Origin: a virus
Direction: 5' to 3' (one strand)
DNA length: 48,791 nucleotides
Virus record (IMG/VR): IMGVR_UViG_3300046507_000366
Location: 1-48,791 of that record
Part shown: piece by piece, positions 1 through 48,791 of the stretch
How positions within the stretch are numbered: the stretch's first letter is position 1
Layout: each line of letters begins with the position of its first letter
Position numbers and translations under genes: made by a program
Notes under the pieces: model-generated
Database searches by the model: none
Seen by the model: the letters and a program-made list of their open reading frames with translations, nothing else
What the model was told of the DNA's origin: nothing

Positions 1-572
1 TTGGCATGACTGAACCGATACTCCTTTGCTACAGCTCTGAAGCTCGGGCCGTGATGAGTAACGACGATTTTCTTCAGTTCTTTGAAGGTATCTACTCTCA
101 GACACTCTTCTATGAATTTAGTCATGGACTCATGCTGCATGTTGGTCCAATCGGTAGTCAGGCCTGGACACTGCCTGAAATCCGCCATGTAATGCTGAAC
201 GATGTTGGCGTTGATTGGGTTCCACAAATTGGTCCACAACGTTCCGCCAATGAAAATAACACCGTCTATCTGACGATAGTCCTCGTTCAGAATACTTACG
301 TTCTTCATATCAGAGAACTCAGTCTTCAAGTCCTTGACAAGACCCTTGAAATTATTCGAGCCCCAGTATTCATGGTTCCCCGGTACATAAATAATTCTCT
401 GGTGTACATCGGCCAGTGCCCGTTTGAGAAGACGAATGTTGCGATATTCGCACATGTCTCCAGCGAACACTATTACATCTGCTTCAGGGTTGATAATGGA
501 ATGCAAGACTCCATCCCACTTTTCTCCTTCTAGACAATCCAGATGAAGATCTGAAATTGGTTGGACTTTCAA
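1..572 (-). CDS. Calcineurin-like metallophosphoesterase (partial, runs off left edge)
   Basis: Reading the minus strand from a TTG gives 190 residues with the ordered metallophosphoesterase motifs: SDLH (residues 7-10), AGDMCE (D39), GNHEYWG (65-71) and THHGPS (172-177). These supply the metal ligands of the calcineurin-like fold, which hydrolyses phosphomono- or diesters; the substrate is unknown. The start is a TTG four bases after a strong AAGGAGG ribosome-binding site, because no ATG precedes the first motif. The C-terminus lies outside the window. It is divergent from the spike gene, with a TTGGTATAAG promoter-like box at 609-618 between them. The plus-strand open frame over the same bases is only its shadow. 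Confidence 0.88.
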   Translation of the reverse strand, partial: MKVQPISDLHLDCLEGEKWDGVLHSIINPEADVIVFAGDMCEYRNIRLLKRALADVHQRIIYVPGNHEYWGSNNFKGLVKDLKTEFSDMKNVSILNEDYRQIDGVIFIGGTLWTNLWNPINANIVQHYMADFRQCPGLTTDWTNMQHESMTKFIEECLRVDTFKELKKIVVTHHGPSFRAVAKEYRFSHA

Positions 573-608
573 AATACCTCCTTGGGTGTAAAGACTTATT
601 CTATAATA

Positions 609-618
609 CTTATACCAA
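609..618 (-). promoter_or_regulatory. TTGGTATAAG promoter-like box
   Basis: On the minus strand this reads TTGGTATAAG followed by TATTATAG, about 37 bases upstream of the metallophosphoesterase start. It is one of seven near-identical boxes in the window, each upstream of a minus-strand gene. TATAAG resembles a -10 element; no conserved -35 box is visible. Confidence 0.6.
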
Positions 619-633
619 ATTGAGGCATAAATC

Positions 634-1674
634 ATGTTTAACAATCCATCGAAAATTGATAATTCTTTTGATGAAGGCACCGTATCCGAAGTTGATCCAA
701 CCAGAGGATTCTGCAAGGTTAAAACACTTCGTGGACAGAACCTAGACCAGGTTCAGTGGGGTCAGCCGTCAGGTGGCTCTAGCCGTGCTGGCGACCGAGT
801 TACTCCAGTTATGGGGGACCGAGTAGTAGTTATGCACGGACTTGGTTACCCACTAATCCTTGTCTTCTTGCCTCGAACTCAAACTACGGACAGTGCGTTT
901 CCAGTCAATATCGATACTGGATCATTAACAGTAGACACTGGTAACTTTAGCCCTGAAGGCGTTAATGCAATCAATGATACTAACAAGCCAGGCGATTTAG
1001 CTGTAGGAGATCGTGTAATTTCCTCAAGCGGAGGTGGTATACTAGCGGTTCTCCGTGGCGGCTCAATTCTAATGCGAAGCTCAAGATTGGCTGAAATCTT
1101 CCTCTCTAAATGGGATGACGTTGTTCGTATCGTGTCTCGTAACTTCGAGCACTTTACCGATGTCAGTTCAGATATCGTGAAGAATATTAAAGGTCGAGTA
1201 TATCGCTACACTGGATACGCTGCCACAGACAGTGCAGCAAGAATTGAGAACTACGGATACAACTTGTACTACGGTGATGTTGCCTTAGCTCAAGCTGTAA
1301 AGACTAACTATCAAAATGCAGGGGTTCCTCCTGCAATCTCTTCAATTATATTCCGGGAAGAAGTTCCAGCCGGTTCAATGTATAGAATTGTTGATGGAGT
1401 GTCAGGAGCAGTAACTCAAGTAGTTGGTCAAACAAAGATCTACCAAGACGGTACTAAGGTCACGGTTGACTTTGGCGGAAACCATACCGCCACCTGGGAT
1501 GGTTCACAGATCAAACTTGATTACGAAGGGCAACAAACTGTTACACTTAACGGAAGTGTCATTGACCTAAAACATAGTAGTGGTGCCGAAGTCAATCTTA
1601 GTAGTGATGGCGCAAAAACAACGTTTAACGGTCACTTCGTTAATGTCACATCCGGTGGCGTTCAAATGGGATAA
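634..1674 (+). CDS. Baseplate central spike protein (gp5/gpV-like, OB-fold plus beta-helix)
   Basis: A 346-residue protein. The N-terminal ~80 residues (GTVSEVDPTRGFCKVKTLRG, then GDRV...GDRVVVMHG) look like the OB-fold of phage spike proteins such as T4 gp5 or Mu gp45. The C-terminal third is a run of short beta-strand repeats (KIYQDGTKVTVDFGG, ATWDGSQIKLDY, TVTLNGSVIDLKHSSG, TTFNGHFVNVTSGG), typical of a trimeric beta-helix needle. Its role would be membrane piercing at the tail tip, working with the PAAR tip protein encoded near 45.7 kb. No lysozyme domain is present. The glycosyltransferase gene follows after three bases. Family by motif recognition; exact orthology unknown. Confidence 0.72.
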   Translation: MFNNPSKIDNSFDEGTVSEVDPTRGFCKVKTLRGQNLDQVQWGQPSGGSSRAGDRVTPVMGDRVVVMHGLGYPLILVFLPRTQTTDSAFPVNIDTGSLTVDTGNFSPEGVNAINDTNKPGDLAVGDRVISSSGGGILAVLRGGSILMRSSRLAEIFLSKWDDVVRIVSRNFEHFTDVSSDIVKNIKGRVYRYTGYAATDSAARIENYGYNLYYGDVALAQAVKTNYQNAGVPPAISSIIFREEVPAGSMYRIVDGVSGAVTQVVGQTKIYQDGTKVTVDFGGNHTATWDGSQIKLDYEGQQTVTLNGSVIDLKHSSGAEVNLSSDGAKTTFNGHFVNVTSGGVQMG

Positions 1675-1677
1675 TTT

Positions 1678-2844
1678 ATGTTTACTAAATTTTGGAATTG
1701 GCTCGGTTCGCTTTTTGGAAAGAGTCAAACAGATAAAGGAGAGGTTGTGAGAAAGAAGATTCAGTTTATTTTGAAGTATAGAGAGAATTGCTACACAGGT
1801 GAAGATGGTTACTGTAGTACTGGGACGTTGGAAAGTGGGTTGTTTAATAGCGCTCGTTTCATGGTTGATATGCTTAACGATCATCCAGATATGTTTGAAG
1901 CAGAGATCGTGCATGTTGAAGACAACAATGCTATTGACAGAGAAGTCACTCGTTTTAAACCCGATGTCGTAGTCGTTGAAGCCTACTGGGTAGTTCCAGA
2001 GAAGTTCGAAGTTTTACACAAGTTGCATCCGAATGTTAAATGGGTTATTCGTAACCACAGCAAGTCACCATTCCTTGCTAACGAAGGAATTGCTTTTGAT
2101 TGGTCAATGCGTTACACAGACTACAAGAATGTGTACGTTTCTTCAAATGCAGAAAATACGAACAACGAGATTGCTCAGCTAGTGTATAACCATCATGCCG
2201 ATTGGTCACTAAATGAAGCAAAGGAACGTTGCCCGTATCTTCCTAACTACTATCCGATTCAGAAGCTGAAAGCTAACCGTCCAGACTATTGTCCTCGCCA
2301 CAACGAAGTTCATATCGGATGTTTTGGTGCAATCAGACCTCTGAAGAACCATGTAATGCAAGCGCTAGCTGCAATTAAGTTTGCTGATCGTATTGGTAAG
2401 AAGTTGTTTTTCCACATCAATGCTACTCGTCTTGAGAACGCTGGCTCCAACCAGGTACTTAAGAATCTGCGCATGATCTTTAAGGGTATTGATCATGAGC
2501 TTGTTGAGCATGCATGGATGAAGCACGCTGACTTCATCAAACTGATCGGCACAATGGACTTCGGCCTACAAGTATCTTACACCGAAACTTTCAACATTGT
2601 AACTGCCGATCAAGTTTCTCAAGGGGTACCAGTAGTTGTTTCTGCAGAAGTCGATTGGGTAGATGGCTTATTCCATGCGGATCCTAACGATTCTGATGAC
2701 ATTGCAGAGAAGTTGTTTATTGCCAACATCTATGCTCGTGCTCAAGGTTGGGTGTTTAAAAACCACAACAATCTCGATAGATACAATGAGAAGACTGAAA
2801 GGCAGTGGATCCATGTGATTCAACGTCTAACTTCGAAAGACTAA
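1678..2844 (+). CDS. GT-B family glycosyltransferase
   Basis: A 388-residue protein with a GT-B-like layout. The N-terminal domain includes KPDVVVVEAYWV and VIRNHSKSPF. The C-terminal domain starts at IGCFGAIRPLKNHVMQALAA and contains SYTETFNIVTADQVSQGVPVV, which resembles the E-x7-E nucleotide-sugar region of GT4-type enzymes. It probably transfers a sugar to phage DNA, virion protein or host envelope glycan; the substrate cannot be read from sequence. A short amphipathic N-terminus (MFTKFWNWLGSLFG) may associate with membrane. It appears co-transcribed with the spike gene and ends directly at a strong terminator. Confidence 0.7.
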   Translation: MFTKFWNWLGSLFGKSQTDKGEVVRKKIQFILKYRENCYTGEDGYCSTGTLESGLFNSARFMVDMLNDHPDMFEAEIVHVEDNNAIDREVTRFKPDVVVVEAYWVVPEKFEVLHKLHPNVKWVIRNHSKSPFLANEGIAFDWSMRYTDYKNVYVSSNAENTNNEIAQLVYNHHADWSLNEAKERCPYLPNYYPIQKLKANRPDYCPRHNEVHIGCFGAIRPLKNHVMQALAAIKFADRIGKKLFFHINATRLENAGSNQVLKNLRMIFKGIDHELVEHAWMKHADFIKLIGTMDFGLQVSYTETFNIVTADQVSQGVPVVVSAEVDWVDGLFHADPNDSDDIAEKLFIANIYARAQGWVFKNHNNLDRYNEKTERQWIHVIQRLTSKD

Positions 2845-2876
2845 AAAAAGCCGGGTTCAACCCCGGCTTTCTCTTT
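2843..2876 (+). terminator. Rho-independent terminator after glycosyltransferase
   Basis: AAAGCCGGG / CCCGGCTTT perfect 9-bp stem with a 6-base loop, preceded by an A-run and followed by TTTCTCTTTT. The A-run could let it act on minus-strand RNA too. Confidence 0.85.
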
Positions 2877-2883
2877 TCTGTTC

Positions 2884-2970
2884 CTAAGAAGTTATCATGG
2901 GTACTACGTTCATTTCATTGCAGTATACGAGTCCACCTACTGCACCGAGGTGTGGAATTATGCGGTCCAT
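2884..2970 (-). CDS. Possible 28-residue small protein downstream of the RT gene
   Basis: The minus strand holds an ATG five bases after GGGAGAG, then 28 codons (begins MDRIIPHLGAVGG, ends NVVPMITS) to TAG. The ribosome-binding site is good. The frame, however, lies inside a strongly paired region that may be an RNA, so coding is uncertain. No family recognised. The 2876-3154 stretch holds no other convincing gene. Confidence 0.3.
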   Translation of the reverse strand: MDRIIPHLGAVGGLVYCNEMNVVPMITS

Positions 2971-3013
2971 TTCAACTCTCCCTGTCTATACTACGGTTAA
3001 GAATAACTTCTTA
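2885..3013 (-). ncRNA. Candidate structured RNA closed by an 11-bp inverted repeat
   Basis: TAAGAAGTTAT at 2885-2895 is exactly complementary to ATAACTTCTTA at 3003-3013. Inside lie a GCAGTA/TACTGC stem (2920-2942) and a bulged TCCACCT/AGGTGTGGA stem (2931-2955 region). Just outside are a TACTAC-G-GTAGTA near-palindrome (3012-3024) and a 7-bp AGTTCTT/AAGAACT hairpin (about 3052-3074). The layout recalls the a1/a2 pairing that closes retron msr-msd RNA. Retron RNAs usually lie upstream of the RT gene, whereas this lies downstream, so the assignment is tentative. Confidence 0.35.
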
Positions 3014-3154
3014 CTACGGTAGTACGGGCCAAGCTCCGGAAGCAGACTACAGTTCTTTTACCCAGAAGAACTAGTCAGAAAAAACTGGCAAGTCTTTCGT
3101 AATGGCGGATACGATTAACTTACGGTGTTTCAGAGTCTAACGACATAAATACTT

Positions 3155-4174
3155 TTACGTTTCCTCTGCGACGATAGGATCGCTTTCTTGCTTGCCCATA
3201 TCGATTTGTCTTAGCTTTGATTTCAAACGAGCACCAGCTGTGGGATTCAGCTGACTGAACCAGTTCAATCGCCCCATTAGTTTACTGTAGAACAACTCTG
3301 CACTGATACCGGATCTAGCGGCCTCCGCTTCGACACCGTTCTTGTTGCAGTTGTAAACCATAGCCCTGAGTTTGTTACGCTCAGATTTTTGCAGATTGAC
3401 CTTGACGTTCACAACGGCTCCGCATACATATTGCCGTTGGAAATAGCGCATAACCTTGGTCTTCGACTTATTGACTCTGAATCGATAGCGTCCAACTTCG
3501 GTTGATACTTTCTGAAGAATCTTTCCAACAATACCTTTCCCTAACTTCTCTCGCGTCTCTGCATCCATCGAGATTGTGATGTCGTCAGCATAGATGCTGA
3601 GCGTCAGATTGTTCTCATCACAGAACTCTTTGATAGCAGGCCCGAATGTCAGTGCAGTAATGATGTTACTGATCTTTGGACTGGTCAATGCTCCTTGTGG
3701 GACGAATGACTCATAAGTACAAAGTTCTGACAGAGTTCTAGCTGGTGCTTGGCTGAAGCCAAGATGCTGGAACAAATCGAAAAGCTGGTATTGCTTGATA
3801 GAAGTGAAAAAATCTTCTAAGTCGATACTCACGACCATATCCTTGCCCACATGGCTTTCGGCCATCTTCGGAATACTCTTGCCCTTCTCAAAGGCATGGA
3901 CGTACTCCGGAACCTCAATTTTATTCAGTATCTGGGTTAGGATCTTATACTGAACAACACGCATCAAGCTATCAGGATTGTGCAGGATCCGATATCTCGT
4001 AATCGGTCCCCTCTTTCGCAGAGAAAGAATCGAGTAGTGCTCCGATTTGTTCTTCCCAAGCAGCGTTAGCATCTTCGAGGATTTCCATCGAAGCTTCTCC
4101 GCCAGGTCTTTGTTCGACTGGATGCTGAAGGGTTTCACGTAGGGACTTAATACTAGTGGTTCCTGACTTTCCAT
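3155..4174 (-). CDS. Retron-type reverse transcriptase
   Basis: A 339-residue RT with the retron-group motif order: HAFEKGKSI then MAESH (93-108, matching the usual NAxxH), SIDLEDFFTSI (D118), VPQGALTSPKISN (158-170), the catalytic YADDITIS (195-202), and YVCGAVVN (249-256) in place of the retron VTG. The QGALTSP motif differs from the QGxxxSQ of diversity-generating RTs, and there is no maturase or endonuclease domain as in group II introns. It would make cDNA from a partner RNA, usually in anti-phage defence; in a phage it may serve inter-phage exclusion. The first ~68 codons overlap the preceding gene in another frame. Downstream is a structured region that could be its RNA. Confidence 0.85.
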   Translation of the reverse strand: MESQEPLVLSPYVKPFSIQSNKDLAEKLRWKSSKMLTLLGKNKSEHYSILSLRKRGPITRYRILHNPDSLMRVVQYKILTQILNKIEVPEYVHAFEKGKSIPKMAESHVGKDMVVSIDLEDFFTSIKQYQLFDLFQHLGFSQAPARTLSELCTYESFVPQGALTSPKISNIITALTFGPAIKEFCDENNLTLSIYADDITISMDAETREKLGKGIVGKILQKVSTEVGRYRFRVNKSKTKVMRYFQRQYVCGAVVNVKVNLQKSERNKLRAMVYNCNKNGVEAEAARSGISAELFYSKLMGRLNWFSQLNPTAGARLKSKLRQIDMGKQESDPIVAEET

Positions 4175-4469
4175 TTACTTTTTCTCTTTTAGGTACTGCA
4201 ACTTCTCGTGATTTCCGAATTACTTGACGCATAAGATCTTGAGTAGTTACGTGGTAGGGCTTCTTCCCTACGATCACGATACCTTCCATCAAGACTGGTG
4301 GTGCCTTTTCGAACCGAATAATACTATCCTCAGCCGTGAACGGCTTTACTTTGATTGGATAGTAGTTATACAGAAGTCCTGTTTTCACAAGGTAATAGTT
4401 ATCCTTGATATCCAGGCTGGCAGATGACATCTTTGGAACATTCCTCGAACTAGCGGATAGTATATCCAT
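3972..4469 (-). CDS. Unknown protein overlapping the RT start
   Basis: A 165-residue protein with no family recognised. Its last ~68 codons overlap the RT start in a different frame, and both frames look protein-like there (acidic stretch EDANAAWEEQIGALLDSF here; conserved RT N-terminus in the other). An alternative start at MSSASLDIKDNYYLV has a GAGGAA site about ten bases upstream and may be the true one. It lies between the 42-residue peptide and the RT, so it could be an accessory protein of a retron-like unit. Long out-of-frame overlaps suggest translational coupling or a frameshift fusion. Confidence 0.6.
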   Translation of the reverse strand: MDILSASSRNVPKMSSASLDIKDNYYLVKTGLLYNYYPIKVKPFTAEDSIIRFEKAPPVLMEGIVIVGKKPYHVTTQDLMRQVIRKSREVAVPKREKVNGKSGTTSIKSLRETLQHPVEQRPGGEASMEILEDANAAWEEQIGALLDSFSAKEGTDYEISDPAQS

Positions 4470-4487
4470 GTTGCATCCGAATTTAGT

Positions 4488-4506
4488 GTAGGTAGTTTCT
4501 ACCTAC
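4488..4506 (-). promoter_or_regulatory. Perfect 8-bp hairpin in the leader of the RT-associated gene
   Basis: GTAGGTAG-TTT-CTACCTAC is a perfect 8-bp stem with a 3-base loop, ending 19 bases before the downstream start codon. There is no T-run, so it is not a typical terminator. It could be an RNA-processing site, a translational control hairpin or part of a retron RNA. Confidence 0.5.
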
Positions 4507-4533
4507 GGTTTCTAAAAGAGCTAAGCGAAAAGG

Positions 4534-4662
4534 TTAATATGCTTCGTTATCGCTCAGCTTAGTTGCGAAGTCATCAAGCATATCCATAACGCGGTTAACG
4601 ATACGGAGTGCAATCTTGACGACCCTAACAACCATGACGAGCTTCTTTAGGAATTTACCCAT
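4534..4662 (-). CDS. 42-residue basic amphipathic peptide
   Basis: Read on the minus strand from an ATG preceded by AGGAGAG with good spacing. The product starts MGKFLKKLVMVVRVVKIALR and ends in an acidic tail (DMLDDFATKLSDNEAY). The first ~28 residues alternate basic and hydrophobic residues like a membrane-active helix. It is the first gene after the TTGGTATAAG box at 4745-4754 and precedes the two RT-region genes. Function unknown; a toxin-like or membrane-associated effector of the RT unit is one guess. Confidence 0.65.
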   Translation of the reverse strand: MGKFLKKLVMVVRVVKIALRIVNRVMDMLDDFATKLSDNEAY

Positions 4663-4744
4663 AGCGATCTCTCCTGATTAGTCTGTAGGCTTGACTAAAA
4701 AGATTGGTCGCTGCTTCCGGAGTAGGGTAGTGCCCTGTAAGATG

Positions 4745-4754
4745 CTTATACCAA
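4745..4754 (-). promoter_or_regulatory. TTGGTATAAG promoter-like box for the RT operon
   Basis: Minus strand reads TTTTGGTATAAGCATC about 83 bases upstream of the 42-residue peptide gene and just downstream of the terminator that ends the previous minus-strand gene. This places it as the start of a separate transcription unit (42-aa peptide, 165-aa protein, RT). Confidence 0.6.
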
Positions 4755-4775
4755 AAGTCTAGATTTTGTTGAGGC

Positions 4776-4803
4776 TAAAAACAAGGCTTTACCGGCCTCG
4801 TTT
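4776..4803 (-). terminator. Terminator after the L7/L12-domain gene
   Basis: On the minus strand, AAACGAGGC pairs with GCCTTGTTT (one G-T pair) around a 7-base loop, followed by TTTTT. It sits eight bases after the stop of the L7/L12-like gene. Confidence 0.7.
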
Positions 4804-4811
4804 CTTTACTA

Positions 4812-5102
4812 CTACACCGCAAAGCCCGTGCATCGCATGTGAACTTCCCACAGTGCGTCCATAGCATCCTTGGCTTCTTTGAGCCCAATACCTTTAACTT
4901 CACGAAGGAGCTTGATGGCTCGCACCCTGTCAGGAGCTTGGCTGTCTCTGTACTCCAATTTCCAAACATGGAGTATCTGCTCGACAAGCCAGTTAGGCAG
5001 TTCTATTGGTTGCGGCTGTCGTGGCATCTTTTCGGGAATGATTTGGAACTCAACACGGTGAGTTTTGGTATCGTCATCTTTGATCAGTACAGGCTTGAAC
5101 AT
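4812..5102 (-). CDS. Ribosomal protein L7/L12 C-terminal-domain protein
   Basis: A 96-residue protein. Its second half, RAIKLLREVKGIGLKEAKDAMDAL, closely resembles the L7/L12 C-terminal signature (IKxVREaTGLGLKEAKDLVE), which in bacteria contacts translation factors. The first half (residues 1-60) is unrelated to the L7/L12 N-terminal dimerisation domain. Known family fact: the domain recruits GTPase factors or binds partners. Inference: the phage protein may mimic or modulate the ribosomal stalk. It is a single-gene unit with its own promoter box upstream and a terminator downstream. Confidence 0.7.
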   Translation of the reverse strand: MFKPVLIKDDDTKTHRVEFQIIPEKMPRQPQPIELPNWLVEQILHVWKLEYRDSQAPDRVRAIKLLREVKGIGLKEAKDAMDALWEVHMRCTGFAV

Positions 5103-5147
5103 GGTCTTATAGGTCCTTAAAAAAAGATTATGGTTATTCGTACTTTA

Positions 5148-5157
5148 CTTATACCAA
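5148..5157 (-). promoter_or_regulatory. TTGGTATAAG promoter-like box for the L7/L12-domain gene
   Basis: Minus strand reads AAGTTGGTATAAGTAAAG, about 46 bases upstream of the L7/L12-like start and downstream of the preceding gene's terminator. Confidence 0.6.
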
Positions 5158-5175
5158 CTTGTATATTCAAAATGT

Positions 5176-5196
5176 AAAACGGGGCTCAAGGCCCCG
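5176..5196 (-). terminator. Terminator after the 112-residue unknown gene
   Basis: On the minus strand CGGGGC-CTTGA-GCCCCG forms a perfect 6-bp GC stem followed by TTTT, six bases after the stop codon of the gene at 5202. Confidence 0.8.
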
Positions 5197-5201
5197 CTAA
5201 G

Positions 5202-5540
5202 TTACTCCAACCAGCCTCGTAATTTGAGTTCTGATGTCAGCCAGTTATATGCTTCTGTGACTACTCTTCCGTAATCTTCGATGTAGTCTGCATCATCTGA
5301 TCCAGGGCCAAAGGTAAAATCTCTTCCTTCGAATACGAAGTAGCCTATCTCAGGTAGACGGTCGAACCAAGAGGAGACCCTAGAAAGATAGAAGTGTTTA
5401 CTGGTTTCCCACTGTACGAGCGTAGTATCTTCCGGAGGTCCTCCAAGTACATTCTGGATGAGTCCGTCAAAGATAGTTACGAGTTCGAAGTGGTGATCAA
5501 CCCTGATTACCTGCAATTGGTCTTCCAACTTTGTTTCCAT
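5202..5540 (-). CDS. Unknown 112-residue acidic protein
   Basis: No family recognised. The protein is acidic and rich in aromatic residues (SSWFDRLPEIGYFVFEGRDFTFG, DDADYIEDYG), with no membrane segment or cysteine cluster. Its start is followed by METKLEDQLQV. It forms its own unit, with a TTGGTATAAG box 53 bases upstream and a strong terminator after the stop. It is the last gene before the large palindrome and reads away from it. Confidence 0.6.
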   Translation of the reverse strand: METKLEDQLQVIRVDHHFELVTIFDGLIQNVLGGPPEDTTLVQWETSKHFYLSRVSSWFDRLPEIGYFVFEGRDFTFGPGSDDADYIEDYGRVVTEAYNWLTSELKLRGWLE

Positions 5541-5592
5541 ATAGTTTTTTTACCGGGTTGGTTGAAGGGAACTACGGGGTGTTACTATTCTT

Positions 5593-5602
5593 CTTATACC
5601 AA
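5593..5602 (-). promoter_or_regulatory. TTGGTATAAG promoter-like box at the palindrome edge
   Basis: Minus strand reads TTTTTGGTATAAGAAGAAT upstream of the 112-residue gene. It lies immediately outside the TGTCCA-box array, so a protein bound to the array could influence this promoter. Confidence 0.55.
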
Positions 5603-5624
5603 AAACTGGACTTTCAGATCCATG

Positions 5625-6197
5625 TGTCCAGTTTTGTCCAAAAGTGTCCAGTTTTGTCCAAAAGTGTCCAGTTTCTTCGAAAACCTGAAACCCAAGCCCA
5701 GTAAGGGTTTGCGGCCGACGTGTCCAGTGTGTCCAATTTCTCTAAAAAAAACTGGACAGCTGAAACCCAAGCCCAGTAAGGCTTTGAGGGGATTTGTCCA
5801 GTTTTTTCGCCTTTTTTCCAAAAACCATACCTCACTTTCTTTTTGACTAAATAAAAAACAAAAAAGGAAAAACTTAGGGTTCACCCTAACAGTCCAGAAA
5901 TATGGGGGTACTATATATATATTTATATTTGAACTTTTAAAAAATATATTTATATATAAGAGAATGTGTTTTCTATTTTGCTTATTTTTTATTTGTAAAA
6001 GGAAGTGAGGTATGGTTTTTCCAAAATCTTCAAAAAAACTGGACAAAATCGCTGTGAGCCTTATTCCGTATGGGTTTGAGCCTGTCCAGTTTTTTATTTG
6101 AAAATTGGACAGACTGGACACACCGCCCGCAAAGCCTTACCCAGTAAGGATCTCAGCCTTTTGAAGAAACTGGACACTTTTGGACAAAACTGGACAC
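5625..6197. repeat. ~550-bp palindromic array of TGTCCA boxes around an AT-rich core (candidate replication or partition locus)
   Basis: TGTCCA starts at 5625, 5635, 5645, 5655, 5665, 5721, 5730 and 5795, with its reverse TGGACA at 5753. On the right, TGGACA starts at 6040, 6106, 6115, 6171, 6181 and 6191, and TGTCCA at 6083. Nearly all pairs mirror exactly about position 5920.5. Two arms are perfect: 35 bp (5644-5678 with 6163-6197) and 18 bp (5820-5837 with 6003-6020). The centre is a TA-rich run (about 5909-5960). Five left boxes are spaced exactly 10 bp apart, so they lie on one face of the helix. Copies of a CCCAGTAAGG-like element lie in both arms. Symmetric boxes with an easily melted centre suggest an origin; a centromere-like site is an alternative. 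The 5541-6387 stretch holds no convincing gene. Confidence 0.75.
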
Positions 6198-6387
6198 GTG
6201 TCTTTTGGCGATGTTTTAGCGAAGCCTTGCTAGAGGTCATACTAACCCTAGGATTGGATTACAGCCTCTAGGAGCCTCTGGGAGGGGTAGATAGGTAGCC
6301 GAGTAGCCGATGACTCTAGAAAGGGCTTAAAACGGCTCTAATAAGGTCTGAATCTTTTAACGTAAAATCGTTGACAGAAGAGACCGA

Positions 6388-7032
6388 GTGATAGAGAATC
6401 GAATGATAACCAAATATAAAGAAAACGCTATGAACGAGGCTTCTATTCTTTCAGGGTTCTCAATGACCGACATCCAAGAGATGATTGATGAGAACTCTTC
6501 TCTCCGGGGATTCTTGCAAGGCTACCTTGCGGAACGTGCATTGAAGAAACAGATCTTGGAGATTCCAGGAGTAACTTCTGTGACCAAGATCCCTGACCGT
6601 GATGCTGAGAAAGGTGACTTCAAGGTCGTGTACAAAGGTGTACCGATGACTATAGAATGTAAGTCGGTCACAACCTCATCGGTTAGAGAAGATGTACTTA
6701 CACAGAATTGGCAAGGTTCAGTTCTCGTTAAGAACACTGACAAAAGAGAAGTTACAGTAGAAGGTATTGGAACCTTTCAAACTACCAAGCTAACTCGTGG
6801 TCAGTTCGACATTCTGGCCGTATGCTGTTTTGCTGTAAGTGGAGAGTGGGACTTTGTGTTTCTTGAGAATAGATTCATTCCAAGCGCTGATGAAAGCTAT
6901 GACCTTCTGAAGACCCAGTTTACAATCAATCCCAGCACTACTCCCGGCTTGACACACAACCTAACAAAACTTTTAGAAAAGACGTTAGAAATCAAGGCTC
7001 AAGCCTTACAGCTAGAAGCATTAGCCGCTTAA
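6388..7032 (+). CDS. PD-(D/E)XK nuclease-like protein
   Basis: Up to 214 residues. KGDFKVVYKGVPMTIECKSV (76-94) fits the D-xn-ExK active site of PD-(D/E)XK nucleases, with D77, E90 and K92. This fold includes restriction enzymes, Holliday resolvases and repair nucleases; the exact role is unknown. The start is uncertain: GTG at 6388, ATG at 6403 and ATG at 6430 (MNEASIL) are all in frame. A TTGACA at 6371 with GAGAAT 17 bases later could be a sigma70-type promoter, which would favour the 6430 start. It is the first gene to the right of the palindrome and reads away from it. Confidence 0.6.
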   Translation: MIENRMITKYKENAMNEASILSGFSMTDIQEMIDENSSLRGFLQGYLAERALKKQILEIPGVTSVTKIPDRDAEKGDFKVVYKGVPMTIECKSVTTSSVREDVLTQNWQGSVLVKNTDKREVTVEGIGTFQTTKLTRGQFDILAVCCFAVSGEWDFVFLENRFIPSADESYDLLKTQFTINPSTTPGLTHNLTKLLEKTLEIKAQALQLEALAA

Positions 7033-7064
7033 AATATCTGAGTAAAACGGATCCCATACAAACC

Positions 7065-7676
7065 ATGAATGAAACAGAAATTGTTTTAAATCTTCTAGAC
7101 TTCTATAAGCGTAAAGGCCTCGACCTTCACAAGATTCTGGATGACCCTCACTTCAAGTCTCTCTCCAGGGATTCTCAGCTTATTGCTATTAAAACTTACG
7201 CAGACAGAATTCTTGCAGGAACCCCGCAGGGGATTACTAAACAAGACATTAAGAAGGTTTTTAGGGAAGGTGGTAAGTTTGGCCTTATGGGCGGACTAGC
7301 CGGTGCCCTAACTGCATACGGCGCATCAAAGGCATACCAAGGTGGAGTGGTACCTCCTGCAGCATACGTTAACGGAGCTGTTATCGGAGCAATTGGTGGT
7401 TTCGCAGGCAAACTGTTTGAGACCTATCAAAAGACTCAGAATCGCAAGTTTATCGGAGCCGAACTTCAGAGAACTATCAATAACCCTACTGATCGAAATG
7501 CTTTTGGGGTATTGGTAGCCAATGGAGTCAAAGGCGATGAAGAGTTTAAGAATAAAATTCTTGAAAAGATTCAAGGCAGAATCGAAGGTAAGCTTGAAAC
7601 TCAGATGGATGACGCAACTGGCGGCTTCACAGAACGTTATAATGAACATGTTCTTAAGAAACCTAAGTTCGTATAA
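7065..7676 (+). CDS. Unknown protein with glycine-rich hydrophobic hairpin
   Basis: A 203-residue protein with no family recognised. Residues ~72-125 (GGKFGLMGGLAGALTAYGA ... VNGAVIGAIGGFAGKLF) form two Gly/Ala-rich hydrophobic segments around a PP turn, like a membrane hairpin or glycine-zipper. Both flanks are charged and helical. It lies in a plus-strand run of four unknown genes between the nuclease and HNH genes. It could be a virion-associated or membrane protein; the sequence does not decide. Confidence 0.6.
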   Translation: MNETEIVLNLLDFYKRKGLDLHKILDDPHFKSLSRDSQLIAIKTYADRILAGTPQGITKQDIKKVFREGGKFGLMGGLAGALTAYGASKAYQGGVVPPAAYVNGAVIGAIGGFAGKLFETYQKTQNRKFIGAELQRTINNPTDRNAFGVLVANGVKGDEEFKNKILEKIQGRIEGKLETQMDDATGGFTERYNEHVLKKPKFV

Positions 7677-7695
7677 GAGCTAAGATATAAACACT

Positions 7696-8583
7696 ATGCT
7701 AGCATACACACTTAAAGAAATTCTCGATCTTGTGCCAGAAGCAGCTTCATTCGTTAAGCAGGCTTCTGTTGACCAAGAAATGCCCCTTGACAACAAGGAT
7801 TCTTGCATTGCTACAGCTCTGCAAATGAAGTACCATGAAAAAGTCGCTTACAAGGCCGTAGACGTTTTTGCGCTAGATAAGGTTGCAAAAGCTGTTGAAG
7901 CCTACGGCGTACAGACAGAAGTCACAGCTCTTACTGACCGTATGGTTAAGGCTGCTGCTCAGCGTACAGCCACTGCTGCTGCAATCGCTACTGACGACTA
8001 CCTAACTAAACAAGCTTTCTTCGAAGGCGAACTCTCAGGTCTTCGTGTAAACGGTACACTTTCAAAGCAAGCTTCCGAGCTTTATGACGAAGCTAAAGAA
8101 AAGGGTATTGAACCTAGCGACGCTGTTATTCGATATTCAGGTCATGGTTATCTGAATAAAGAAGCTGCTGTAAAGGCTCTTGCTAATCGTTTCTATGAAA
8201 CAAAGAATGCATCCTTTGTAAAACTTGCTTCAGCAATCCATAAGCTACCTGGTCAAATCAAGCCTGAGACAGTCCGCGACATTTGTGATACAATTTCAGA
8301 AATGGATAAGCAAGCGGGTCTCACAACAAGAGGCTACAATTTCTACAATGAAACGATTTTCACTAAAGAAGCTGCAATCAGATCATCTCTGAATGTCAGG
8401 CTTTGCGGAAAAGACGTTCCTTTTGAAAAGATTGCAAAGCTCGGCAAAGGCCATTTCTCATCAATGATGGGTGCAGATATTGGCAATGAGTTTGATCACG
8501 GCCCAGTACATTTCAAGCAAGTACTTGAGACACTGCCGATGGATCTGCAAAAAGTTGCTCTGCATTTAACTAACAACGTATAA
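7696..8583 (+). CDS. Unknown helical protein (possible virion component)
   Basis: A 295-residue Ala/Lys-rich, mostly helical protein with no family recognised. KQA- or KEA-type tripeptides recur (FVKQASVDQ, LTKQAFF, LSKQASE, LNKEAAV, MDKQAGL, FTKEAAI), each before a helix, suggesting a degenerate internal repeat of roughly 30-60 residues. It starts 19 bases after the previous stop, and the next gene starts two bases after its own stop, so these are co-transcribed. It may be a structural or internal virion protein. Confidence 0.6.
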   Translation: MLAYTLKEILDLVPEAASFVKQASVDQEMPLDNKDSCIATALQMKYHEKVAYKAVDVFALDKVAKAVEAYGVQTEVTALTDRMVKAAAQRTATAAAIATDDYLTKQAFFEGELSGLRVNGTLSKQASELYDEAKEKGIEPSDAVIRYSGHGYLNKEAAVKALANRFYETKNASFVKLASAIHKLPGQIKPETVRDICDTISEMDKQAGLTTRGYNFYNETIFTKEAAIRSSLNVRLCGKDVPFEKIAKLGKGHFSSMMGADIGNEFDHGPVHFKQVLETLPMDLQKVALHLTNNV

Positions 8584-8585
8584 GT

Positions 8586-9149
8586 ATGTTTGAAGAAGAA
8601 GATATCGGCATTGAATTGAAAGCCCCGGATCCTAGGATGGCGATGGCTTCAATTTCACATATTAAGACCACTCTGGATCGTATCTTCGGTAAAGGTGAAT
8701 GGAGAGAACTCGAAATCGAGACTATCTCTATTACTCTAGGAATGGTACTTGACGGGCTTACTCGGGACAAGATCAGTGTTCTTCAGCTTATCGAAGGCCA
8801 GCCTGAACTTTTCTTTGAAGACGCTGCATTTACTCTATATGCAACAGATGTTATTAACAACATCGAAGCAGACTTTGAATTCGTACCTGCTCCTACAACT
8901 CTAGAACTTGCATACGCAATTACAGAGGTACGTAAGGTACTAGTAGAGAATGGTATTTATGTACCACTAGAGGCAACAGGTCTTGTAACTACAGCTGCAT
9001 ACATGTTACGCCAAGAAGGTTACTCTGAGCCTGTAGCACCGTTTGATTTTATTCCTTCAGAAATGCTAGAAGCCGGTCAGACTTCAGAAGATACAGAAAA
9101 TAAGAAGAAAGCTATTAGGCGATATATCAAAGAAATGGGCGGTGACTAA
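8586..9149 (+). CDS. Unknown acidic protein
   Basis: A 187-residue acidic, largely helical protein with no family recognised. It begins MFEEEDIGIELKAPDPRM and ends with the basic tail ENKKKAIRRYIKEMGGD. The stop codon shares its A with the next start (TAATG), so expression of the two is probably coupled. It belongs to the 7.0-9.6 kb plus-strand operon of unknown genes. Confidence 0.6.
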   Translation: MFEEEDIGIELKAPDPRMAMASISHIKTTLDRIFGKGEWRELEIETISITLGMVLDGLTRDKISVLQLIEGQPELFFEDAAFTLYATDVINNIEADFEFVPAPTTLELAYAITEVRKVLVENGIYVPLEATGLVTTAAYMLRQEGYSEPVAPFDFIPSEMLEAGQTSEDTENKKKAIRRYIKEMGGD

Positions 9150-9556
9150 TGTATTCAATCGAAATCGAAGTAAACAACCCAGTTAGCATTATTGCTCAAG
9201 GTCCAAGTTCTGGCCTTACAGCCCCGCCTGATCAGATCCTACTTTTTAATGGTGCTGTTAGCGTTCTTCCGGTTACGTTTGCACCAGTCTCAGGTCCTCT
9301 TTACAAGATGACTTTTACTCCGACAGTAACAGGTACTTATATCCTTTACGCATTCGGTCAACTTCAAGGCGTTGTAAACGTAGTAACCCAGTCACTCTAT
9401 ACTATTACCAAAAATATTCAAGATGAAGCTATTGGTTCTTGGTCATGGGATAAGACCGCTGGTACATTGATTATGCTTAGACAGGATGGCACCACACTTG
9501 CGCAATTCACAGTGGTGGATAATCTAACAACTTCAAGCAGAGAACGTATTTCGTAA
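9149..9556 (+). CDS. Unknown beta-rich protein (possible Ig-like fold)
   Basis: A 135-residue protein, predominantly alternating hydrophobic and polar strands (YSIEIEVNNPVSIIA, YKMTFTPTVTGTYILYAFGQ). The TPTVTGTYILYAFG pattern is like the last strands of an Ig-like sandwich. The C-terminus (GSWSWDKTAGTLIMLRQDG) ends LTTSSRERIS. It overlaps the previous gene by one base. It may be a small virion adhesion or decoration protein; no family recognised. Confidence 0.55.
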   Translation: MYSIEIEVNNPVSIIAQGPSSGLTAPPDQILLFNGAVSVLPVTFAPVSGPLYKMTFTPTVTGTYILYAFGQLQGVVNVVTQSLYTITKNIQDEAIGSWSWDKTAGTLIMLRQDGTTLAQFTVVDNLTTSSRERIS

Positions 9557-9563
9557 TAACGCT

Positions 9564-10166
9564 GTGAATGTAATTTCTAGAATCGAAGCTAAGACAAACG
9601 GCTTAATAAAGTACTTTACTGGAAAGCCTTGCAAAAACGGACATTTCTCAAAACGATTTGTAAATAACGGATATTGCGAGGCTTGTAAAAAAGAACGTAG
9701 GCAAAATCCTGAAGTTAGAGAAAAAGAACGTTTACAATGTAAATCTTATAAAGATAAAAATACTGATAAGATTATCAAGTACAATAGTCAATATTATTTA
9801 AACAATCTCGAAACAGAACGAGCTAGACGTAGAGCTTTTTACGCAGCTAATCCTGATCTATGTAGGGCCTATTCTAGGAATTGGCAAAAACAGAACCTAG
9901 ATAAAGTTTACTTCAAAAATTCAAATAGACGAGCGGCCAAATTGCAAGCTACTCCAGTTTGGGCAGATTTAGAAGCTATGAAGTTATTCTATGCAGAGTC
10001 TATTAAACTTTCTGAAAAAACTGGTATTACACACCACGTAGATCATATAGTTCCATTGCAGAATGAATTAGTCTGCGGGCTACATAATCAGTTCAATTTA
10101 CAAATACTAACTGCTACAGAGAACATTTCTAAAGGAAATAGATTCTGGCCAAATATGCCAGATTAA
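9564..10166 (+). CDS. HNH homing endonuclease
   Basis: A 200-residue protein. An N-terminal zinc-binding module (CKNGHFSKR...GYCEACKKE) precedes a basic linker. The HNH core is HHVDHIVPLQNELVCGLHNQF, then NLQILTATENISKGNRFW near the C-terminus. Such free-standing enzymes cut cognate DNA and spread themselves into gene junctions. The start is GTG, weakly matched by a ribosome-binding site. Both adjacent genes look intact. Local codon use is more AT-rich than in the preceding genes, consistent with a mobile insertion. Confidence 0.85.
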   Translation: MNVISRIEAKTNGLIKYFTGKPCKNGHFSKRFVNNGYCEACKKERRQNPEVREKERLQCKSYKDKNTDKIIKYNSQYYLNNLETERARRRAFYAANPDLCRAYSRNWQKQNLDKVYFKNSNRRAAKLQATPVWADLEAMKLFYAESIKLSEKTGITHHVDHIVPLQNELVCGLHNQFNLQILTATENISKGNRFWPNMPD

Positions 10167-10269
10167 TTAGCTTAGGCAAGGCAGTGCAATATTAGGCTCA
10201 ACTACTGTAATCTAAACTTTATACCTACAGTCGTGAGAACTTTTGTGAGCCCTTGTTTAACTAAGCTAA
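10167..10269 (+). ncRNA. Candidate structured RNA element after the HNH gene
   Basis: TTAGCTTAG (10167-10175) pairs exactly with CTAAGCTAA (10261-10269). Next inside, CAAGG pairs with CCTTG (10251-10255), and an inner CTCA..ACTGTA / TACAGT..TGAG double stem (about 10198-10235) gives a nested, multi-branched fold. No tRNA or group I core motifs are recognised. It could be a processing or 3'-protection element, or a remnant of the mobile HNH insertion. Confidence 0.35.
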
Positions 10270-10299
10270 AAAAAGCCCCTCGTAAAACAGGGGCTTTTT
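10268..10299. terminator. Bidirectional terminator between HNH and E1/ThiF genes
   Basis: AGCCCCT / AGGGGCT 7-bp stem with an 8-base loop, flanked by an A7 run on the left and T5 on the right. It can end the rightward HNH transcript and the leftward ThiF-like transcript, whose stop codon is at 10309. Confidence 0.8.
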
Positions 10300-10308
10300 C
10301 TTTCCTAC

Positions 10309-11574
10309 TTAGAATTGATCTACATTGTCCCAGACGCTACCCGTCGCAGGAGGTACTGATTCAGGAAGTGCAAACGTGTCGTTGTTAGCTTCAGCTTCAA
10401 AGTCAACCAACGCAGGACCACTTGCTTCACCGACCAACGGTTCAGCGTTGAATGTAATCGTGGAAATCTCTACATTCATCGGCTCAACTTGAATCACTGG
10501 ACGTAGTTCCTTCACCTTCGTTTTCTTCTTCGGAGCTGCTGCCTTAACTTCTTCAACTACCGGGGCACCGACAGTTTGAGCAGCGAGGAGAGCATTAACA
10601 GCTTCAGTATTTTGATGAAGGAACTGACCTAGTAAATCATCATCTCCAGCGCTCTGCTGCACATGAAGGAGCATTCCGTCATCTACTCCAATACTTCGAA
10701 TGGTGGTACCGCTGTGAATCATTTTATTACGATACTCTACAACAGTGTTTTTCGTATAGGCTGTAGAGCCTTTAACGATATCGATTGATACTGCGTTGTA
10801 GTCGATAACCTTGTTATAGTAATGGTTCTGAACAAAAGACAGAATGTACATTGCCATCAAAGAATTGATAGCCAACGTCTGATCTAGATCTGCGCAACTA
10901 CCGAGTCCAGGGTTATCTTCCAAATCACGATAAAAATGAAAATCGAACGGAATGAAATTCAAAGGCTCAGGTACAAACTCAATGCGTTCCGGATTTTTGT
11001 ATTTTTTACGAGCCACCTCTTCATTCTGGAACCTATGGTCCACAAGAACTGCATTGTGGAACATGCGAACCTGACCGAAACTATCTTCGTTACCAGCATC
11101 GATAAATACAGTATTCTCCCCGTATACGCCCTGCAGTGCCTGAATAACAATACGACGAGCCTTGGCACTATCAACGCACATGATTACCATGTCGTTGTAG
11201 TTATTGGTCAAATTAAGACCAGTGGCTTCATTTAGAAGACTACGGAAGTTCTGCGGATTCGTACCTTCTTCGATGTACTTCATGTACGGAACAACATTCA
11301 TCCCATACGCCTTACCATACCGATTTGCCAGAACCAAGGCCTTGTTCTTACCCACATCGCTCTGAACGAAGTTCTGACGAATCAGATTCTTCTGTTCCAC
11401 TACGTCACCGTCAACCAGGACGATGTTCGTAGTTCCAAGCCAGCCAGAGGGCACGTGTTCTTTCGTGATTGAACGAATGAACTGAATCAATGCCGGTACG
11501 AGTCGTGAACCAGTTCCTCCACAGCCAACTACGAAAATGTTCGAGGGAATCGAGGAAGGACGGAAAGTAAACAT
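10309..11574 (-). CDS. E1-like ThiF-family adenylyltransferase (PRTRC ThiF-like)
   Basis: A 421-residue protein. FVVGCGGTGS (14-23) is the nucleotide-binding Rossmann loop, and VLVDGDVVEQKNLIRQNF (52-69) is the E1 signature with D57, R66 and the downstream K76 for ATP. MCVDSAKAR (132-140) and GSCADLDQTLAINSLMA follow, with C227 the best candidate for the catalytic thioester cysteine. E1 enzymes adenylate the C-terminal glycine of a ubiquitin-like protein, here presumably the tandem protein encoded at 15.8-16.2 kb. Residues ~300-421 form an Ala/Pro/Glu-rich tail outside the fold. It has its own promoter box at 11651-11660 and a CAGGAG ribosome-binding site. Confidence 0.85.
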   Translation of the reverse strand: MFTFRPSSIPSNIFVVGCGGTGSRLVPALIQFIRSITKEHVPSGWLGTTNIVLVDGDVVEQKNLIRQNFVQSDVGKNKALVLANRYGKAYGMNVVPYMKYIEEGTNPQNFRSLLNEATGLNLTNNYNDMVIMCVDSAKARRIVIQALQGVYGENTVFIDAGNEDSFGQVRMFHNAVLVDHRFQNEEVARKKYKNPERIEFVPEPLNFIPFDFHFYRDLEDNPGLGSCADLDQTLAINSLMAMYILSFVQNHYYNKVIDYNAVSIDIVKGSTAYTKNTVVEYRNKMIHSGTTIRSIGVDDGMLLHVQQSAGDDDLLGQFLHQNTEAVNALLAAQTVGAPVVEEVKAAAPKKKTKVKELRPVIQVEPMNVEISTITFNAEPLVGEASGPALVDFEAEANNDTFALPESVPPATGSVWDNVDQF

Positions 11575-11650
11575 AAAAATTAACTCCTGAGGTTAGACAA
11601 CATATAGGCGCAATGACCTTGTTTAAGGACGTGTTGGTCCGTTCAATATT

Positions 11651-11660
11651 CTTATACCAA
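11651..11660 (-). promoter_or_regulatory. TTGGTATAAG promoter-like box for the E1/ThiF gene
   Basis: Minus strand reads TCTTTGGTATAAGAATATTG, 77 bases upstream of the ThiF-like start and overlapping the stop codon of the upstream small gene. It would let the E1 be transcribed separately from the rest of the cassette. Confidence 0.6.
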
Positions 11661-11861
11661 AGAATCGGTATTTAAAGGACGAGGTCCAGTCTCTTCTCCG
11701 ATGATGGCTACACCGCCACAAGCATCGAGTTGAGCAAGATAATTCTTGGAAGCTTCAGCCTCTCGTTCAGGCGTAGCCATCATACATCTGAAACAGATTG
11801 CTGAAAAGTTAGGACCGTATGGTCTTGTCTCTTTATCTTCTTTGCAGTATACGCAAATCAT
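11652..11861 (-). CDS. Small zinc-finger-like protein (69 residues)
   Basis: Two CxxC pairs (CVYCKEDK at 3-6 and CFRC at 23-26) form a likely treble-clef or ribbon-type zinc site. The C-terminal half is helical and then Gly-rich. Function unknown; it could be a small nucleic-acid or protein adaptor. The ATG overlaps a preceding nine-codon frame (ATGA) and has an AAAGGAAG site upstream. It is the last gene of a tightly overlapped four-gene cluster lying between the JAB and E1 genes. Confidence 0.65.
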   Translation of the reverse strand: MICVYCKEDKETRPYGPNFSAICFRCMMATPEREAEASKNYLAQLDACGGVAIIGEETGPRPLNTDSLV

Positions 11862-11879
11862 TTAAATACTTCCTTTTGT

Positions 11880-11984
11880 TCAGTCATTGTTAGCCTCTGC
11901 TAACCATTCAAGAAAGTGTTCGTAATTTCTGAAAGCGCGTTTAGTACCTTTGCACGACAGAAAATATAGGAACCATTCAGTCAT
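11880..11984 (-). CDS. Small overlapping gene, 34 residues
   Basis: Its ATG overlaps the stop of the upstream gene as ATGA, and its own end is followed by another ATGA junction. The product begins MTEWFLYFLSCKGTKRAF and ends EWLAEANND: aromatic N-terminus, basic middle, acidic end. It shares a W-rich, E-W-L style with the 39-residue product two genes upstream. The exact stop-start overlaps on both sides are the main evidence for coding. Confidence 0.55.
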   Translation of the reverse strand: MTEWFLYFLSCKGTKRAFRNYEHFLEWLAEANND

Positions 11985-12250
11985 GTTGAAGTGAATTTTT
12001 CAGACTCCCTAACAATAAGCGCATCCTGCCAAGCTATTTGCCAAGTAAACCAATCAACGTTAATCCCTGCTTGACGCTGAGCGTCGAAGCCTTCCTTCAT
12101 TGACACTCTACGAGTATCCCTGTCTTGAAGTTTTCCTACAAATGGGAACACTACTCCACGGATACGTTCCCGCAATTGTTGTGTCTGACCGTATTGCTCG
12201 GCTACTTCCGTCAACTGGGAAACTAATTCACGAATTTCATGGTCTTTCAT
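11981..12250 (-). CDS. Unknown helical protein (89 residues)
   Basis: The start is placed at MKDHEIRELVSQL because this ATG overlaps the stop of the upstream 39-residue gene as ATGA; an upstream GTG in frame lacks that support. The product is charged and helical (QLTEVAEQYGQTQQLRERIRG), with a W-rich C-terminal part (INVDWFTWQIAWQDALIV). No family recognised. It is part of the four-gene minus-strand cluster between JAB and E1. Confidence 0.6.
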   Translation of the reverse strand: MKDHEIRELVSQLTEVAEQYGQTQQLRERIRGVVFPFVGKLQDRDTRRVSMKEGFDAQRQAGINVDWFTWQIAWQDALIVRESEKFTST

Positions 12251-12366
12251 TTGTACCCCATGATTTCGAGCCACTCAGCATACGAGCATTCCATAACACT
12301 GCCAGATTGCATGTGCCAGTTCTTATTCCACACATACAACAACCAGAGTTCAGTTGTATCGCTCAT
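12247..12366 (-). CDS. Small gene, 39 residues, first of the overlapped cluster
   Basis: ATG follows AGAGAGTTGAA, right after the terminator of the JAB gene. The product begins MSDTTELWLLYVWNKNWHM and ends EWLEIMGYK. Four tryptophans in 39 residues is unusual. It joins the next gene by a 4-base ATGA overlap, supporting real translation. Function unknown. Confidence 0.55.
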   Translation of the reverse strand: MSDTTELWLLYVWNKNWHMQSGSVMECSYAEWLEIMGYK

Positions 12367-12377
12367 TTCAACTCTCT

Positions 12378-12405
12378 AAAAAAGAAGCGCTCGATTAGGA
12401 GCGCC
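12378..12405 (-). terminator. Terminator after the JAB gene
   Basis: Minus strand GCGCTC-CTAATC-GAGCGC perfect 6-bp stem followed by TTCTTTTTT. It lies nine bases after the JAB stop and 12 bases before the next small gene, separating the two units. Confidence 0.8.
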
Positions 12406-12413
12406 TCTTATAC

Positions 12414-13745
12414 TTAGTGAATACCGTTCATCTGGATTCGTTCTTGAGCCTTGTCAGGAAGTTCCTGATACAAGTCTCTGAACAATTCCTCTTGACCTTC
12501 TTCGGACATCATGTGAATCATGTCGCTCATCAGGTTACGAACGAGATCATCTTTGCCATTCAGAACAGACATCCCATCATCGATCAAACAGAAGATGTCA
12601 GCAACGTCTTTACCGTGTTCTTCCTTGACTTCTTCATACCGCTCATCACAGTCAAACGTGGTGTTAACGTCAGGATCGAAGTCAGGATTATACGGGTGAA
12701 CACGGGGACTGTAGTCTAGATGTGAATCCTCATACCCCGGATCTTCACGGAGCACTGCCAAAGCACGTTCTGCTTTGTCCAGAGTAAGCTTCGAAGGATC
12801 AATGATTCCATCAGCATCTACATCGTCGGGGTTGAAGGCCCAGGACTCCCAAGGAAATCCTCCACCTCCGGAAAGGTTAGCTGCCTCGGATCCGAAACGC
12901 TCCTCCCAATAGTTCCCATAACCATCGGGAAGTAACCCCCTATCGTGAGCCAGCATATGTGGACCTGCCCGATTTCCTTCGCTTGTGTTTTCTCCCCTTT
13001 TGTACTGCCAGGGTTTGAGATGATCCGCTTTTCCCTTTTGGTTGTTCCCTCCCGTCGAATACCCAGTGCTCGTAGTCACGATCTTGGAAATCCAATCTTC
13101 AGGAATTGCTTGCTCTTCACGAACCGGGAGAACAAAGATGTCATCGAATTCACATTCGATTTTCTTATCCTTGTAGTTAAAGCGCCACACTGTCTGCGGA
13201 GTTTCATCCTTCAGACGGCCAACAACACCGGAGAATCCGATATTGCCTTGGTCATCACGGTTGTCTGTACCGCTGAAGAATGCACCCATCGTATTGTGAC
13301 TATGAATATCACAGACGATAGTCTTACCAGCAGGCAACGAAGCCCAGTCATACGAAGCCGAAGCCTTTGACACACGTTGTTCAGGGACAATCAGATGATA
13401 ACCACTTTCTTGATCCCAACAAACCCAAATCATTGCTTCAAGCTCGGACTTCTTCACTTCCATGACTTGCTTGAAGAATGCCACGACTTGATCGAACAAC
13501 TGAATCGGAATCTTGCCATCAGGCAGGAAGTTGATTTCTTGAGAAACCTTTTCTTCCTTGTAGTTAGCCGGAAGCTTGTCAACCTTAAGACGAACGAAAC
13601 GATTACGACCACGAAGCTTGTGATGCTTGACAATACCCTCACTCGTCATAGCGTAGATTTCGCTATAACCAGCTTCAATTGCAGTTTGAAGCTCGTTGGG
13701 AAGAACTACGCAGCTGATGTGTTGGCTGATGATTTCCATTTTCAA
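12414..13745 (-). CDS. JAB/JAMM metalloprotease (PRTRC protein A-like deubiquitinase)
   Basis: A 443-residue protein. DIHSHNTMGAFFSGTD (146-161) is a complete JAMM motif, H-x-H-x7-S-x2-D, with H148, H150, S158 and D161; E101 or E103 is the likely upstream catalytic glutamate. JAMM enzymes cut after the C-terminal glycine of ubiquitin-like proteins. Here it may separate the two ubiquitin-like units or reverse conjugation. Residues 1-95 form an N-terminal domain like that of PRTRC protein A. The long C-terminus (~230-443) is acidic, Gly/Pro-rich and without a recognised fold. It starts 15 bases after the E2-like gene. Confidence 0.85.
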   Translation of the reverse strand: MKMEIISQHISCVVLPNELQTAIEAGYSEIYAMTSEGIVKHHKLRGRNRFVRLKVDKLPANYKEEKVSQEINFLPDGKIPIQLFDQVVAFFKQVMEVKKSELEAMIWVCWDQESGYHLIVPEQRVSKASASYDWASLPAGKTIVCDIHSHNTMGAFFSGTDNRDDQGNIGFSGVVGRLKDETPQTVWRFNYKDKKIECEFDDIFVLPVREEQAIPEDWISKIVTTSTGYSTGGNNQKGKADHLKPWQYKRGENTSEGNRAGPHMLAHDRGLLPDGYGNYWEERFGSEAANLSGGGGFPWESWAFNPDDVDADGIIDPSKLTLDKAERALAVLREDPGYEDSHLDYSPRVHPYNPDFDPDVNTTFDCDERYEEVKEEHGKDVADIFCLIDDGMSVLNGKDDLVRNLMSDMIHMMSEEGQEELFRDLYQELPDKAQERIQMNGIH

Positions 13746-13759
13746 ATATCCTTAATTAC

Positions 13760-14515
13760 TTAGGGTTTCGTATAACCACGGAGTTTTTCATACGGGAACG
13801 GCTCGTTGTTCTTAGCTGCTGTTTCAAGAGTCTTGAACCAATCTTGTGCAACAACCTCTTCTTTTAACGAGCGCAAACCCAAGTCATTGTTAAACGGAGA
13901 TTCAAACAGGAACTGATAATACCAATTCAAGCCTTGCAGATTGTTGTCTTGGAAATGTGAAGGCATCGAGTTTCCGCCATAGCACATATGACCTTCTGCG
14001 TATGTGTTCGGAAACGGAGACAGATATACACGATTAGTCGGATTCTGATCCCAGATCAAACCCTTCGACAAAGCACCTGATCTCTTATCCGTACAGAAGA
14101 ATCGTGATCCAACCGTTCTCCATTGCTTGTTATTATGCTTTTCTAACTTATGGCTGATGATGATATTCGGAGTCTTGACCGTATACTTTCTGTCAAGATG
14201 CTGCATCTCAGCGACACGTTCTGCATAATAACAACTGAGCTGAATCGATGTACCAGACTTTGCAAAGAAGAAACAGTTTGCAGGAAGTTGGAAACCTTCA
14301 AGCGATTCTTCATTACGACGATTCAGCACAGCACTGATGATGTTACCGAAATCTTCATACGTGATTCGCTTCTCAATACTGCTGGTGTCATCACCAATTA
14401 CTACTGCCACGCAATCTTCCAGAAGGATGATGTGCTGACCCTTGGTATCAACGAGGTTTTCCTCTGCTACAGCACTAACGTCAACGCTAGCCGTTTCAAT
14501 AGTAATATCGCTCAT
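13760..14515 (-). CDS. E2-like protein (Prok-E2 family D / PRTRC protein B-like)
   Basis: A 251-residue protein. VYLSPFPNTYAEGHMCYGGNSMP (163-185) resembles the conserved segment of PRTRC protein B and the bacterial E2-D family, making C178 the probable thioester cysteine. The N-terminal half is beta-rich (IILLEDCVAVVIGDD). The C-terminal part (SHFQDNNLQGLNWYYQFLF ESPFNNDLG) is helical. It would accept the ubiquitin-like protein from the E1 and pass it to targets; no separate E3 is recognised. It overlaps the 84-residue gene by four bases (ATGA) and is followed by JAB. Confidence 0.72.
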   Translation of the reverse strand: MSDITIETASVDVSAVAEENLVDTKGQHIILLEDCVAVVIGDDTSSIEKRITYEDFGNIISAVLNRRNEESLEGFQLPANCFFFAKSGTSIQLSCYYAERVAEMQHLDRKYTVKTPNIIISHKLEKHNNKQWRTVGSRFFCTDKRSGALSKGLIWDQNPTNRVYLSPFPNTYAEGHMCYGGNSMPSHFQDNNLQGLNWYYQFLFESPFNNDLGLRSLKEEVVAQDWFKTLETAAKNNEPFPYEKLRGYTKP

Positions 14516-14766
14516 ACGAAATCCTCTTCTTCCTCAACAGCCGCATGCTTGGCTTTTACGATGTTTGCTTCGATGTTCTTAAGATCCACTCTGCGTCTGC
14601 TATTGTTTTCACATGCAAACGTCTTACAAGTTACGATCATTAGAAGTTCGAGTTCCTTGTGACCCAGTTCTTCACCGATAGTTTTAAACTTCTCCTGGAC
14701 ACTTTTTACTTCTTGTGACAGATCAGGAAGCTTCGCTGCTTCCGATATTAAACGCTGCAGTATCAT
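14512..14766 (-). CDS. Unknown 84-residue coiled-coil-like protein in the ubiquitin-like operon
   Basis: Mostly helical with heptad-like spacing (LISEAAKLPDLSQEVKSVQEKFKTIGEELGHKELELL), then a CKTFACENNSRRR stretch and an acidic end (EEEEDFV). Its start lies inside the last ~44 bases of the 301-residue gene, and its stop overlaps the E2-like start. It is thus translationally coupled on both sides. No family recognised; a small adaptor for the conjugation enzymes is possible. Confidence 0.6.
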   Translation of the reverse strand: MILQRLISEAAKLPDLSQEVKSVQEKFKTIGEELGHKELELLMIVTCKTFACENNSRRRVDLKNIEANIVKAKHAAVEEEEDFV

Positions 14767-15628
14767 AGCTAACTTTTCTGGAAAGTGTTTTAATAACCTG
14801 TTGAAGTTCTTCCAGTATCAGGAAGATTTTCTCAGCAGACACGTATTTCTCAACCCCAGGATAAAACGTAGGTACCCGACGAGACGTGATATCGAAAGTT
14901 TCCCAATTTCTAACGTCTCTTAATGAGGCCAATCTCTCGTTATGCTTATATTCAATAAGATAGTTTTCGTAGTCTTCGTATGTATTGATGCCATCAACAA
15001 GATTGTTAGTTATAACTCTTACATACTCGTCGTAAAAATATCCTCTTATCGAAAGCTTGGCCGTAAGAGTGATTCGCATCCGCACTTTACATGGACTAGC
15101 CTGGGTTTGATTCCATGCATGAAACGCATTCATATCTTCAGGATGAGTTTCATGGGTAAATCGAATACGCTCTAAGTTCAAAGGAATACCACCTCTCATA
15201 CACTTAAAGTTCAAATACTTAGTGTATCTGCGCATCGACCTTACCCAGTGCATTCTTTCGCTCAAAGTACTTATCGAATCCCAAGGTTCTACATCAAAAG
15301 TCATATACGGAGATACGATTTTTAAAGCAACGGCATTTGAAGAAGTACTATTGATAATGATATCGCCACCGGCAATATACTCAATATAAGGAACTTGTTT
15401 CTTTACTGCTTTGTACAGAATATCTTTAAGCTTTTGAACAGACTTACGTTGACCGCCAGCTCTTGCACCAGAGATGTCGAACTGATAATTAAACGTTTTA
15501 GTGGAGAGCTTATGATCCAGGATCTTCTTTGTACAGAATACTCTGAGCTTCTCTTCTGCTTCTAGTCTCATCTTCTGAAGTTGCCGAGGCAAATCAGATT
15601 CTGAGCGAGGTACTTTAAAAGTTTGCAT
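14723..15628 (-). CDS. Unknown 301-residue protein in the ubiquitin-like operon
   Basis: No family recognised. It is basic and mixed alpha/beta, with a GARAGGQRKSVQKLKDIL segment (54-71) that could bind phosphate or nucleic acid and a beta-rich middle (YIAGGDIIINSTSSNAVALKIV). Cysteines are few and unpaired, so it is not RING-like. It is the first gene after the terminator-like hairpin that follows the ubiquitin-like gene and it overlaps the 84-residue gene. Placement makes it a candidate conjugation target, adaptor or new component of the system. Confidence 0.6.
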   Translation of the reverse strand: MQTFKVPRSESDLPRQLQKMRLEAEEKLRVFCTKKILDHKLSTKTFNYQFDISGARAGGQRKSVQKLKDILYKAVKKQVPYIEYIAGGDIIINSTSSNAVALKIVSPYMTFDVEPWDSISTLSERMHWVRSMRRYTKYLNFKCMRGGIPLNLERIRFTHETHPEDMNAFHAWNQTQASPCKVRMRITLTAKLSIRGYFYDEYVRVITNNLVDGINTYEDYENYLIEYKHNERLASLRDVRNWETFDITSRRVPTFYPGVEKYVSAEKIFLILEELQQVIKTLSRKVSYDTAAFNIGSSEAS

Positions 15629-15690
15629 TCTTATTGTCCTTGAGTTATTCCCGTTTTTCTTAAGCTCCTAGCTCGACTAAAAAAAACAGG

Positions 15691-15730
15691 AAAAACGAGC
15701 AGCGTGGCTAGGAGTGAACCCTGCTGCTCG
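15691..15730 (-). terminator. Terminator-like hairpin between the ubiquitin-like gene and the enzyme genes
   Basis: Minus strand CGAGCAGC / GCTGCTCG perfect 8-bp stem with TTTTT after it. Its loop contains CTCCTAGC, which can pair with GCTAGGAG just downstream (about 15665-15672), giving an alternative fold. It may limit transcription into the enzyme genes. Confidence 0.7.
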
Positions 15731-15768
15731 TATCACTACTCAGTGGCTAAAAGCAACTGAAGTAATTC

Positions 15769-16191
15769 TTAACCCTTCGTGCCGGTACGCGGCTTGAAGG
15801 TGATTTCACGGACGGTCTCGCCGTCTTGCGTCACAACACGCTCTTCGAACTGCATCGAACCGATGTTCGGAATGTCGTTCGCATAATTGCGTTGGATCGA
15901 TGCCGGGGTATAGTCACCCGGGATTTGGTACTCCGTGTCCGTCGAAGCGATGGTCACGATGGTCTTCGTTACGCCAGCACCCTTGGTGCCCGTACGGGGC
16001 TTGAAGGTGATCTCACGAACCGTTTCACCGTCTTGCGTCACGACACGTTCTTCGAACTGCATGCTGCCGATATTAGGAATATCGTTAGCGTAGTTGCGTT
16101 GGATCGAAGCAGGCGTGTAATCGCCCGGAATTTGGTACTCGGTGTCGGTCGAAGCGATGGTAACGATAGTCTTGGTTACGGTTGCAGCCAT
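15769..16191 (-). CDS. Tandem ubiquitin-like protein (two identical PRTRC-C/Prok-Ub-type units)
   Basis: A 140-residue protein made of two 67-residue copies (V5-G71 and V74-G140), identical in every residue and joined by an Ala-Gly linker. Each has a beta-grasp-like pattern (TKTIVTIASTDTEYQIP, SIQRNYANDIPNI, REITFKP) and ends in GTKG, the ending I recall for PRTRC protein C. Known role of the family: a ubiquitin-like modifier activated at its C-terminal glycine by the E1. Inference: JAB cuts after G71 to release units, as in polyubiquitin. The DNA copies differ at ~30 positions, all silent. The gene is visibly richer in GC than its neighbours. It is first in its unit, after a promoter box at 16265. 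Confidence 0.82.
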   Translation of the reverse strand: MAATVTKTIVTIASTDTEYQIPGDYTPASIQRNYANDIPNIGSMQFEERVVTQDGETVREITFKPRTGTKGAGVTKTIVTIASTDTEYQIPGDYTPASIQRNYANDIPNIGSMQFEERVVTQDGETVREITFKPRTGTKG

Positions 16192-16264
16192 GTTTGTAAA
16201 TCCCTTGTTTTTAGCTAAAGAAAAGAATGGACTTTGGAAATGTATTTTCTACCTGTCCAATATA

Positions 16265-16274
16265 GTTATACCAA
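16265..16274 (-). promoter_or_regulatory. TTGGTATAAC promoter-like box for the ubiquitin-like operon
   Basis: Minus strand reads TGTTTGGTATAACTATATTGG, 74 bases upstream of the ubiquitin-like start. It is a one-base variant of the TTGGTATAAG box. A weaker GAGGTATAAC lies further upstream near 16337-16347. Confidence 0.58.
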
Positions 16275-16363
16275 ACATTCTATATTTATTGAAATATTTG
16301 ATATTAATAAAAGCTATGCACAGCCTTTACAATACTGTTATACCTCAAAAAGCTAAAAAATTG

Positions 16364-16409
16364 AAAAAATAGCCCAGGAGAAGGAAGAGGCTGCAACCTA
16401 CCCTGGGCT
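16364..16409 (-). terminator. Terminator after the 163-residue gene
   Basis: Minus strand AGCCCAGG (complement of 16402-16409) pairs with CCTGGGCT (16371-16378) around a 23-base loop, followed by ATTTTTT. It lies 16 bases past the stop codon. The 16192-16424 stretch otherwise holds only promoter-like boxes. Confidence 0.75.
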
Positions 16410-16424
16410 CAACCGTCTGAACGG

Positions 16425-16916
16425 CTACCTGACCAAAGCAACCGAACAGACGTAACCGCCGTTCATCGCTTTTCGCAGGATCTCAGCTATTTCAGTGAAT
16501 GTAGCACCCATGTCATTAATACCCGCAAGTGCAAGCGAGGAAATTTCAAGGGTGTTTCCGTCGCCATCCGGAAATCTACCTCCTACATGAAATCCCAGAG
16601 GTCCCATTTCTAATCCATACCATCGCCTAGCTGTTGGCACGAGATGGTCTTTAGAGGTTTGCAAGCCCTTATCTGAGGTTGTTAGATGGAAGCTATATAC
16701 AAGTGGCTCTTCTTCCTTAACCCAACCCTTAGGATTAATTAGATCACACGCAACTCCTAAACAACAAAAGCCACCGGTATCCCTGAGAGCAAACTTGATC
16801 TGCTTGAAACTGCCAGACTCCAAAGCTTCAATCCATCGTAGCCAGTGCACCCTCTGTTCGTCATCCAGAGAAATGCTAGGTATACGTTCAATTACTGCGC
16901 CACATGTTAGTTTCAT
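16425..16916 (-). CDS. Conserved phage protein with FCCLGVACD motif, unknown function
   Basis: A 163-residue protein. RWIEALESGSFKQIKFALRDTGGFCCLGVACDL is a pattern I know from many small phage proteins of unknown function, where the motif usually reads FCCLGVLCD. A Gly-rich centre (GGRFPDGDGN) and a final ALAGINDMGATFTEIAEIL helix also match that group. The ribosome-binding site is AAAGGG. It is single-gene and divergent from terminase, with a TTGGTATAAG box at 17028 and a weaker TTGTTATAAC closer to the start. Confidence 0.65.
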   Translation of the reverse strand: MKLTCGAVIERIPSISLDDEQRVHWLRWIEALESGSFKQIKFALRDTGGFCCLGVACDLINPKGWVKEEEPLVYSFHLTTSDKGLQTSKDHLVPTARRWYGLEMGPLGFHVGGRFPDGDGNTLEISSLALAGINDMGATFTEIAEILRKAMNGGYVCSVALVR

Positions 16917-17027
16917 TTTTGGATTACCCTTTCTCGTAGAATAGTTATAACAACGCGGTAAGACTTAATACATTCCCTGCACCTTCTAAAGAGTAATTAC
17001 GAAATGACTAATGCTTACTACATAGTT

Positions 17028-17037
17028 CTTATACCAA
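17028..17037 (-). promoter_or_regulatory. TTGGTATAAG promoter-like box in the terminase divergent region
   Basis: Minus strand reads TTTTGGTATAAGAACTATG, about 112 bases upstream of the 163-residue gene and 23 bases from the divergent terminase start. Orientation matches the other boxes and serves the minus-strand gene. Confidence 0.5.
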
Positions 17038-17059
17038 AATAGAGGGTTAACATAGGATC

Positions 17060-18670
17060 ATGGACAAAGAAAGCCTTTTAAAACTAAAGCCCTCCGAGAT
17101 TTCCAAAGCTCTGCTCACTCTTAAAGGTAAGCCTCTCAATCTCGAAGATTACAAGCCGTTTGAAATCATCTATGACGTTTCTCCTAATGAAATGACTTTG
17201 ATGGCAGGTCGGCAGATTGGCAAATCAGTATCTCTTGGCGCAGCTATTGTAGCCAACAGTCTAGTTCGCCCTCACTTTTCGACTCTGTTCAGTAGCCCAT
17301 TGTCTCAACAGACATCACGATTCTCAACAGCATATTTAGATCCCTTCTTAAGTTCCCCTCTTATCCGTAAGCACTTCGTTGATGCGGGCTCACGTAAGAA
17401 CGTATTCTCAAAGTCATTTACTAATGGCAGTGCTGTAACATTGGGTTACGCAGAAACAGAACAAGACGCCGACCGTATTCGTGGAGTCTTCGCTGACGCT
17501 CTGTACCTAGATGAGTTCCAAGATACCAGTCTTGAATGTGCCCCTATTCTTGCAGAAACGTTGGGTGCTTCAGACTTTGCATTCAGACGATACACAGGCA
17601 CGGCTAAAACAGAGACTAATTCACTCACACAGAAGTTCAAGCAATCGAACATGATGGAGTGGGCGGTTAGATGTACGCATTGCAATAAGTACACGCTACC
17701 CCTTGATTTCGATATTTGCCATACGATTCTGCATGCCAATAAAGAAGGTCCAGGCTGTGTGTACTGCGGAGGTCTGCTCGATATGTCCACTGGTAAATGG
17801 GTGGCAGCAAAACCTGCTGAGAAAGACCATTACGGGTTTCATTTACCTCAGCTTATTTTCCCTGCACGTACGAGACCTAAGAAGTGGAAGGATCTACTTC
17901 ATAAGGCCAAGACTTATTCAGTGCCTAAGCTTGCTAACGAAGTGTTTGGATGCCCTAGCGGTCTAGCTGGTCGTCCACTATCACTTAAAGAAGTAATGGC
18001 ATGTTGTAACAATAACAAGACAGAGTGGGATAAGGGTTTCCCAATGGATGAACGTAATATTCTCCATACTGTGCTTGGAGTAGACTGGTCAGTAAGTGGT
18101 GGTTCTAATTCATACACCGTTATTACAATCATGGGTTACGACTGGAATGGTAAGGGATATCTTATTTACGCCCAGCGCCTGAATGGTATTGATATTCTTG
18201 ATCAGGTTAAGCGTGTTGAAGAACTATACGCAAAATACAAATGTACAATGCTTGCTTCAGACCGTGGTGTTGGCCAGTTACAAGTAGAATTGCTTAGAAA
18301 AAGTATTGGCCAGGATAAAGTAAATTCTGTACAATATGTAGCAGCAAAGTCTACGCTTCGTTGGGACAGAGAAGGACAGTTCTTTTCAGCAGATCGAACA
18401 ACGAACATGGACACGATTGTATTGAAGGCTAAGATTGGCCGTGATCGTATCGAGACTCCTTGTTGGAACCTGATGTCTGAATTCTGGCAGGACGCATTGA
18501 ACATTTTCGAAGAAGAATCCGTGACTGGGCGTCGTCTGTATAAAAAAGATGAAGACTTGTGTGATGATTGGTTCCACAGTGTAGTTTTCGCTAATATAGC
18601 GTATATGGTTCTTAAGGGTGAGTTCACAACGGTGGACGAGATTAAAGAGAACAACGTATTTGATTTTTAA
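17060..18670 (+). CDS. Terminase large subunit (TerL)
   Basis: A 536-residue packaging motor. AGRQIGKS (49-56) is the Walker A motif and ADALYLDEFQD (145-155) the Walker B with catalytic E152. The C-terminal RNase H-like nuclease shows LGVDWSVSGG (D342), MLASDRGVGQ (D401) and CDDWFHSVVFA (D502/D503). A CxxC...CxxC zinc ribbon (C205, C208, C233, C236) is inserted after the ATPase core, as in some large-phage terminases. It cuts concatemeric DNA and drives it into the procapsid. Portal and capsid genes are not adjacent; tail-assembly-chaperone-like genes follow. The start has AGGATC directly upstream. Confidence 0.9.
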   Translation: MDKESLLKLKPSEISKALLTLKGKPLNLEDYKPFEIIYDVSPNEMTLMAGRQIGKSVSLGAAIVANSLVRPHFSTLFSSPLSQQTSRFSTAYLDPFLSSPLIRKHFVDAGSRKNVFSKSFTNGSAVTLGYAETEQDADRIRGVFADALYLDEFQDTSLECAPILAETLGASDFAFRRYTGTAKTETNSLTQKFKQSNMMEWAVRCTHCNKYTLPLDFDICHTILHANKEGPGCVYCGGLLDMSTGKWVAAKPAEKDHYGFHLPQLIFPARTRPKKWKDLLHKAKTYSVPKLANEVFGCPSGLAGRPLSLKEVMACCNNNKTEWDKGFPMDERNILHTVLGVDWSVSGGSNSYTVITIMGYDWNGKGYLIYAQRLNGIDILDQVKRVEELYAKYKCTMLASDRGVGQLQVELLRKSIGQDKVNSVQYVAAKSTLRWDREGQFFSADRTTNMDTIVLKAKIGRDRIETPCWNLMSEFWQDALNIFEEESVTGRRLYKKDEDLCDDWFHSVVFANIAYMVLKGEFTTVDEIKENNVFDF

Positions 18671-18678
18671 GGAAAGAA

Positions 18679-19194
18679 ATGAGCGAGTTTGAATTTACAG
18701 AGCACAAGCCAAAGCGTGGCCGTGCTTCAAAACAAGAAGAAGTAGCGATTGAGCAGGCTTCAGTTATTGAAAACACTGCTGAAGAAAAAAAGGACGAGGC
18801 TGAAGAAAAGCCTCAATACGATAAAGACGAGCTACTGCGTATCTTTGATGAGATTATCTTCCAAGGAGAATACGTTGAAGATGTTACAATTCGTGGAAAA
18901 TTAAAGGTTCAATTCAAGACAAGAACGGCAGAAGACATTGAACAGATTAGCAAAGTCATCGATACAACTACGTACAATCTTGTAAGCACGCTTAATGAAG
19001 CGCGGATGATTCTAAATCTGCAATACGCTCTTACCTTCTATCAAGGCCGTGATCTTTCAGGGCTTAAGGCAGAGGATAAGGCTAAGTTCATTAAGCGTCT
19101 TCCTGGCCCTGTAATTGGGGTACTGCTTGATGCCCTATATAAGTTTGATGCCAAGGTAGGCGAAGCCTGTAAAGAACTAGAAGCAAATTTTTAA
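18679..19194 (+). CDS. Tail assembly chaperone (upstream frame, gpG-like by position)
   Basis: A 171-residue protein. Residues 1-55 are low-complexity and charged (EHKPKRGRASKQEEVAIEQ). The rest is helical (YDKDELLRIFDEIIF, IEQISKVIDTTTYNLVSTLN). No family is recognised from sequence. The role is inferred because it sits immediately before the tape measure gene and carries a slippery heptamer at its last codons that leads into the next frame. That is the arrangement of lambda gpG/gpGT-type chaperones in most long-tailed phages. RBS TAAGGAAAG precedes the start. Confidence 0.62.
   Translation: MSEFEFTEHKPKRGRASKQEEVAIEQASVIENTAEEKKDEAEEKPQYDKDELLRIFDEIIFQGEYVEDVTIRGKLKVQFKTRTAEDIEQISKVIDTTTYNLVSTLNEARMILNLQYALTFYQGRDLSGLKAEDKAKFIKRLPGPVIGVLLDALYKFDAKVGEACKELEANF
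19185..19191 (+). promoter_or_regulatory. Programmed -1 ribosomal frameshift site A_AAT_TTT
   Basis: The zero-frame codons AAT TTT then TAA form an X_XXY_YYZ slippery heptamer. Slipping back one base gives TTA AAA AAC GCC TGG GCG ATG, open straight into the next gene, for a fused product of about 300 residues. A GATGCA/TGCATC hairpin (about 19208-19230) lies downstream. The second gene lacks a good ribosome-binding site. Confidence 0.7.
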
Positions 19195-19208
19195 AAAACG
19201 CCTGGGCG

Positions 19209-19580
19209 ATGCAGAGAATGAAGTTGCATCTCTCAGGTATGAAAGTTCCTCCGCTTGGTTCTCTGCATGATCGGATCTATCGGGAGTATATGACAAAAGA
19301 AAGTCAGCTCGAAGTTGAGAAGATGAAAATGTCTATGCTAACCGCCCTGACTAACCCCAACATAGCCGATCCTAATAAAGCGAGGGATTGGTCAAGTAAT
19401 ATAAAGAAACATTGGGCCAGGTATTTAGCTCTGGAATTCAACACAGAAATGCCAGAACATACAGAGAAGGAAGTTGAGATGTTAGAATACTACGAAAACG
19501 TGGTTAAACATATGAAACCTACTCTTGAAAAATCAGGTTCAGGTTATAACGTCAAGGGTCTTGACCAACTTTTTAAGTAA
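19209..19580 (+). CDS. Tail assembly chaperone, frameshift extension (gpT-like by position)
   Basis: The 123-codon frame following the slippery site, preceded in frame by LKNAWA read through the frameshift. It is basic and helical (MTKESQLEVEKMKMSMLTALT, IKKHWARYLALEF) and ends KSGSGYNVKGLDQLFK. Its own ATG has only weak upstream pairing, so most protein is probably made as the -1 fusion to the upstream chaperone. It ends just before a terminator and the tape measure gene, matching the usual order. Confidence 0.62.
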   Translation: MQRMKLHLSGMKVPPLGSLHDRIYREYMTKESQLEVEKMKMSMLTALTNPNIADPNKARDWSSNIKKHWARYLALEFNTEMPEHTEKEVEMLEYYENVVKHMKPTLEKSGSGYNVKGLDQLFK

Positions 19581-19585
19581 TTCAG

Positions 19586-19616
19586 AAGCCGCCATAAAAA
19601 GCGGCTTTTTCTTTTT
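19586..19616 (+). terminator. Terminator between chaperone and tape measure genes
   Basis: AAGCCGC / GCGGCTT 7-bp stem with an 8-base loop and a TTTCTTTTT tail, six bases after the stop. It would separate or attenuate expression of tape measure from the chaperones. Confidence 0.78.
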
Positions 19617-19627
19617 AAAATAAAGGC

Positions 19628-22600
19628 ATGATCCCTTCATCAGCATACAATCTCTTCGGCAATTTATATCAGTCTCAAGCTGATGTATACAACAATTCAT
19701 TTGCCAACCCAATGAATCCTGCGAATATGAATCCTGGATTTGGGATGGATCCGAATTTGTTAACTCCTAGCTACACGGCAGGATACAGGCCACAATACGA
19801 CGGTCCTCAACCATATAATCAGTATGGCAGAGTGGGTTTCTTCGCAGGTGTCAATAACATCATCAATCCTACGGCGTCAGAGCCTAGGTACGGAAATCCT
19901 ATTGACAATAATACTCAGACTGTCGAGGGGGTATCTACACGCCCATTCGATTCAGTAGTCTGGGCTGGTCAACGTATAGCTGCGCCTGCTATTGGCTTTG
20001 GTATGGCGTTCAAGTATACGTCAGGTGTAGGTGCTTGGGCAGGTGGAGCTACAGGCCGCGCTCTTGGAGCAGGTATTTCTTCAGGAATGGGTAGATACAT
20101 GCCTAGCGTAGTTGGTAGAGGTCTGACAGGCGCTCTTGGAGGCATCGGTAGTCTAGCTGGTAGATTCCTGTTACCTGTAGCCGTCGGTCAAGGGATTATG
20201 ACTGCAGGTCAAAAAGGTATTTTCAATCCTTATATCAATACTCGCCGTGAAGCCAGAGATCTACGTGACAATTTCCAAGGCGTAACCTTCGGAGATGCAC
20301 AGGGTAATGCTGTTACCGGACAAGGTCTAGGCTACCGTGAGTCAACTCAGATAGCTAAGGAAATTACTCGTCAAGGTATCAATGACTTTACCTTCTCTAC
20401 AGGCGAGTATGCAAACATTGCTGACTGGACTGCACGTTCTGGTATGCTGGATGACACCAAGGCTAAACAAATTAGCCAGCGTGTCAAAGACGTAGCTGAA
20501 CAAGTAAAGCTTGTAATGGCTATTGCTGGTGATCCATCGATCAAGAACGCAATCGAGGAAATAGCAAAGCTACACGGTGCTGGTGCCTCAGTTACGGGTC
20601 CTAACAGCCAAGCTTCAAGAGCATTTATGTCTCTAGGCTTGAGCGCAGCTGTGTCTGGCCGTAGCGTGCAGAACATCATGAACACTGTAGGTGCTCAAGG
20701 CCAGTATCTGTATCAGGCTAACGGCATGACGCCTTACCTTGGTCAAATGGCTGCTGCGAATATCATTGGTTCATTCGATACAGCTAGACGCAACGGTGTT
20801 CTAAACACATCTCAAATCGCTCGTATGGGCGGAGTTGAGGGCGCAACACAAGCTTCGCTTACAGCACAGATCAATGGTTCACAGACATTGCTTAATAAAA
20901 TGGCAATGTACAATCAATATATCAATGGACGAGGCGGTTCAACTGGCTCAGGTCCAGGGATGAGTGTTACCAACGTTACTTCACAGTTCGGTTCAGACTT
21001 TAGTCGTAACCCTATGAAGGCGTTTGGTGGAATGCACCTATACAGCCGCGTTATGGCTGGTAAACAATTGGATGAGCGTGGTTCGCTGGCTCTAGAAGAC
21101 CAGATTACGTCTATTCTCGATTCAATGGCAACACAGAAGGGTCCAGACGGAAAATACAGCGCAGAAGACATGGCTGGTGTTATGTCAGGCGTTATGGGCA
21201 TGTCTGATGACGAGATTCAGGCATACATTGCACAACGTACTGCTGAGTCTGATACTGGCACATACCGCCAAGGCATTAAAGCTCGTAATGCTCAAACACA
21301 GAAACAGCTACGTCAGTACGTATCACAGAACTATCTGTATGGCGGCAAGATCGGTGGTGCAGTACATAGCATACTAAAAGGCGGTCGTAATCTTACTTCA
21401 CTTAGCGGCGAGGCTGCAGGCTGGATGGCTGATGGTTCAGCAGTGTTTGGCGAAGGTGTTCAGAGAGGAGCAGACTGGATTCAGTTCGGTGCTTCGTTTG
21501 GAAACAACTACACCCCGGCTGATATGGACAAGGTAATTGATACTATTAGTCCTACAGGCCCGGTTGTTAACAAGAACACGCCTCAAACTACTAACATTAA
21601 TCTCATTAATGATGGCCATGACTTCTTTTCAAGCCGCACACTTACTGACCTTGGTCGTGTAGGTAGCAGGTTATACAATGGCGACACTTTGATGGGCAGT
21701 GACTCAACAAAGATGACTCAACGTATCAATGACATGGCTAAGGGTGGGAATAAGAACGCTCAAGCCTTCATTAATGCTACGGACAGAAAGAGCAGAAGCA
21801 GGGCCTTGGCGACGTTGTTGAAGGAGAATAAGGCCGACCTAGCCGACGTCTCTGGCAGACTCACTGAGGTGGGTTCTAGTGCGTCTGTAGGCAACTATGA
21901 TTCATTCCTAGATGACGTAGACTCGTTTGGTGTTCACAAAGAGACCGTTGCTAACGATCAAGGCCGTGTAACTGGTTTGATGGGTGACATTACCAAAGCT
22001 TTGGGCGCTGAGAAGATCCCGGAAAGTCATCGGAAGAACTTCCTTGATTCAGTAAACGCTATCGGTCAGATTTCAGACCTTGCAAATAAAATTGCAGGTG
22101 GTGCTAACCAGCAAGAAATTAGAGATATGCTTGATAGTGGTAATTACGACCAAGTAAAGGGTCTAGTTGGAGGTCGTAGCGATCAGGATGCTGTTACGTA
22201 TATCACTACTTCATATAAGCGTGCAGTTGAGCAAGGTCTCGGACAGATAGGCTCACTGGCTTATAACGGTAGCTTTAACGTTGATGACTTCAAGAAGAAT
22301 CCTAATCGTATTCAAGATAAGGATCAGCGTGCTCAGTTCATTGCAGCAATGAAGTCAGGTGATCAATCAGCGATGGAAAACATCGTCTCTAAACAACTTG
22401 GGTATGCAGCAGGTGGTAAGCTTAAAACTGAGGGTCTGAAGGGAGCTACTGATCAGGATCTACGTGATGTAGTAGGTTTCCAGCAGCATCTGGATTTAGA
22501 AGGCCAAGAAAATGCTAAGGCTTATGAGAAGATTGCTTCAGGTCGATACGACTTCGCAACTACTCAAAACATCCTGAACAATTTAGACTCTAAGAAGAAC

Positions 22601-22783
22601 AACGACAACTTCAAGATTGCAACTGAGAAGCTGGATGGTGCAGCAGATAAACTTGGTCAAGCTGCGGATAAAATTGCTAACCAAGCTCCGGGTGGAAGTC
22701 TTAATCCTATGAACTGGTTTAATAATCCTCCTCCATCAACTGCCGGATCTAACAATCAGCGTAACAATGGCGCACCAAAATAA
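19628..22783 (+). CDS. Tail tape measure protein
   Basis: A 1051-residue protein, by position and composition the tape measure. It follows frameshifted chaperones. It has a Gly/Ala-rich hydrophobic region at ~120-200 (GGATGRALGAGISSGMGRY, GALGGIGSLAGRFLLPVAVG) as tape measures have, followed by long helical, Gln/Lys/Asp-rich stretches to the end (TEKLDGAADKLGQAADKI). The N-terminus is Asn/Pro-rich. Tape measures set tail length and eject with DNA. No lysozyme or peptidase motif is visible. Length would suit a tail of moderate size for a large phage. Confidence 0.68.
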   Translation: MIPSSAYNLFGNLYQSQADVYNNSFANPMNPANMNPGFGMDPNLLTPSYTAGYRPQYDGPQPYNQYGRVGFFAGVNNIINPTASEPRYGNPIDNNTQTVEGVSTRPFDSVVWAGQRIAAPAIGFGMAFKYTSGVGAWAGGATGRALGAGISSGMGRYMPSVVGRGLTGALGGIGSLAGRFLLPVAVGQGIMTAGQKGIFNPYINTRREARDLRDNFQGVTFGDAQGNAVTGQGLGYRESTQIAKEITRQGINDFTFSTGEYANIADWTARSGMLDDTKAKQISQRVKDVAEQVKLVMAIAGDPSIKNAIEEIAKLHGAGASVTGPNSQASRAFMSLGLSAAVSGRSVQNIMNTVGAQGQYLYQANGMTPYLGQMAAANIIGSFDTARRNGVLNTSQIARMGGVEGATQASLTAQINGSQTLLNKMAMYNQYINGRGGSTGSGPGMSVTNVTSQFGSDFSRNPMKAFGGMHLYSRVMAGKQLDERGSLALEDQITSILDSMATQKGPDGKYSAEDMAGVMSGVMGMSDDEIQAYIAQRTAESDTGTYRQGIKARNAQTQKQLRQYVSQNYLYGGKIGGAVHSILKGGRNLTSLSGEAAGWMADGSAVFGEGVQRGADWIQFGASFGNNYTPADMDKVIDTISPTGPVVNKNTPQTTNINLINDGHDFFSSRTLTDLGRVGSRLYNGDTLMGSDSTKMTQRINDMAKGGNKNAQAFINATDRKSRSRALATLLKENKADLADVSGRLTEVGSSASVGNYDSFLDDVDSFGVHKETVANDQGRVTGLMGDITKALGAEKIPESHRKNFLDSVNAIGQISDLANKIAGGANQQEIRDMLDSGNYDQVKGLVGGRSDQDAVTYITTSYKRAVEQGLGQIGSLAYNGSFNVDDFKKNPNRIQDKDQRAQFIAAMKSGDQSAMENIVSKQLGYAAGGKLKTEGLKGATDQDLRDVVGFQQHLDLEGQENAKAYEKIASGRYDFATTQNILNNLDSKKNNDNFKIATEKLDGAADKLGQAADKIANQAPGGSLNPMNWFNNPPPSTAGSNNQRNNGAPK

Positions 22784-22800
22784 AGGGGTAAAATACGATC

Positions 22801-23028
22801 ATGCCAATCATCACTAAATCTACAAGCTCATATATTTCGCCACGGTTCATGATTATGTCTCCGTATGAGATTTACTTAAATCAAGTAAAGGGCGCTATTG
22901 ATAATATTCGCTACACAGCTCAAGGGTTATCATACGTACCTCCTCAGCTTGGCGGACTAGATGGTCAGTTAGAAACATTGACTCAGGCGGTCGTATTGCA
23001 AGTTACAGACTTTAAGGTTACAGAATAA
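22801..23028 (+). CDS. Small unknown tail-region protein (75 residues)
   Basis: No family recognised. Mixed sequence (PRFMIMSPYEIYLNQVKGAIDN, LSYVPPQLGGLDGQLETL). It lies between tape measure and a hub-like gene, and its stop overlaps the next start by one base. It resembles in size and position the 75-residue product at 28.6 kb, which likewise precedes a one-base overlap; sequence similarity is slight. Probably a small baseplate or tail component. Confidence 0.55.
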   Translation: MPIITKSTSSYISPRFMIMSPYEIYLNQVKGAIDNIRYTAQGLSYVPPQLGGLDGQLETLTQAVVLQVTDFKVTE

Positions 23029-24506
23029 TGGCTACTCAATTAACGTTTGGCGATTCAGTTATTTCAAGTTCTAACAGTGTTCAGAACAGTAACGGAACCG
23101 TAACCCAAACAGAACGGTTATTTACCCTTCGCCCTCGTGGCACTAACACTGCTAACGTAGGTGGTGGAGATAGAGGTAGCCGTGCTTATATTCGCCTGTT
23201 AACTACAGATGGCTCTGCATCACTGAACCGTCAAACTGGTCATAACGAAGGACTAGGAGGCTCATCACTATCCGCTAGCGGTGGCCCTCTTGATAATGCT
23301 ATTAATGGTAATAACAGTTATGGTGGCTACGCTAATTTCTTCGTAACCGATATCCGTTGTAGCCTTGATGAAAAACTTCAAATCACTGAAACTTTCGGTG
23401 ATGGTGAAGTGGTCTATTATTTTGGCCGTCAACCTGTAATGATGAATATATCTGGCTACATCTTTGATAGCCAAGATAACGGTTGGTTTACAGAATTCTT
23501 AAGCATGTATGGTCAAGTGCTTCGAGGCACAGAACTAGCTCGTAACTACGAGTTAGTTAAGCTCGTCTTGCCAAACATGTATGTAATTGGATCTTTCACT
23601 CACGTTGACTGGGGTCAAAACTCACAGCGTGATACTGACGTTCAGTTCTCATTCCAATTCTTGGTTAAACAGCTTGTACCTATTGCTATTCGTGTACCTG
23701 GCGTTCCTACGTCAGCAGACAGTGGCTTAATCAACTTCGATGCTATTCCTAACTTCGTTAGTCAGGCAGGCATTAACACGGTTAAGAATAGCATGTCTTC
23801 ACTACAAAGCTTGATTCAAGATCCTACTTCAACTTCAGGCCAGATCGCAGCTGGTATTACTGGCATTGGTTCAGGTCTTAGCGCAGGTATCTCTGATATA
23901 AACAATAGCTTCGGGGTTGGTAATAATACTTTTGGTTTTACGACGGATGGCTCAGGTTCAAGCTCTACAGTAGGCTCAGCTCTAAGCAGCGCTGGAGATA
24001 CGGTTTCTGGCATTTTCTCAAGTGTAAGTGCAAACCTTACTGGCCTACGTGCAAGCCTGTTCTCACCTATTTATGGTGTGCTTTCGTCTCTGACTAAACT
24101 TGTTAAGAATGCAATGGGGTCTATCAACTCAATCTTCAATGCTCTTACAAGTCCTGTCCGTGATATAATCCGTGCTGTTTCGGATATCAGCAATCAAGCA
24201 GTAGGCATTGTTAATCTTGTTAATCATACGATTCAAGGTCTAACAGGCCAGGTTACATCTATTGATAACCAAGTACGTATTGCACTGGGTAATCTTAAAA
24301 ATGCAGCAGGGGTAATTTCCAGCGCACCAAAGACTATCTCTCAGTCAATCGGAGAATTGGTCAACTCAGGTAGATTACCTATTACAACCGGGTATCTACA
24401 GAATAGGCCTATGGCAAGCTTGTCATCTTCAGGATCTAGTCCGTCGAAACTGGCATTGCTAAATTCAGGTAAGAAATACACAGCACAAGCAGGCGCATCC
24501 CTATGA
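23028..24506 (+). CDS. Tail hub or baseplate protein
   Basis: A 492-residue protein. Residues ~100-220 (FFVTDIRCSLDEKLQITETFGDGEVVYYFGRQPVMMNISGYIFDS, then FVTHVDWGQNSQ-like strands) form a beta-rich domain typical of hub proteins near the tape measure. The C-terminal half is Ser/Gly/Ala-rich with a helical stretch (INNSFGVGNNTFGF to NHTIQGLTGQVTSIDNQVRIALGNLKNAAG), suited to a fibrous or coiled part. It overlaps genes on both sides by 1-4 bases. Assigned by context and style; no specific family named. Confidence 0.5.
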   Translation: MATQLTFGDSVISSSNSVQNSNGTVTQTERLFTLRPRGTNTANVGGGDRGSRAYIRLLTTDGSASLNRQTGHNEGLGGSSLSASGGPLDNAINGNNSYGGYANFFVTDIRCSLDEKLQITETFGDGEVVYYFGRQPVMMNISGYIFDSQDNGWFTEFLSMYGQVLRGTELARNYELVKLVLPNMYVIGSFTHVDWGQNSQRDTDVQFSFQFLVKQLVPIAIRVPGVPTSADSGLINFDAIPNFVSQAGINTVKNSMSSLQSLIQDPTSTSGQIAAGITGIGSGLSAGISDINNSFGVGNNTFGFTTDGSGSSSTVGSALSSAGDTVSGIFSSVSANLTGLRASLFSPIYGVLSSLTKLVKNAMGSINSIFNALTSPVRDIIRAVSDISNQAVGIVNLVNHTIQGLTGQVTSIDNQVRIALGNLKNAAGVISSAPKTISQSIGELVNSGRLPITTGYLQNRPMASLSSSGSSPSKLALLNSGKKYTAQAGASL

Positions 24507-25354
24507 GAAGCTATTCAAGCCTTTTAGTTTTTGAAGACATATACGACTTCGTCCCTAATCAGAATAAGGACGTGACTAGTCTCGCCAGTATGATATTCAC
24601 ACCCAATGTTCCAATCGTAACTACTGACTGCAATACGACGTTGGGTGAAATTCAAACTGTTAATTATGAACTAGAAGGTGCTGTGGAATTAGCTACTGGT
24701 CAAATCATTAGCCGTGATCGTATCGATCAGTTACTATTTACTGGAACATACACCGTAGCAACTCGTACGCTTTCAACGTGCATTGCTAAAGCAGGTGTAT
24801 GCCAAGCGTGTTACCATGCTACCAATCAGCTACTGCCAATACCTGCAGTGGGAACTCGGGTAACTATTCAACCTGAATACTTTTCATCTACTGATGTTAT
24901 TAAGGCCGCTGCTGGTGAAAACCAGTGGGCATTAACCGTTGCTGATAATACGTATCAGTTTACGTATATTTATGTGGATGGGGTAATTCAGAATTCAAAC
25001 ACGTACTCAATTGCTAATTCGATTCTGACATTTAATACGCCTCTGGCTCAAGACAATAACGTAGTAGTTCACTATTCAAGTTACAACAGGGCTCCGTACC
25101 TAGTTTTCTTAGCAAAGTCATATTCCGGCTCTATTCTTGGAATGAAGCCACTTCCTTCTCAACTGTTGCCAATCAGATCACTTCTGTTGGGTAGCTTAAT
25201 TCCTCAGAATAAGCTAGAATTAGTTGTAGAGTATACAAAGGAAGTAGATTTGATCCCACAAGATTACAGGGATTATCTAGATACGATTAACGATACGTTA
25301 GAAAAAACGCTGTACGTTATAGCTATCAATTGTATCTATGCTAACGTGACCTAA
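24503..25354 (+). CDS. Unknown virion protein (tail/baseplate region)
   Basis: A 283-residue beta-rich protein with no family recognised. A CIAKAGVCQACYHATNQ segment (C84, C91, C94 region) could hold a metal. A repeated-strand part (YIYVDGVIQNSNTYSIANSILTFNTPLAQDNNVVVHYSSYN) resembles phage receptor-binding or decoration strands. Overlaps the hub gene by four bases and is followed two bases later by the large hub gene, so it is made with the baseplate set. Confidence 0.55.
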   Translation: MRSYSSLLVFEDIYDFVPNQNKDVTSLASMIFTPNVPIVTTDCNTTLGEIQTVNYELEGAVELATGQIISRDRIDQLLFTGTYTVATRTLSTCIAKAGVCQACYHATNQLLPIPAVGTRVTIQPEYFSSTDVIKAAAGENQWALTVADNTYQFTYIYVDGVIQNSNTYSIANSILTFNTPLAQDNNVVVHYSSYNRAPYLVFLAKSYSGSILGMKPLPSQLLPIRSLLLGSLIPQNKLELVVEYTKEVDLIPQDYRDYLDTINDTLEKTLYVIAINCIYANVT

Positions 25355-25356
25355 CA

Positions 25357-28300
25357 ATGTCTTTATTCGACGCAATTAAAAACGTAACAATCAACACAGT
25401 GATGTCCCAGAACAAGGGACTTTCAAAGATTACGAGTACGACCTTCTCACAGGCTGGAACGTCGATTAATAGTATTCGTAATCAAACACTGTCATCAGTA
25501 AATACCTCTCTTGGAAGCACAGACTACAGCAGCCAGCTGTATTCTCCTGTAACCCAGATGAGTAACTTCGCCTTGTCTCAATCCACAGGTCCTGCTCAAC
25601 AAAACGCTATCGCAACAGCTACGAACACTGCGTATGCTGCTGTAGATTCAAGTTTTAACTCTGCCTTCCCTTCAGCTACTAGCGTAACCCTTTTCGACAT
25701 TCAAAGTGCTGCAACACAGTCTATCTCGAATGGTGTAAGCAATTTTGGAAATTCGCTATCAGCTATTGATGGTAACTTTGTAGCCCCTGCCCTGAGTTTG
25801 GGAAATGCCGCGCTTGTGCAAGCAGGTAACACTGCTGATGCTCTAGTCACGTCTGTATACAACACAGCTACGAACACAGTTAACTCCGCAGTTTCTTCAG
25901 TGAACAGTACAGTTGCAAGCATTGTTGCTGCTAAGAGCGCAATCGGTAATGCTGCAAACTCAGCTATCGGCCTTGTTTCTGGCGCTACTGATGCTCAGTC
26001 TGCTGCCGCAAGTGTATTTGCCAATGCAGGTATTTCAGCAGAGAATGAAGGTCAAGTAGACGGCAATGTAAACAATACCGACTTAATCTATCAAGATATC
26101 AAGTTATACATCGAGGGTGTTCAAGTTCCCTTCGAGGCTATTTCTATTTCTCAAGGCATTGGTTCACTCCCTACTGCAAGTATTCAGATTCCACCGCAGC
26201 CAGGTCTGCTTGATATAGCTCGCTATTATCAACCGAAAGTACATATCTTCTATAGTGATAAGAACTATGGTGGAGACCGTCTCTTATTTTGGGGACATAT
26301 CTTGGTTGGTAACTATTCAAAGTCACGTATGAATAGTAGCTCAAGCATTACGTTTCATTGTGAACATAAAAATGCCCTGCTTACCACTGTGACTTTAGAG
26401 TTCTCTGGATACGCTTCAAACGCTACTACGATCCTGAACGATCCTAATCCGGAACAGGCTACAGCCAAGGTTAACAATCTAAACTCAACCCTCGCAATTA
26501 TTAGGGCTTTGCAGGGGATTACAGGCGTTCAGAGCGATTCCAAAGACTTACTGGACCCGAGTAACACAAACGTGTCTCAGGCCGACGTATCGAAGCTTAG
26601 CAAGCGTTTCCAGAACTTTGAAAACAGACTGAAGGGTATGCCGTCTGCTATCATGAACTTCTGGAATCAACTGAAGAAGGAATGCTATACCGATGTGACG
26701 CTTAATACGATTATGGCTGACATGTACATTCCTCTCGTTGAGGATGGCCTGGGCTTCTTCGACCGTCTTGCTGGACACACAGTAATCGAAAGTATTATCG
26801 ATTCTAGCAAACAGGACTATTGTCCAGGTGGAGTCACGCCATCAGCTACGGCTAAGCCAGTAATGGTTCCGCCTGCGTACAGGCTTAACAGCATTTCAGC
26901 AATTAAGTCTTCACTCGCAGTTAGTACTATTGGCAACATGCTTGGTTTCTCAGGTGAGATGACTACGTTCCTGCAAATGTTCTCTGATTTCTATTCAGCA
27001 GTAGAATATGAGATTCTGACATTGGCAAGCCCCGCTGAAGTTCCGCTTGATCCTAATGCTGACGTAGGTAATCTGGACATTCCGTCAACGTACGCTACGA
27101 TTGATAAAATGGCTATTGAGACAATCATTAAGCCACAAATACCGTTTTACTATAGCCCTATTTGTAACGTGCTGTTTCCCAAGATGTACGGAACAATCAA
27201 CGTTACTCAAGATGAGTCGCAGATTCCTAGCCGACTCACGGCATTCTCAGATATCATTCCTGGGAGTCAAGGCCAAGTTGGTAGCCAGTACCGTGCTCCG
27301 AATTCTATTCGTGAAGCGATTGCTTATGGTGCTGCAATGGCAAATGCTGCTAAGGGTACAAATTTCCAAGTAAACCTACAGGGAACTACTGGTCAATCAT
27401 TTAATGTGCCTGGTAAATATGAAGTAGGTCGTGGCGTTAGACATAAGCGTATTACCCTGCCTAACTGGCTTGCTCAATTACTCAAGGGTAAGATTCAAGA
27501 CCTTGGTTCACCGAACAATGAAGCATGGCCAGATAAGACTGATCCAGACTACAAAGCGTTGTGTGATTTGCATGCAGCGTGGATTGATCGTTATGGTTTC
27601 GACGTTACAGTCTTTGATGATGGCACGTCAGAAGATACTCGTAACACAGATAAGGATTCGCTAGACCCATATTCACAGAAATCTGATATCCATCCTTTTC
27701 AACGCTTACTCTTTGCTACGGCAGATTATGAGTATACGAAAGCTGTGGTTGCTTCCCGTATGGGCAACGTTGATGCTATTTTCAATCCATATATTGTTCC
27801 AGGCTACCCGATGGAGATTCTGGATGATTCACCGAATGCGCCAAGCTTCCATGCAATGTGCTCATCAGTGACTCACTCATTTACTTCACGTGGCATTTCG
27901 ACAAGCATTGGCTTCGTTGCAGCATGTACGTATACTGAGATGGTTAACTACTTCATGCAGCCACTACATCCTTGGCTTCAAACTGCGCTTAACATTGTTA
28001 ATACTGAGCCAGGTCAGTCAGGCAAGTCTTCAACAGATGGTGATGGATACGGCAATCCGCCAGATGATTTGACAGTGAATAGTACAATTCTATTCAACGA
28101 AGCAGCTAAGGCTACAGCCGATGCATTCTATAAGAGTGTGCTTGGTGTTAACGCAGTAGCTATTGATGATCTATACGATTTTGACATGGGTCGGGTTATT
28201 CCAGTCAAGAGAGTTTCCGGATTACTTGTTGAGAGCACTGAAACGTCTAGGCCTACTGCCAATGGTGGTGAGGGAAATGACTTCTTGACAGCTGTGGGGA

Positions 28301-28572
28301 ATCTACGTCTTGTAATGAGACCTATTGAGGGCAAGAAGAGTATTCAAACGAAGTTTGGCATTACATTTATCGATTTGACTACGGCTAACTACAACCCAAC
28401 GTCAATTAGCTATCAGAACCCTGCACTTGATTCTGCAACACTGCTTGAACCTGGTGCTAGCTTGTTCTTGGATTATCAGGAAGTTGCTGACTTCATTAAC
28501 AATTCTCAGGCTACGGCCAAGACTCCAGATAACACAACTAGTTCTTCTGAAGTTGGCGGTCACGTAGCTTAA
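25357..28572 (+). CDS. Large baseplate hub protein (gp27/gpD-like domain)
   Basis: A 1071-residue protein. Residues 1-225 are Ala/Ser/Asn-rich helices with periodic NTATNTVNSAVSSVNSTVAS, likely a coiled region. At ~240-350, IKLYIEGVQVPFEAISISQGIGSLPTASIQIPP and LLFWGHILVGNYSKSRMNSSSSITF match the first hub domain of gp27/gpD-type proteins, which bind DNA-ejection spike trimers. The rest is long and mixed, with no recognised enzyme motif. It likely connects the tail tube to the spike encoded at 0.6 kb. Fold assignment by strand pattern. Confidence 0.55.
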   Translation: MSLFDAIKNVTINTVMSQNKGLSKITSTTFSQAGTSINSIRNQTLSSVNTSLGSTDYSSQLYSPVTQMSNFALSQSTGPAQQNAIATATNTAYAAVDSSFNSAFPSATSVTLFDIQSAATQSISNGVSNFGNSLSAIDGNFVAPALSLGNAALVQAGNTADALVTSVYNTATNTVNSAVSSVNSTVASIVAAKSAIGNAANSAIGLVSGATDAQSAAASVFANAGISAENEGQVDGNVNNTDLIYQDIKLYIEGVQVPFEAISISQGIGSLPTASIQIPPQPGLLDIARYYQPKVHIFYSDKNYGGDRLLFWGHILVGNYSKSRMNSSSSITFHCEHKNALLTTVTLEFSGYASNATTILNDPNPEQATAKVNNLNSTLAIIRALQGITGVQSDSKDLLDPSNTNVSQADVSKLSKRFQNFENRLKGMPSAIMNFWNQLKKECYTDVTLNTIMADMYIPLVEDGLGFFDRLAGHTVIESIIDSSKQDYCPGGVTPSATAKPVMVPPAYRLNSISAIKSSLAVSTIGNMLGFSGEMTTFLQMFSDFYSAVEYEILTLASPAEVPLDPNADVGNLDIPSTYATIDKMAIETIIKPQIPFYYSPICNVLFPKMYGTINVTQDESQIPSRLTAFSDIIPGSQGQVGSQYRAPNSIREAIAYGAAMANAAKGTNFQVNLQGTTGQSFNVPGKYEVGRGVRHKRITLPNWLAQLLKGKIQDLGSPNNEAWPDKTDPDYKALCDLHAAWIDRYGFDVTVFDDGTSEDTRNTDKDSLDPYSQKSDIHPFQRLLFATADYEYTKAVVASRMGNVDAIFNPYIVPGYPMEILDDSPNAPSFHAMCSSVTHSFTSRGISTSIGFVAACTYTEMVNYFMQPLHPWLQTALNIVNTEPGQSGKSSTDGDGYGNPPDDLTVNSTILFNEAAKATADAFYKSVLGVNAVAIDDLYDFDMGRVIPVKRVSGLLVESTETSRPTANGGEGNDFLTAVGNLRLVMRPIEGKKSIQTKFGITFIDLTTANYNPTSISYQNPALDSATLLEPGASLFLDYQEVADFINNSQATAKTPDNTTSSSEVGGHVA

Positions 28573-28588
28573 GGAGTAAAATAACACT

Positions 28589-28816
28589 ATGACAATTGCA
28601 TCAACTATTACAGATGGATTCGCAGCCCTTGGAGAAGTTAAAGGCGGGCTGCCTAGAAGCGTTAATATCCCGACAAACATTTACCAATCTGGGATGTTGT
28701 CGGATACATCCTGGGCAGACGATTGTTTCGTGATGCAGAAATTTTCCGCTAGACTACAAGCCTATATGATTGGGTATGTAAATAGCGTATACAGCAACTA
28801 CAGCGTTTACTTATAA
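28589..28816 (+). CDS. Small unknown baseplate-region protein (75 residues)
   Basis: No family recognised. Sequence TITDGFAALGEVKGGLPRSVNIP, then KFSARLQAYMIGYVNSVYSNYSVYL. It has a good AAGGAG site upstream. Its stop overlaps the sigma factor start by one base, so its translation is coupled to the sigma gene. Confidence 0.55.
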   Translation: MTIASTITDGFAALGEVKGGLPRSVNIPTNIYQSGMLSDTSWADDCFVMQKFSARLQAYMIGYVNSVYSNYSVYL

Positions 28817-29532
28817 TGACAGAAGAAACAGCAAAGCCAGAGTTTATCGATTATCGATCAAAAGACCGAGAACTGTTTGACCAATGGAAACAGACTGGTA
28901 GTAAGCATGATCTTGGCAAGCTTGTAAATCAGCTCAGTGGCGTTATCTTCCAAGAAGTTAATCGTCAATCAGGTAGTCTTCCTAGCGCTGCTTTGAGTGC
29001 AGAAGCTAAAAAATGGGCTATCAATGGTATTAAGACCTACGATCCTTCAAAGGGTACGCAGTTATCGACTCACGTAACGAACTATCTCCAGCGTGTTCGA
29101 AGACTAAATTACAAATATCAAAATGCTGTTCGTCTTCCGGAAAATATGCAGCTATTGTACCGTCAATGGAACGCTAGCAATCAAGAATTGGCAGATCAGC
29201 TCAATCGTGATCCAACCGAAGAAGAACTAGCTAAGTCTCTTGGCTGGTCCAAAGCTCAAGTTGTAAAATACAAGAATTCTCTATACTCTGACTTGAGTGA
29301 ATCAGCATCGGATAAACCAGCTGAGTTTACGCAATACAACGAGAATGCCGAGCTTATGGAGTATCTCCTAAGTCAGCTAACTCCTGATGAAAAATTTATT
29401 CTTGATAATGTAAAAGAAATGCCAGCACCACAAATCGCAGCAAAGCTAGGTGTGAACATTAATCGCTACAATTACATTAAGAAACAGTTGATTAATAAAA
29501 TCGATAAAACTAAGAAAGAAATCGGACTATAA
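28816..29532 (+). CDS. Phage RNA polymerase sigma factor (sigma70-like)
   Basis: A 238-residue protein. IKTYDPSKGTQLSTHVTNYLQRVRRLNYKYQNAVRLPENMQ (~73-113) resembles sigma region 2. LNRDPTEEELAKSLGWSKAQVVKYK (~129-152) is a region 3 helix-turn-helix. LTPDEKFILDNV...PAPQIAAKLGVNINRYNYIKKQLINKI (~193-234) is region 4, which reads -35 DNA. Region 1.1 is absent, as in minimal phage sigma factors. It would redirect host RNA polymerase to phage promoters, possibly late ones. It lies within the baseplate operon, overlapping both neighbours by one base. Confidence 0.82.
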   Translation: MTEETAKPEFIDYRSKDRELFDQWKQTGSKHDLGKLVNQLSGVIFQEVNRQSGSLPSAALSAEAKKWAINGIKTYDPSKGTQLSTHVTNYLQRVRRLNYKYQNAVRLPENMQLLYRQWNASNQELADQLNRDPTEEELAKSLGWSKAQVVKYKNSLYSDLSESASDKPAEFTQYNENAELMEYLLSQLTPDEKFILDNVKEMPAPQIAAKLGVNINRYNYIKKQLINKIDKTKKEIGL

Positions 29533-29924
29533 TGGCAATCGACGCTAATTCGGCAGTAGGCCAAGCTCAAACGATTTATAACAGTTTGGCTAAATACTTC
29601 TCTGACATGACGGCATACCTTGCCAATGGAGGCGCTTGTCCGGATTTCAACGATTACGTTACAACCATCGATTTTTCTGAGCTTCACCGAGTAACAGCGA
29701 TGGCTCAATCAGGCAGTTCCAATTACCCAAACGGAGCTGCTATTGAGAGTATTCATCACATCACTTCAGTGTTACGTGAATTTGCTATGAGAACAAAGAA
29801 CAAAGGCGATTACTACGGTGATGGTCAAGGCGAAGCAACTGATGAATCGAATTACTATTCGACTCTTAAAACTTCGACTGTTAGCACGCTGAGTGGTATC
29901 GTAACACCTGGAGGTACAATGTAA
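29532..29924 (+). CDS. Unknown small baseplate-region protein (130 residues)
   Basis: No family recognised. The sequence starts MAIDANSAVGQAQTIYNSLAKYF and is mostly helical to residue ~90, then Gly/Tyr/Ser-rich (NKGDYYGDGQGEATDESNYY). It overlaps the sigma factor and the gp25-like gene by one base each. It is probably a baseplate component by position. Confidence 0.55.
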   Translation: MAIDANSAVGQAQTIYNSLAKYFSDMTAYLANGGACPDFNDYVTTIDFSELHRVTAMAQSGSSNYPNGAAIESIHHITSVLREFAMRTKNKGDYYGDGQGEATDESNYYSTLKTSTVSTLSGIVTPGGTM

Positions 29925-30457
29925 TGGCTGGCTTAAACTTTAACTTCAACCAACGTATTGGTACAACTTCCAATCTACCGCAGGGCGGGACTTATGATCT
30001 ACTGTTCATTTCGTTCCCAGGGGGCTTCCCGCAGAGTCAGTTAATTTTTGAAATTGCGGATACACCACGCAAGGTAACTGGTCTACAGAAAGTAGCTCAA
30101 ATGTTTCTTAAGATCTTATTTACTCGTAAGGGTAGCAACGTTATTATCCCAGCTCAAGGCACATTCTTCTCTGACTTTGTTGTCAATGCTAATCGTGTTG
30201 AAGATACTGACACTACTCTGATTGCTGATCTAACTGAGCAGATTACCGATGCACAGAGTCAGTGTCAGTACATTATGAATACTACTGACTCAGACGTGGC
30301 TAGCCAATTAAAGACTGTGCAGTTGCTTGGTATCGATGTGACTAAAGAATCTATTGTTATCTATTTAAGGATACTTACCGTGGCCGGAGCTATGGCTTCA
30401 ATAGCGGTCCCGTTCCCCCAACTCGATTTACCGCTGTCTGATCAGATGTCTAAATAG
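29924..30457 (+). CDS. gp25-like baseplate wedge protein
   Basis: A 177-residue protein. TGLQKVAQMFLKILFTRKGSNVIIPAQGTFFSDFVVN resembles the gp25/lysozyme-like wedge fold (helix plus LLT..GS....P.GT), seen directly upstream of the J-like wedge gene in many contractile tails. The C-terminal part contains IADLTEQITDAQSQCQYIM and repeated strands. Order gp25-like then J-like is interrupted here by the antisense GIY-YIG gene, whose stop overlaps this stop region by eight bases. Moderately confident family call. Confidence 0.55.
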   Translation: MAGLNFNFNQRIGTTSNLPQGGTYDLLFISFPGGFPQSQLIFEIADTPRKVTGLQKVAQMFLKILFTRKGSNVIIPAQGTFFSDFVVNANRVEDTDTTLIADLTEQITDAQSQCQYIMNTTDSDVASQLKTVQLLGIDVTKESIVIYLRILTVAGAMASIAVPFPQLDLPLSDQMSK

Positions 30458-31289
30458 CAGGGTTATTAGAAAGCAGGGCTTCACGCTCTGCTTTTTTCTT
30501 GGATAAGTACTTATCATTAGCTATTTTTCTTTTTGCTAATCGGGTCTCTTCCTTATTTCTTTCTTTCTCCGATAGGTGAGCCAATCTAGAAGCTCGCTTA
30601 TCCGATATTGTTTTGTCAAACTTAGCCCTGTAATCCTCATTTTGCCATTGAGAAATGCTTTTATTACTTAGAGCTTTCTTACCTTTCTCATAATTTAAAT
30701 ATTCGTCTCTTTTAGTAAACATGTAGTTTTTATACTCTTCATTTTCCCATTGAGAAGACGCTAATTTAGAAATGTGATTTCGATGCTCTGTGTTTTTCCA
30801 CATAGTAGTTGCTATCTTTGATTTACGTTCTCTAGATTCTTCAGAGGTAGCAATTGTTCTCAAGTTCTGAATAGTGGACTCCTCATGTTTAAACCCTAGA
30901 CTAGAATTAGCAATTGGACACATGTTGTAAGAAAATTCTCCAAAAAACGTGTCAAGTAGTGTTTGTTCTTTTTGGTTCAAATGTTCAATCTCACATACTT
31001 CAAGAATATAAAATCTAAAATTGATTTCGCCATATAAGTCCCAGGCCGATTGTAGGTGTTTATTTTTACTAGTTCCTGCTTTCAATCTATAAAAGTGGTT
31101 TTCATATCTGTTCCTAAGATCTACCGCTTGTCCGACGTAAATCTTTGAATTATATGTATTCAATATGGCGTACACACCAGATACTTTAAAATCTCCTAGA
31201 GGGATACCTCTGGTAGGTTGACAGACAAATACACAGTTATCGAGTATTTGGTTCAAGCTGCAAATGTATTGTTTATTTAAAATAGACAC
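30450..31289 (-). CDS. GIY-YIG homing endonuclease
   Basis: A 279-residue protein. SGVYAILNTYNSKIYVGQAVDLRNRYENH (37-65) is a clear GIY-YIG core with the catalytic R59/R61 region, and LLDTFFGEFSYNMCP supplies the second part. The rest is basic helical repeats (EESRERKSKIATTMW, QWENEEYKNYMF) that resemble NUMOD-type DNA-binding modules. It is on the opposite strand to its flanking structural genes and sits exactly between two genes that normally adjoin. GTG start. It is a mobile insertion. Confidence 0.85.
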   Translation of the reverse strand: MSILNKQYICSLNQILDNCVFVCQPTRGIPLGDFKVSGVYAILNTYNSKIYVGQAVDLRNRYENHFYRLKAGTSKNKHLQSAWDLYGEINFRFYILEVCEIEHLNQKEQTLLDTFFGEFSYNMCPIANSSLGFKHEESTIQNLRTIATSEESRERKSKIATTMWKNTEHRNHISKLASSQWENEEYKNYMFTKRDEYLNYEKGKKALSNKSISQWQNEDYRAKFDKTISDKRASRLAHLSEKERNKEETRLAKRKIANDKYLSKKKAEREALLSNNPAI

Positions 31290-31326
31290 TTTATAATCTC
31301 AAATATAACGGATAGGTAATTATAGC

Positions 31327-33723
31327 ATGGCTTCTTTTTACAGTGTTTTGCCCGGATTGACTCCAACAGCTCAGGACATCTTGGAGGCTGAGTTATTGGC
31401 TAAACAAATCCTTGAAGCGCAGTTCCCAGACCTAGATACCCGCGAAGGAACCGGCCTAAGAGACTTAGTTTTGCGCCCATCCGCTATGCTGCTTGCACTA
31501 GTTAGACTTGCTATCGATTCGTATTTCGCTCAGAATACGATAACTGGAGTAGACGATACGACTCCTACTAGTATCGTTGATAACATTCTTTCAAACTGGT
31601 TCATTGACCGTAATCTTGGTACTCGTGCTGTTATAAATGCACGTCTATACTTTGCTAAGCAGAAGAACATATCATTGACAACTGATATCTTTTTCTCAAC
31701 GGACAACATTTCAAAGTTCTTCCCGCAGGCTGCTGTTACATTCAGTTCAGGCTTGCTGACATACGACGCATTCCAGAACGAATATTACGTAGATATCGAC
31801 CTTGTAGCTGAAGCAGAGGGTACACAATACAACATCGGCTCCGGTTCGCTGCTTTACTTTTCAAACTTTGATCCCTACTTCCTTCACGCAGAAATTAACT
31901 ACCTGAAGGATACTTCTGTATCGTCAGAGACAAATGAAGAATTTATCACACGGGCTAAGAATGCTATTTCTACCCGTAATCTGATTAACGACCCTTCGAT
32001 CAGTTCTAACCTTCAGAGCAACTTTAACTTCTTGGACAAAATCACCTCAATCGGTATGGGTGATCCGGAAATGATCCGTGACCAAATCCAGGCAGTGTTT
32101 ACTGGCCAGCTAGCTCAGCTCATTACGCAGCTTACCAGCTCAGGTACGACTGCTACTGCTGTATTGTCTAATCACGGTTATAACTCAGGTCAAACTGTTG
32201 TTATTGTAGGTGCTGCACCTACGACCTATAACGGCAGCTACACTATTACAGTTGTTGACACATCTACATTTACATACCAGATGGCAACTGCAGCTACGAT
32301 CTGCACTGTTCTGCCTACAGTTCAAGCTGTGAATGCTCCGCTGCTTATTCATAACGGTGGTATGGTGGACGTATACTGTGGCAACACAATTGCTACGTCA
32401 ATCGTACAGGTTACGACAGATGACTTCGGTGATGCTGATCTCACTGGCGCAATCTATGACTTTTCACGTAGCTCAGTTAGCGGTGGAAGCTCAGACGATA
32501 CAATTCCATTCTTAGCTACAATAGCAGCTTCAAGCACAACCGTTGCAGCTAACCTGGGGCTTGTACACGTAGCTTCTACTGGACATGGCCTATCTACTGG
32601 TCAAACGGTCACAGTATCAGGACTTGTTGAGACTATCCCCATTGTCTCCATTTCTTGCTCTGCAATTACGGTGACGGTCGTAGCTACAAACCACGGCCTA
32701 ACCAGCGGTACGTCTGTAACTATTCAAGGCGTAAGTCCTTCTCAGTACAATGGTACGTTCCCGATTAACGTAGTTGACGCTAATACTTTCAACTACATCG
32801 TAGCGTTTAATATTGCAGCTCCTGGCTCTGGCTCATCAATGCTTATTGCCAACCCCTCAATCTCAGGAAGCTTCTCTGTAAACGTACTAAGCGCAAATGC
32901 GTTTGACATCGTAATGCCTGGTCTTTGGGTCAATGCTACGGTTACTAATAACATTGTTATTAACTACGCTGTTCCATTTACATTTAAGAACAAGAATACT
33001 CAGAGTCAGGCCATTGTTACTATGTCATGCACAGGCACGACTGTAACAGTGACAGTTCCTAACCACGGCATTACTTCAAACCGTTACGTGACTATTCGTA
33101 ACTCTTCAGTTGCCGGATTTAACGGAACATGGCTTGTTACTAACGCTTTGAATAAAGATCAGTTCCAATTCGCAGTTCCTAGTTTTATTGCTGGCACTGC
33201 CGTTAATGCAGTTTGTGACTCAGTAATTCCTTGGTTTGATTATGGATTTAGTTCACGTCAGGATCTTATCGTAAGCTTCGGTCCACTCTACGCTAATAAA
33301 ACAGCGAGCTTCCAGATTAGCTTCTTTGATAACGTTGATAGCGTACAATCATATCTTGAGAACTCAACTAACCGAGTTCTTTGTGGTGATTTGCTTGCTC
33401 GTGGCTTTAACTTCTATTTGCTTGATTTAGCAGTGACGGGATATAATGGCGCTGCTCCAGATGCAACGGTAATCACTGAGACTACAAAGAGTTTCTTAAG
33501 TTCTATGGATCCAGGTAGTACATTGATTGTTTCAGATCTAATGGCTCAGCTCTCAGTAGCAGGTATTACAAATATTAAAACGCCGATTGGAATTACATAT
33601 ACTCATTTCACAAGAGACTTGATTCCACCGACTACAGGATCTATTACTGATTACCTTGATCCAGCAGATAGAACTAACATCTTTATACTGAACAACGTAA
33701 CAACGAATAACCAAACTGTTTAA
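31327..33723 (+). CDS. Baseplate J-like wedge protein (gp6-like) with inserted repeats
   Basis: A 798-residue protein. The first ~240 residues (LPGLTPTAQDILEAELLAKQILEAQFPDLDTREGTGLRDLVLRPSAMLLALV; ETNEEFITRAKNAISTRN) follow the J-like pattern of contractile-tail wedges. Inserted at ~270-620 are four copies, one partial, of a 45-50-residue unit with consensus NHGxxSGxxVTIxGxxPxxYNGTxxIxVVDxxTFxY (starting near residues 275, 411, 448 and 571). The C-terminal part resumes wedge-like sequence (SSMDPGSTLIVSDLMAQL). The units may be exposed Ig-like or adhesin domains. It stands just past the GIY-YIG insertion. Confidence 0.7.
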   Translation: MASFYSVLPGLTPTAQDILEAELLAKQILEAQFPDLDTREGTGLRDLVLRPSAMLLALVRLAIDSYFAQNTITGVDDTTPTSIVDNILSNWFIDRNLGTRAVINARLYFAKQKNISLTTDIFFSTDNISKFFPQAAVTFSSGLLTYDAFQNEYYVDIDLVAEAEGTQYNIGSGSLLYFSNFDPYFLHAEINYLKDTSVSSETNEEFITRAKNAISTRNLINDPSISSNLQSNFNFLDKITSIGMGDPEMIRDQIQAVFTGQLAQLITQLTSSGTTATAVLSNHGYNSGQTVVIVGAAPTTYNGSYTITVVDTSTFTYQMATAATICTVLPTVQAVNAPLLIHNGGMVDVYCGNTIATSIVQVTTDDFGDADLTGAIYDFSRSSVSGGSSDDTIPFLATIAASSTTVAANLGLVHVASTGHGLSTGQTVTVSGLVETIPIVSISCSAITVTVVATNHGLTSGTSVTIQGVSPSQYNGTFPINVVDANTFNYIVAFNIAAPGSGSSMLIANPSISGSFSVNVLSANAFDIVMPGLWVNATVTNNIVINYAVPFTFKNKNTQSQAIVTMSCTGTTVTVTVPNHGITSNRYVTIRNSSVAGFNGTWLVTNALNKDQFQFAVPSFIAGTAVNAVCDSVIPWFDYGFSSRQDLIVSFGPLYANKTASFQISFFDNVDSVQSYLENSTNRVLCGDLLARGFNFYLLDLAVTGYNGAAPDATVITETTKSFLSSMDPGSTLIVSDLMAQLSVAGITNIKTPIGITYTHFTRDLIPPTTGSITDYLDPADRTNIFILNNVTTNNQTV

Positions 33724-33725
33724 AC

Positions 33726-35930
33726 ATGACTCGTGCTAACTTCACTGAAAACGGCCTGAATATCGGGCAGAATCTGACGAACATGACGTACCTCTACGGT
33801 ATATCAGACTTCTTCACGGTTCTGTTCGAGGATACAGATCGTATGAACCTTATTCTTGAAGCTGGCACTGAGGGTGCTTCGGAAGCATACAGTCAATTCC
33901 TGCAGCTTACCTCATCAATTAGCCTTACGACTATTCAGGAAACGATTGGCTCAGCTATTGAGCTAGTTATTCTTCCTGCATCAAATGCAGTTCAAGGTCA
34001 AGTAAATACATACAAGCTTAACAAGACGATTACGTCAAGCCGTTTCATTGCTAACCGTCCGTTCCTTCCTACAGTAATTCTTGAGGAAGACGTTGACTAT
34101 CGTCTTGAACTTGCTGATGATGGTTCAGTGAACGTTCGTTTCGCCGCAGACATTTCTGGTAAAGGCTTCTCGTCAAACACTGATGTTAATGGCGTACGTC
34201 AATACGCTATGTGGTTCGTTGATGCTGAAATCGATGAACGTCTTATCTCGACCATGTTCGGAGATTTGATTGGTGTTGATCCAGAAAACTCAACTGACTC
34301 GTTCTATAACTTCGTTTATGGCCTGTACTACGTATACGTTAATGGCCCTACCTTAGACTTAGTCCGTAAGGGTCTAAACCTAGTTCTAGGTATGCCACTG
34401 GCTCGGGCTGATGAAACCGTCCTAGATGTTCGTAACTATCTTGAGACAGATCAGTTCATCGTTATTACCGACCAGAACCAGTACGTTATTCCATTCGGAG
34501 TAGAGCCTACGGTTGCTCCCGGTGACAGCATCGTCACAGGCCAAGAGCTTGCACAGTGGGTTGAAATTCAGGATTATCTGAGTGACGGGGAATGGTGGAT
34601 CAACTTACAGATCCCAGCTTCAATCATCCCTGAACTACCGGATGGCCAGAAGGACAGATACGCTACGGAAGGCAGTCACTTCGATTATCTAATGCGCACC
34701 TACCTTAAGAAACATACGTTCCTTGTAAACGTAAAGGTAGACTCGTTCAAAAATATTCAAACGTTCCAGCAACTATCAGACATCATCAACAAAGTAAAAC
34801 CTACGTACACTCAACCGATTTACGTTTGGTCTATTACTGCGATGACAGAAGAGCTTACGCTTACTGATGATCTAAGCACATATCGTCTAGATCCAAGTCG
34901 CTGTGAAAAAATTCAATACCCGATTGCAAGAATGCGTCGGGATAATACTGACGACCCTATTAAGCGTGGTTGCCCTACGTTCATCAGGTCCAATGTCCCG
35001 CAATGGGTTACTAAGATTCTCGGCACCAATGAGCTTATTAACGGTACTCAGACTACTGTAAACGGTGGTTCACTGTCAGGCTTCATCAACCCACAAGCTC
35101 AGTTCCGTGAGAATACTACACCGGAAACTAGCTGGCTTACAACGATGTTCCAACGTGACCATGACCAAGTACATATCCGCAGAAACAAGGTTGCATTCAA
35201 TCGCGGTCGTGCAGACCTAACCGTAGCTAATGGTAAGGCAGTATCGTGGTATGACATTCCTGCTGGTATGCGTGTAATTCCTATTTACATCACCAAGCAG
35301 TATGACATTGCTGCTAAATGTTTATCTGTAGGAACTGATATACCTCCGACTGGACAATGGGTCTTCACTATTTTCAACCCTTCTAACTCAGGTCAGGCAA
35401 TCAACGTTGCGGCTATTAACGATAGTGGCTCGTCATTTACTATCAATCCGCTTGTAACGTTTTTTAATACTCTATTTTTCCGTGGAACTGACGTAGGATA
35501 TCTTGGCGCACTTATTCCCGAGCTTGGTTTCCAAGCACAGTATGCACCTACGCCTGCTGATATCACACTATCCGATTACTTGATGGGTGTTCGTATTCTG
35601 GAAGATACCGTTGGCATTTACTGGGTTACTGGTAACCAGTCAATCGATGCTCCTCAATACTTTCCAGTAGACGAAATGGACCGTGCAGTCATTACTTATG
35701 ACATGCCCCTTACTCGTGGACACCAAGCAATTGGAACTCCGCAATATACGTTGCGTGGAGCAGATCTAGTATATCCGAACGATGGCTCTGAAATCGACGG
35801 AGCTGCGATTAACGAGGAATCCGGTTATAATAACTCTGTATCACCGAACACTTATTCGGATAAATATAACTCGTCAGTGACGATTACAAGGGGTGGCACA
35901 GTGATCACCCATGCACAAGAACTCAGCTAA
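33726..35930 (+). CDS. Large baseplate protein
   Basis: A 734-residue protein. The N-terminus (GLNIGQNLTNMTYLYGISDFFTVLFEDTDRMNLILEAGTEG) and a middle with YNFVYGLYYVYVNGPTLDLVRKGLNLVLGMPLARADETV look like a wedge or tail-periphery protein. No family named. It starts two bases after the J-like stop and is followed by a 170-residue protein, an order like the gp6-gp7/gp8 zone of T4-type baseplates. Assigned by neighbours. Confidence 0.55.
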   Translation: MTRANFTENGLNIGQNLTNMTYLYGISDFFTVLFEDTDRMNLILEAGTEGASEAYSQFLQLTSSISLTTIQETIGSAIELVILPASNAVQGQVNTYKLNKTITSSRFIANRPFLPTVILEEDVDYRLELADDGSVNVRFAADISGKGFSSNTDVNGVRQYAMWFVDAEIDERLISTMFGDLIGVDPENSTDSFYNFVYGLYYVYVNGPTLDLVRKGLNLVLGMPLARADETVLDVRNYLETDQFIVITDQNQYVIPFGVEPTVAPGDSIVTGQELAQWVEIQDYLSDGEWWINLQIPASIIPELPDGQKDRYATEGSHFDYLMRTYLKKHTFLVNVKVDSFKNIQTFQQLSDIINKVKPTYTQPIYVWSITAMTEELTLTDDLSTYRLDPSRCEKIQYPIARMRRDNTDDPIKRGCPTFIRSNVPQWVTKILGTNELINGTQTTVNGGSLSGFINPQAQFRENTTPETSWLTTMFQRDHDQVHIRRNKVAFNRGRADLTVANGKAVSWYDIPAGMRVIPIYITKQYDIAAKCLSVGTDIPPTGQWVFTIFNPSNSGQAINVAAINDSGSSFTINPLVTFFNTLFFRGTDVGYLGALIPELGFQAQYAPTPADITLSDYLMGVRILEDTVGIYWVTGNQSIDAPQYFPVDEMDRAVITYDMPLTRGHQAIGTPQYTLRGADLVYPNDGSEIDGAAINEESGYNNSVSPNTYSDKYNSSVTITRGGTVITHAQELS

Positions 35931-35933
35931 AAC

Positions 35934-36446
35934 ATGAAAGATCTTATTAACCGATTTGCAAAACGTCTTCTTAAGATGGTAAACCTTATCCCTCTGGAGG
36001 GCGTTCTCAGAGTAGAGAAATGGTATCCAGACGGTCGTAAAGAACTAGCCTTTGAAAAGAAAAATCTTATCGTGCTAACGGCTAAACAAGTTCTATTGAG
36101 TAGCCTATACGTGGCTAATCAGCTGTCAGATCCTATTACAAGTCTGCACATTGGAACAGGTGGATGTATCGACCCTCAGGGCCTTTTTCCAAAGCCGATT
36201 AGTCAGGCAATGACTTCTTTGTTTACGCCTCTTCTTAGCGTACCGACTTCATTTACCATTAATAATGCAGCTCCTTCTGTAACGTTTATTGCTGACGTTG
36301 ACCAAGGTACTGCAAACGGGGCTCTTATAACAGAGGCTGCATTATATAAAACCTCCGGTACGATGTTCAATATTAAAGTTTTTCCGGGAATTCCTAAAAC
36401 GGCAGAATTCAGTGTGCACTATGAATGGACAATTCAGATGTCTTGA
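35934..36446 (+). CDS. Tail/baseplate periphery protein
   Basis: A 170-residue protein. VLRVEKWYPDGRKELAFEKKNLIVLTAKQVLLSSL and SLHIGTGGCIDPQGLFPKP resemble a beta-rich baseplate adaptor, where the xIGTGG turn is common before fibre proteins. The end (AEFSVHYEWTIQMS) overlaps the stop of the convergent HNH gene by 13 bases. Its terminator lies inside that gene at 36473. Confidence 0.55.
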   Translation: MKDLINRFAKRLLKMVNLIPLEGVLRVEKWYPDGRKELAFEKKNLIVLTAKQVLLSSLYVANQLSDPITSLHIGTGGCIDPQGLFPKPISQAMTSLFTPLLSVPTSFTINNAAPSVTFIADVDQGTANGALITEAALYKTSGTMFNIKVFPGIPKTAEFSVHYEWTIQMS

Positions 36447-37081
36447 ACGGAAGTGCTTGTAACTTTCTTTTTATACGGCCCTCTGGGGCCGTATTTTTTA
36501 CCAGTCTTTGCTAAAGACATTTTAAGTTTAGACTCCTCTGAATGTTTAGTACCTTTTCTATGAGAAGGTCTGCCGACTTTAGAAGCTGCTATATTTTTCT
36601 TCGCTTCTTCTGATCGCTTGAGTCCTTTATTAGACGCTTTAATTTTTTCTATAGTTTCTTGGGAGTGTCTATATCCTGCTCTGCCAGATATCATGTTTTT
36701 AACATGTTCCTCTGTTTGTACTCTACCTCGTAGCGATTCAGCTATTTTATCTCTCTGCTCTTGAGGCATATTTTTACACGCCTCTGAATGTTTTCTTCTC
36801 AGCCATCCGAACAGTTTATTAGTGTTTCGTTTTTGACCGTTACCAACTACGGTCATCATATTCGCTGCTTTGATTAGCCCATATTCATTTGGATGTATTT
36901 TCGTTAGTAGTTGATGTGCTAAAAAGTGTTCTTCAGGCGTAAGTTCGACTAAATTAGACTTAGAATCATCTCCGCCAATGCATTTCGGTACAATGTGATG
37001 GCTCTCTGTGTAGACGTCTTCGGCTAAAGTTCTAACCTGGGCTCTTAAAATAAGATTACTGTATATACGTGAATAATTCAT
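36434..37081 (-). CDS. HNH homing endonuclease with NUMOD-type repeats
   Basis: A 215-residue protein. SHHIVPKCIGGDDSKSNLVELTPEEHFLAHQLL (27-59) is the HNH core, with H28/H29, N43, H52 and H56 as probable metal and catalytic positions. The C-terminal part has repeated SEETIEKIKASNKGLKR- and HSEESKLKMSLAKTG-type units, like NUMOD3 DNA-binding modules. It is antisense to the structural genes on either side and sits between them, like the GIY-YIG gene 6 kb away. A plus-strand terminator is encoded within its last codons. Confidence 0.85.
   Translation of the reverse strand: MNYSRIYSNLILRAQVRTLAEDVYTESHHIVPKCIGGDDSKSNLVELTPEEHFLAHQLLTKIHPNEYGLIKAANMMTVVGNGQKRNTNKLFGWLRRKHSEACKNMPQEQRDKIAESLRGRVQTEEHVKNMISGRAGYRHSQETIEKIKASNKGLKRSEEAKKNIAASKVGRPSHRKGTKHSEESKLKMSLAKTGKKYGPRGPYKKKVTSTSVQDI
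36473..36499 (+). terminator. Plus-strand terminator inside the antisense HNH gene
   Basis: ATACGGCCC / GGGCCGTAT 9-bp stem with TCTG loop and a T6 tail, 26 bases after the stop of the plus-strand gene. On the minus strand the same bases encode KKYGPRGPYKKK of the HNH protein. Confidence 0.72.
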
Positions 37082-37098
37082 GATAAAGACATTCTAAC

Positions 37099-37470
37099 AT
37101 GCCCGCCCAACCATCACAACTGCAAATCACTACTCAACTAGAAGCCGACAAGGTTACAATCACTGCCCTAATTCTAGATGGTAGCTTTTTGCCACAAAAT
37201 ATTTTCCTCTATAAAAACACCGGTACTACCTCTCTAGGAGATTACTATGGCGTAGCTAATACAGAGGAATTGACACGTTTTCAGATCTTCTCAGGAACCG
37301 CTATCCCTAAATTCGGAAATGCATTCGTTAGATCTAATCAGGCTAAAATTACACTTGACGTCACCGAGAATTCTGCATCTGTTATCGCAGCGATTACACA
37401 AGGCGTAACAAACCTAAGCGCCGCTCTAAAGCTGGCTGCTAGCAACACCCAAGTTATTACTATCGCTTAA
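37099..37470 (+). CDS. Unknown tail-periphery protein (123 residues)
   Basis: No family recognised. A beta-rich N-terminal half (LQITTQLEADKVTITALILDGSFLPQNIFLYKNTG) and a helical, Ala-rich end. It is the first plus-strand gene after the antisense HNH insertion; the next gene starts two bases after its stop. By position it is a short fibre or baseplate attachment protein. Confidence 0.5.
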   Translation: MPAQPSQLQITTQLEADKVTITALILDGSFLPQNIFLYKNTGTTSLGDYYGVANTEELTRFQIFSGTAIPKFGNAFVRSNQAKITLDVTENSASVIAAITQGVTNLSAALKLAASNTQVITIA

Positions 37471-37472
37471 AT

Positions 37473-38249
37473 ATGACCAAAAGTACAAGACTATATGCCA
37501 ACAATGCGAAGACAACTCTTGCGTCTTCGGTTCAGCCTGGCGACACAACAATTCAAGTAGCTAACGCTTCTACGTTTCCTCAGCCTGCTGCTGGTCAATT
37601 CTTCTTAGCGACGATTGATACCGGTTCAACTCAAGAAGTAATCTTCGTAGGCGGTGTTAGTGGTAATAGCTTTATCAACTGTATCCGTGGATTCGAAGGC
37701 GTTGCAGGTACGTATCAAGCTGGTACTCGTATTGAGAACCGTGCTACTGCTACAACCTACGAATCATTTGCCCGTCTCCAAGACCGCGTAGCTCCAATCG
37801 CCAGCCTAGATGCTCTGTCATCTCCTGCTGGCTCTGATGCTAACAGCTACGTTACAGAAACCACCGATGACGGTGGTAACCCTATTCTTGCATACACCAA
37901 TGTTACAAGTGGTGTATGGAGCTTTACCAATTATCCTACTTCTATTACTTCAGGCACGCTAGCTGGAGTTGGAACTACGATTTCTGTTTCGATTACTAAT
38001 GCTTCAACGATTCTTCCCCTGCCATTTGCAGGTAAGTATATTATCCAGTTCCTGACGGGACAAAACAAAGGTTTAGTAAGAGCGATTACTTCGATTACAG
38101 GCAACACTGTTAACTGGTCCACGGCTTTACCTTTTGCACCGGCTGCATCTGATAGCTACCAAGTCTATCAAAGCGAAGTTTCTAACTTGAATGCGCTTAA
38201 CATAGCTGCAAACAACGGTCTGATTTACGCAATTCTTCTTGGTTCTTAA
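37473..38249 (+). CDS. Tail-fibre/baseplate attachment protein
   Basis: A 258-residue protein. LASSVQPGDTTIQVANASTFPQPAAGQFFLATIDTG, then EVIFVGGVSGNSFINCIRGFEG and AGTRIENRATATTYESFARLQD, is a repeat-bearing pattern common at the start of phage fibre-network proteins. It probably links baseplate to fibres. C-terminus beta-rich (ITSGTLAGVGTTISVSITNAST). It is next to two further fibre-region genes with short gaps. Confidence 0.6.
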   Translation: MTKSTRLYANNAKTTLASSVQPGDTTIQVANASTFPQPAAGQFFLATIDTGSTQEVIFVGGVSGNSFINCIRGFEGVAGTYQAGTRIENRATATTYESFARLQDRVAPIASLDALSSPAGSDANSYVTETTDDGGNPILAYTNVTSGVWSFTNYPTSITSGTLAGVGTTISVSITNASTILPLPFAGKYIIQFLTGQNKGLVRAITSITGNTVNWSTALPFAPAASDSYQVYQSEVSNLNALNIAANNGLIYAILLGS

Positions 38250-38253
38250 TTAA

Positions 38254-38583
38254 ATGGCACAGAATTTTAAACACTCAACAAACGGACTTACGGTAGGCAC
38301 TTCACGTACTCTTATCTATGGTCCAGTTCCAGCTGGTACAACTGGTATTGTCTTCAGTGGATCGTTTCCTAACCTAGACAATACTAACAAACTGATGCAC
38401 TTTCTAACTCTTGAAAAGTTTGATGGTACAACTTATAACAGTGAACTTAATAGTATCCCTGTTCCTTACGGCAGTGCTTCAAAGGCACCTAAAATCGTAT
38501 TGAACACAGGCGAATCTCTATACGCTACTGCTGACACAGCGGCGATGATCGGAGTAAGTCTTAGCGTACTAGAACTTTCATAA
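38254..38583 (+). CDS. Small fibre-region protein (109 residues)
   Basis: A beta-rich protein (GLTVGTSRTLIYGPVPAGTTGIVFSGSFPN; HFLTLEKFDGTTYNSELNSIP; IVLNTGESLYATADTAAMI). The strand pattern and the phrase LNTGESLYA are seen in small fibre or tail-associated proteins of other phages. Starts four bases after the previous stop. Function unproven. Confidence 0.5.
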   Translation: MAQNFKHSTNGLTVGTSRTLIYGPVPAGTTGIVFSGSFPNLDNTNKLMHFLTLEKFDGTTYNSELNSIPVPYGSASKAPKIVLNTGESLYATADTAAMIGVSLSVLELS

Positions 38584-38591
38584 GGTAAATA

Positions 38592-39845
38592 ATGGCAGTC
38601 GATTTAGAATATTACGGCGTACCTCCAGCAGATTACAGAGAGCAAGAGCTTCGCACTCGGCTTACTGCAACTGCAGGTCAAACTACATTTTCAGCTCCGT
38701 ATTCTCCGGGCAACGTTGACGTTTTTTATAACGGGGCTAAACTCGACCCTTTTTCTGAGTTTACCGGCACTGACGGTGCGAACATTGTACTTGCTTCAGG
38801 CGCATTCGCTAACGGTGACATTGTAGAAGTTATCTCACGTTCACAAGTACAAGTATCAAACATTTACACAAAACAGCAAGTAGATAACCTTGCTAGTAAC
38901 TTCTATGGTGTTGCTACTGGTACTGGCAACGCTCAAGTCGTAACTACAGTTCCTACTTTTGCAGCATTCTTAGATGGTATGGATATCAAGGTCCGTGCAG
39001 TTGCGGCCAATGCTTCTACTACGCCTACTATTGCTATTAATGGCCTTCCTGCAAAGACTATTGTTTTCAATAGCGCTGCAGTTGCATTGTTTGGAAACGA
39101 CTGGGTAGCTGGTTCGGAACTTACACTTAGATACAACCAGACATTAGATAAGCTTGTACTTATCGATGGGGCTGTTACTAGCACTGCTCCCGCCCAGTTT
39201 TTAAATAATAATCAAAATGTAAATGCCTTTTTCGTTCAAAGAGCATTGGGGAATAGATCAGGTGTAGTTAACGCAAATACAACTCAGACTTTGACAACTG
39301 CACAAGTCGGTAGTTTAATTTCTTCGTTTGGAGCGACAGGTCCTATTACCTTAACGCTCCCTAACATTAATGCTTTCGCCCCGGTATCAGGTGTTTCATA
39401 TTTGATAACTAATCCGTCGCTATTCCCGGTAACACTTTCTTCAACATCAAATTTTTCTCAGCCTTGGGCGGCAGCTGGGGGTTCAACTACTTTTGTACTT
39501 CAATCAGGAGTGTCAGTAGAATGTATTTCAGATGGCGGAAGCTGGAATCTTGTAGGTGGAGGAGCTTCCGGATCCCTTCTTGCAAATGGTCTTCAAAGAC
39601 TTCCAAGCGGATTTCTAATGCAGTGGGGTGCTACAGCTACTGTAACAACAGGTACAAGCGTAACTGTAACATTACCAGTAGCTATGCCAAACGGTCTACT
39701 TCAGGTTATGATTACTCCTCAATCTCCAGCCAATGGTACGGTTCCTTTCAGTGGTGGTTGGCAAGCAATTAATAACGCTACATTTACATTAAGAAATAAC
39801 TCTACTCTATCTGGTCAATATTCCTGGATGGCAATTGGTTGGTAA
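38592..39845 (+). CDS. Tail fibre protein 1 (gp53-like C-terminal domain)
   Basis: A 417-residue protein. N-terminal LTATAGQTTFSAPYSPGNVDVFYNGAKL is the common phage fibre entry domain. The C-terminal ~100 residues (QRLPSGFLMQWGATATVTTGTSVTVTLPVAMPNGLLQ) match the gp53-like fibre tip. A QFLNNNQNVNAFFVQRALGN linker recurs in the two fibres below. The product would bind a host surface glycan or protein. Upstream order with small attachment proteins supports a fibre operon. Confidence 0.75.
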   Translation: MAVDLEYYGVPPADYREQELRTRLTATAGQTTFSAPYSPGNVDVFYNGAKLDPFSEFTGTDGANIVLASGAFANGDIVEVISRSQVQVSNIYTKQQVDNLASNFYGVATGTGNAQVVTTVPTFAAFLDGMDIKVRAVAANASTTPTIAINGLPAKTIVFNSAAVALFGNDWVAGSELTLRYNQTLDKLVLIDGAVTSTAPAQFLNNNQNVNAFFVQRALGNRSGVVNANTTQTLTTAQVGSLISSFGATGPITLTLPNINAFAPVSGVSYLITNPSLFPVTLSSTSNFSQPWAAAGGSTTFVLQSGVSVECISDGGSWNLVGGGASGSLLANGLQRLPSGFLMQWGATATVTTGTSVTVTLPVAMPNGLLQVMITPQSPANGTVPFSGGWQAINNATFTLRNNSTLSGQYSWMAIGW

Positions 39846-39882
39846 GTATTAAAATCACATAGTAATTAACAAAGGCAAACAA

Positions 39883-40479
39883 ATGGCACTTTTTTATGCA
39901 AAATCAACTGGTGGATTCTACGATGACACAATCCACACAGCTGCACAAATTCCTCAAGACGCAGTAGCTATCACAGATGTACTGCACCAAGCTCTTCTCA
40001 CAGGTCAATCAGCTGGTAAATTAATCTCAGCAGACGATAGTGGTCATCCTATTCTTATTGATCCGCCTGCAATGCCACTTGCAGATCTTCAAGCGGCTTC
40101 TCTTGTACAGCTTGATGACGCTGCTGAAGTGCTTCGTGGAAAATTCATCACAGCTAACTCAGGTCAGGTAGCTACATATCTGCTAAAGCAAAACCAAGCT
40201 GCTGCTTTCAAGGCAGCTAACTACACTGGCACAGTTCCAGGTCTGGTACAAGCCGAAGCTGATGCTACTGACAAGGCTGCTAAAGACGCATGCGACGACA
40301 TTCTCGCCCAGTATGACCTATGGTGCAATCTTGCAGCAGCAATTGAAACCGCACGTCGTACAGCAAAGGTTGCAGTGAGTGCAGCAACTACGGTAGATGC
40401 TGTTAACTCAGCTGTAAGCACGGCCCAAGCCGCGTTTGCACAAATTGAAGCACAAGCAGGCTCAGCTTCGGTCGAATAA
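39883..40479 (+). CDS. Tail fibre assembly protein (Tfa-like)
   Basis: A 198-residue protein. FYAKSTGGFYDDTIHTAAQIPQDAVAITDVLHQALLTGQSAGKLI is the N-terminal signature of Tfa-like fibre chaperones, with the usual IPxDAVxI..xxHxxLLxGQ pattern. It helps fibre trimers fold and may remain on the tip. The C-terminal half is helical and Ala-rich. It sits between fibre 1 and the peptidoglycan-hydrolase gene, with AAGGCAAAC upstream. Confidence 0.75.
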   Translation: MALFYAKSTGGFYDDTIHTAAQIPQDAVAITDVLHQALLTGQSAGKLISADDSGHPILIDPPAMPLADLQAASLVQLDDAAEVLRGKFITANSGQVATYLLKQNQAAAFKAANYTGTVPGLVQAEADATDKAAKDACDDILAQYDLWCNLAAAIETARRTAKVAVSAATTVDAVNSAVSTAQAAFAQIEAQAGSASVE

Positions 40480-40492
40480 CCCGGAGTTTTAA

Positions 40493-41005
40493 ATGAAGTA
40501 TGATGATGTTCGCAATTCTATCAAGACCGGTGATCTGATAGCTGTAAAGAAGAAAACTGGATTCTTGCCCATTGCGACTCGAATTGTAACGAATAGTCCG
40601 TACACCCATACGGGCATTGCAATTTGGGCGGGTGGTCGTTTGCTGTTGGCTCAGACAAACGCTGGAGGCTGCAACGTCGTTCCCCTTTCACAAGAAGCGG
40701 ACTACGACTTTGACGTTTTCGAGTGTCCAGTTGACCGCGACAAGTGTGAGGCAGTAATCTGGTCTGAGCTTGGCTCTAGAATTCCTTATGGATTCGTTGA
40801 TCTGGCTCGTATCTTTGGTTACAAAGTGTTCGGTATTCCTCTTCCACAATCGGATGGATCCGACTTAGTATGCAGCGCACTATCAGCTACCATATATAAA
40901 CTATGTGGATGGACCCCAGTAGGGTTACCATCTATTCCTTGGCCAGGCGCTGTTACAGATCAGTTACAAAATGCAAAGAAATTCGAAGTACTAGCTTCGA
41001 CATAA
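40493..41005 (+). CDS. NlpC/P60- or YiiX-like papain-fold hydrolase
   Basis: A 170-residue protein. KTGDLIAV (11-18), YTHTGIAIW (37-45, H39) and SDLVCSALSATIY (123-135, C127) give the order of a permuted papain-fold peptidase/hydrolase, where histidine precedes the cysteine (YiiX/YebB type). Such enzymes cut peptide or amide bonds in cell-wall material or lipids. The group lies just before a membrane protein pair, so it may aid lysis or entry. Catalytic role inferred from two motif residues only. Confidence 0.62.
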   Translation: MKYDDVRNSIKTGDLIAVKKKTGFLPIATRIVTNSPYTHTGIAIWAGGRLLLAQTNAGGCNVVPLSQEADYDFDVFECPVDRDKCEAVIWSELGSRIPYGFVDLARIFGYKVFGIPLPQSDGSDLVCSALSATIYKLCGWTPVGLPSIPWPGAVTDQLQNAKKFEVLAST

Positions 41006-41030
41006 TACTAAATTAATAGGGGAATATTTC

Positions 41031-41480
41031 ATGGCCGAGCCAGTCACTACATCTGCCGGGGCAATCTTTACTGTTGCTAAAGCATGGTCCATCCTTGCGG
41101 GTGTATCTGGCTCTGTCGTTCCTATTCTTGCATTAAGTGATCAAAACAAGACTAGTTTCAAGAATGCTCTATTCATGGCAATAGTGGGATCTTCTTTCGC
41201 TATTTTCATGGGTCCTTGGATCGCTGATAACGCCAATGTACATTCAACAGAGGGTGTAGTAGCTCTCTCTTGGGCATTAGGCGCGGTTGGTGTCTACGTA
41301 ATTAGAGCAGTTCTCAAATGGATTGACCGGAGAGGCGAAGAAGCAGTTGACCAGATTGTTCAAAGAGTAATCGGTCCTCGTGAAGACGAGAAGCCTGTCA
41401 TTCAAGAAACGATAGTCATTGAAGATCGCCGGTCTACACCTTCTCAATATCAAGGTGGGCCATTTGAGGAAAACAAATGA
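41031..41480 (+). CDS. Holin-like membrane protein
   Basis: A 149-residue protein with three hydrophobic segments (AWSILAGVSGSVVPILAL; ALFMAIVGSSFAIFMGPWIA; VVALSWALGAVGVYVIRAVL), then a charged tail (DRRGEEAVDQIVQRVIGPREDEKP). The three-segment layout with charged end resembles class I holins or related phage membrane proteins. The stop overlaps the next start by four bases. It may form lysis lesions together with the second membrane protein; no family proof. Confidence 0.55.
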   Translation: MAEPVTTSAGAIFTVAKAWSILAGVSGSVVPILALSDQNKTSFKNALFMAIVGSSFAIFMGPWIADNANVHSTEGVVALSWALGAVGVYVIRAVLKWIDRRGEEAVDQIVQRVIGPREDEKPVIQETIVIEDRRSTPSQYQGGPFEENK

Positions 41481-41863
41481 TCTCAACTCTTTTAAGTCTG
41501 CTGTCTACAGTAAATGTACCGCTTGTTCTGAACCTACTAATCTCGGTAGGGATGGGTTTTTGTGGTTTCTTTTTTGCGTTTGTAATTAAGAAGAAAAACA
41601 TCAAGAATAAGTGGTTCACATCTCTTCGCTATATTCTAATACTTCTTTCGATCTCAGCATTTAGCAACGCTTATTGCTTGGTGCTGCTGGATAATAAAAT
41701 AGTCAAGCCCAGTGAATTACTCCTGAACCTATCTGTTCTAGTGTTCATGATTTGGGGCGCTGCATATTATCTGTTTAACATAGTTGGGTCTGGCACAAGT
41801 CTAACCCAAGAGAAAGTATTAAAATTCATTGAGAAAGAACATTCAACTACGAGTACACAATGA
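41477..41863 (+). CDS. Membrane protein of unknown function
   Basis: A 128-residue protein with an N-terminal hydrophobic pair (LVLNLLISVGMGFCGFFFAFVI; YILILLSISAFSNAYCLVLL), a third segment (LLLNLSVLVFMIWGAAYYLFNIV) and a basic loop (KKKNIKNKW) between the first two. Overlaps the holin-like gene by four bases, so the two are probably a pair (holin plus antiholin or partner). Confidence 0.55.
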   Translation: MISTLLSLLSTVNVPLVLNLLISVGMGFCGFFFAFVIKKKNIKNKWFTSLRYILILLSISAFSNAYCLVLLDNKIVKPSELLLNLSVLVFMIWGAAYYLFNIVGSGTSLTQEKVLKFIEKEHSTTSTQ

Positions 41864-41892
41864 TTGCTCGTAGTTTTTAGAAACTATAAACT

Positions 41893-42933
41893 ATGAGCTA
41901 TTTTGGTACTCCGCTATACCCAACCCAGCTTCCTAATCAGCAAGCCGTAGTCACAATCGTAGGCAATACGACTCTTGGAGTCGGTGCGCTAACGTATGAC
42001 AAGCAATTCATGATTACTGGAGCTGGTGGTTACACAATCACTCTTCCTGTACTAGATGGTGTTAATTTCCCGTCTAGGTCATACAGCATTTACAATAATA
42101 GCTCTGCTCTATGCACTATTAATGCTGCAGGATCAGACTCTATCCTCCTGCTTGGTTCAAGCTTCTCTTCAATTTCAATTCTGCCCGGTGAACGTTTCCT
42201 TGTTCAAAACATGGTCACGTCTTGGATTGTTGCATTGGAAAGCGCTTCACGTACTACGACTGCACCTCAGTTCGATAATACGATTAGAAATGCAAGCACT
42301 AGTTGGGTTAGACAGTTCGGTGTGCAACACTCCACGAATTTTGGCATTTCTTCTACTACAACTTTAACAGCAGCTCAAGTTGCAGGTGCAATTTGTAATA
42401 TTCAAGGCAATAACATAACGGTAACTTTGCCACTAGCGTCAACTGTGGTTATTGGTACTAGAGTAGAGTTCGTTAGTGGCGGTGGACCTAATACTATTCA
42501 AAGACAGGGTTCAGATGTTATTTCTACAAATTTTTCAAATAATACTACTTCTGTAGTTTTGAATGCTGGTGATTCAGCAATTTTTGTATACATGGGTACT
42601 AATCAGTGGTATTTAATAGGCGGATCAGCTCAGATTGGATTATCTGCACAATTTGCGCCAAGCTTTGCAACATCAGGTTTTCAGAAACTGCCTAGCGGAT
42701 TGATAATGCAATGGAACTATAGCACAGCGGTAGCATTTAACAGTACTGCGGTTGTAAGTTTTCCTATTTCGTTTCCAACTCAGTGTATTGGAGTAGTTGC
42801 CACCGCTTTTGGAGCAGCTGGAAACTACGCTACTCCTGAAGTTTTTAATAAATCAACTACTAACTGTACAGTAGGTAACCCGACTAGCGGAAGTACTGCT
42901 ACTTCTTACTTTGTATTTGCAGTCGGTAATTAA
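41893..42933 (+). CDS. Tail fibre protein 2 (gp53-like C-terminal domain)
   Basis: A 346-residue protein. A linker of the form PQFDNTIRNASTSWVRQFG and a tip of the form GFQKLPSGLIMQWNYSTAVAFNSTAVVSFPISFPTQ match the other fibres. The middle has repeated beta-helix-like strands (NNTTSVVLNAGDSAIFVYMG). Lacks the TAGQTTFSAPY entry domain of fibre 1, so it may attach differently. Confidence 0.7.
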   Translation: MSYFGTPLYPTQLPNQQAVVTIVGNTTLGVGALTYDKQFMITGAGGYTITLPVLDGVNFPSRSYSIYNNSSALCTINAAGSDSILLLGSSFSSISILPGERFLVQNMVTSWIVALESASRTTTAPQFDNTIRNASTSWVRQFGVQHSTNFGISSTTTLTAAQVAGAICNIQGNNITVTLPLASTVVIGTRVEFVSGGGPNTIQRQGSDVISTNFSNNTTSVVLNAGDSAIFVYMGTNQWYLIGGSAQIGLSAQFAPSFATSGFQKLPSGLIMQWNYSTAVAFNSTAVVSFPISFPTQCIGVVATAFGAAGNYATPEVFNKSTTNCTVGNPTSGSTATSYFVFAVGN

Positions 42934-42946
42934 GGAATAAATAAAA

Positions 42947-43705
42947 ATGGCACGTACAAGAAATTTAGGAAATTTGACCGATCTGCTTACGGCAGGGTCA
43001 AGCTTCGTCACAACAACTACTCCTCCGCAGTTTGATAATGGTCAAAACTTATCAACTACTGGGTTTGTACAGGCAGCGCTTGGTAATTTTTCAGATCAAG
43101 TAATTGTGGGGACAACCCCAGTAACTATGGATGCTACATATATTGGTAAATTTGTATTGTTTACCGCCGCAGGTGCCCAAACTGCGACTCTTCCATTAAC
43201 AACAAGTTTTCCAAACGGCGCCTGTATAACTGTTCATAACACAACTACTAGCGTTAATAAAACTATTAACTCTCAGGGAGCTGACGTTATTAGTCCAACG
43301 GGAAATTCACTAACAACTATTACTCTGGGGCCAGGAGATTCAATGACCTTTGTTAAAACGGGTTCTAGCGTATGGAGAGCCATAGGGGTCGGGGTACTTA
43401 GTTATTCAGGAGGGTTCGGAATTTCCCCGTTATCAACAGCTGGTTATCAAAAACTTCCAAGCGGACTTATTATACAATGGGGGAATGGAAACTATTCTGC
43501 GCAGACAACTACAACTAGCAACTTTACAATTGCGTTTCCAAATAATTGTCTAGCTACTTACGCAAGTTTAGGTTTTAATCTCTCCCTTACAACAAACAGC
43601 GTTGGCGTAGGTATCCAGGCTATTAGCACAACACAGTTCAAATTAACCGTTCCTTCTGCTGGAGCTGGTTCAACAGGATGTTCTTGGCTTGCAATCGGCA
43701 CATAA
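42947..43705 (+). CDS. Tail fibre protein 3 (short paralogue)
   Basis: A 252-residue protein, shortest of the three fibre paralogues. PPQFDNGQNLSTTGFVQAALGN and GYQKLPSGLIIQWGNGNYS...SNFTIAFPNNC repeat the linker and tip of fibres 1 and 2. Only a short N-terminus remains (RNLGNLTDLLTAGSSF). It may be a receptor-specificity variant of fibre 2. Confidence 0.7.
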   Translation: MARTRNLGNLTDLLTAGSSFVTTTTPPQFDNGQNLSTTGFVQAALGNFSDQVIVGTTPVTMDATYIGKFVLFTAAGAQTATLPLTTSFPNGACITVHNTTTSVNKTINSQGADVISPTGNSLTTITLGPGDSMTFVKTGSSVWRAIGVGVLSYSGGFGISPLSTAGYQKLPSGLIIQWGNGNYSAQTTTTSNFTIAFPNNCLATYASLGFNLSLTTNSVGVGIQAISTTQFKLTVPSAGAGSTGCSWLAIGT

Positions 43706-43740
43706 CACTTTGTAACAACTAGACACTTGACGTTTCACCT

Positions 43741-43775
43741 AAAATCACCGTATAGGCAACTAGCGGTGATTTTTT
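43741..43775 (+). terminator. Terminator-like hairpin abutting the endolysin start
   Basis: AAAATCACCG / CGGTGATTTT 10-bp stem with a 13-base loop and T6 tail; the endolysin ATG follows two bases after it. GGTGA in the 3' arm is the only visible ribosome-binding site, so the same hairpin may hide it. Confidence 0.65.
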
Positions 43776-43776
43776 C

Positions 43777-44316
43777 ATGATACTTACACAAGCACAACTC
43801 AAAGCAATTGTTCCGACGATGAATCAAGCTCGTCTGGATACGTTCACAGATCCTATCAATGAAACGTTGATTAAATACGGCATTACTGATATGCCAGTCG
43901 TTGCTATGTTCATCGCTCAAGTCATGCACGAGAGCTGTGGGTGTATCTACACGACAGAACTCGCTTCAGGACAAGCCTATGAAGGGCGTAAGGATCTAGG
44001 AAATAGTCAGAAGGGTGATGGTGTGCTGTTTAAGGGTCGAGGTCTAATCCAGGTTACAGGCAGATCCAATTACGCTGCAATGACAATGGCTCTGGACCAC
44101 GATTTTCTATCACATCCAACCGATCTAGCTTTGCCTGAATGGGCCGCGTTATCAGCAGGACAATTCTGGAAGAATAAGAACCTCTCAGACTTAGCCAAGT
44201 TGAATACAGACGATGCCTTTCTAAAAGTAACTAAACTGATTAATGGCGGCACCAATGGTCTGGCAGACAGACAAGCCTACTGGGCTCGTGCCAAGAAAGT
44301 CCTCGGAGTTAACTAA
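43777..44316 (+). CDS. GH19-type endolysin (chitinase-like muramidase)
   Basis: A 179-residue protein. MHESCGCIYTTELASG (50-65) carries the GH19 catalytic glutamates (E52, E61 region). KGDGVLFKGRGLIQVTGRSNY (79-99) and LALPEWAALSAGQFW complete the family signature. GH19 phage lysins cleave the glycan strand of peptidoglycan. There is no signal peptide, so export would be through the holin. Start directly follows a terminator-like hairpin. Confidence 0.9.
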   Translation: MILTQAQLKAIVPTMNQARLDTFTDPINETLIKYGITDMPVVAMFIAQVMHESCGCIYTTELASGQAYEGRKDLGNSQKGDGVLFKGRGLIQVTGRSNYAAMTMALDHDFLSHPTDLALPEWAALSAGQFWKNKNLSDLAKLNTDDAFLKVTKLINGGTNGLADRQAYWARAKKVLGVN

Positions 44317-44319
44317 ACC

Positions 44320-44583
44320 ATGTTCTCAATCAAACAATTTATTAAAGATCTAATCACAGAAAACGACGGCGTAAGTTTCTGTCCAGTTCGTATTCTATCA
44401 ATGGGGCTAAGCGTTCCTACCGTAGTTATGTTCGTCGCTGGCTACGCAGCAAGTATTTATCAAGGTCATTTCGATGGCCAAAACATGGCACTGGCCTTCA
44501 CTACCCTTTGTGGTGGCTTTGCTGCAATCGGTGCTGGTGTTGCTGCTAAGGCATTCACTGACACTGACGCTACTAAGAAGTAA
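44320..44583 (+). CDS. Small holin-like membrane protein
   Basis: An 87-residue protein with two hydrophobic segments (LSMGLSVPTVVMFVAGYAASIY; MALAFTTLCGGFAAIGAGVAA) and a charged C-terminus (DTDATKK), the class II holin layout. It sits between endolysin and the spanin genes, a place commonly taken by a holin. The pair at 41.0-41.9 kb is an alternative holin, so which makes the lethal hole is open. Confidence 0.6.
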   Translation: MFSIKQFIKDLITENDGVSFCPVRILSMGLSVPTVVMFVAGYAASIYQGHFDGQNMALAFTTLCGGFAAIGAGVAAKAFTDTDATKK

Positions 44584-44634
44584 TTGACAACCGAGTCAGT
44601 GTGGAATAGACTCCTCTTAATTCAAGGACAAAAC

Positions 44635-45051
44635 ATGTTTACTTCATTTGCACTTATTAAGGCATTCTTTTCGCACTGGCTCGGTATCGTCATTGGTGTG
44701 ACGGTTATAGTCCTAGCACTATTCTGCACCGTAGAGTACTTCCACATCAGAACGCTCAACACAACCATCGCTTCTCTAAACCAAAAAATCGGTTCCTCAC
44801 AGGCTACTGCTGCTCAATTCGAAGCGGCAGCTAGCGATTGCAGTGCCAATACTCAAGCTCTAGCCCAAGCCGATGCCGCAGCTACTGCCTCTGCTGCCGT
44901 TGCAGTTAGCGAAGCTACTGTTAAGGCTAAGACACGCACAGCCCACGCCAAAACGATTCTTGCACAAAAGCCTACTGGCACAGACGATTATGCCAATAGT
45001 AAAGCATTGATGGATCAGTTAATCGATAATCGTCAAGCTAATCAACCGTAA
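44635..45051 (+). CDS. Inner-membrane spanin (Rz-like)
   Basis: A 138-residue protein. The ATG start is chosen because AAGGAC precedes it; a TTG 51 bases upstream has no such site. One N-terminal transmembrane segment (WLGIVIGVTVIVLALFCTVEYF), then a periplasmic helical, Ala/Gln-rich domain (TIASLNQKIGSSQATAAQFEA), is the Rz layout. With the lipoprotein encoded next, it bridges membranes and fuses them at lysis. Confidence 0.75.
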   Translation: MFTSFALIKAFFSHWLGIVIGVTVIVLALFCTVEYFHIRTLNTTIASLNQKIGSSQATAAQFEAAASDCSANTQALAQADAAATASAAVAVSEATVKAKTRTAHAKTILAQKPTGTDDYANSKALMDQLIDNRQANQP

Positions 45052-45059
45052 GAGTCATC

Positions 45060-45338
45060 ATGAAAAAATTAATCATCATCGCAGCTATGCTTCTGTCTGG
45101 CTGTACAGTGTTTGGAGCGGCTCAGCCCCAGATTCAGTACGTTACTAAAGAAGTGCAAGTACCTATTCAAGTCAAGTGTGAAAAGCAGAATATCCAAAAG
45201 CCTAAGTATGTGTTTACACAGGCTAAAAAAGGCGATTTGCTTTACAACAACTTGGCTCTGCTCGCAGCTGAGAACGACTACTTGATCGCATATACGATTA
45301 AACTAGAAGCAGCACTTAATGCTTGCTCTAAACCATGA
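45060..45338 (+). CDS. Outer-membrane lipoprotein spanin (Rz1-like)
   Basis: A 92-residue protein. MKKLIIIAAMLLSGC is a lipoprotein signal with lipobox LLSGC (C15). Afterwards comes a Pro/Gln-rich and charged periplasmic part (VQVPIQVKCEKQNIQKPK). The gene is separate from the Rz-like gene, not nested, which is less common. The stop overlaps the next start region by four bases. Confidence 0.75.
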   Translation: MKKLIIIAAMLLSGCTVFGAAQPQIQYVTKEVQVPIQVKCEKQNIQKPKYVFTQAKKGDLLYNNLALLAAENDYLIAYTIKLEAALNACSKP

Positions 45339-45709
45339 CAAGAAACGTTACTCACTTTGAACTAACCGAAGGGACTGATTTTACTCAGTCCTTTTTATAT
45401 GTAAACCTTGAAACAGGCCTACCCATTGATCTGACTGGTTATTCAGCAGATATGAAGCTCAAGGAAAACATGAACGGCACGTATGATGGCTACGCTAATG
45501 GCAACTTCGTACTTGAGCTTTCAACTACGCTTGGCGGCATTACGCTTGGTGGAGATACTGGCTTAGTCACAGTTACATTCACAGCTGCCCAAACAACAGA
45601 TGTTCTATGGAACCGCGCTGTTTATAACCTTGTCCTGACTTCGGACACAGGTAAGCGTATTCCTTTCATGAACGGCTTCGTAACCATTCTCTCTGATACG
45701 GTAGCATAA
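45335..45709 (+). CDS. Unknown tail-associated protein (124 residues)
   Basis: A beta-rich protein (HFELTEGTDFTQSFLYVNLETGLPIDLTGYSADMKLKEN; GLVTVTFTAAQTTDVLWNRAVYNLVLTSDTGKRIPFMNG). The pattern resembles BppU-like or small phage attachment domains. It precedes the PAAR gene by a one-base overlap, so it may be part of the tip or spike set. No firm family. Confidence 0.5.
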   Translation: MTRNVTHFELTEGTDFTQSFLYVNLETGLPIDLTGYSADMKLKENMNGTYDGYANGNFVLELSTTLGGITLGGDTGLVTVTFTAAQTTDVLWNRAVYNLVLTSDTGKRIPFMNGFVTILSDTVA

Positions 45710-46029
45710 TGGCTCAGAAACCTGTCTGCCGTATTGGAGATCAAGGACAGGGTATTTGTCACCTCCATGCTTCTCCTACTCCATACACTACTACTTTCAT
45801 TAGTAATCCAGGCACTACTGTTACTGCTGATGGATTGATCGTTTGCACAATCGGTGCAATAGGCAACGCTACTTGCGGTCATCAGACCGTGGCCACTACT
45901 GGATCTGGTCTTAGCAAAGACATAAACGGCAATGCCTTCCACCGAGTTGGAGATCAAGGACATATTATCGGTGACAACGCTGGAATTTACACTGCAACTA
46001 CCGGCTCGGGAATAGTTAGTTCCGAGTAA
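45709..46029 (+). CDS. PAAR-motif spike-tip protein
   Basis: A 106-residue protein. RIGDQGQGICHLH (7-19), TTVTADGLIVCTIGAIGNATCGHQTVATTGSG and NGNAFHRVGDQGHII show the repeated G-D-x and C/H pattern of PAAR tips, which bind one metal ion and sharpen the spike of contractile tails. C17, H18, H20 and C56-H58 are candidate ligands. It would cap the gp5-like spike (0.6 kb). Confidence 0.8.
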   Translation: MAQKPVCRIGDQGQGICHLHASPTPYTTTFISNPGTTVTADGLIVCTIGAIGNATCGHQTVATTGSGLSKDINGNAFHRVGDQGHIIGDNAGIYTATTGSGIVSSE

Positions 46030-46058
46030 AATAGAGGTATCTTTCCAGGATACCGATC

Positions 46059-46280
46059 ATGGCTTTTACTTCCGCTTCTACCGATGCAACCATTGAGTTA
46101 GTATTTGACTCAACTGGTTCTCAACTAATTAGTCCGTCCTCTCTAGCCCATACTTACGGCTACGACGGTTCAAACAATCTTATCACTGATACCATCACCG
46201 ATGGCGTTAGCACTTGGGTCAAGACCTACACTTATACTGGCAGTAATCTAACTAGCGAAAGCGCTTGGGTGAAGCAATGA
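46059..46280 (+). CDS. Unknown small protein (73 residues)
   Basis: Beta-rich (DATIELVFDSTGSQLISPSSL; HTYGYDGSNNLITDTITDG). The stop overlaps the esterase start as ATGA, so the pair is translationally coupled. A GGTATC/GATACC hairpin at about 46034-46052 lies just before the start and includes the CAGGA site. Function unknown; possibly a spike adaptor. Confidence 0.5.
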   Translation: MAFTSASTDATIELVFDSTGSQLISPSSLAHTYGYDGSNNLITDTITDGVSTWVKTYTYTGSNLTSESAWVKQ

Positions 46281-47566
46281 GTCTAGGTCTAGGCGAATTC
46301 AAAAAGCTTCTTAAGCTTGCTGGCGTTGGCAGTGGAGGTGGTTCTGGTCCTACGACCCCTCCAGGTCAAACTCTGCGTAACATTGCTACTCGTTGCCGTC
46401 AGAATTATCAAACGTATACAGTAGCTCCTCAAATAGCTTCGTATTCAAGAACCTTGCATACAAATCAAGGTGATGCTGTTACATCAGTACAAGTAGTACA
46501 TGGTAACTGGTATGCTAACAACGTCCAGGAATTTACCATTGCGGTGAATGCAACATACTACGTTAGTATTGAATATCCAGCAGGTACATTTACATTAGCT
46601 GAGTGGTCGGCTGCGTCTGGTGTTCCTCACTCTCCTTCCGCTACTGCTACTCCAGGTGCAAATGTTACAACCGATGCTATCCCGGTGAGTATTCCAAGTG
46701 GTGCTCAATTCTGGGTGCGTACGTACATTCAATATGCAAGCGCCGTTAACGTGCCATGTTCAGCCACTGCTACTACAACTGCTCAAGAATCAAATATGGT
46801 AGTATGGTCCGCAGCACAAACCAATGACCCAAGAGCTGTTCTTACTGGCGCAACGGCTACAGGTGGAGCAGCAACAGGTTCATTTGCGGTATTTCCATTA
46901 GTCGTTCTAGGCATGTCTTCAGTACCATCAGTTATTTGCTATGGTGATTCTAGACTTTCTGGAAGATCAGATTCTACAGCTGTTTCAACTGGTTCATCAG
47001 CCAATTTCGGAAGATGGGGTCTTGGCGAAGTATGCCGTTCACTAGACTATGATCGTCCGTACTGCAATGTCGGTTGTGAGACTGACACGATTCAGAACTT
47101 TAATGCATCACATACTCTACGTGCAGCATTGGCTCAATATCATACCCACGTTCATTTCGAATATGGTATTAACGATCTTACAGCAGGCCGTACAGCAGCA
47201 GTTATCCAGACAGCGCTTCAGGCTGGTTATGCGCTGTTCCCGACTAAGAAGATTTCTCAGTCAACGATTCCACCAGTAAGTACAAGCACTGATGCTTGGG
47301 CTACCGTAGCTAACCAGACAGTAGTGGCATCGAATGCACAACGCATTCTTCTTAATAACTGGATTCGTACTAAACCAAGTCCGCTATGGGCTTACTTCGA
47401 AGTTGCAGATGTGGTAGAATCGGCTCGTGACAGTGGTCTATGGAAAGCTCCTACTGGATCTGCAGGAATTACCGGTGCAGTGACAGGAGATGGTACTCAC
47501 GAAACGCCTTATGGCTATAACTTGATTCAAGTCTCTAACGCCATAGATCCAACACTCTTCGTCTAA
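46277..47566 (+). CDS. SGNH/GDSL-type esterase, likely tail spike
   Basis: A 429-residue protein with all four SGNH blocks: CYGDSRLSG (Ser225), NVGCETDTI, YGINDL and GDGTHETPYGYN, the last supplying the catalytic Asp/His pair. N-terminal residues ~30-200 are beta-strands of an attachment domain. Such esterases remove acetyl groups from capsule or O-antigen and are common as phage receptor-modifying spikes. The start is placed at the ATG overlapping the previous stop rather than the upstream in-frame TTG. Confidence 0.82.
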   Translation: MSLGLGEFKKLLKLAGVGSGGGSGPTTPPGQTLRNIATRCRQNYQTYTVAPQIASYSRTLHTNQGDAVTSVQVVHGNWYANNVQEFTIAVNATYYVSIEYPAGTFTLAEWSAASGVPHSPSATATPGANVTTDAIPVSIPSGAQFWVRTYIQYASAVNVPCSATATTTAQESNMVVWSAAQTNDPRAVLTGATATGGAATGSFAVFPLVVLGMSSVPSVICYGDSRLSGRSDSTAVSTGSSANFGRWGLGEVCRSLDYDRPYCNVGCETDTIQNFNASHTLRAALAQYHTHVHFEYGINDLTAGRTAAVIQTALQAGYALFPTKKISQSTIPPVSTSTDAWATVANQTVVASNAQRILLNNWIRTKPSPLWAYFEVADVVESARDSGLWKAPTGSAGITGAVTGDGTHETPYGYNLIQVSNAIDPTLFV

Positions 47567-47575
47567 GGACCAATA

Positions 47576-48079
47576 ATGTATCTCATCCTATACCCGTTTT
47601 ACGCAATTGCATCATTGCTGTTTGTAGTTATAACGTTGATCTTCGCACCGTTGATCGCTAAGTTCGTAGATGCTGAAGGCAATCTACCTAAATGGCTTTC
47701 ATGGTTTCAAACCTTCGATGCAACACTGTTTGAGGGTCGTCAGCCGCAATACGGTTTTACTGGCACTGACGAAGAAGTAGCAACGAAGTGGCTTCGTCGT
47801 AATCCTGGTTATACGTTTGACTACGAACCTTTAGGTGTAGCGTGGGATAAGACGCAGTGGACAGCCAAGTTCAACAAAACCGCAGAAGGTGCTACAACGT
47901 TTTTCGCCAAAGGCCCTAATGGTCAATTCAACTATGAATATGGTGGTAAACACCTTCAGGTTAAGCTAGGCTGGAAAGCTTGGAATCTGTACGATGCTGA
48001 AGCTGGCGCTTACAGAGACGGTAACTGGGGTCCACTACCTAGAATCCCAATTTGCTTCACGATCAAGCCAGTACTGTAA
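47576..48079 (+). CDS. Conserved phage protein with N-terminal membrane segment (DUF7338-like)
   Basis: A 167-residue protein. A hydrophobic start (MYLILYPFYAIASLLFVVITLIFAPLIAKFV) is followed by DAEGNLPKWLSWFQTFDATLFEG and a soluble domain (WLRRNPGYTFDYEPLGV; YGGKHLQVKLGWKAWNLY). The pattern is one I associate with a family of uncharacterised phage proteins near lysis and tail genes (DUF7338, recalled, not searched). Role unknown. Confidence 0.55.
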   Translation: MYLILYPFYAIASLLFVVITLIFAPLIAKFVDAEGNLPKWLSWFQTFDATLFEGRQPQYGFTGTDEEVATKWLRRNPGYTFDYEPLGVAWDKTQWTAKFNKTAEGATTFFAKGPNGQFNYEYGGKHLQVKLGWKAWNLYDAEAGAYRDGNWGPLPRIPICFTIKPVL

Positions 48080-48105
48080 AATAAAAAACACAACTTTAGA
48101 AAATT

Positions 48106-48555
48106 ATGAGCTTAGTAACCTTTAACACTGTTAGATTCTACACCGAGGATGACTCGTATCACTACACTGTAGATAATCGTCCTCTCCAAGACTTAGCGTC
48201 TAATGACACTTTGCTTCAAGCTGCTATTGACGAAGTAAATGTTTCGGTTTCAAATCTAATGCCGGTAGTTGTCTCACCTGGTGATGTCAACATTACGGTT
48301 ACTGAAGCTCCAAATACTTTCGTGTACTATTCCAGCCCTATTACGGCCACCCGTACAGTTACTATGCCATCAATCGTTGATGGTCAAATCTGTACTGTAC
48401 GTGTCACTAGAGCTTCTACTGCTACTGGAGGATTTTCTATCTCCATTAAACAGCCAGGCGGAGCAACCATTAAAAGTTTGGCATCAGTTAGTACCTGGGC
48501 AGATTTTATTTACACTGGGACTGCATGGGTTGAATCAGCGTCTGGTTCTCTATAA
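48106..48555 (+). CDS. Tail/baseplate-associated protein
   Basis: A 149-residue protein. YHYTVDNRPLQDLASNDTLLQAAIDEV is a motif seen near the N-terminus of several phage tail or baseplate proteins; the rest is beta-rich (VVSPGDVNITVTEAPNTFVYYSSPITATRTVTMPS). Ends at a strong bidirectional terminator and is the last plus-strand gene in view. Confidence 0.55.
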   Translation: MSLVTFNTVRFYTEDDSYHYTVDNRPLQDLASNDTLLQAAIDEVNVSVSNLMPVVVSPGDVNITVTEAPNTFVYYSSPITATRTVTMPSIVDGQICTVRVTRASTATGGFSISIKQPGGATIKSLASVSTWADFIYTGTAWVESASGSL

Positions 48556-48572
48556 TTACAATTTCAACAAGC

Positions 48573-48606
48573 TAAAAAAAGCCACGCTAAAACGTGGCTT
48601 TTTCTT
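48573..48606. terminator. Bidirectional terminator between convergent genes
   Basis: AAGCCACG / CGTGGCTT 8-bp stem with a 6-base loop, an A7 run on the left and a T-rich tail on the right. It ends the plus-strand gene at 48555 and the minus-strand gene stopping at 48609. Confidence 0.82.
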
Positions 48607-48608
48607 TG

Positions 48609-48791
48609 TTACTTACCTACCTTCTTACGCACTGATTTGAACTTGGGTACTAAGCTTTTCCAGATATCTGCTATCTCAGCTACATCACTGACAATAGAGA
48701 CCACAGGATGATCTTCGATTGAGATCTTCTTAGGCTCTGCACTGACTTTTACATTCACTTCTTGAACCACAGGCTGAACAGGCCTATCGTT
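48609..48791 (-). CDS. Unknown protein, C-terminal 60 residues (partial, runs off right edge)
   Basis: The minus strand is open from the window edge to TAA. The visible C-terminus is VNVKVSAEPKKISIEDHP, then VSDVAEIADIWKSLVPKFKSVRKKVGK: a strand-rich piece and a basic helix. It is followed at once by the convergent terminator, supporting a true gene end. No family can be assigned from this fragment. Confidence 0.55.
   Translation of the reverse strand, partial: NDRPVQPVVQEVNVKVSAEPKKISIEDHPVVSIVSDVAEIADIWKSLVPKFKSVRKKVGK

Follow-up and report, generated by a model that had tools for sequence, protein, structure and literature searches.

A complete ubiquitin-like conjugation operon, related to known systems, in the core genome of a phage lineage

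Organization of the Locus

The window analyzed here is a whole virus record of 48,791 bases. Its ORF listing contains a run of minus-strand genes reading from 16191 to 10309 in the order Ub2, X, Y, E2, JAB, two small ORFs, and E1. The original prediction had placed four ubiquitin-system proteins together on one strand, and their coordinates and minus-strand orientation were confirmed. The cassette and its fixed neighbors comprise the following features.

15769..16191, minus strand: Ub2, tandem ubiquitin-like precursor, 140 aa, with two protein-identical units, each ending RTGTKG
15979..16191, minus strand: Ub unit 1 (MAATV...GTKG), 71 aa; cleavage by JAB would be expected after G71
15772..15978, minus strand: Ub unit 2 (AGVTK...GTKG), 69 aa; terminal glycine free at the stop codon
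15677..15731, minus strand: intrinsic terminator, a 9-bp stem closing a longer hairpin, then a T run; separates Ub from the enzyme genes
14723..15628, minus strand: X, conserved operon protein, 301 aa; in the PRTRC_F position, with no detectable PRTRC_F similarity
14512..14766, minus strand: Y, conserved operon protein, 84 aa
13760..14515, minus strand: E2-like protein, Prok-E2_D / PRTRC_B, active-site C178
12414..13745, minus strand: JAB/JAMM metalloprotease, PRTRC_A-like, with E103, HSH 148-150, S158, and D161
11981..12274, minus strand: small ORF lying between JAB and E1; conservation among relatives is inconsistent
11652..11861, minus strand: 69-aa ORF, phrog_18256, retained by the closest relatives
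10309..11574, minus strand: E1/ThiF adenylyltransferase, PRTRC_ThiF-like, with GxGGxG, catalytic C227, and a long C-terminal extension
17060..18670, plus strand: large terminase subunit, fixed neighbor of the cassette
7696..9556, plus strand: three homologues of the virion-associated Arash proteins gp242, gp243, and gp245, fixed neighbors at the E1 end

JAB translation probably starts at the ATG at 13739 rather than at the TTG at 13745. A near-DNA search in phages returned no match. Beside the cassette, a 200-aa ORF (9564-10166) with paired C-x2-C motifs and an HHVDHIVPL stretch looks like an inserted HNH-type homing endonuclease, and is absent from the relative L003. Farther away, a large imperfect inverted repeat (5621-6200) with repeated GTCCAGTTTT motifs around an A+T-rich center is possibly a non-coding structured region or an origin.

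Conjugation Enzymes and the Associated Proteins X and Y

Family searches matched E1 to ThiF (E = 1e-14) and PRTRC_ThiF (6.7e-26), JAB to Prok-JAB (6.7e-10) and PRTRC_A (1.2e-21), and E2 to Prok-E2_D (1.2e-8) and PRTRC_B (5.1e-7). Because every NCBIfam score for the cassette proteins falls below the trusted cut-off, the three enzymes are regarded as relatives of the PRTRC families and not as equivalogs. The catalytic residues of a conjugation cascade (E1 cysteine, E2 cysteine, and JAMM motif) are conserved. In an alignment of approximately 100 distinct phage E1 sequences, C227 is invariant (100/100) and the ATP-site residues G17, G19, G20, D55, R66, K78, and D135 are essentially so; the residue aligned with E2 C178 is cysteine in 89 of 89 phage homologues, and E103, H148, the intervening serine, H150, S158, and D161 of JAB are kept in almost all. 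The family matches and residue conservation bear out the earlier description of an E1/ThiF protein with a full ATP-binding signature, a complete JAMM motif protein, and an E2-D/PRTRC-B-like protein with a probable active cysteine.

Searches of the PDB with the E1 profile gave weak sequence matches to MccB and ThiF, the best being the solved ThiF-type proteins 9egb, 9egc, and 9egd; a text search found no paper naming 9EGB. The E2 and JAB profiles retrieved nothing useful from the PDB, and no E3 was recognized in the cassette. X and Y, which are absent from the original prediction, are found between Ub and E2 across the lineage and have no known fold. Assignment of X to PRTRC_F was rejected, as X showed no profile similarity to that family, no family match, and no PDB fold match.

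A Tandem Ubiquitin-Like Protein Under Polyubiquitin-Like Selection

The predicted two-unit ubiquitin-like protein ending in GTKG proved to consist of units whose 67-residue cores are identical in protein sequence while their DNA differs at 32 of 201 bases. Between the units, the Nei-Gojobori method gives a dS of 1.33 and no amino acid is changed; the few nonsynonymous differences counted stem from an AGC/TCG serine switch. Identical protein encoded by such divergent DNA indicates that selection holds the protein constant, as in polyubiquitin. The repeat was also considered as an assembly artefact or duplicate, an explanation rejected on the strength of the 32 silent differences and the presence of the identical 140-aa protein in five further contigs.

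Related phages carry one to six units, with two in L051 (20 silent changes, no amino-acid change), four in the cultured Bacillus phage KLEB27-3, and six in L173. In most arrays silent change is high (pS 0.44-0.87) and amino-acid-changing sites amount to 0-6%, the diverged units of L052 being an exception. Such saturation of silent change without amino-acid change argues strongly, in our view, that a viral gene is under polyubiquitin-like selection. All aligned units share a GxKG end, and many relatives' precursors continue with tails past KG, so that cutting is needed, presumably by JAB.

Selection on the protein is not claimed as the sole cause of the ultra-conservation of Ub between phages, where protein identity is 100% against 71% for E1, since silent divergence of the Ub gene is low as well (dS 0.23 versus 0.8-2.6); recent exchange or codon selection therefore contributes.

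Ub2 matches PRTRC_C weakly (E = 0.019), and another viral cassette found with the same Ub profile scores 2.6e-31 against that family. In dozens of phage cassettes, Ub ORFs of the same family as Ub2 occupy the corresponding place in the operon. The structure check called for in the original prediction was carried out on a single Ub unit. The model has beta-beta-alpha-beta-beta order (pLDDT 89), but a fold search of the PDB gave no hit with E below 0.001; the highest-ranked hits include many beta-grasp folds, with UBX, ferredoxin, PI3-kinase, protein L/G, and one UBL domain among the entries, along with unrelated Rab GTPases. The Ub profile likewise found nothing in the PDB by sequence. A beta-grasp fold is thus supported by predicted topology and not proven by fold search.

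Expression signals set Ub apart from the enzyme genes. The terminator hairpin 3' of Ub in the window has a folding energy of -19.9 kcal/mol (z -2.5), and terminator-like hairpins occupy this position in 29 of 30 distinct loci of the Arash-like lineage, compared with 39 of 580 shuffles and, among other viral loci, 7 of 52. In the window, a TTTTTTAGT motif shared downstream of terminators occurs no more often than expected by chance. In Arash, codon adaptation measured against the capsid and tail-tube genes is 0.74 for Ub, a gene of only 67 codons, and 0.53-0.57 for E1, E2, and JAB, which brings Ub codon usage near that of the major capsid gene. This pattern fits production of the modifier in bulk and of the enzymes in catalytic amounts.

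Conservation and Core Position of the Cassette

Alignment-based scans of viral contigs recovered 144 JAB and 100 E1 relatives. All four genes occur in 138 of 167 loci, some of them redundant, in the order Ub-E2-JAB-E1, and the fuller order Ub-(X,Y)-E2-JAB-E1 is kept across approximately 100 distinct E1 sequences (<95% identity). Cultured relatives include Salmonella phage Arash, Vibrio phages D69, D181, and D148, Bacillus phage KLEB27-3, Acinetobacter phage ME3, and Burkholderia phage BgVeeders33. The window and Arash share the position of the cassette, which runs antisense between the gp242-gp245 homologues and the terminase; the Arash record is cut at the cassette position.

Whether the cassette is core or accessory was assessed on contigs selected by a terminase scan blind to its presence, with those offering at least 6.5 kb upstream counted as usable. 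Where terminase identity was at least 45%, the four genes lay beside the terminase in 35 of 36 usable viral contigs; the remaining contig has Ub beside the terminase and, farther off on that contig, JAB and E1 (L041, L117), so the cassette is carried by all 36, which are partly redundant and do not represent independent events. A contig with 38% terminase identity also has the cassette, located elsewhere (L052, L128), and none of 15 usable contigs with terminase identity of 33% or less has it beside the terminase. In an E1 tree built by a quick method, the E1s of the lineage group together in a single clade (support 99), separate from those of plasmid PRTRC systems. The cassette is therefore a core locus of one lineage of large myoviruses, not cargo or a variable accessory. 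The search for conserved neighborhoods proposed in the original prediction, run here on viral contigs, thus found gene order and terminase-side position kept across the lineage, and the claim that a phage carries the modifier together with its enzymes is upheld by a complete E1-E2-JAB-Ub set homologous to cultured phage loci. The operon is real, complete, and unexpectedly core in these phages, and is a variant of known ubiquitin-like systems.

Comparison With Known Systems

No settled function is known to us for ubiquitin systems of the PRTRC type; judging from their titles, the papers on PRTRC retrieved by text search concern other subjects. The phage set shares with PRTRC (TIGR03735-03738, TIGR03742) the E1, E2-D, and JAB families, putatively the Ub family, and the C-(slot F)-B-A-ThiF part of the plasmid order ParB-E-C-F-B-A-ThiF; homologues of ThiF, PRTRC_A (JAB), and PRTRC_B (E2) are adjacent in PRTRC order, with scores below NCBI trusted cut-offs. 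Unlike plasmid PRTRC, the phage set has an unrelated-looking X and a small Y in place of F, often has tandem Ub, and is fixed among virion genes. PRTRC ParB and PRTRC_E were absent from 15 phage records; PRTRC_E was present in the control plasmid, which alone gave a full ParB match. The proposed link to PRTRC therefore stands as kinship of the E1-E2-JAB-Ub set and fails as strict membership; the phage set would work like a PRTRC-type conjugation set and is not filed here as a PRTRC system.

Ubiquitin-like conjugation with E1, E2, and JAB also serves phage-bacterium conflict in Bil and in CBASS type II (Cap2/Cap3). Those are bacterial defenses, and CBASS fuses E1 and E2, whereas here the proteins are encoded by separate phage genes. 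No fused E1-E2 of the Cap2 type was encountered, PADLOC E1-E2 matches being short and partial, and the cassette enzymes had no significant full-length match to PADLOC. The nearest precedents are the tandem repeats of 6e-type operons and the lambda tail Ub/JAB pair. The former have two to three tandem ubiquitin-like repeats, likened to polyubiquitin, in E1/E2/JAB neighborhoods (Iyer, Burroughs, Aravind 2006, PMC1779556), but are found in bacterial genomes, whereas the genes described here belong to a phage core and encode up to six near-identical units in relatives. In the lambda/T1 tail assembly proteins TAPI/TAPK, a phage ubiquitin-like protein with a C-terminal glycine is encoded beside a JAB in the tail gene cluster; no E1 or E2 is described there, and the cluster differs from the phage cassette (PMC1779556). 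Text searches covering mainly the open-access literature turned up no description of an E1-E2-JAB-Ub operon in a phage.

Cassette Proteins in Purified Arash Particles

A published proteome lists Gp246, Gp247, Gp248, Gp249, and Gp251 among 116 proteins in purified Arash particles, the cassette proteins being represented by 2-5 unique peptides and 95-430 spectra (PMC10585845). The GenBank "structural" labels fit the proteome table better if its numbers are taken as one higher in this region; E1, JAB, and E2 are in the particle list under either numbering. Replication enzymes also appear in the list, and the authors caution that some entries may reflect carry-over of proteins abundant in the cell (PMC10585845).

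Ub conjugates would not have been recognizable in that search, for three reasons. The Arash Ub ORF (L012 107-307) is unannotated, being covered by the out-of-frame gp251c (L012 102-320), and the search database followed the annotation (PMC10585845). Trypsin, by cutting after the lysine of TKG, would leave a single glycine on the target lysine, a shift of +57.02 Da that is isobaric with carbamidomethylation. Lastly, iodoacetamide was used and carbamidomethylation was set on cysteine only (PMC10585845).

Proposed Function and Alternatives

We consider, with moderate confidence, that the locus encodes a complete phage ubiquitin-like conjugation module, a ParB-less PRTRC relative in the core genome, which would act during normal infection, with virion proteins as plausible targets. 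That the module conjugates protein is very probable. A transcript of its own would yield abundant Ub as a tandem precursor, which JAB would cut after each GTKG; E1 would adenylate the terminal glycine and take Ub onto C227, as its invariant residues suggest, and C178 of E2 would then hand Ub to a lysine of the target, from which JAB could remove it. The original prediction had left open tagging of host or phage proteins. A role in the phage's own infection or assembly program fits best. From the module's fixed place among virion genes, its constant presence in the lineage, and the co-purification of its enzymes with particles, we infer that it most likely acts on phage proteins of virion structure or assembly, or on some other protein abundant in the normal infection cycle. 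Virion proteins as the main target are proposed tentatively. More speculatively, polyubiquitin-type conjugation by the phages' own system may be a step that the lineage cannot do without in virion assembly or infection, and it is equally speculative that such a step has been overlooked because the Ub gene is unannotated and the single-glycine remnant resembles iodoacetamide alkylation.

Other readings of the same genes are less probable. Tagging of abundant host proteins, inactivating or redirecting them during infection, would draw on a Ub that looks highly expressed from its codon usage and own terminator, and nothing in the sequence restricts the target range; phage proteins are the likelier targets given the fixed place among virion genes and the presence of E1, E2, and JAB in purified particles, and although host targets are compatible with both observations, we regard host takeover as unlikely. 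Bil tags phage tail proteins, and the cassette's JAB and competing tag could oppose this, by pre-emptive capping of tail-protein sites or by removal of host Bil or CBASS tags, as would suit a place near tail genes. A host-specific counter-defense, however, should come and go as hosts change, yet all 36 usable contigs keep the set, and the enzymes lack significant full-length PADLOC matches; the invariability of this core locus disfavors countering a host system, one of the roles originally suggested, as the main function, and we consider it improbable.

Plasmid-like maintenance or another DNA-linked role, as presumed for plasmid PRTRC and also raised originally, would accord with the shared C-F-B-A-ThiF order, but is disfavored by the missing ParB and PRTRC_E and by the reported lack of lysogeny genes in Arash (PMC10585845), and is the explanation to which we give least credence. 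Little more can be said for sulfur-carrier or small-molecule chemistry in place of protein conjugation. ThiF-type E1s also serve ThiS/MoaD and MccB-like pathways, to which the weak PDB matches of E1 would correspond, but the invariant E1 and E2 cysteines, the JAB, and the tandem near-identical units are hallmarks of conjugation, leaving this chemistry very improbable.

For the favored role in the phage's own program, Arash offers a natural case: a cultured lytic phage whose PRTRC-type system belongs to the core genome, can be removed genetically, and comes with a set of targets that can be tested. Should the tagged proteins prove to be those of the virion, phage assembly would normally include a ubiquitin-like conjugation step, mirroring the bacterial defense in which phage tails are tagged.

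Irregular Gene Structures Among Relatives

Several relatives show irregular forms of the enzyme genes. In Acinetobacter phage ME3 (L015 2736-5850), an insert interrupts JAB at the catalytic "MDIH"; it contains a tRNA-Met and a match to a group I intron in Rfam (E = 2e-20). JAB-profile matches are spread over two ORFs in L034, L109, and L110, where JAB may be interrupted or its C-terminal part divergent. The annotated E1 start in Vibrio phage D69 (L013 6960-7190) falls after the ATP-binding loop; the open frame runs further upstream without ATG, GTG, or TTG, and GGAG precedes an ATT codon, so that D69 E1 likely uses a non-standard start.

Follow-up and report, generated by a model that had tools for sequence, protein, structure and literature searches.

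The window analysed here, that is, the whole 48.8-kb virus record, carries on its minus strand an open reading frame of 140 amino acids (15769..16191) that was recognised, from reading of the ORF and a profile alignment to the plasmid PRTRC protein C, as a polyubiquitin-like gene of two ubiquitin-like (Ubl) units. The ORF consists of MAAT, a 67-residue unit, an Ala-Gly linker and a second 67-residue unit, and the two units are identical at 67 of 67 residues. According to the translation, complemented for unit 1 by an AlphaFold2 model, unit 1 covers residues 5-71 (15979..16179) and ends in RTGTKG, the linker occupies 15973..15978, and unit 2 covers residues 74-140 (15772..15972), with RTGTKG as its natural C-terminus. 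A terminator-like hairpin, CGAGCAGC / GCTGCTCG plus a T-run, was read from the sequence and folded directly after the Ubl gene (15691..15730, same strand). The minus strand also encodes a 301-aa protein (14723..15628) which, from the plasmid-like gene order, takes the place of PRTRC protein F and may be a substrate or adaptor factor; a conserved small protein of 84 aa (14512..14766); an E2-like enzyme of family D with catalytic Cys178 (13760..14515; PF14460, 35.3 bits against a cut-off of 25); a JAB/JAMM protease resembling PRTRC A (12414..13745; PF14464, 39.3 bits, cut-off 25), whose start is likely the ATG at 13739; and an E1-like ThiF enzyme with candidate catalytic Cys227 (10309..11574; PF00899, 54.7 bits, cut-off 28.1). 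A terminase gene (17060-18670, plus strand) lies near the Ubl gene and points away from it, and the cassette is found beside a terminase gene in the window group and in L016-L018. Several small ORFs accompany the cassette: a 163-aa ORF (16425-16916, minus strand; phrog_18067), which may belong to the module, adjoins the Ubl gene here and likewise in L003, L016, L017 and L018, and two small minus-strand ORFs between the JAB and E1 genes (11652-11861 and 11981-12274) correspond to phrog_18256 (E 1.2e-22) and to a 97-aa protein matching several PHROGs of unknown function, with small ORFs also lying between JAB and E1 in L003 and L016-L018.

The active sites of the three enzymes are intact. The E2 cysteine and the E, H, H, S and D of the JAMM site are invariant in 19 of 19 aligned rows each, as are the glycine loop, Asp55, Arg66, Lys78, Asp135 and Cys227 of E1 in 17 of 17 rows; the roles of these E1, E2 and JAB residues are assumed from what is generally known of the families. 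Downstream of the E2 cysteine, one position is His in both plasmid rows and Asn in all 17 phage rows. An E2 with the invariant Cys and a JAMM protease both stand beside the Ubl gene in the 16 phage loci where both could be read, and Pfam and NCBIfam scans of the cassette matched no sulphur-transfer family. Among solved structures, E1 has two ThiF-type relatives at E 0.0018, and the E2 profile has none at E <= 1. PADLOC models matched none of the five non-E1 proteins and matched E1 weakly, in the ThiF part only (E1-E2 models, best E 1.3e-6). The 301-aa protein is 54% identical to its L003 counterpart, and its model (pLDDT 71) had no fold match at E <= 0.001.

The relation of the Ubl itself to PRTRC protein C was assessed by comparing profiles. 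Alignment of 13 phage units with 10 plasmid C proteins by hhalign gave a probability of 84.4 (E 7.1e-6) and ran end to end through GTKG. Single-sequence HMMs call no Ubl: TIGR03738 (PRTRC_C) reached only E 0.019 on this protein, far below its cut-off, and Pfam and PHROG scans of single units yielded nothing usable. All four window proteins with a match, the Ubl included, stay under the curated NCBIfam cut-offs (15.1 of 45.95, 29.3 of 131.45, 77.1 of 101.8 and 91.1 of 144.75 bits), among them the JAB protease against PRTRC_A (77.1 bits), E1 against PRTRC_ThiF (91.1 bits) and E2 against PRTRC_B. On the plasmids of Azospira and Paraburkholderia, the genes of the PRTRC cassette run C-F-B-A-ThiF, with GVGTKG closing protein C of Azospira. 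The AlphaFold2 model of the unit (mean pLDDT 87) has a beta-beta-alpha-beta-beta topology and a disordered C-terminal tail; its structural matches are middling (best Z 5.2 for protein L and G, 4.9 for MoaD and 4.8 for ubiquitin), and Foldseek returned no match at E <= 0.001. Genes of this type also occur elsewhere. Acinetobacter phage ME3 (L085:1236-4346), on a record of which the label 'PRTRC system protein A' is already present, has a related cassette whose JAB gene breaks off at DIH within the JAMM motif and apparently resumes about 2 kb on, past a tRNA and ORFs resembling a homing insert; its gp322 (63 aa) ends in GNKAA and may be its Ubl. In two contigs from Clostridia-type bacterial genomes (L080 and L082), a PRTRC A-type JAB domain is fused behind other domains.

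The first-pass annotation had described 67-residue copies matching everywhere and about 32 base differences, all silent, including a serine switch between the TCG and AGC families, and had proposed an exact codon alignment with dN/dS. The recount agrees in every particular: 32 of the 201 bases and 30 of the 67 codons are different between the units, and no amino acid is changed. Of these base differences, 30 fall at third codon positions and the other two are the first and second bases of the serine switch between AGC and TCG; 16 are transitions and 16 transversions. The NG86 method gave 47.3 synonymous and 153.7 non-synonymous sites, a pS of 0.62 and a dS of 1.33, and the formal dN of 0.016 arises solely because the method averages over the mutational paths of the serine switch. 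By a hand estimate in which silent sites make up about 23.5% of all sites, the chance that 30 changed codons are all silent is about 1e-19. The related contigs L002-L005 likewise have no amino-acid change between units and 32-35 base differences; L001 and L005 are not independent cases, since their Ubl DNA is the same as that of the window and L003, respectively. An antisense ORF (15826-16218, plus strand), considered as a second gene and rejected, is also open in L003 but looks like a by-product because changes that are silent on the sense strand alter its residues. An Rfam scan of the Ubl region gave nothing over a gathering score.

At silent sites the units are as different as chance would make them. 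The number of same-residue codons that differ between units is 30 of 67 in the window, 23 of 66 in L034 and 21 of 61 in L040, and shuffling codons within units leads one to expect 31.7 +/- 3.1, 26.8 +/- 2.9 and 24.3 +/- 2.8; the units are thus at silent saturation, neither above nor below it. Comparison across phages showed 10-12 base differences between unit 1 of the window and unit 1 of the related contigs and 9 between the respective units 2, against 30-35 between unit 1 and unit 2. Each unit is therefore closest to the unit in the same position in other phages and keeps its own silent pattern, without any trace of homogenisation; the earlier claim of strong selection on the protein with little recent homogenisation is borne out. 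Concerted evolution by gene conversion would explain the identity of the two proteins, yet it would not leave silent sites randomised between the units and unit-specific silent patterns preserved from phage to phage; these patterns contradict it for the window lineage, and as a general explanation it is extremely improbable. L034 has one run of 38 identical nt between its units, of the kind that conversion would leave, at the 95% edge of the permutation.

The constraint on the protein is a property of the two-unit genes. Between the units of one gene, pN/pS is 0.026 in the window, 0.053 in L034 and 0.015 in L040, and for one-unit pairs with measurable divergence it is 0.514 (L016-L017) and 0.339, 0.322 and 0.410 (the three pairs among L038, L039 and Salmonella phage Arash); the L017-L018 pair, which differs by one silent change, carries no information here. 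Fisher tests on the numbers of residue-changing and silent codons separated the window units from L016-L017 (p = 6e-8), the L034 units from L034-L049 (p = 0.00078) and the L040 units from L038-Arash (p = 0.006) and L040-L038 (0.049 and 0.021), pairs within one lineage not being mutually independent. The units are 98-100% identical in all three two-unit groups, and one-unit genes diverge freely, being 18-31% different from each other and at least 35% different from the window unit. Against the related genome G003, the Ubl is the only 100% identical ORF among the 54 window ORFs with a match (median 87.0%; E1 71%, E2 70%, the 301-aa protein 54%), and at silent sites it has the second-lowest divergence (pS 0.20 against a median of 0.544). 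The lowest belongs to a doubtful ORF (5594-6121, minus strand), which has pN > pS against G003 though its DNA is rather conserved, and which is probably not coding on this strand. The protein does change from lineage to lineage: identity to the window unit is 28-65% elsewhere, which is not the near-invariance across species of polyubiquitin. Nor is unit identity universal, since in Vibrio phage D69, whose gene has three, the units have diverged (28 to 36 of 59 residues common, 47-61% identical). Units that diverge freely, named in the first-pass annotation as what would speak against its reading, are thus seen in D69 and not in the two-unit genes. What is frozen is the two-unit gene.

A different reading of the same identity is that the duplications are young and that silent codons were actively scrambled as a guard against recombination or deletion of the repeat, the identical protein then reflecting recency and not constraint. 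Orthologous units of the window and G003 are indeed much closer (pS about 0.2) than the two units of one gene (0.62), and the residues at unit positions 8, 25, 36 and 53, which are peculiar to the window group, are present in both units, so the doubling probably came after those four changes and, in this lineage, after the split from one-unit relatives. Scrambling should, however, leave an excess of silent differences, and codon permutation, run lengths and the polarity of change against G003 gave none: silent differences are not above random codon choice in any lineage, the longest identical runs between units (14, 38 and 21 nt) are not shorter than in permuted sequences, and between the window and G003 seven changed codons moved toward unit equality and seven away from it. 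This reading is considered unlikely.

The number of units varies among relatives, as a comparison of homologues suggested in the first-pass annotation brought out. Of 17 records searched with a profile, to which several of them had contributed, 11 have one unit, 5 have two and 1 (Vibrio phage D69) has three, with Ubl matches at one place per record in all 17; with 11 of the 17 having a single unit, doubling is not needed for the system. L041, which is distant and ends in ATKG, was excluded from the unit statistics, and Vibrio phages D148 and D181 were matched, their Ubl genes lying outside the unit data. The two-unit genes form three groups, namely the window with L001-L005 (linker AG), L034/L035 (STGP), and L040 (AE). 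Mapped on the JAB tree and the E2 tree, each of 19 rows, possession of two units requires three changes, and a single change suffices in 0% of 200 bootstrap trees. Doubling is thus recurrent; the three changes could in principle include losses of a doubled state, and separate gains are favoured because the linkers differ and the nearest relatives have one unit. Since near-identical units are found at each of three separate places in the trees, a single chance duplication does not account for them, as had been claimed from the window gene alone. It may be, as a tentative proposal that we hold to be rather less probable than not, that polyubiquitin genes arose in phages on three or more occasions and that the step from one to two units freezes an otherwise freely evolving modifier, copy number itself giving ubiquitin-like invariance: where two copies fit one enzyme set, any co-evolutionary change would be needed twice. 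If true, copy-number freezing would be a natural and testable model for the near-unchanging ubiquitin of eukaryotes.

The ends of the units bear on how they are used. RTGTKG is kept internally in all three two-unit lineages, and GTKG is kept in all three D69 units despite their 47-61% identity and differing linkers. The D69 protein (L019:8388-9179; 263 aa) has three diverged Ubl units and a long acidic linker, with GTKG closing each unit and a five-residue tail, INYSK, at its end; L036, D69 and one plasmid protein have residues beyond the glycine and would need trimming. Among the comparative data, the strongest hint that processing may occur is that internal GTKG persists even where the units have diverged, as in D69, and from these internal ends together with the JAB gene we infer that the units are separately used modifiers. 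The units could instead stay joined as one linear di-Ubl tag of which only the terminal glycine is used, as in ISG15 and the two-domain Ubl of Bil defence systems. The linker of only two residues and the natural end of unit 2 at GTKG would suit such a tag, but the preserved internal RTGTKG of three two-unit lineages and the internal GTKG of the D69 units, preserved despite low identity elsewhere, speak against it, one-unit genes in 11 of 17 records indicate that a unit works alone, and fused domains could specialise, as those of ISG15 have, while the window units are identical. A joined tag is accordingly judged unlikely, though somewhat less so than scrambled young duplicates.

Codon usage and hairpins suggest, at the level of sequence, that more modifier than enzyme may be made. 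The GC3 of the Ubl gene (0.66) is the highest of 62 window ORFs (next 0.54, median 0.38); it is also above that of the cassette enzymes in L016, L017, L030 (representing L031 and L032 too), L034 and L077, and D69 and the Arash-type phages show no such rise. By CAI, computed with E. coli weights, the Ubl of Salmonella phage Arash ranks first of 44 ORFs at 0.751; the major capsid protein has 0.669, the F-like protein and the enzymes have 0.31-0.46, and the Ubl of five related phages has 0.667-0.729, Salmonella being the host of Arash. The Arash Ubl frame itself (L020:107-307; 66 aa, ending RRTGTKG) is unannotated, and GenBank gp251c (102-320) lies in another frame. Under a strict terminator scan, 14 of 18 Ubl genes are followed by a hairpin and T-run, as are 1 of 16 E2, 8 of 17 JAB and 13 of 15 E1 genes, compared with 8 of 360 shuffles; the window, whose hairpin fails because its loop is too long, and L003, L004 and L077 are scored as misses in the 14 of 18. 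At 15650-15730 of the window (minus strand), and in the same place in L003, L004, L016, L017 and L018, two successive hairpins follow the Ubl gene. The loop sequence CTCCTAGC of the first and GCTAGGAG in the second are exact reverse complements of each other in the window, L003 and L017, and over a shorter stretch in L016. A loop-loop contact or an antiterminator is possible from this complementarity, and no Rfam family matched.

The Ubl could instead be a sulphur carrier of the ThiS/MoaD kind or an abundant virion part, and not a protein modifier. In favour of this are the predicted beta-grasp fold with a single terminal glycine, the MoaD chains among the structural matches, the very high codon adaptation, which in Arash exceeds that of the capsid gene, and the cassette products among the particle proteins of that phage. 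The list of 116 purified-particle proteins, drawn up under a loose criterion, includes Gp246, 247, 248, 249 and 251, and its authors state that abundant proteins may be carried over into particles (PMC10585845); the Gp251 entry is given little weight because it follows the authors' own annotation frame and because of this possible carry-over. Against it stand the E2 with an invariant cysteine and the JAMM protease, both present in the 16 loci mentioned above, and the outcome of the Pfam and NCBIfam scans, which matched no sulphur-transfer family in the cassette. We regard this reading as unlikely, at about the same level as codon scrambling.

The reading that is preferred here, and considered fairly probable, is that the gene encodes a highly expressed phage polyubiquitin-like precursor which the JAB protease cuts into interchangeable modifiers. 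Such a precursor would yield a pair of identical beta-grasp modifiers of 67 residues with RTGTKG at their ends. A cut by the JAB protease encoded nearby would fall after the first GTKG, the second unit having that end already. E1 would then activate the C-terminal glycine and take the modifier onto its cysteine, and E2 would pass it to lysines of target proteins, from which the JAB protease could remove it again. A doubled unit, host-adapted codons and a hairpin before the enzyme genes would together provide the modifier in excess, as for a reagent that is consumed. As one set of E1, E2, JAB protease and targets has to accept either unit, selection would remove protein changes in each of them, and silent sites would drift to randomness. 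For the phage, the modifier may serve to tag proteins of the host or of its defences, or else the abundant structural proteins of the phage itself; an abundant target would agree with the codon data.

Among known systems, the PRTRC cassettes of plasmids (NCBIfam TIGR03734-TIGR03738 and related families; Table 1, row 6d of Iyer et al. 2006) are alike in content and order, with C(Ubl)-F-B(E2)-A(JAB)-ThiF(E1), a Ubl end of GTKG or similar, and catalytic residues in common. The differences are that the cassette is here borne by phages, that the phage E2 has Asn at the conserved His site, that none of 10 phage records (some of them fragments) has the ParB-family gene TIGR03734, and that some phages have two or three Ubl units where all 10 aligned plasmid proteins have one. 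In the operon rows of Iyer et al. (2006, PMC1779556), type 6d is predicted as a bacterial ubiquitin-like conjugation system, and tandem Ubls are described for type 6e, not for 6d. The bacterial polyUbl operons of row 6e resemble the phage gene in having 2-3 tandem Ubl domains in an E1/JAB operon, but there JAB is fused to E1 and the E2-like protein is inactive, whereas in the phage JAB, E1 and E2 are separate and the E2 cysteine is kept. The finding is a phage-borne PRTRC-like cassette with a doubled Ubl gene; the search listings of open-licence PubMed Central papers contained no paper on a phage-borne PRTRC-type polyUbl. ISG15 and the Bil, Bub and CBASS E1-E2 systems likewise place Ubl conjugation machinery in the conflict between virus and host, with the difference that here the virus owns the machinery. 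Ubiquitin-like tagging has so far mostly been discussed as host defence, and a phage with its own E1, E2, protease and polyubiquitin-like gene would extend it to phage offence or assembly.

Eukaryotic polyubiquitin is approached in one respect and not in others, so that the likeness proposed in the first-pass annotation stands for the head-to-tail identical units that differ only silently in the window gene, and not for a protein frozen across lineages, as one-unit relatives diverge. The tail of eukaryotic ubiquitin is GG, whereas the phage Ubl ends in GTKG; the phage gene has only two units, and its protein varies among lineages. Whether the identity of polyubiquitin repeats is due to concerted evolution or to purifying selection is an old dispute. 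As told in PMC10457151, eukaryotic repeats are usually more alike within than between species, although Nei and co-workers made the case that purifying selection acts in the absence of homogenisation. Within a phage gene the units are less alike in DNA than orthologous units are, the reverse of the usual eukaryotic pattern, and the phage gene is a clean case of purifying selection without homogenisation. Relatives with one unit, with two and with three are known, some of them isolated phages of Salmonella and Vibrio, so both this dispute over repeat identity and the function of PRTRC-type Ubls can be tested in the laboratory.
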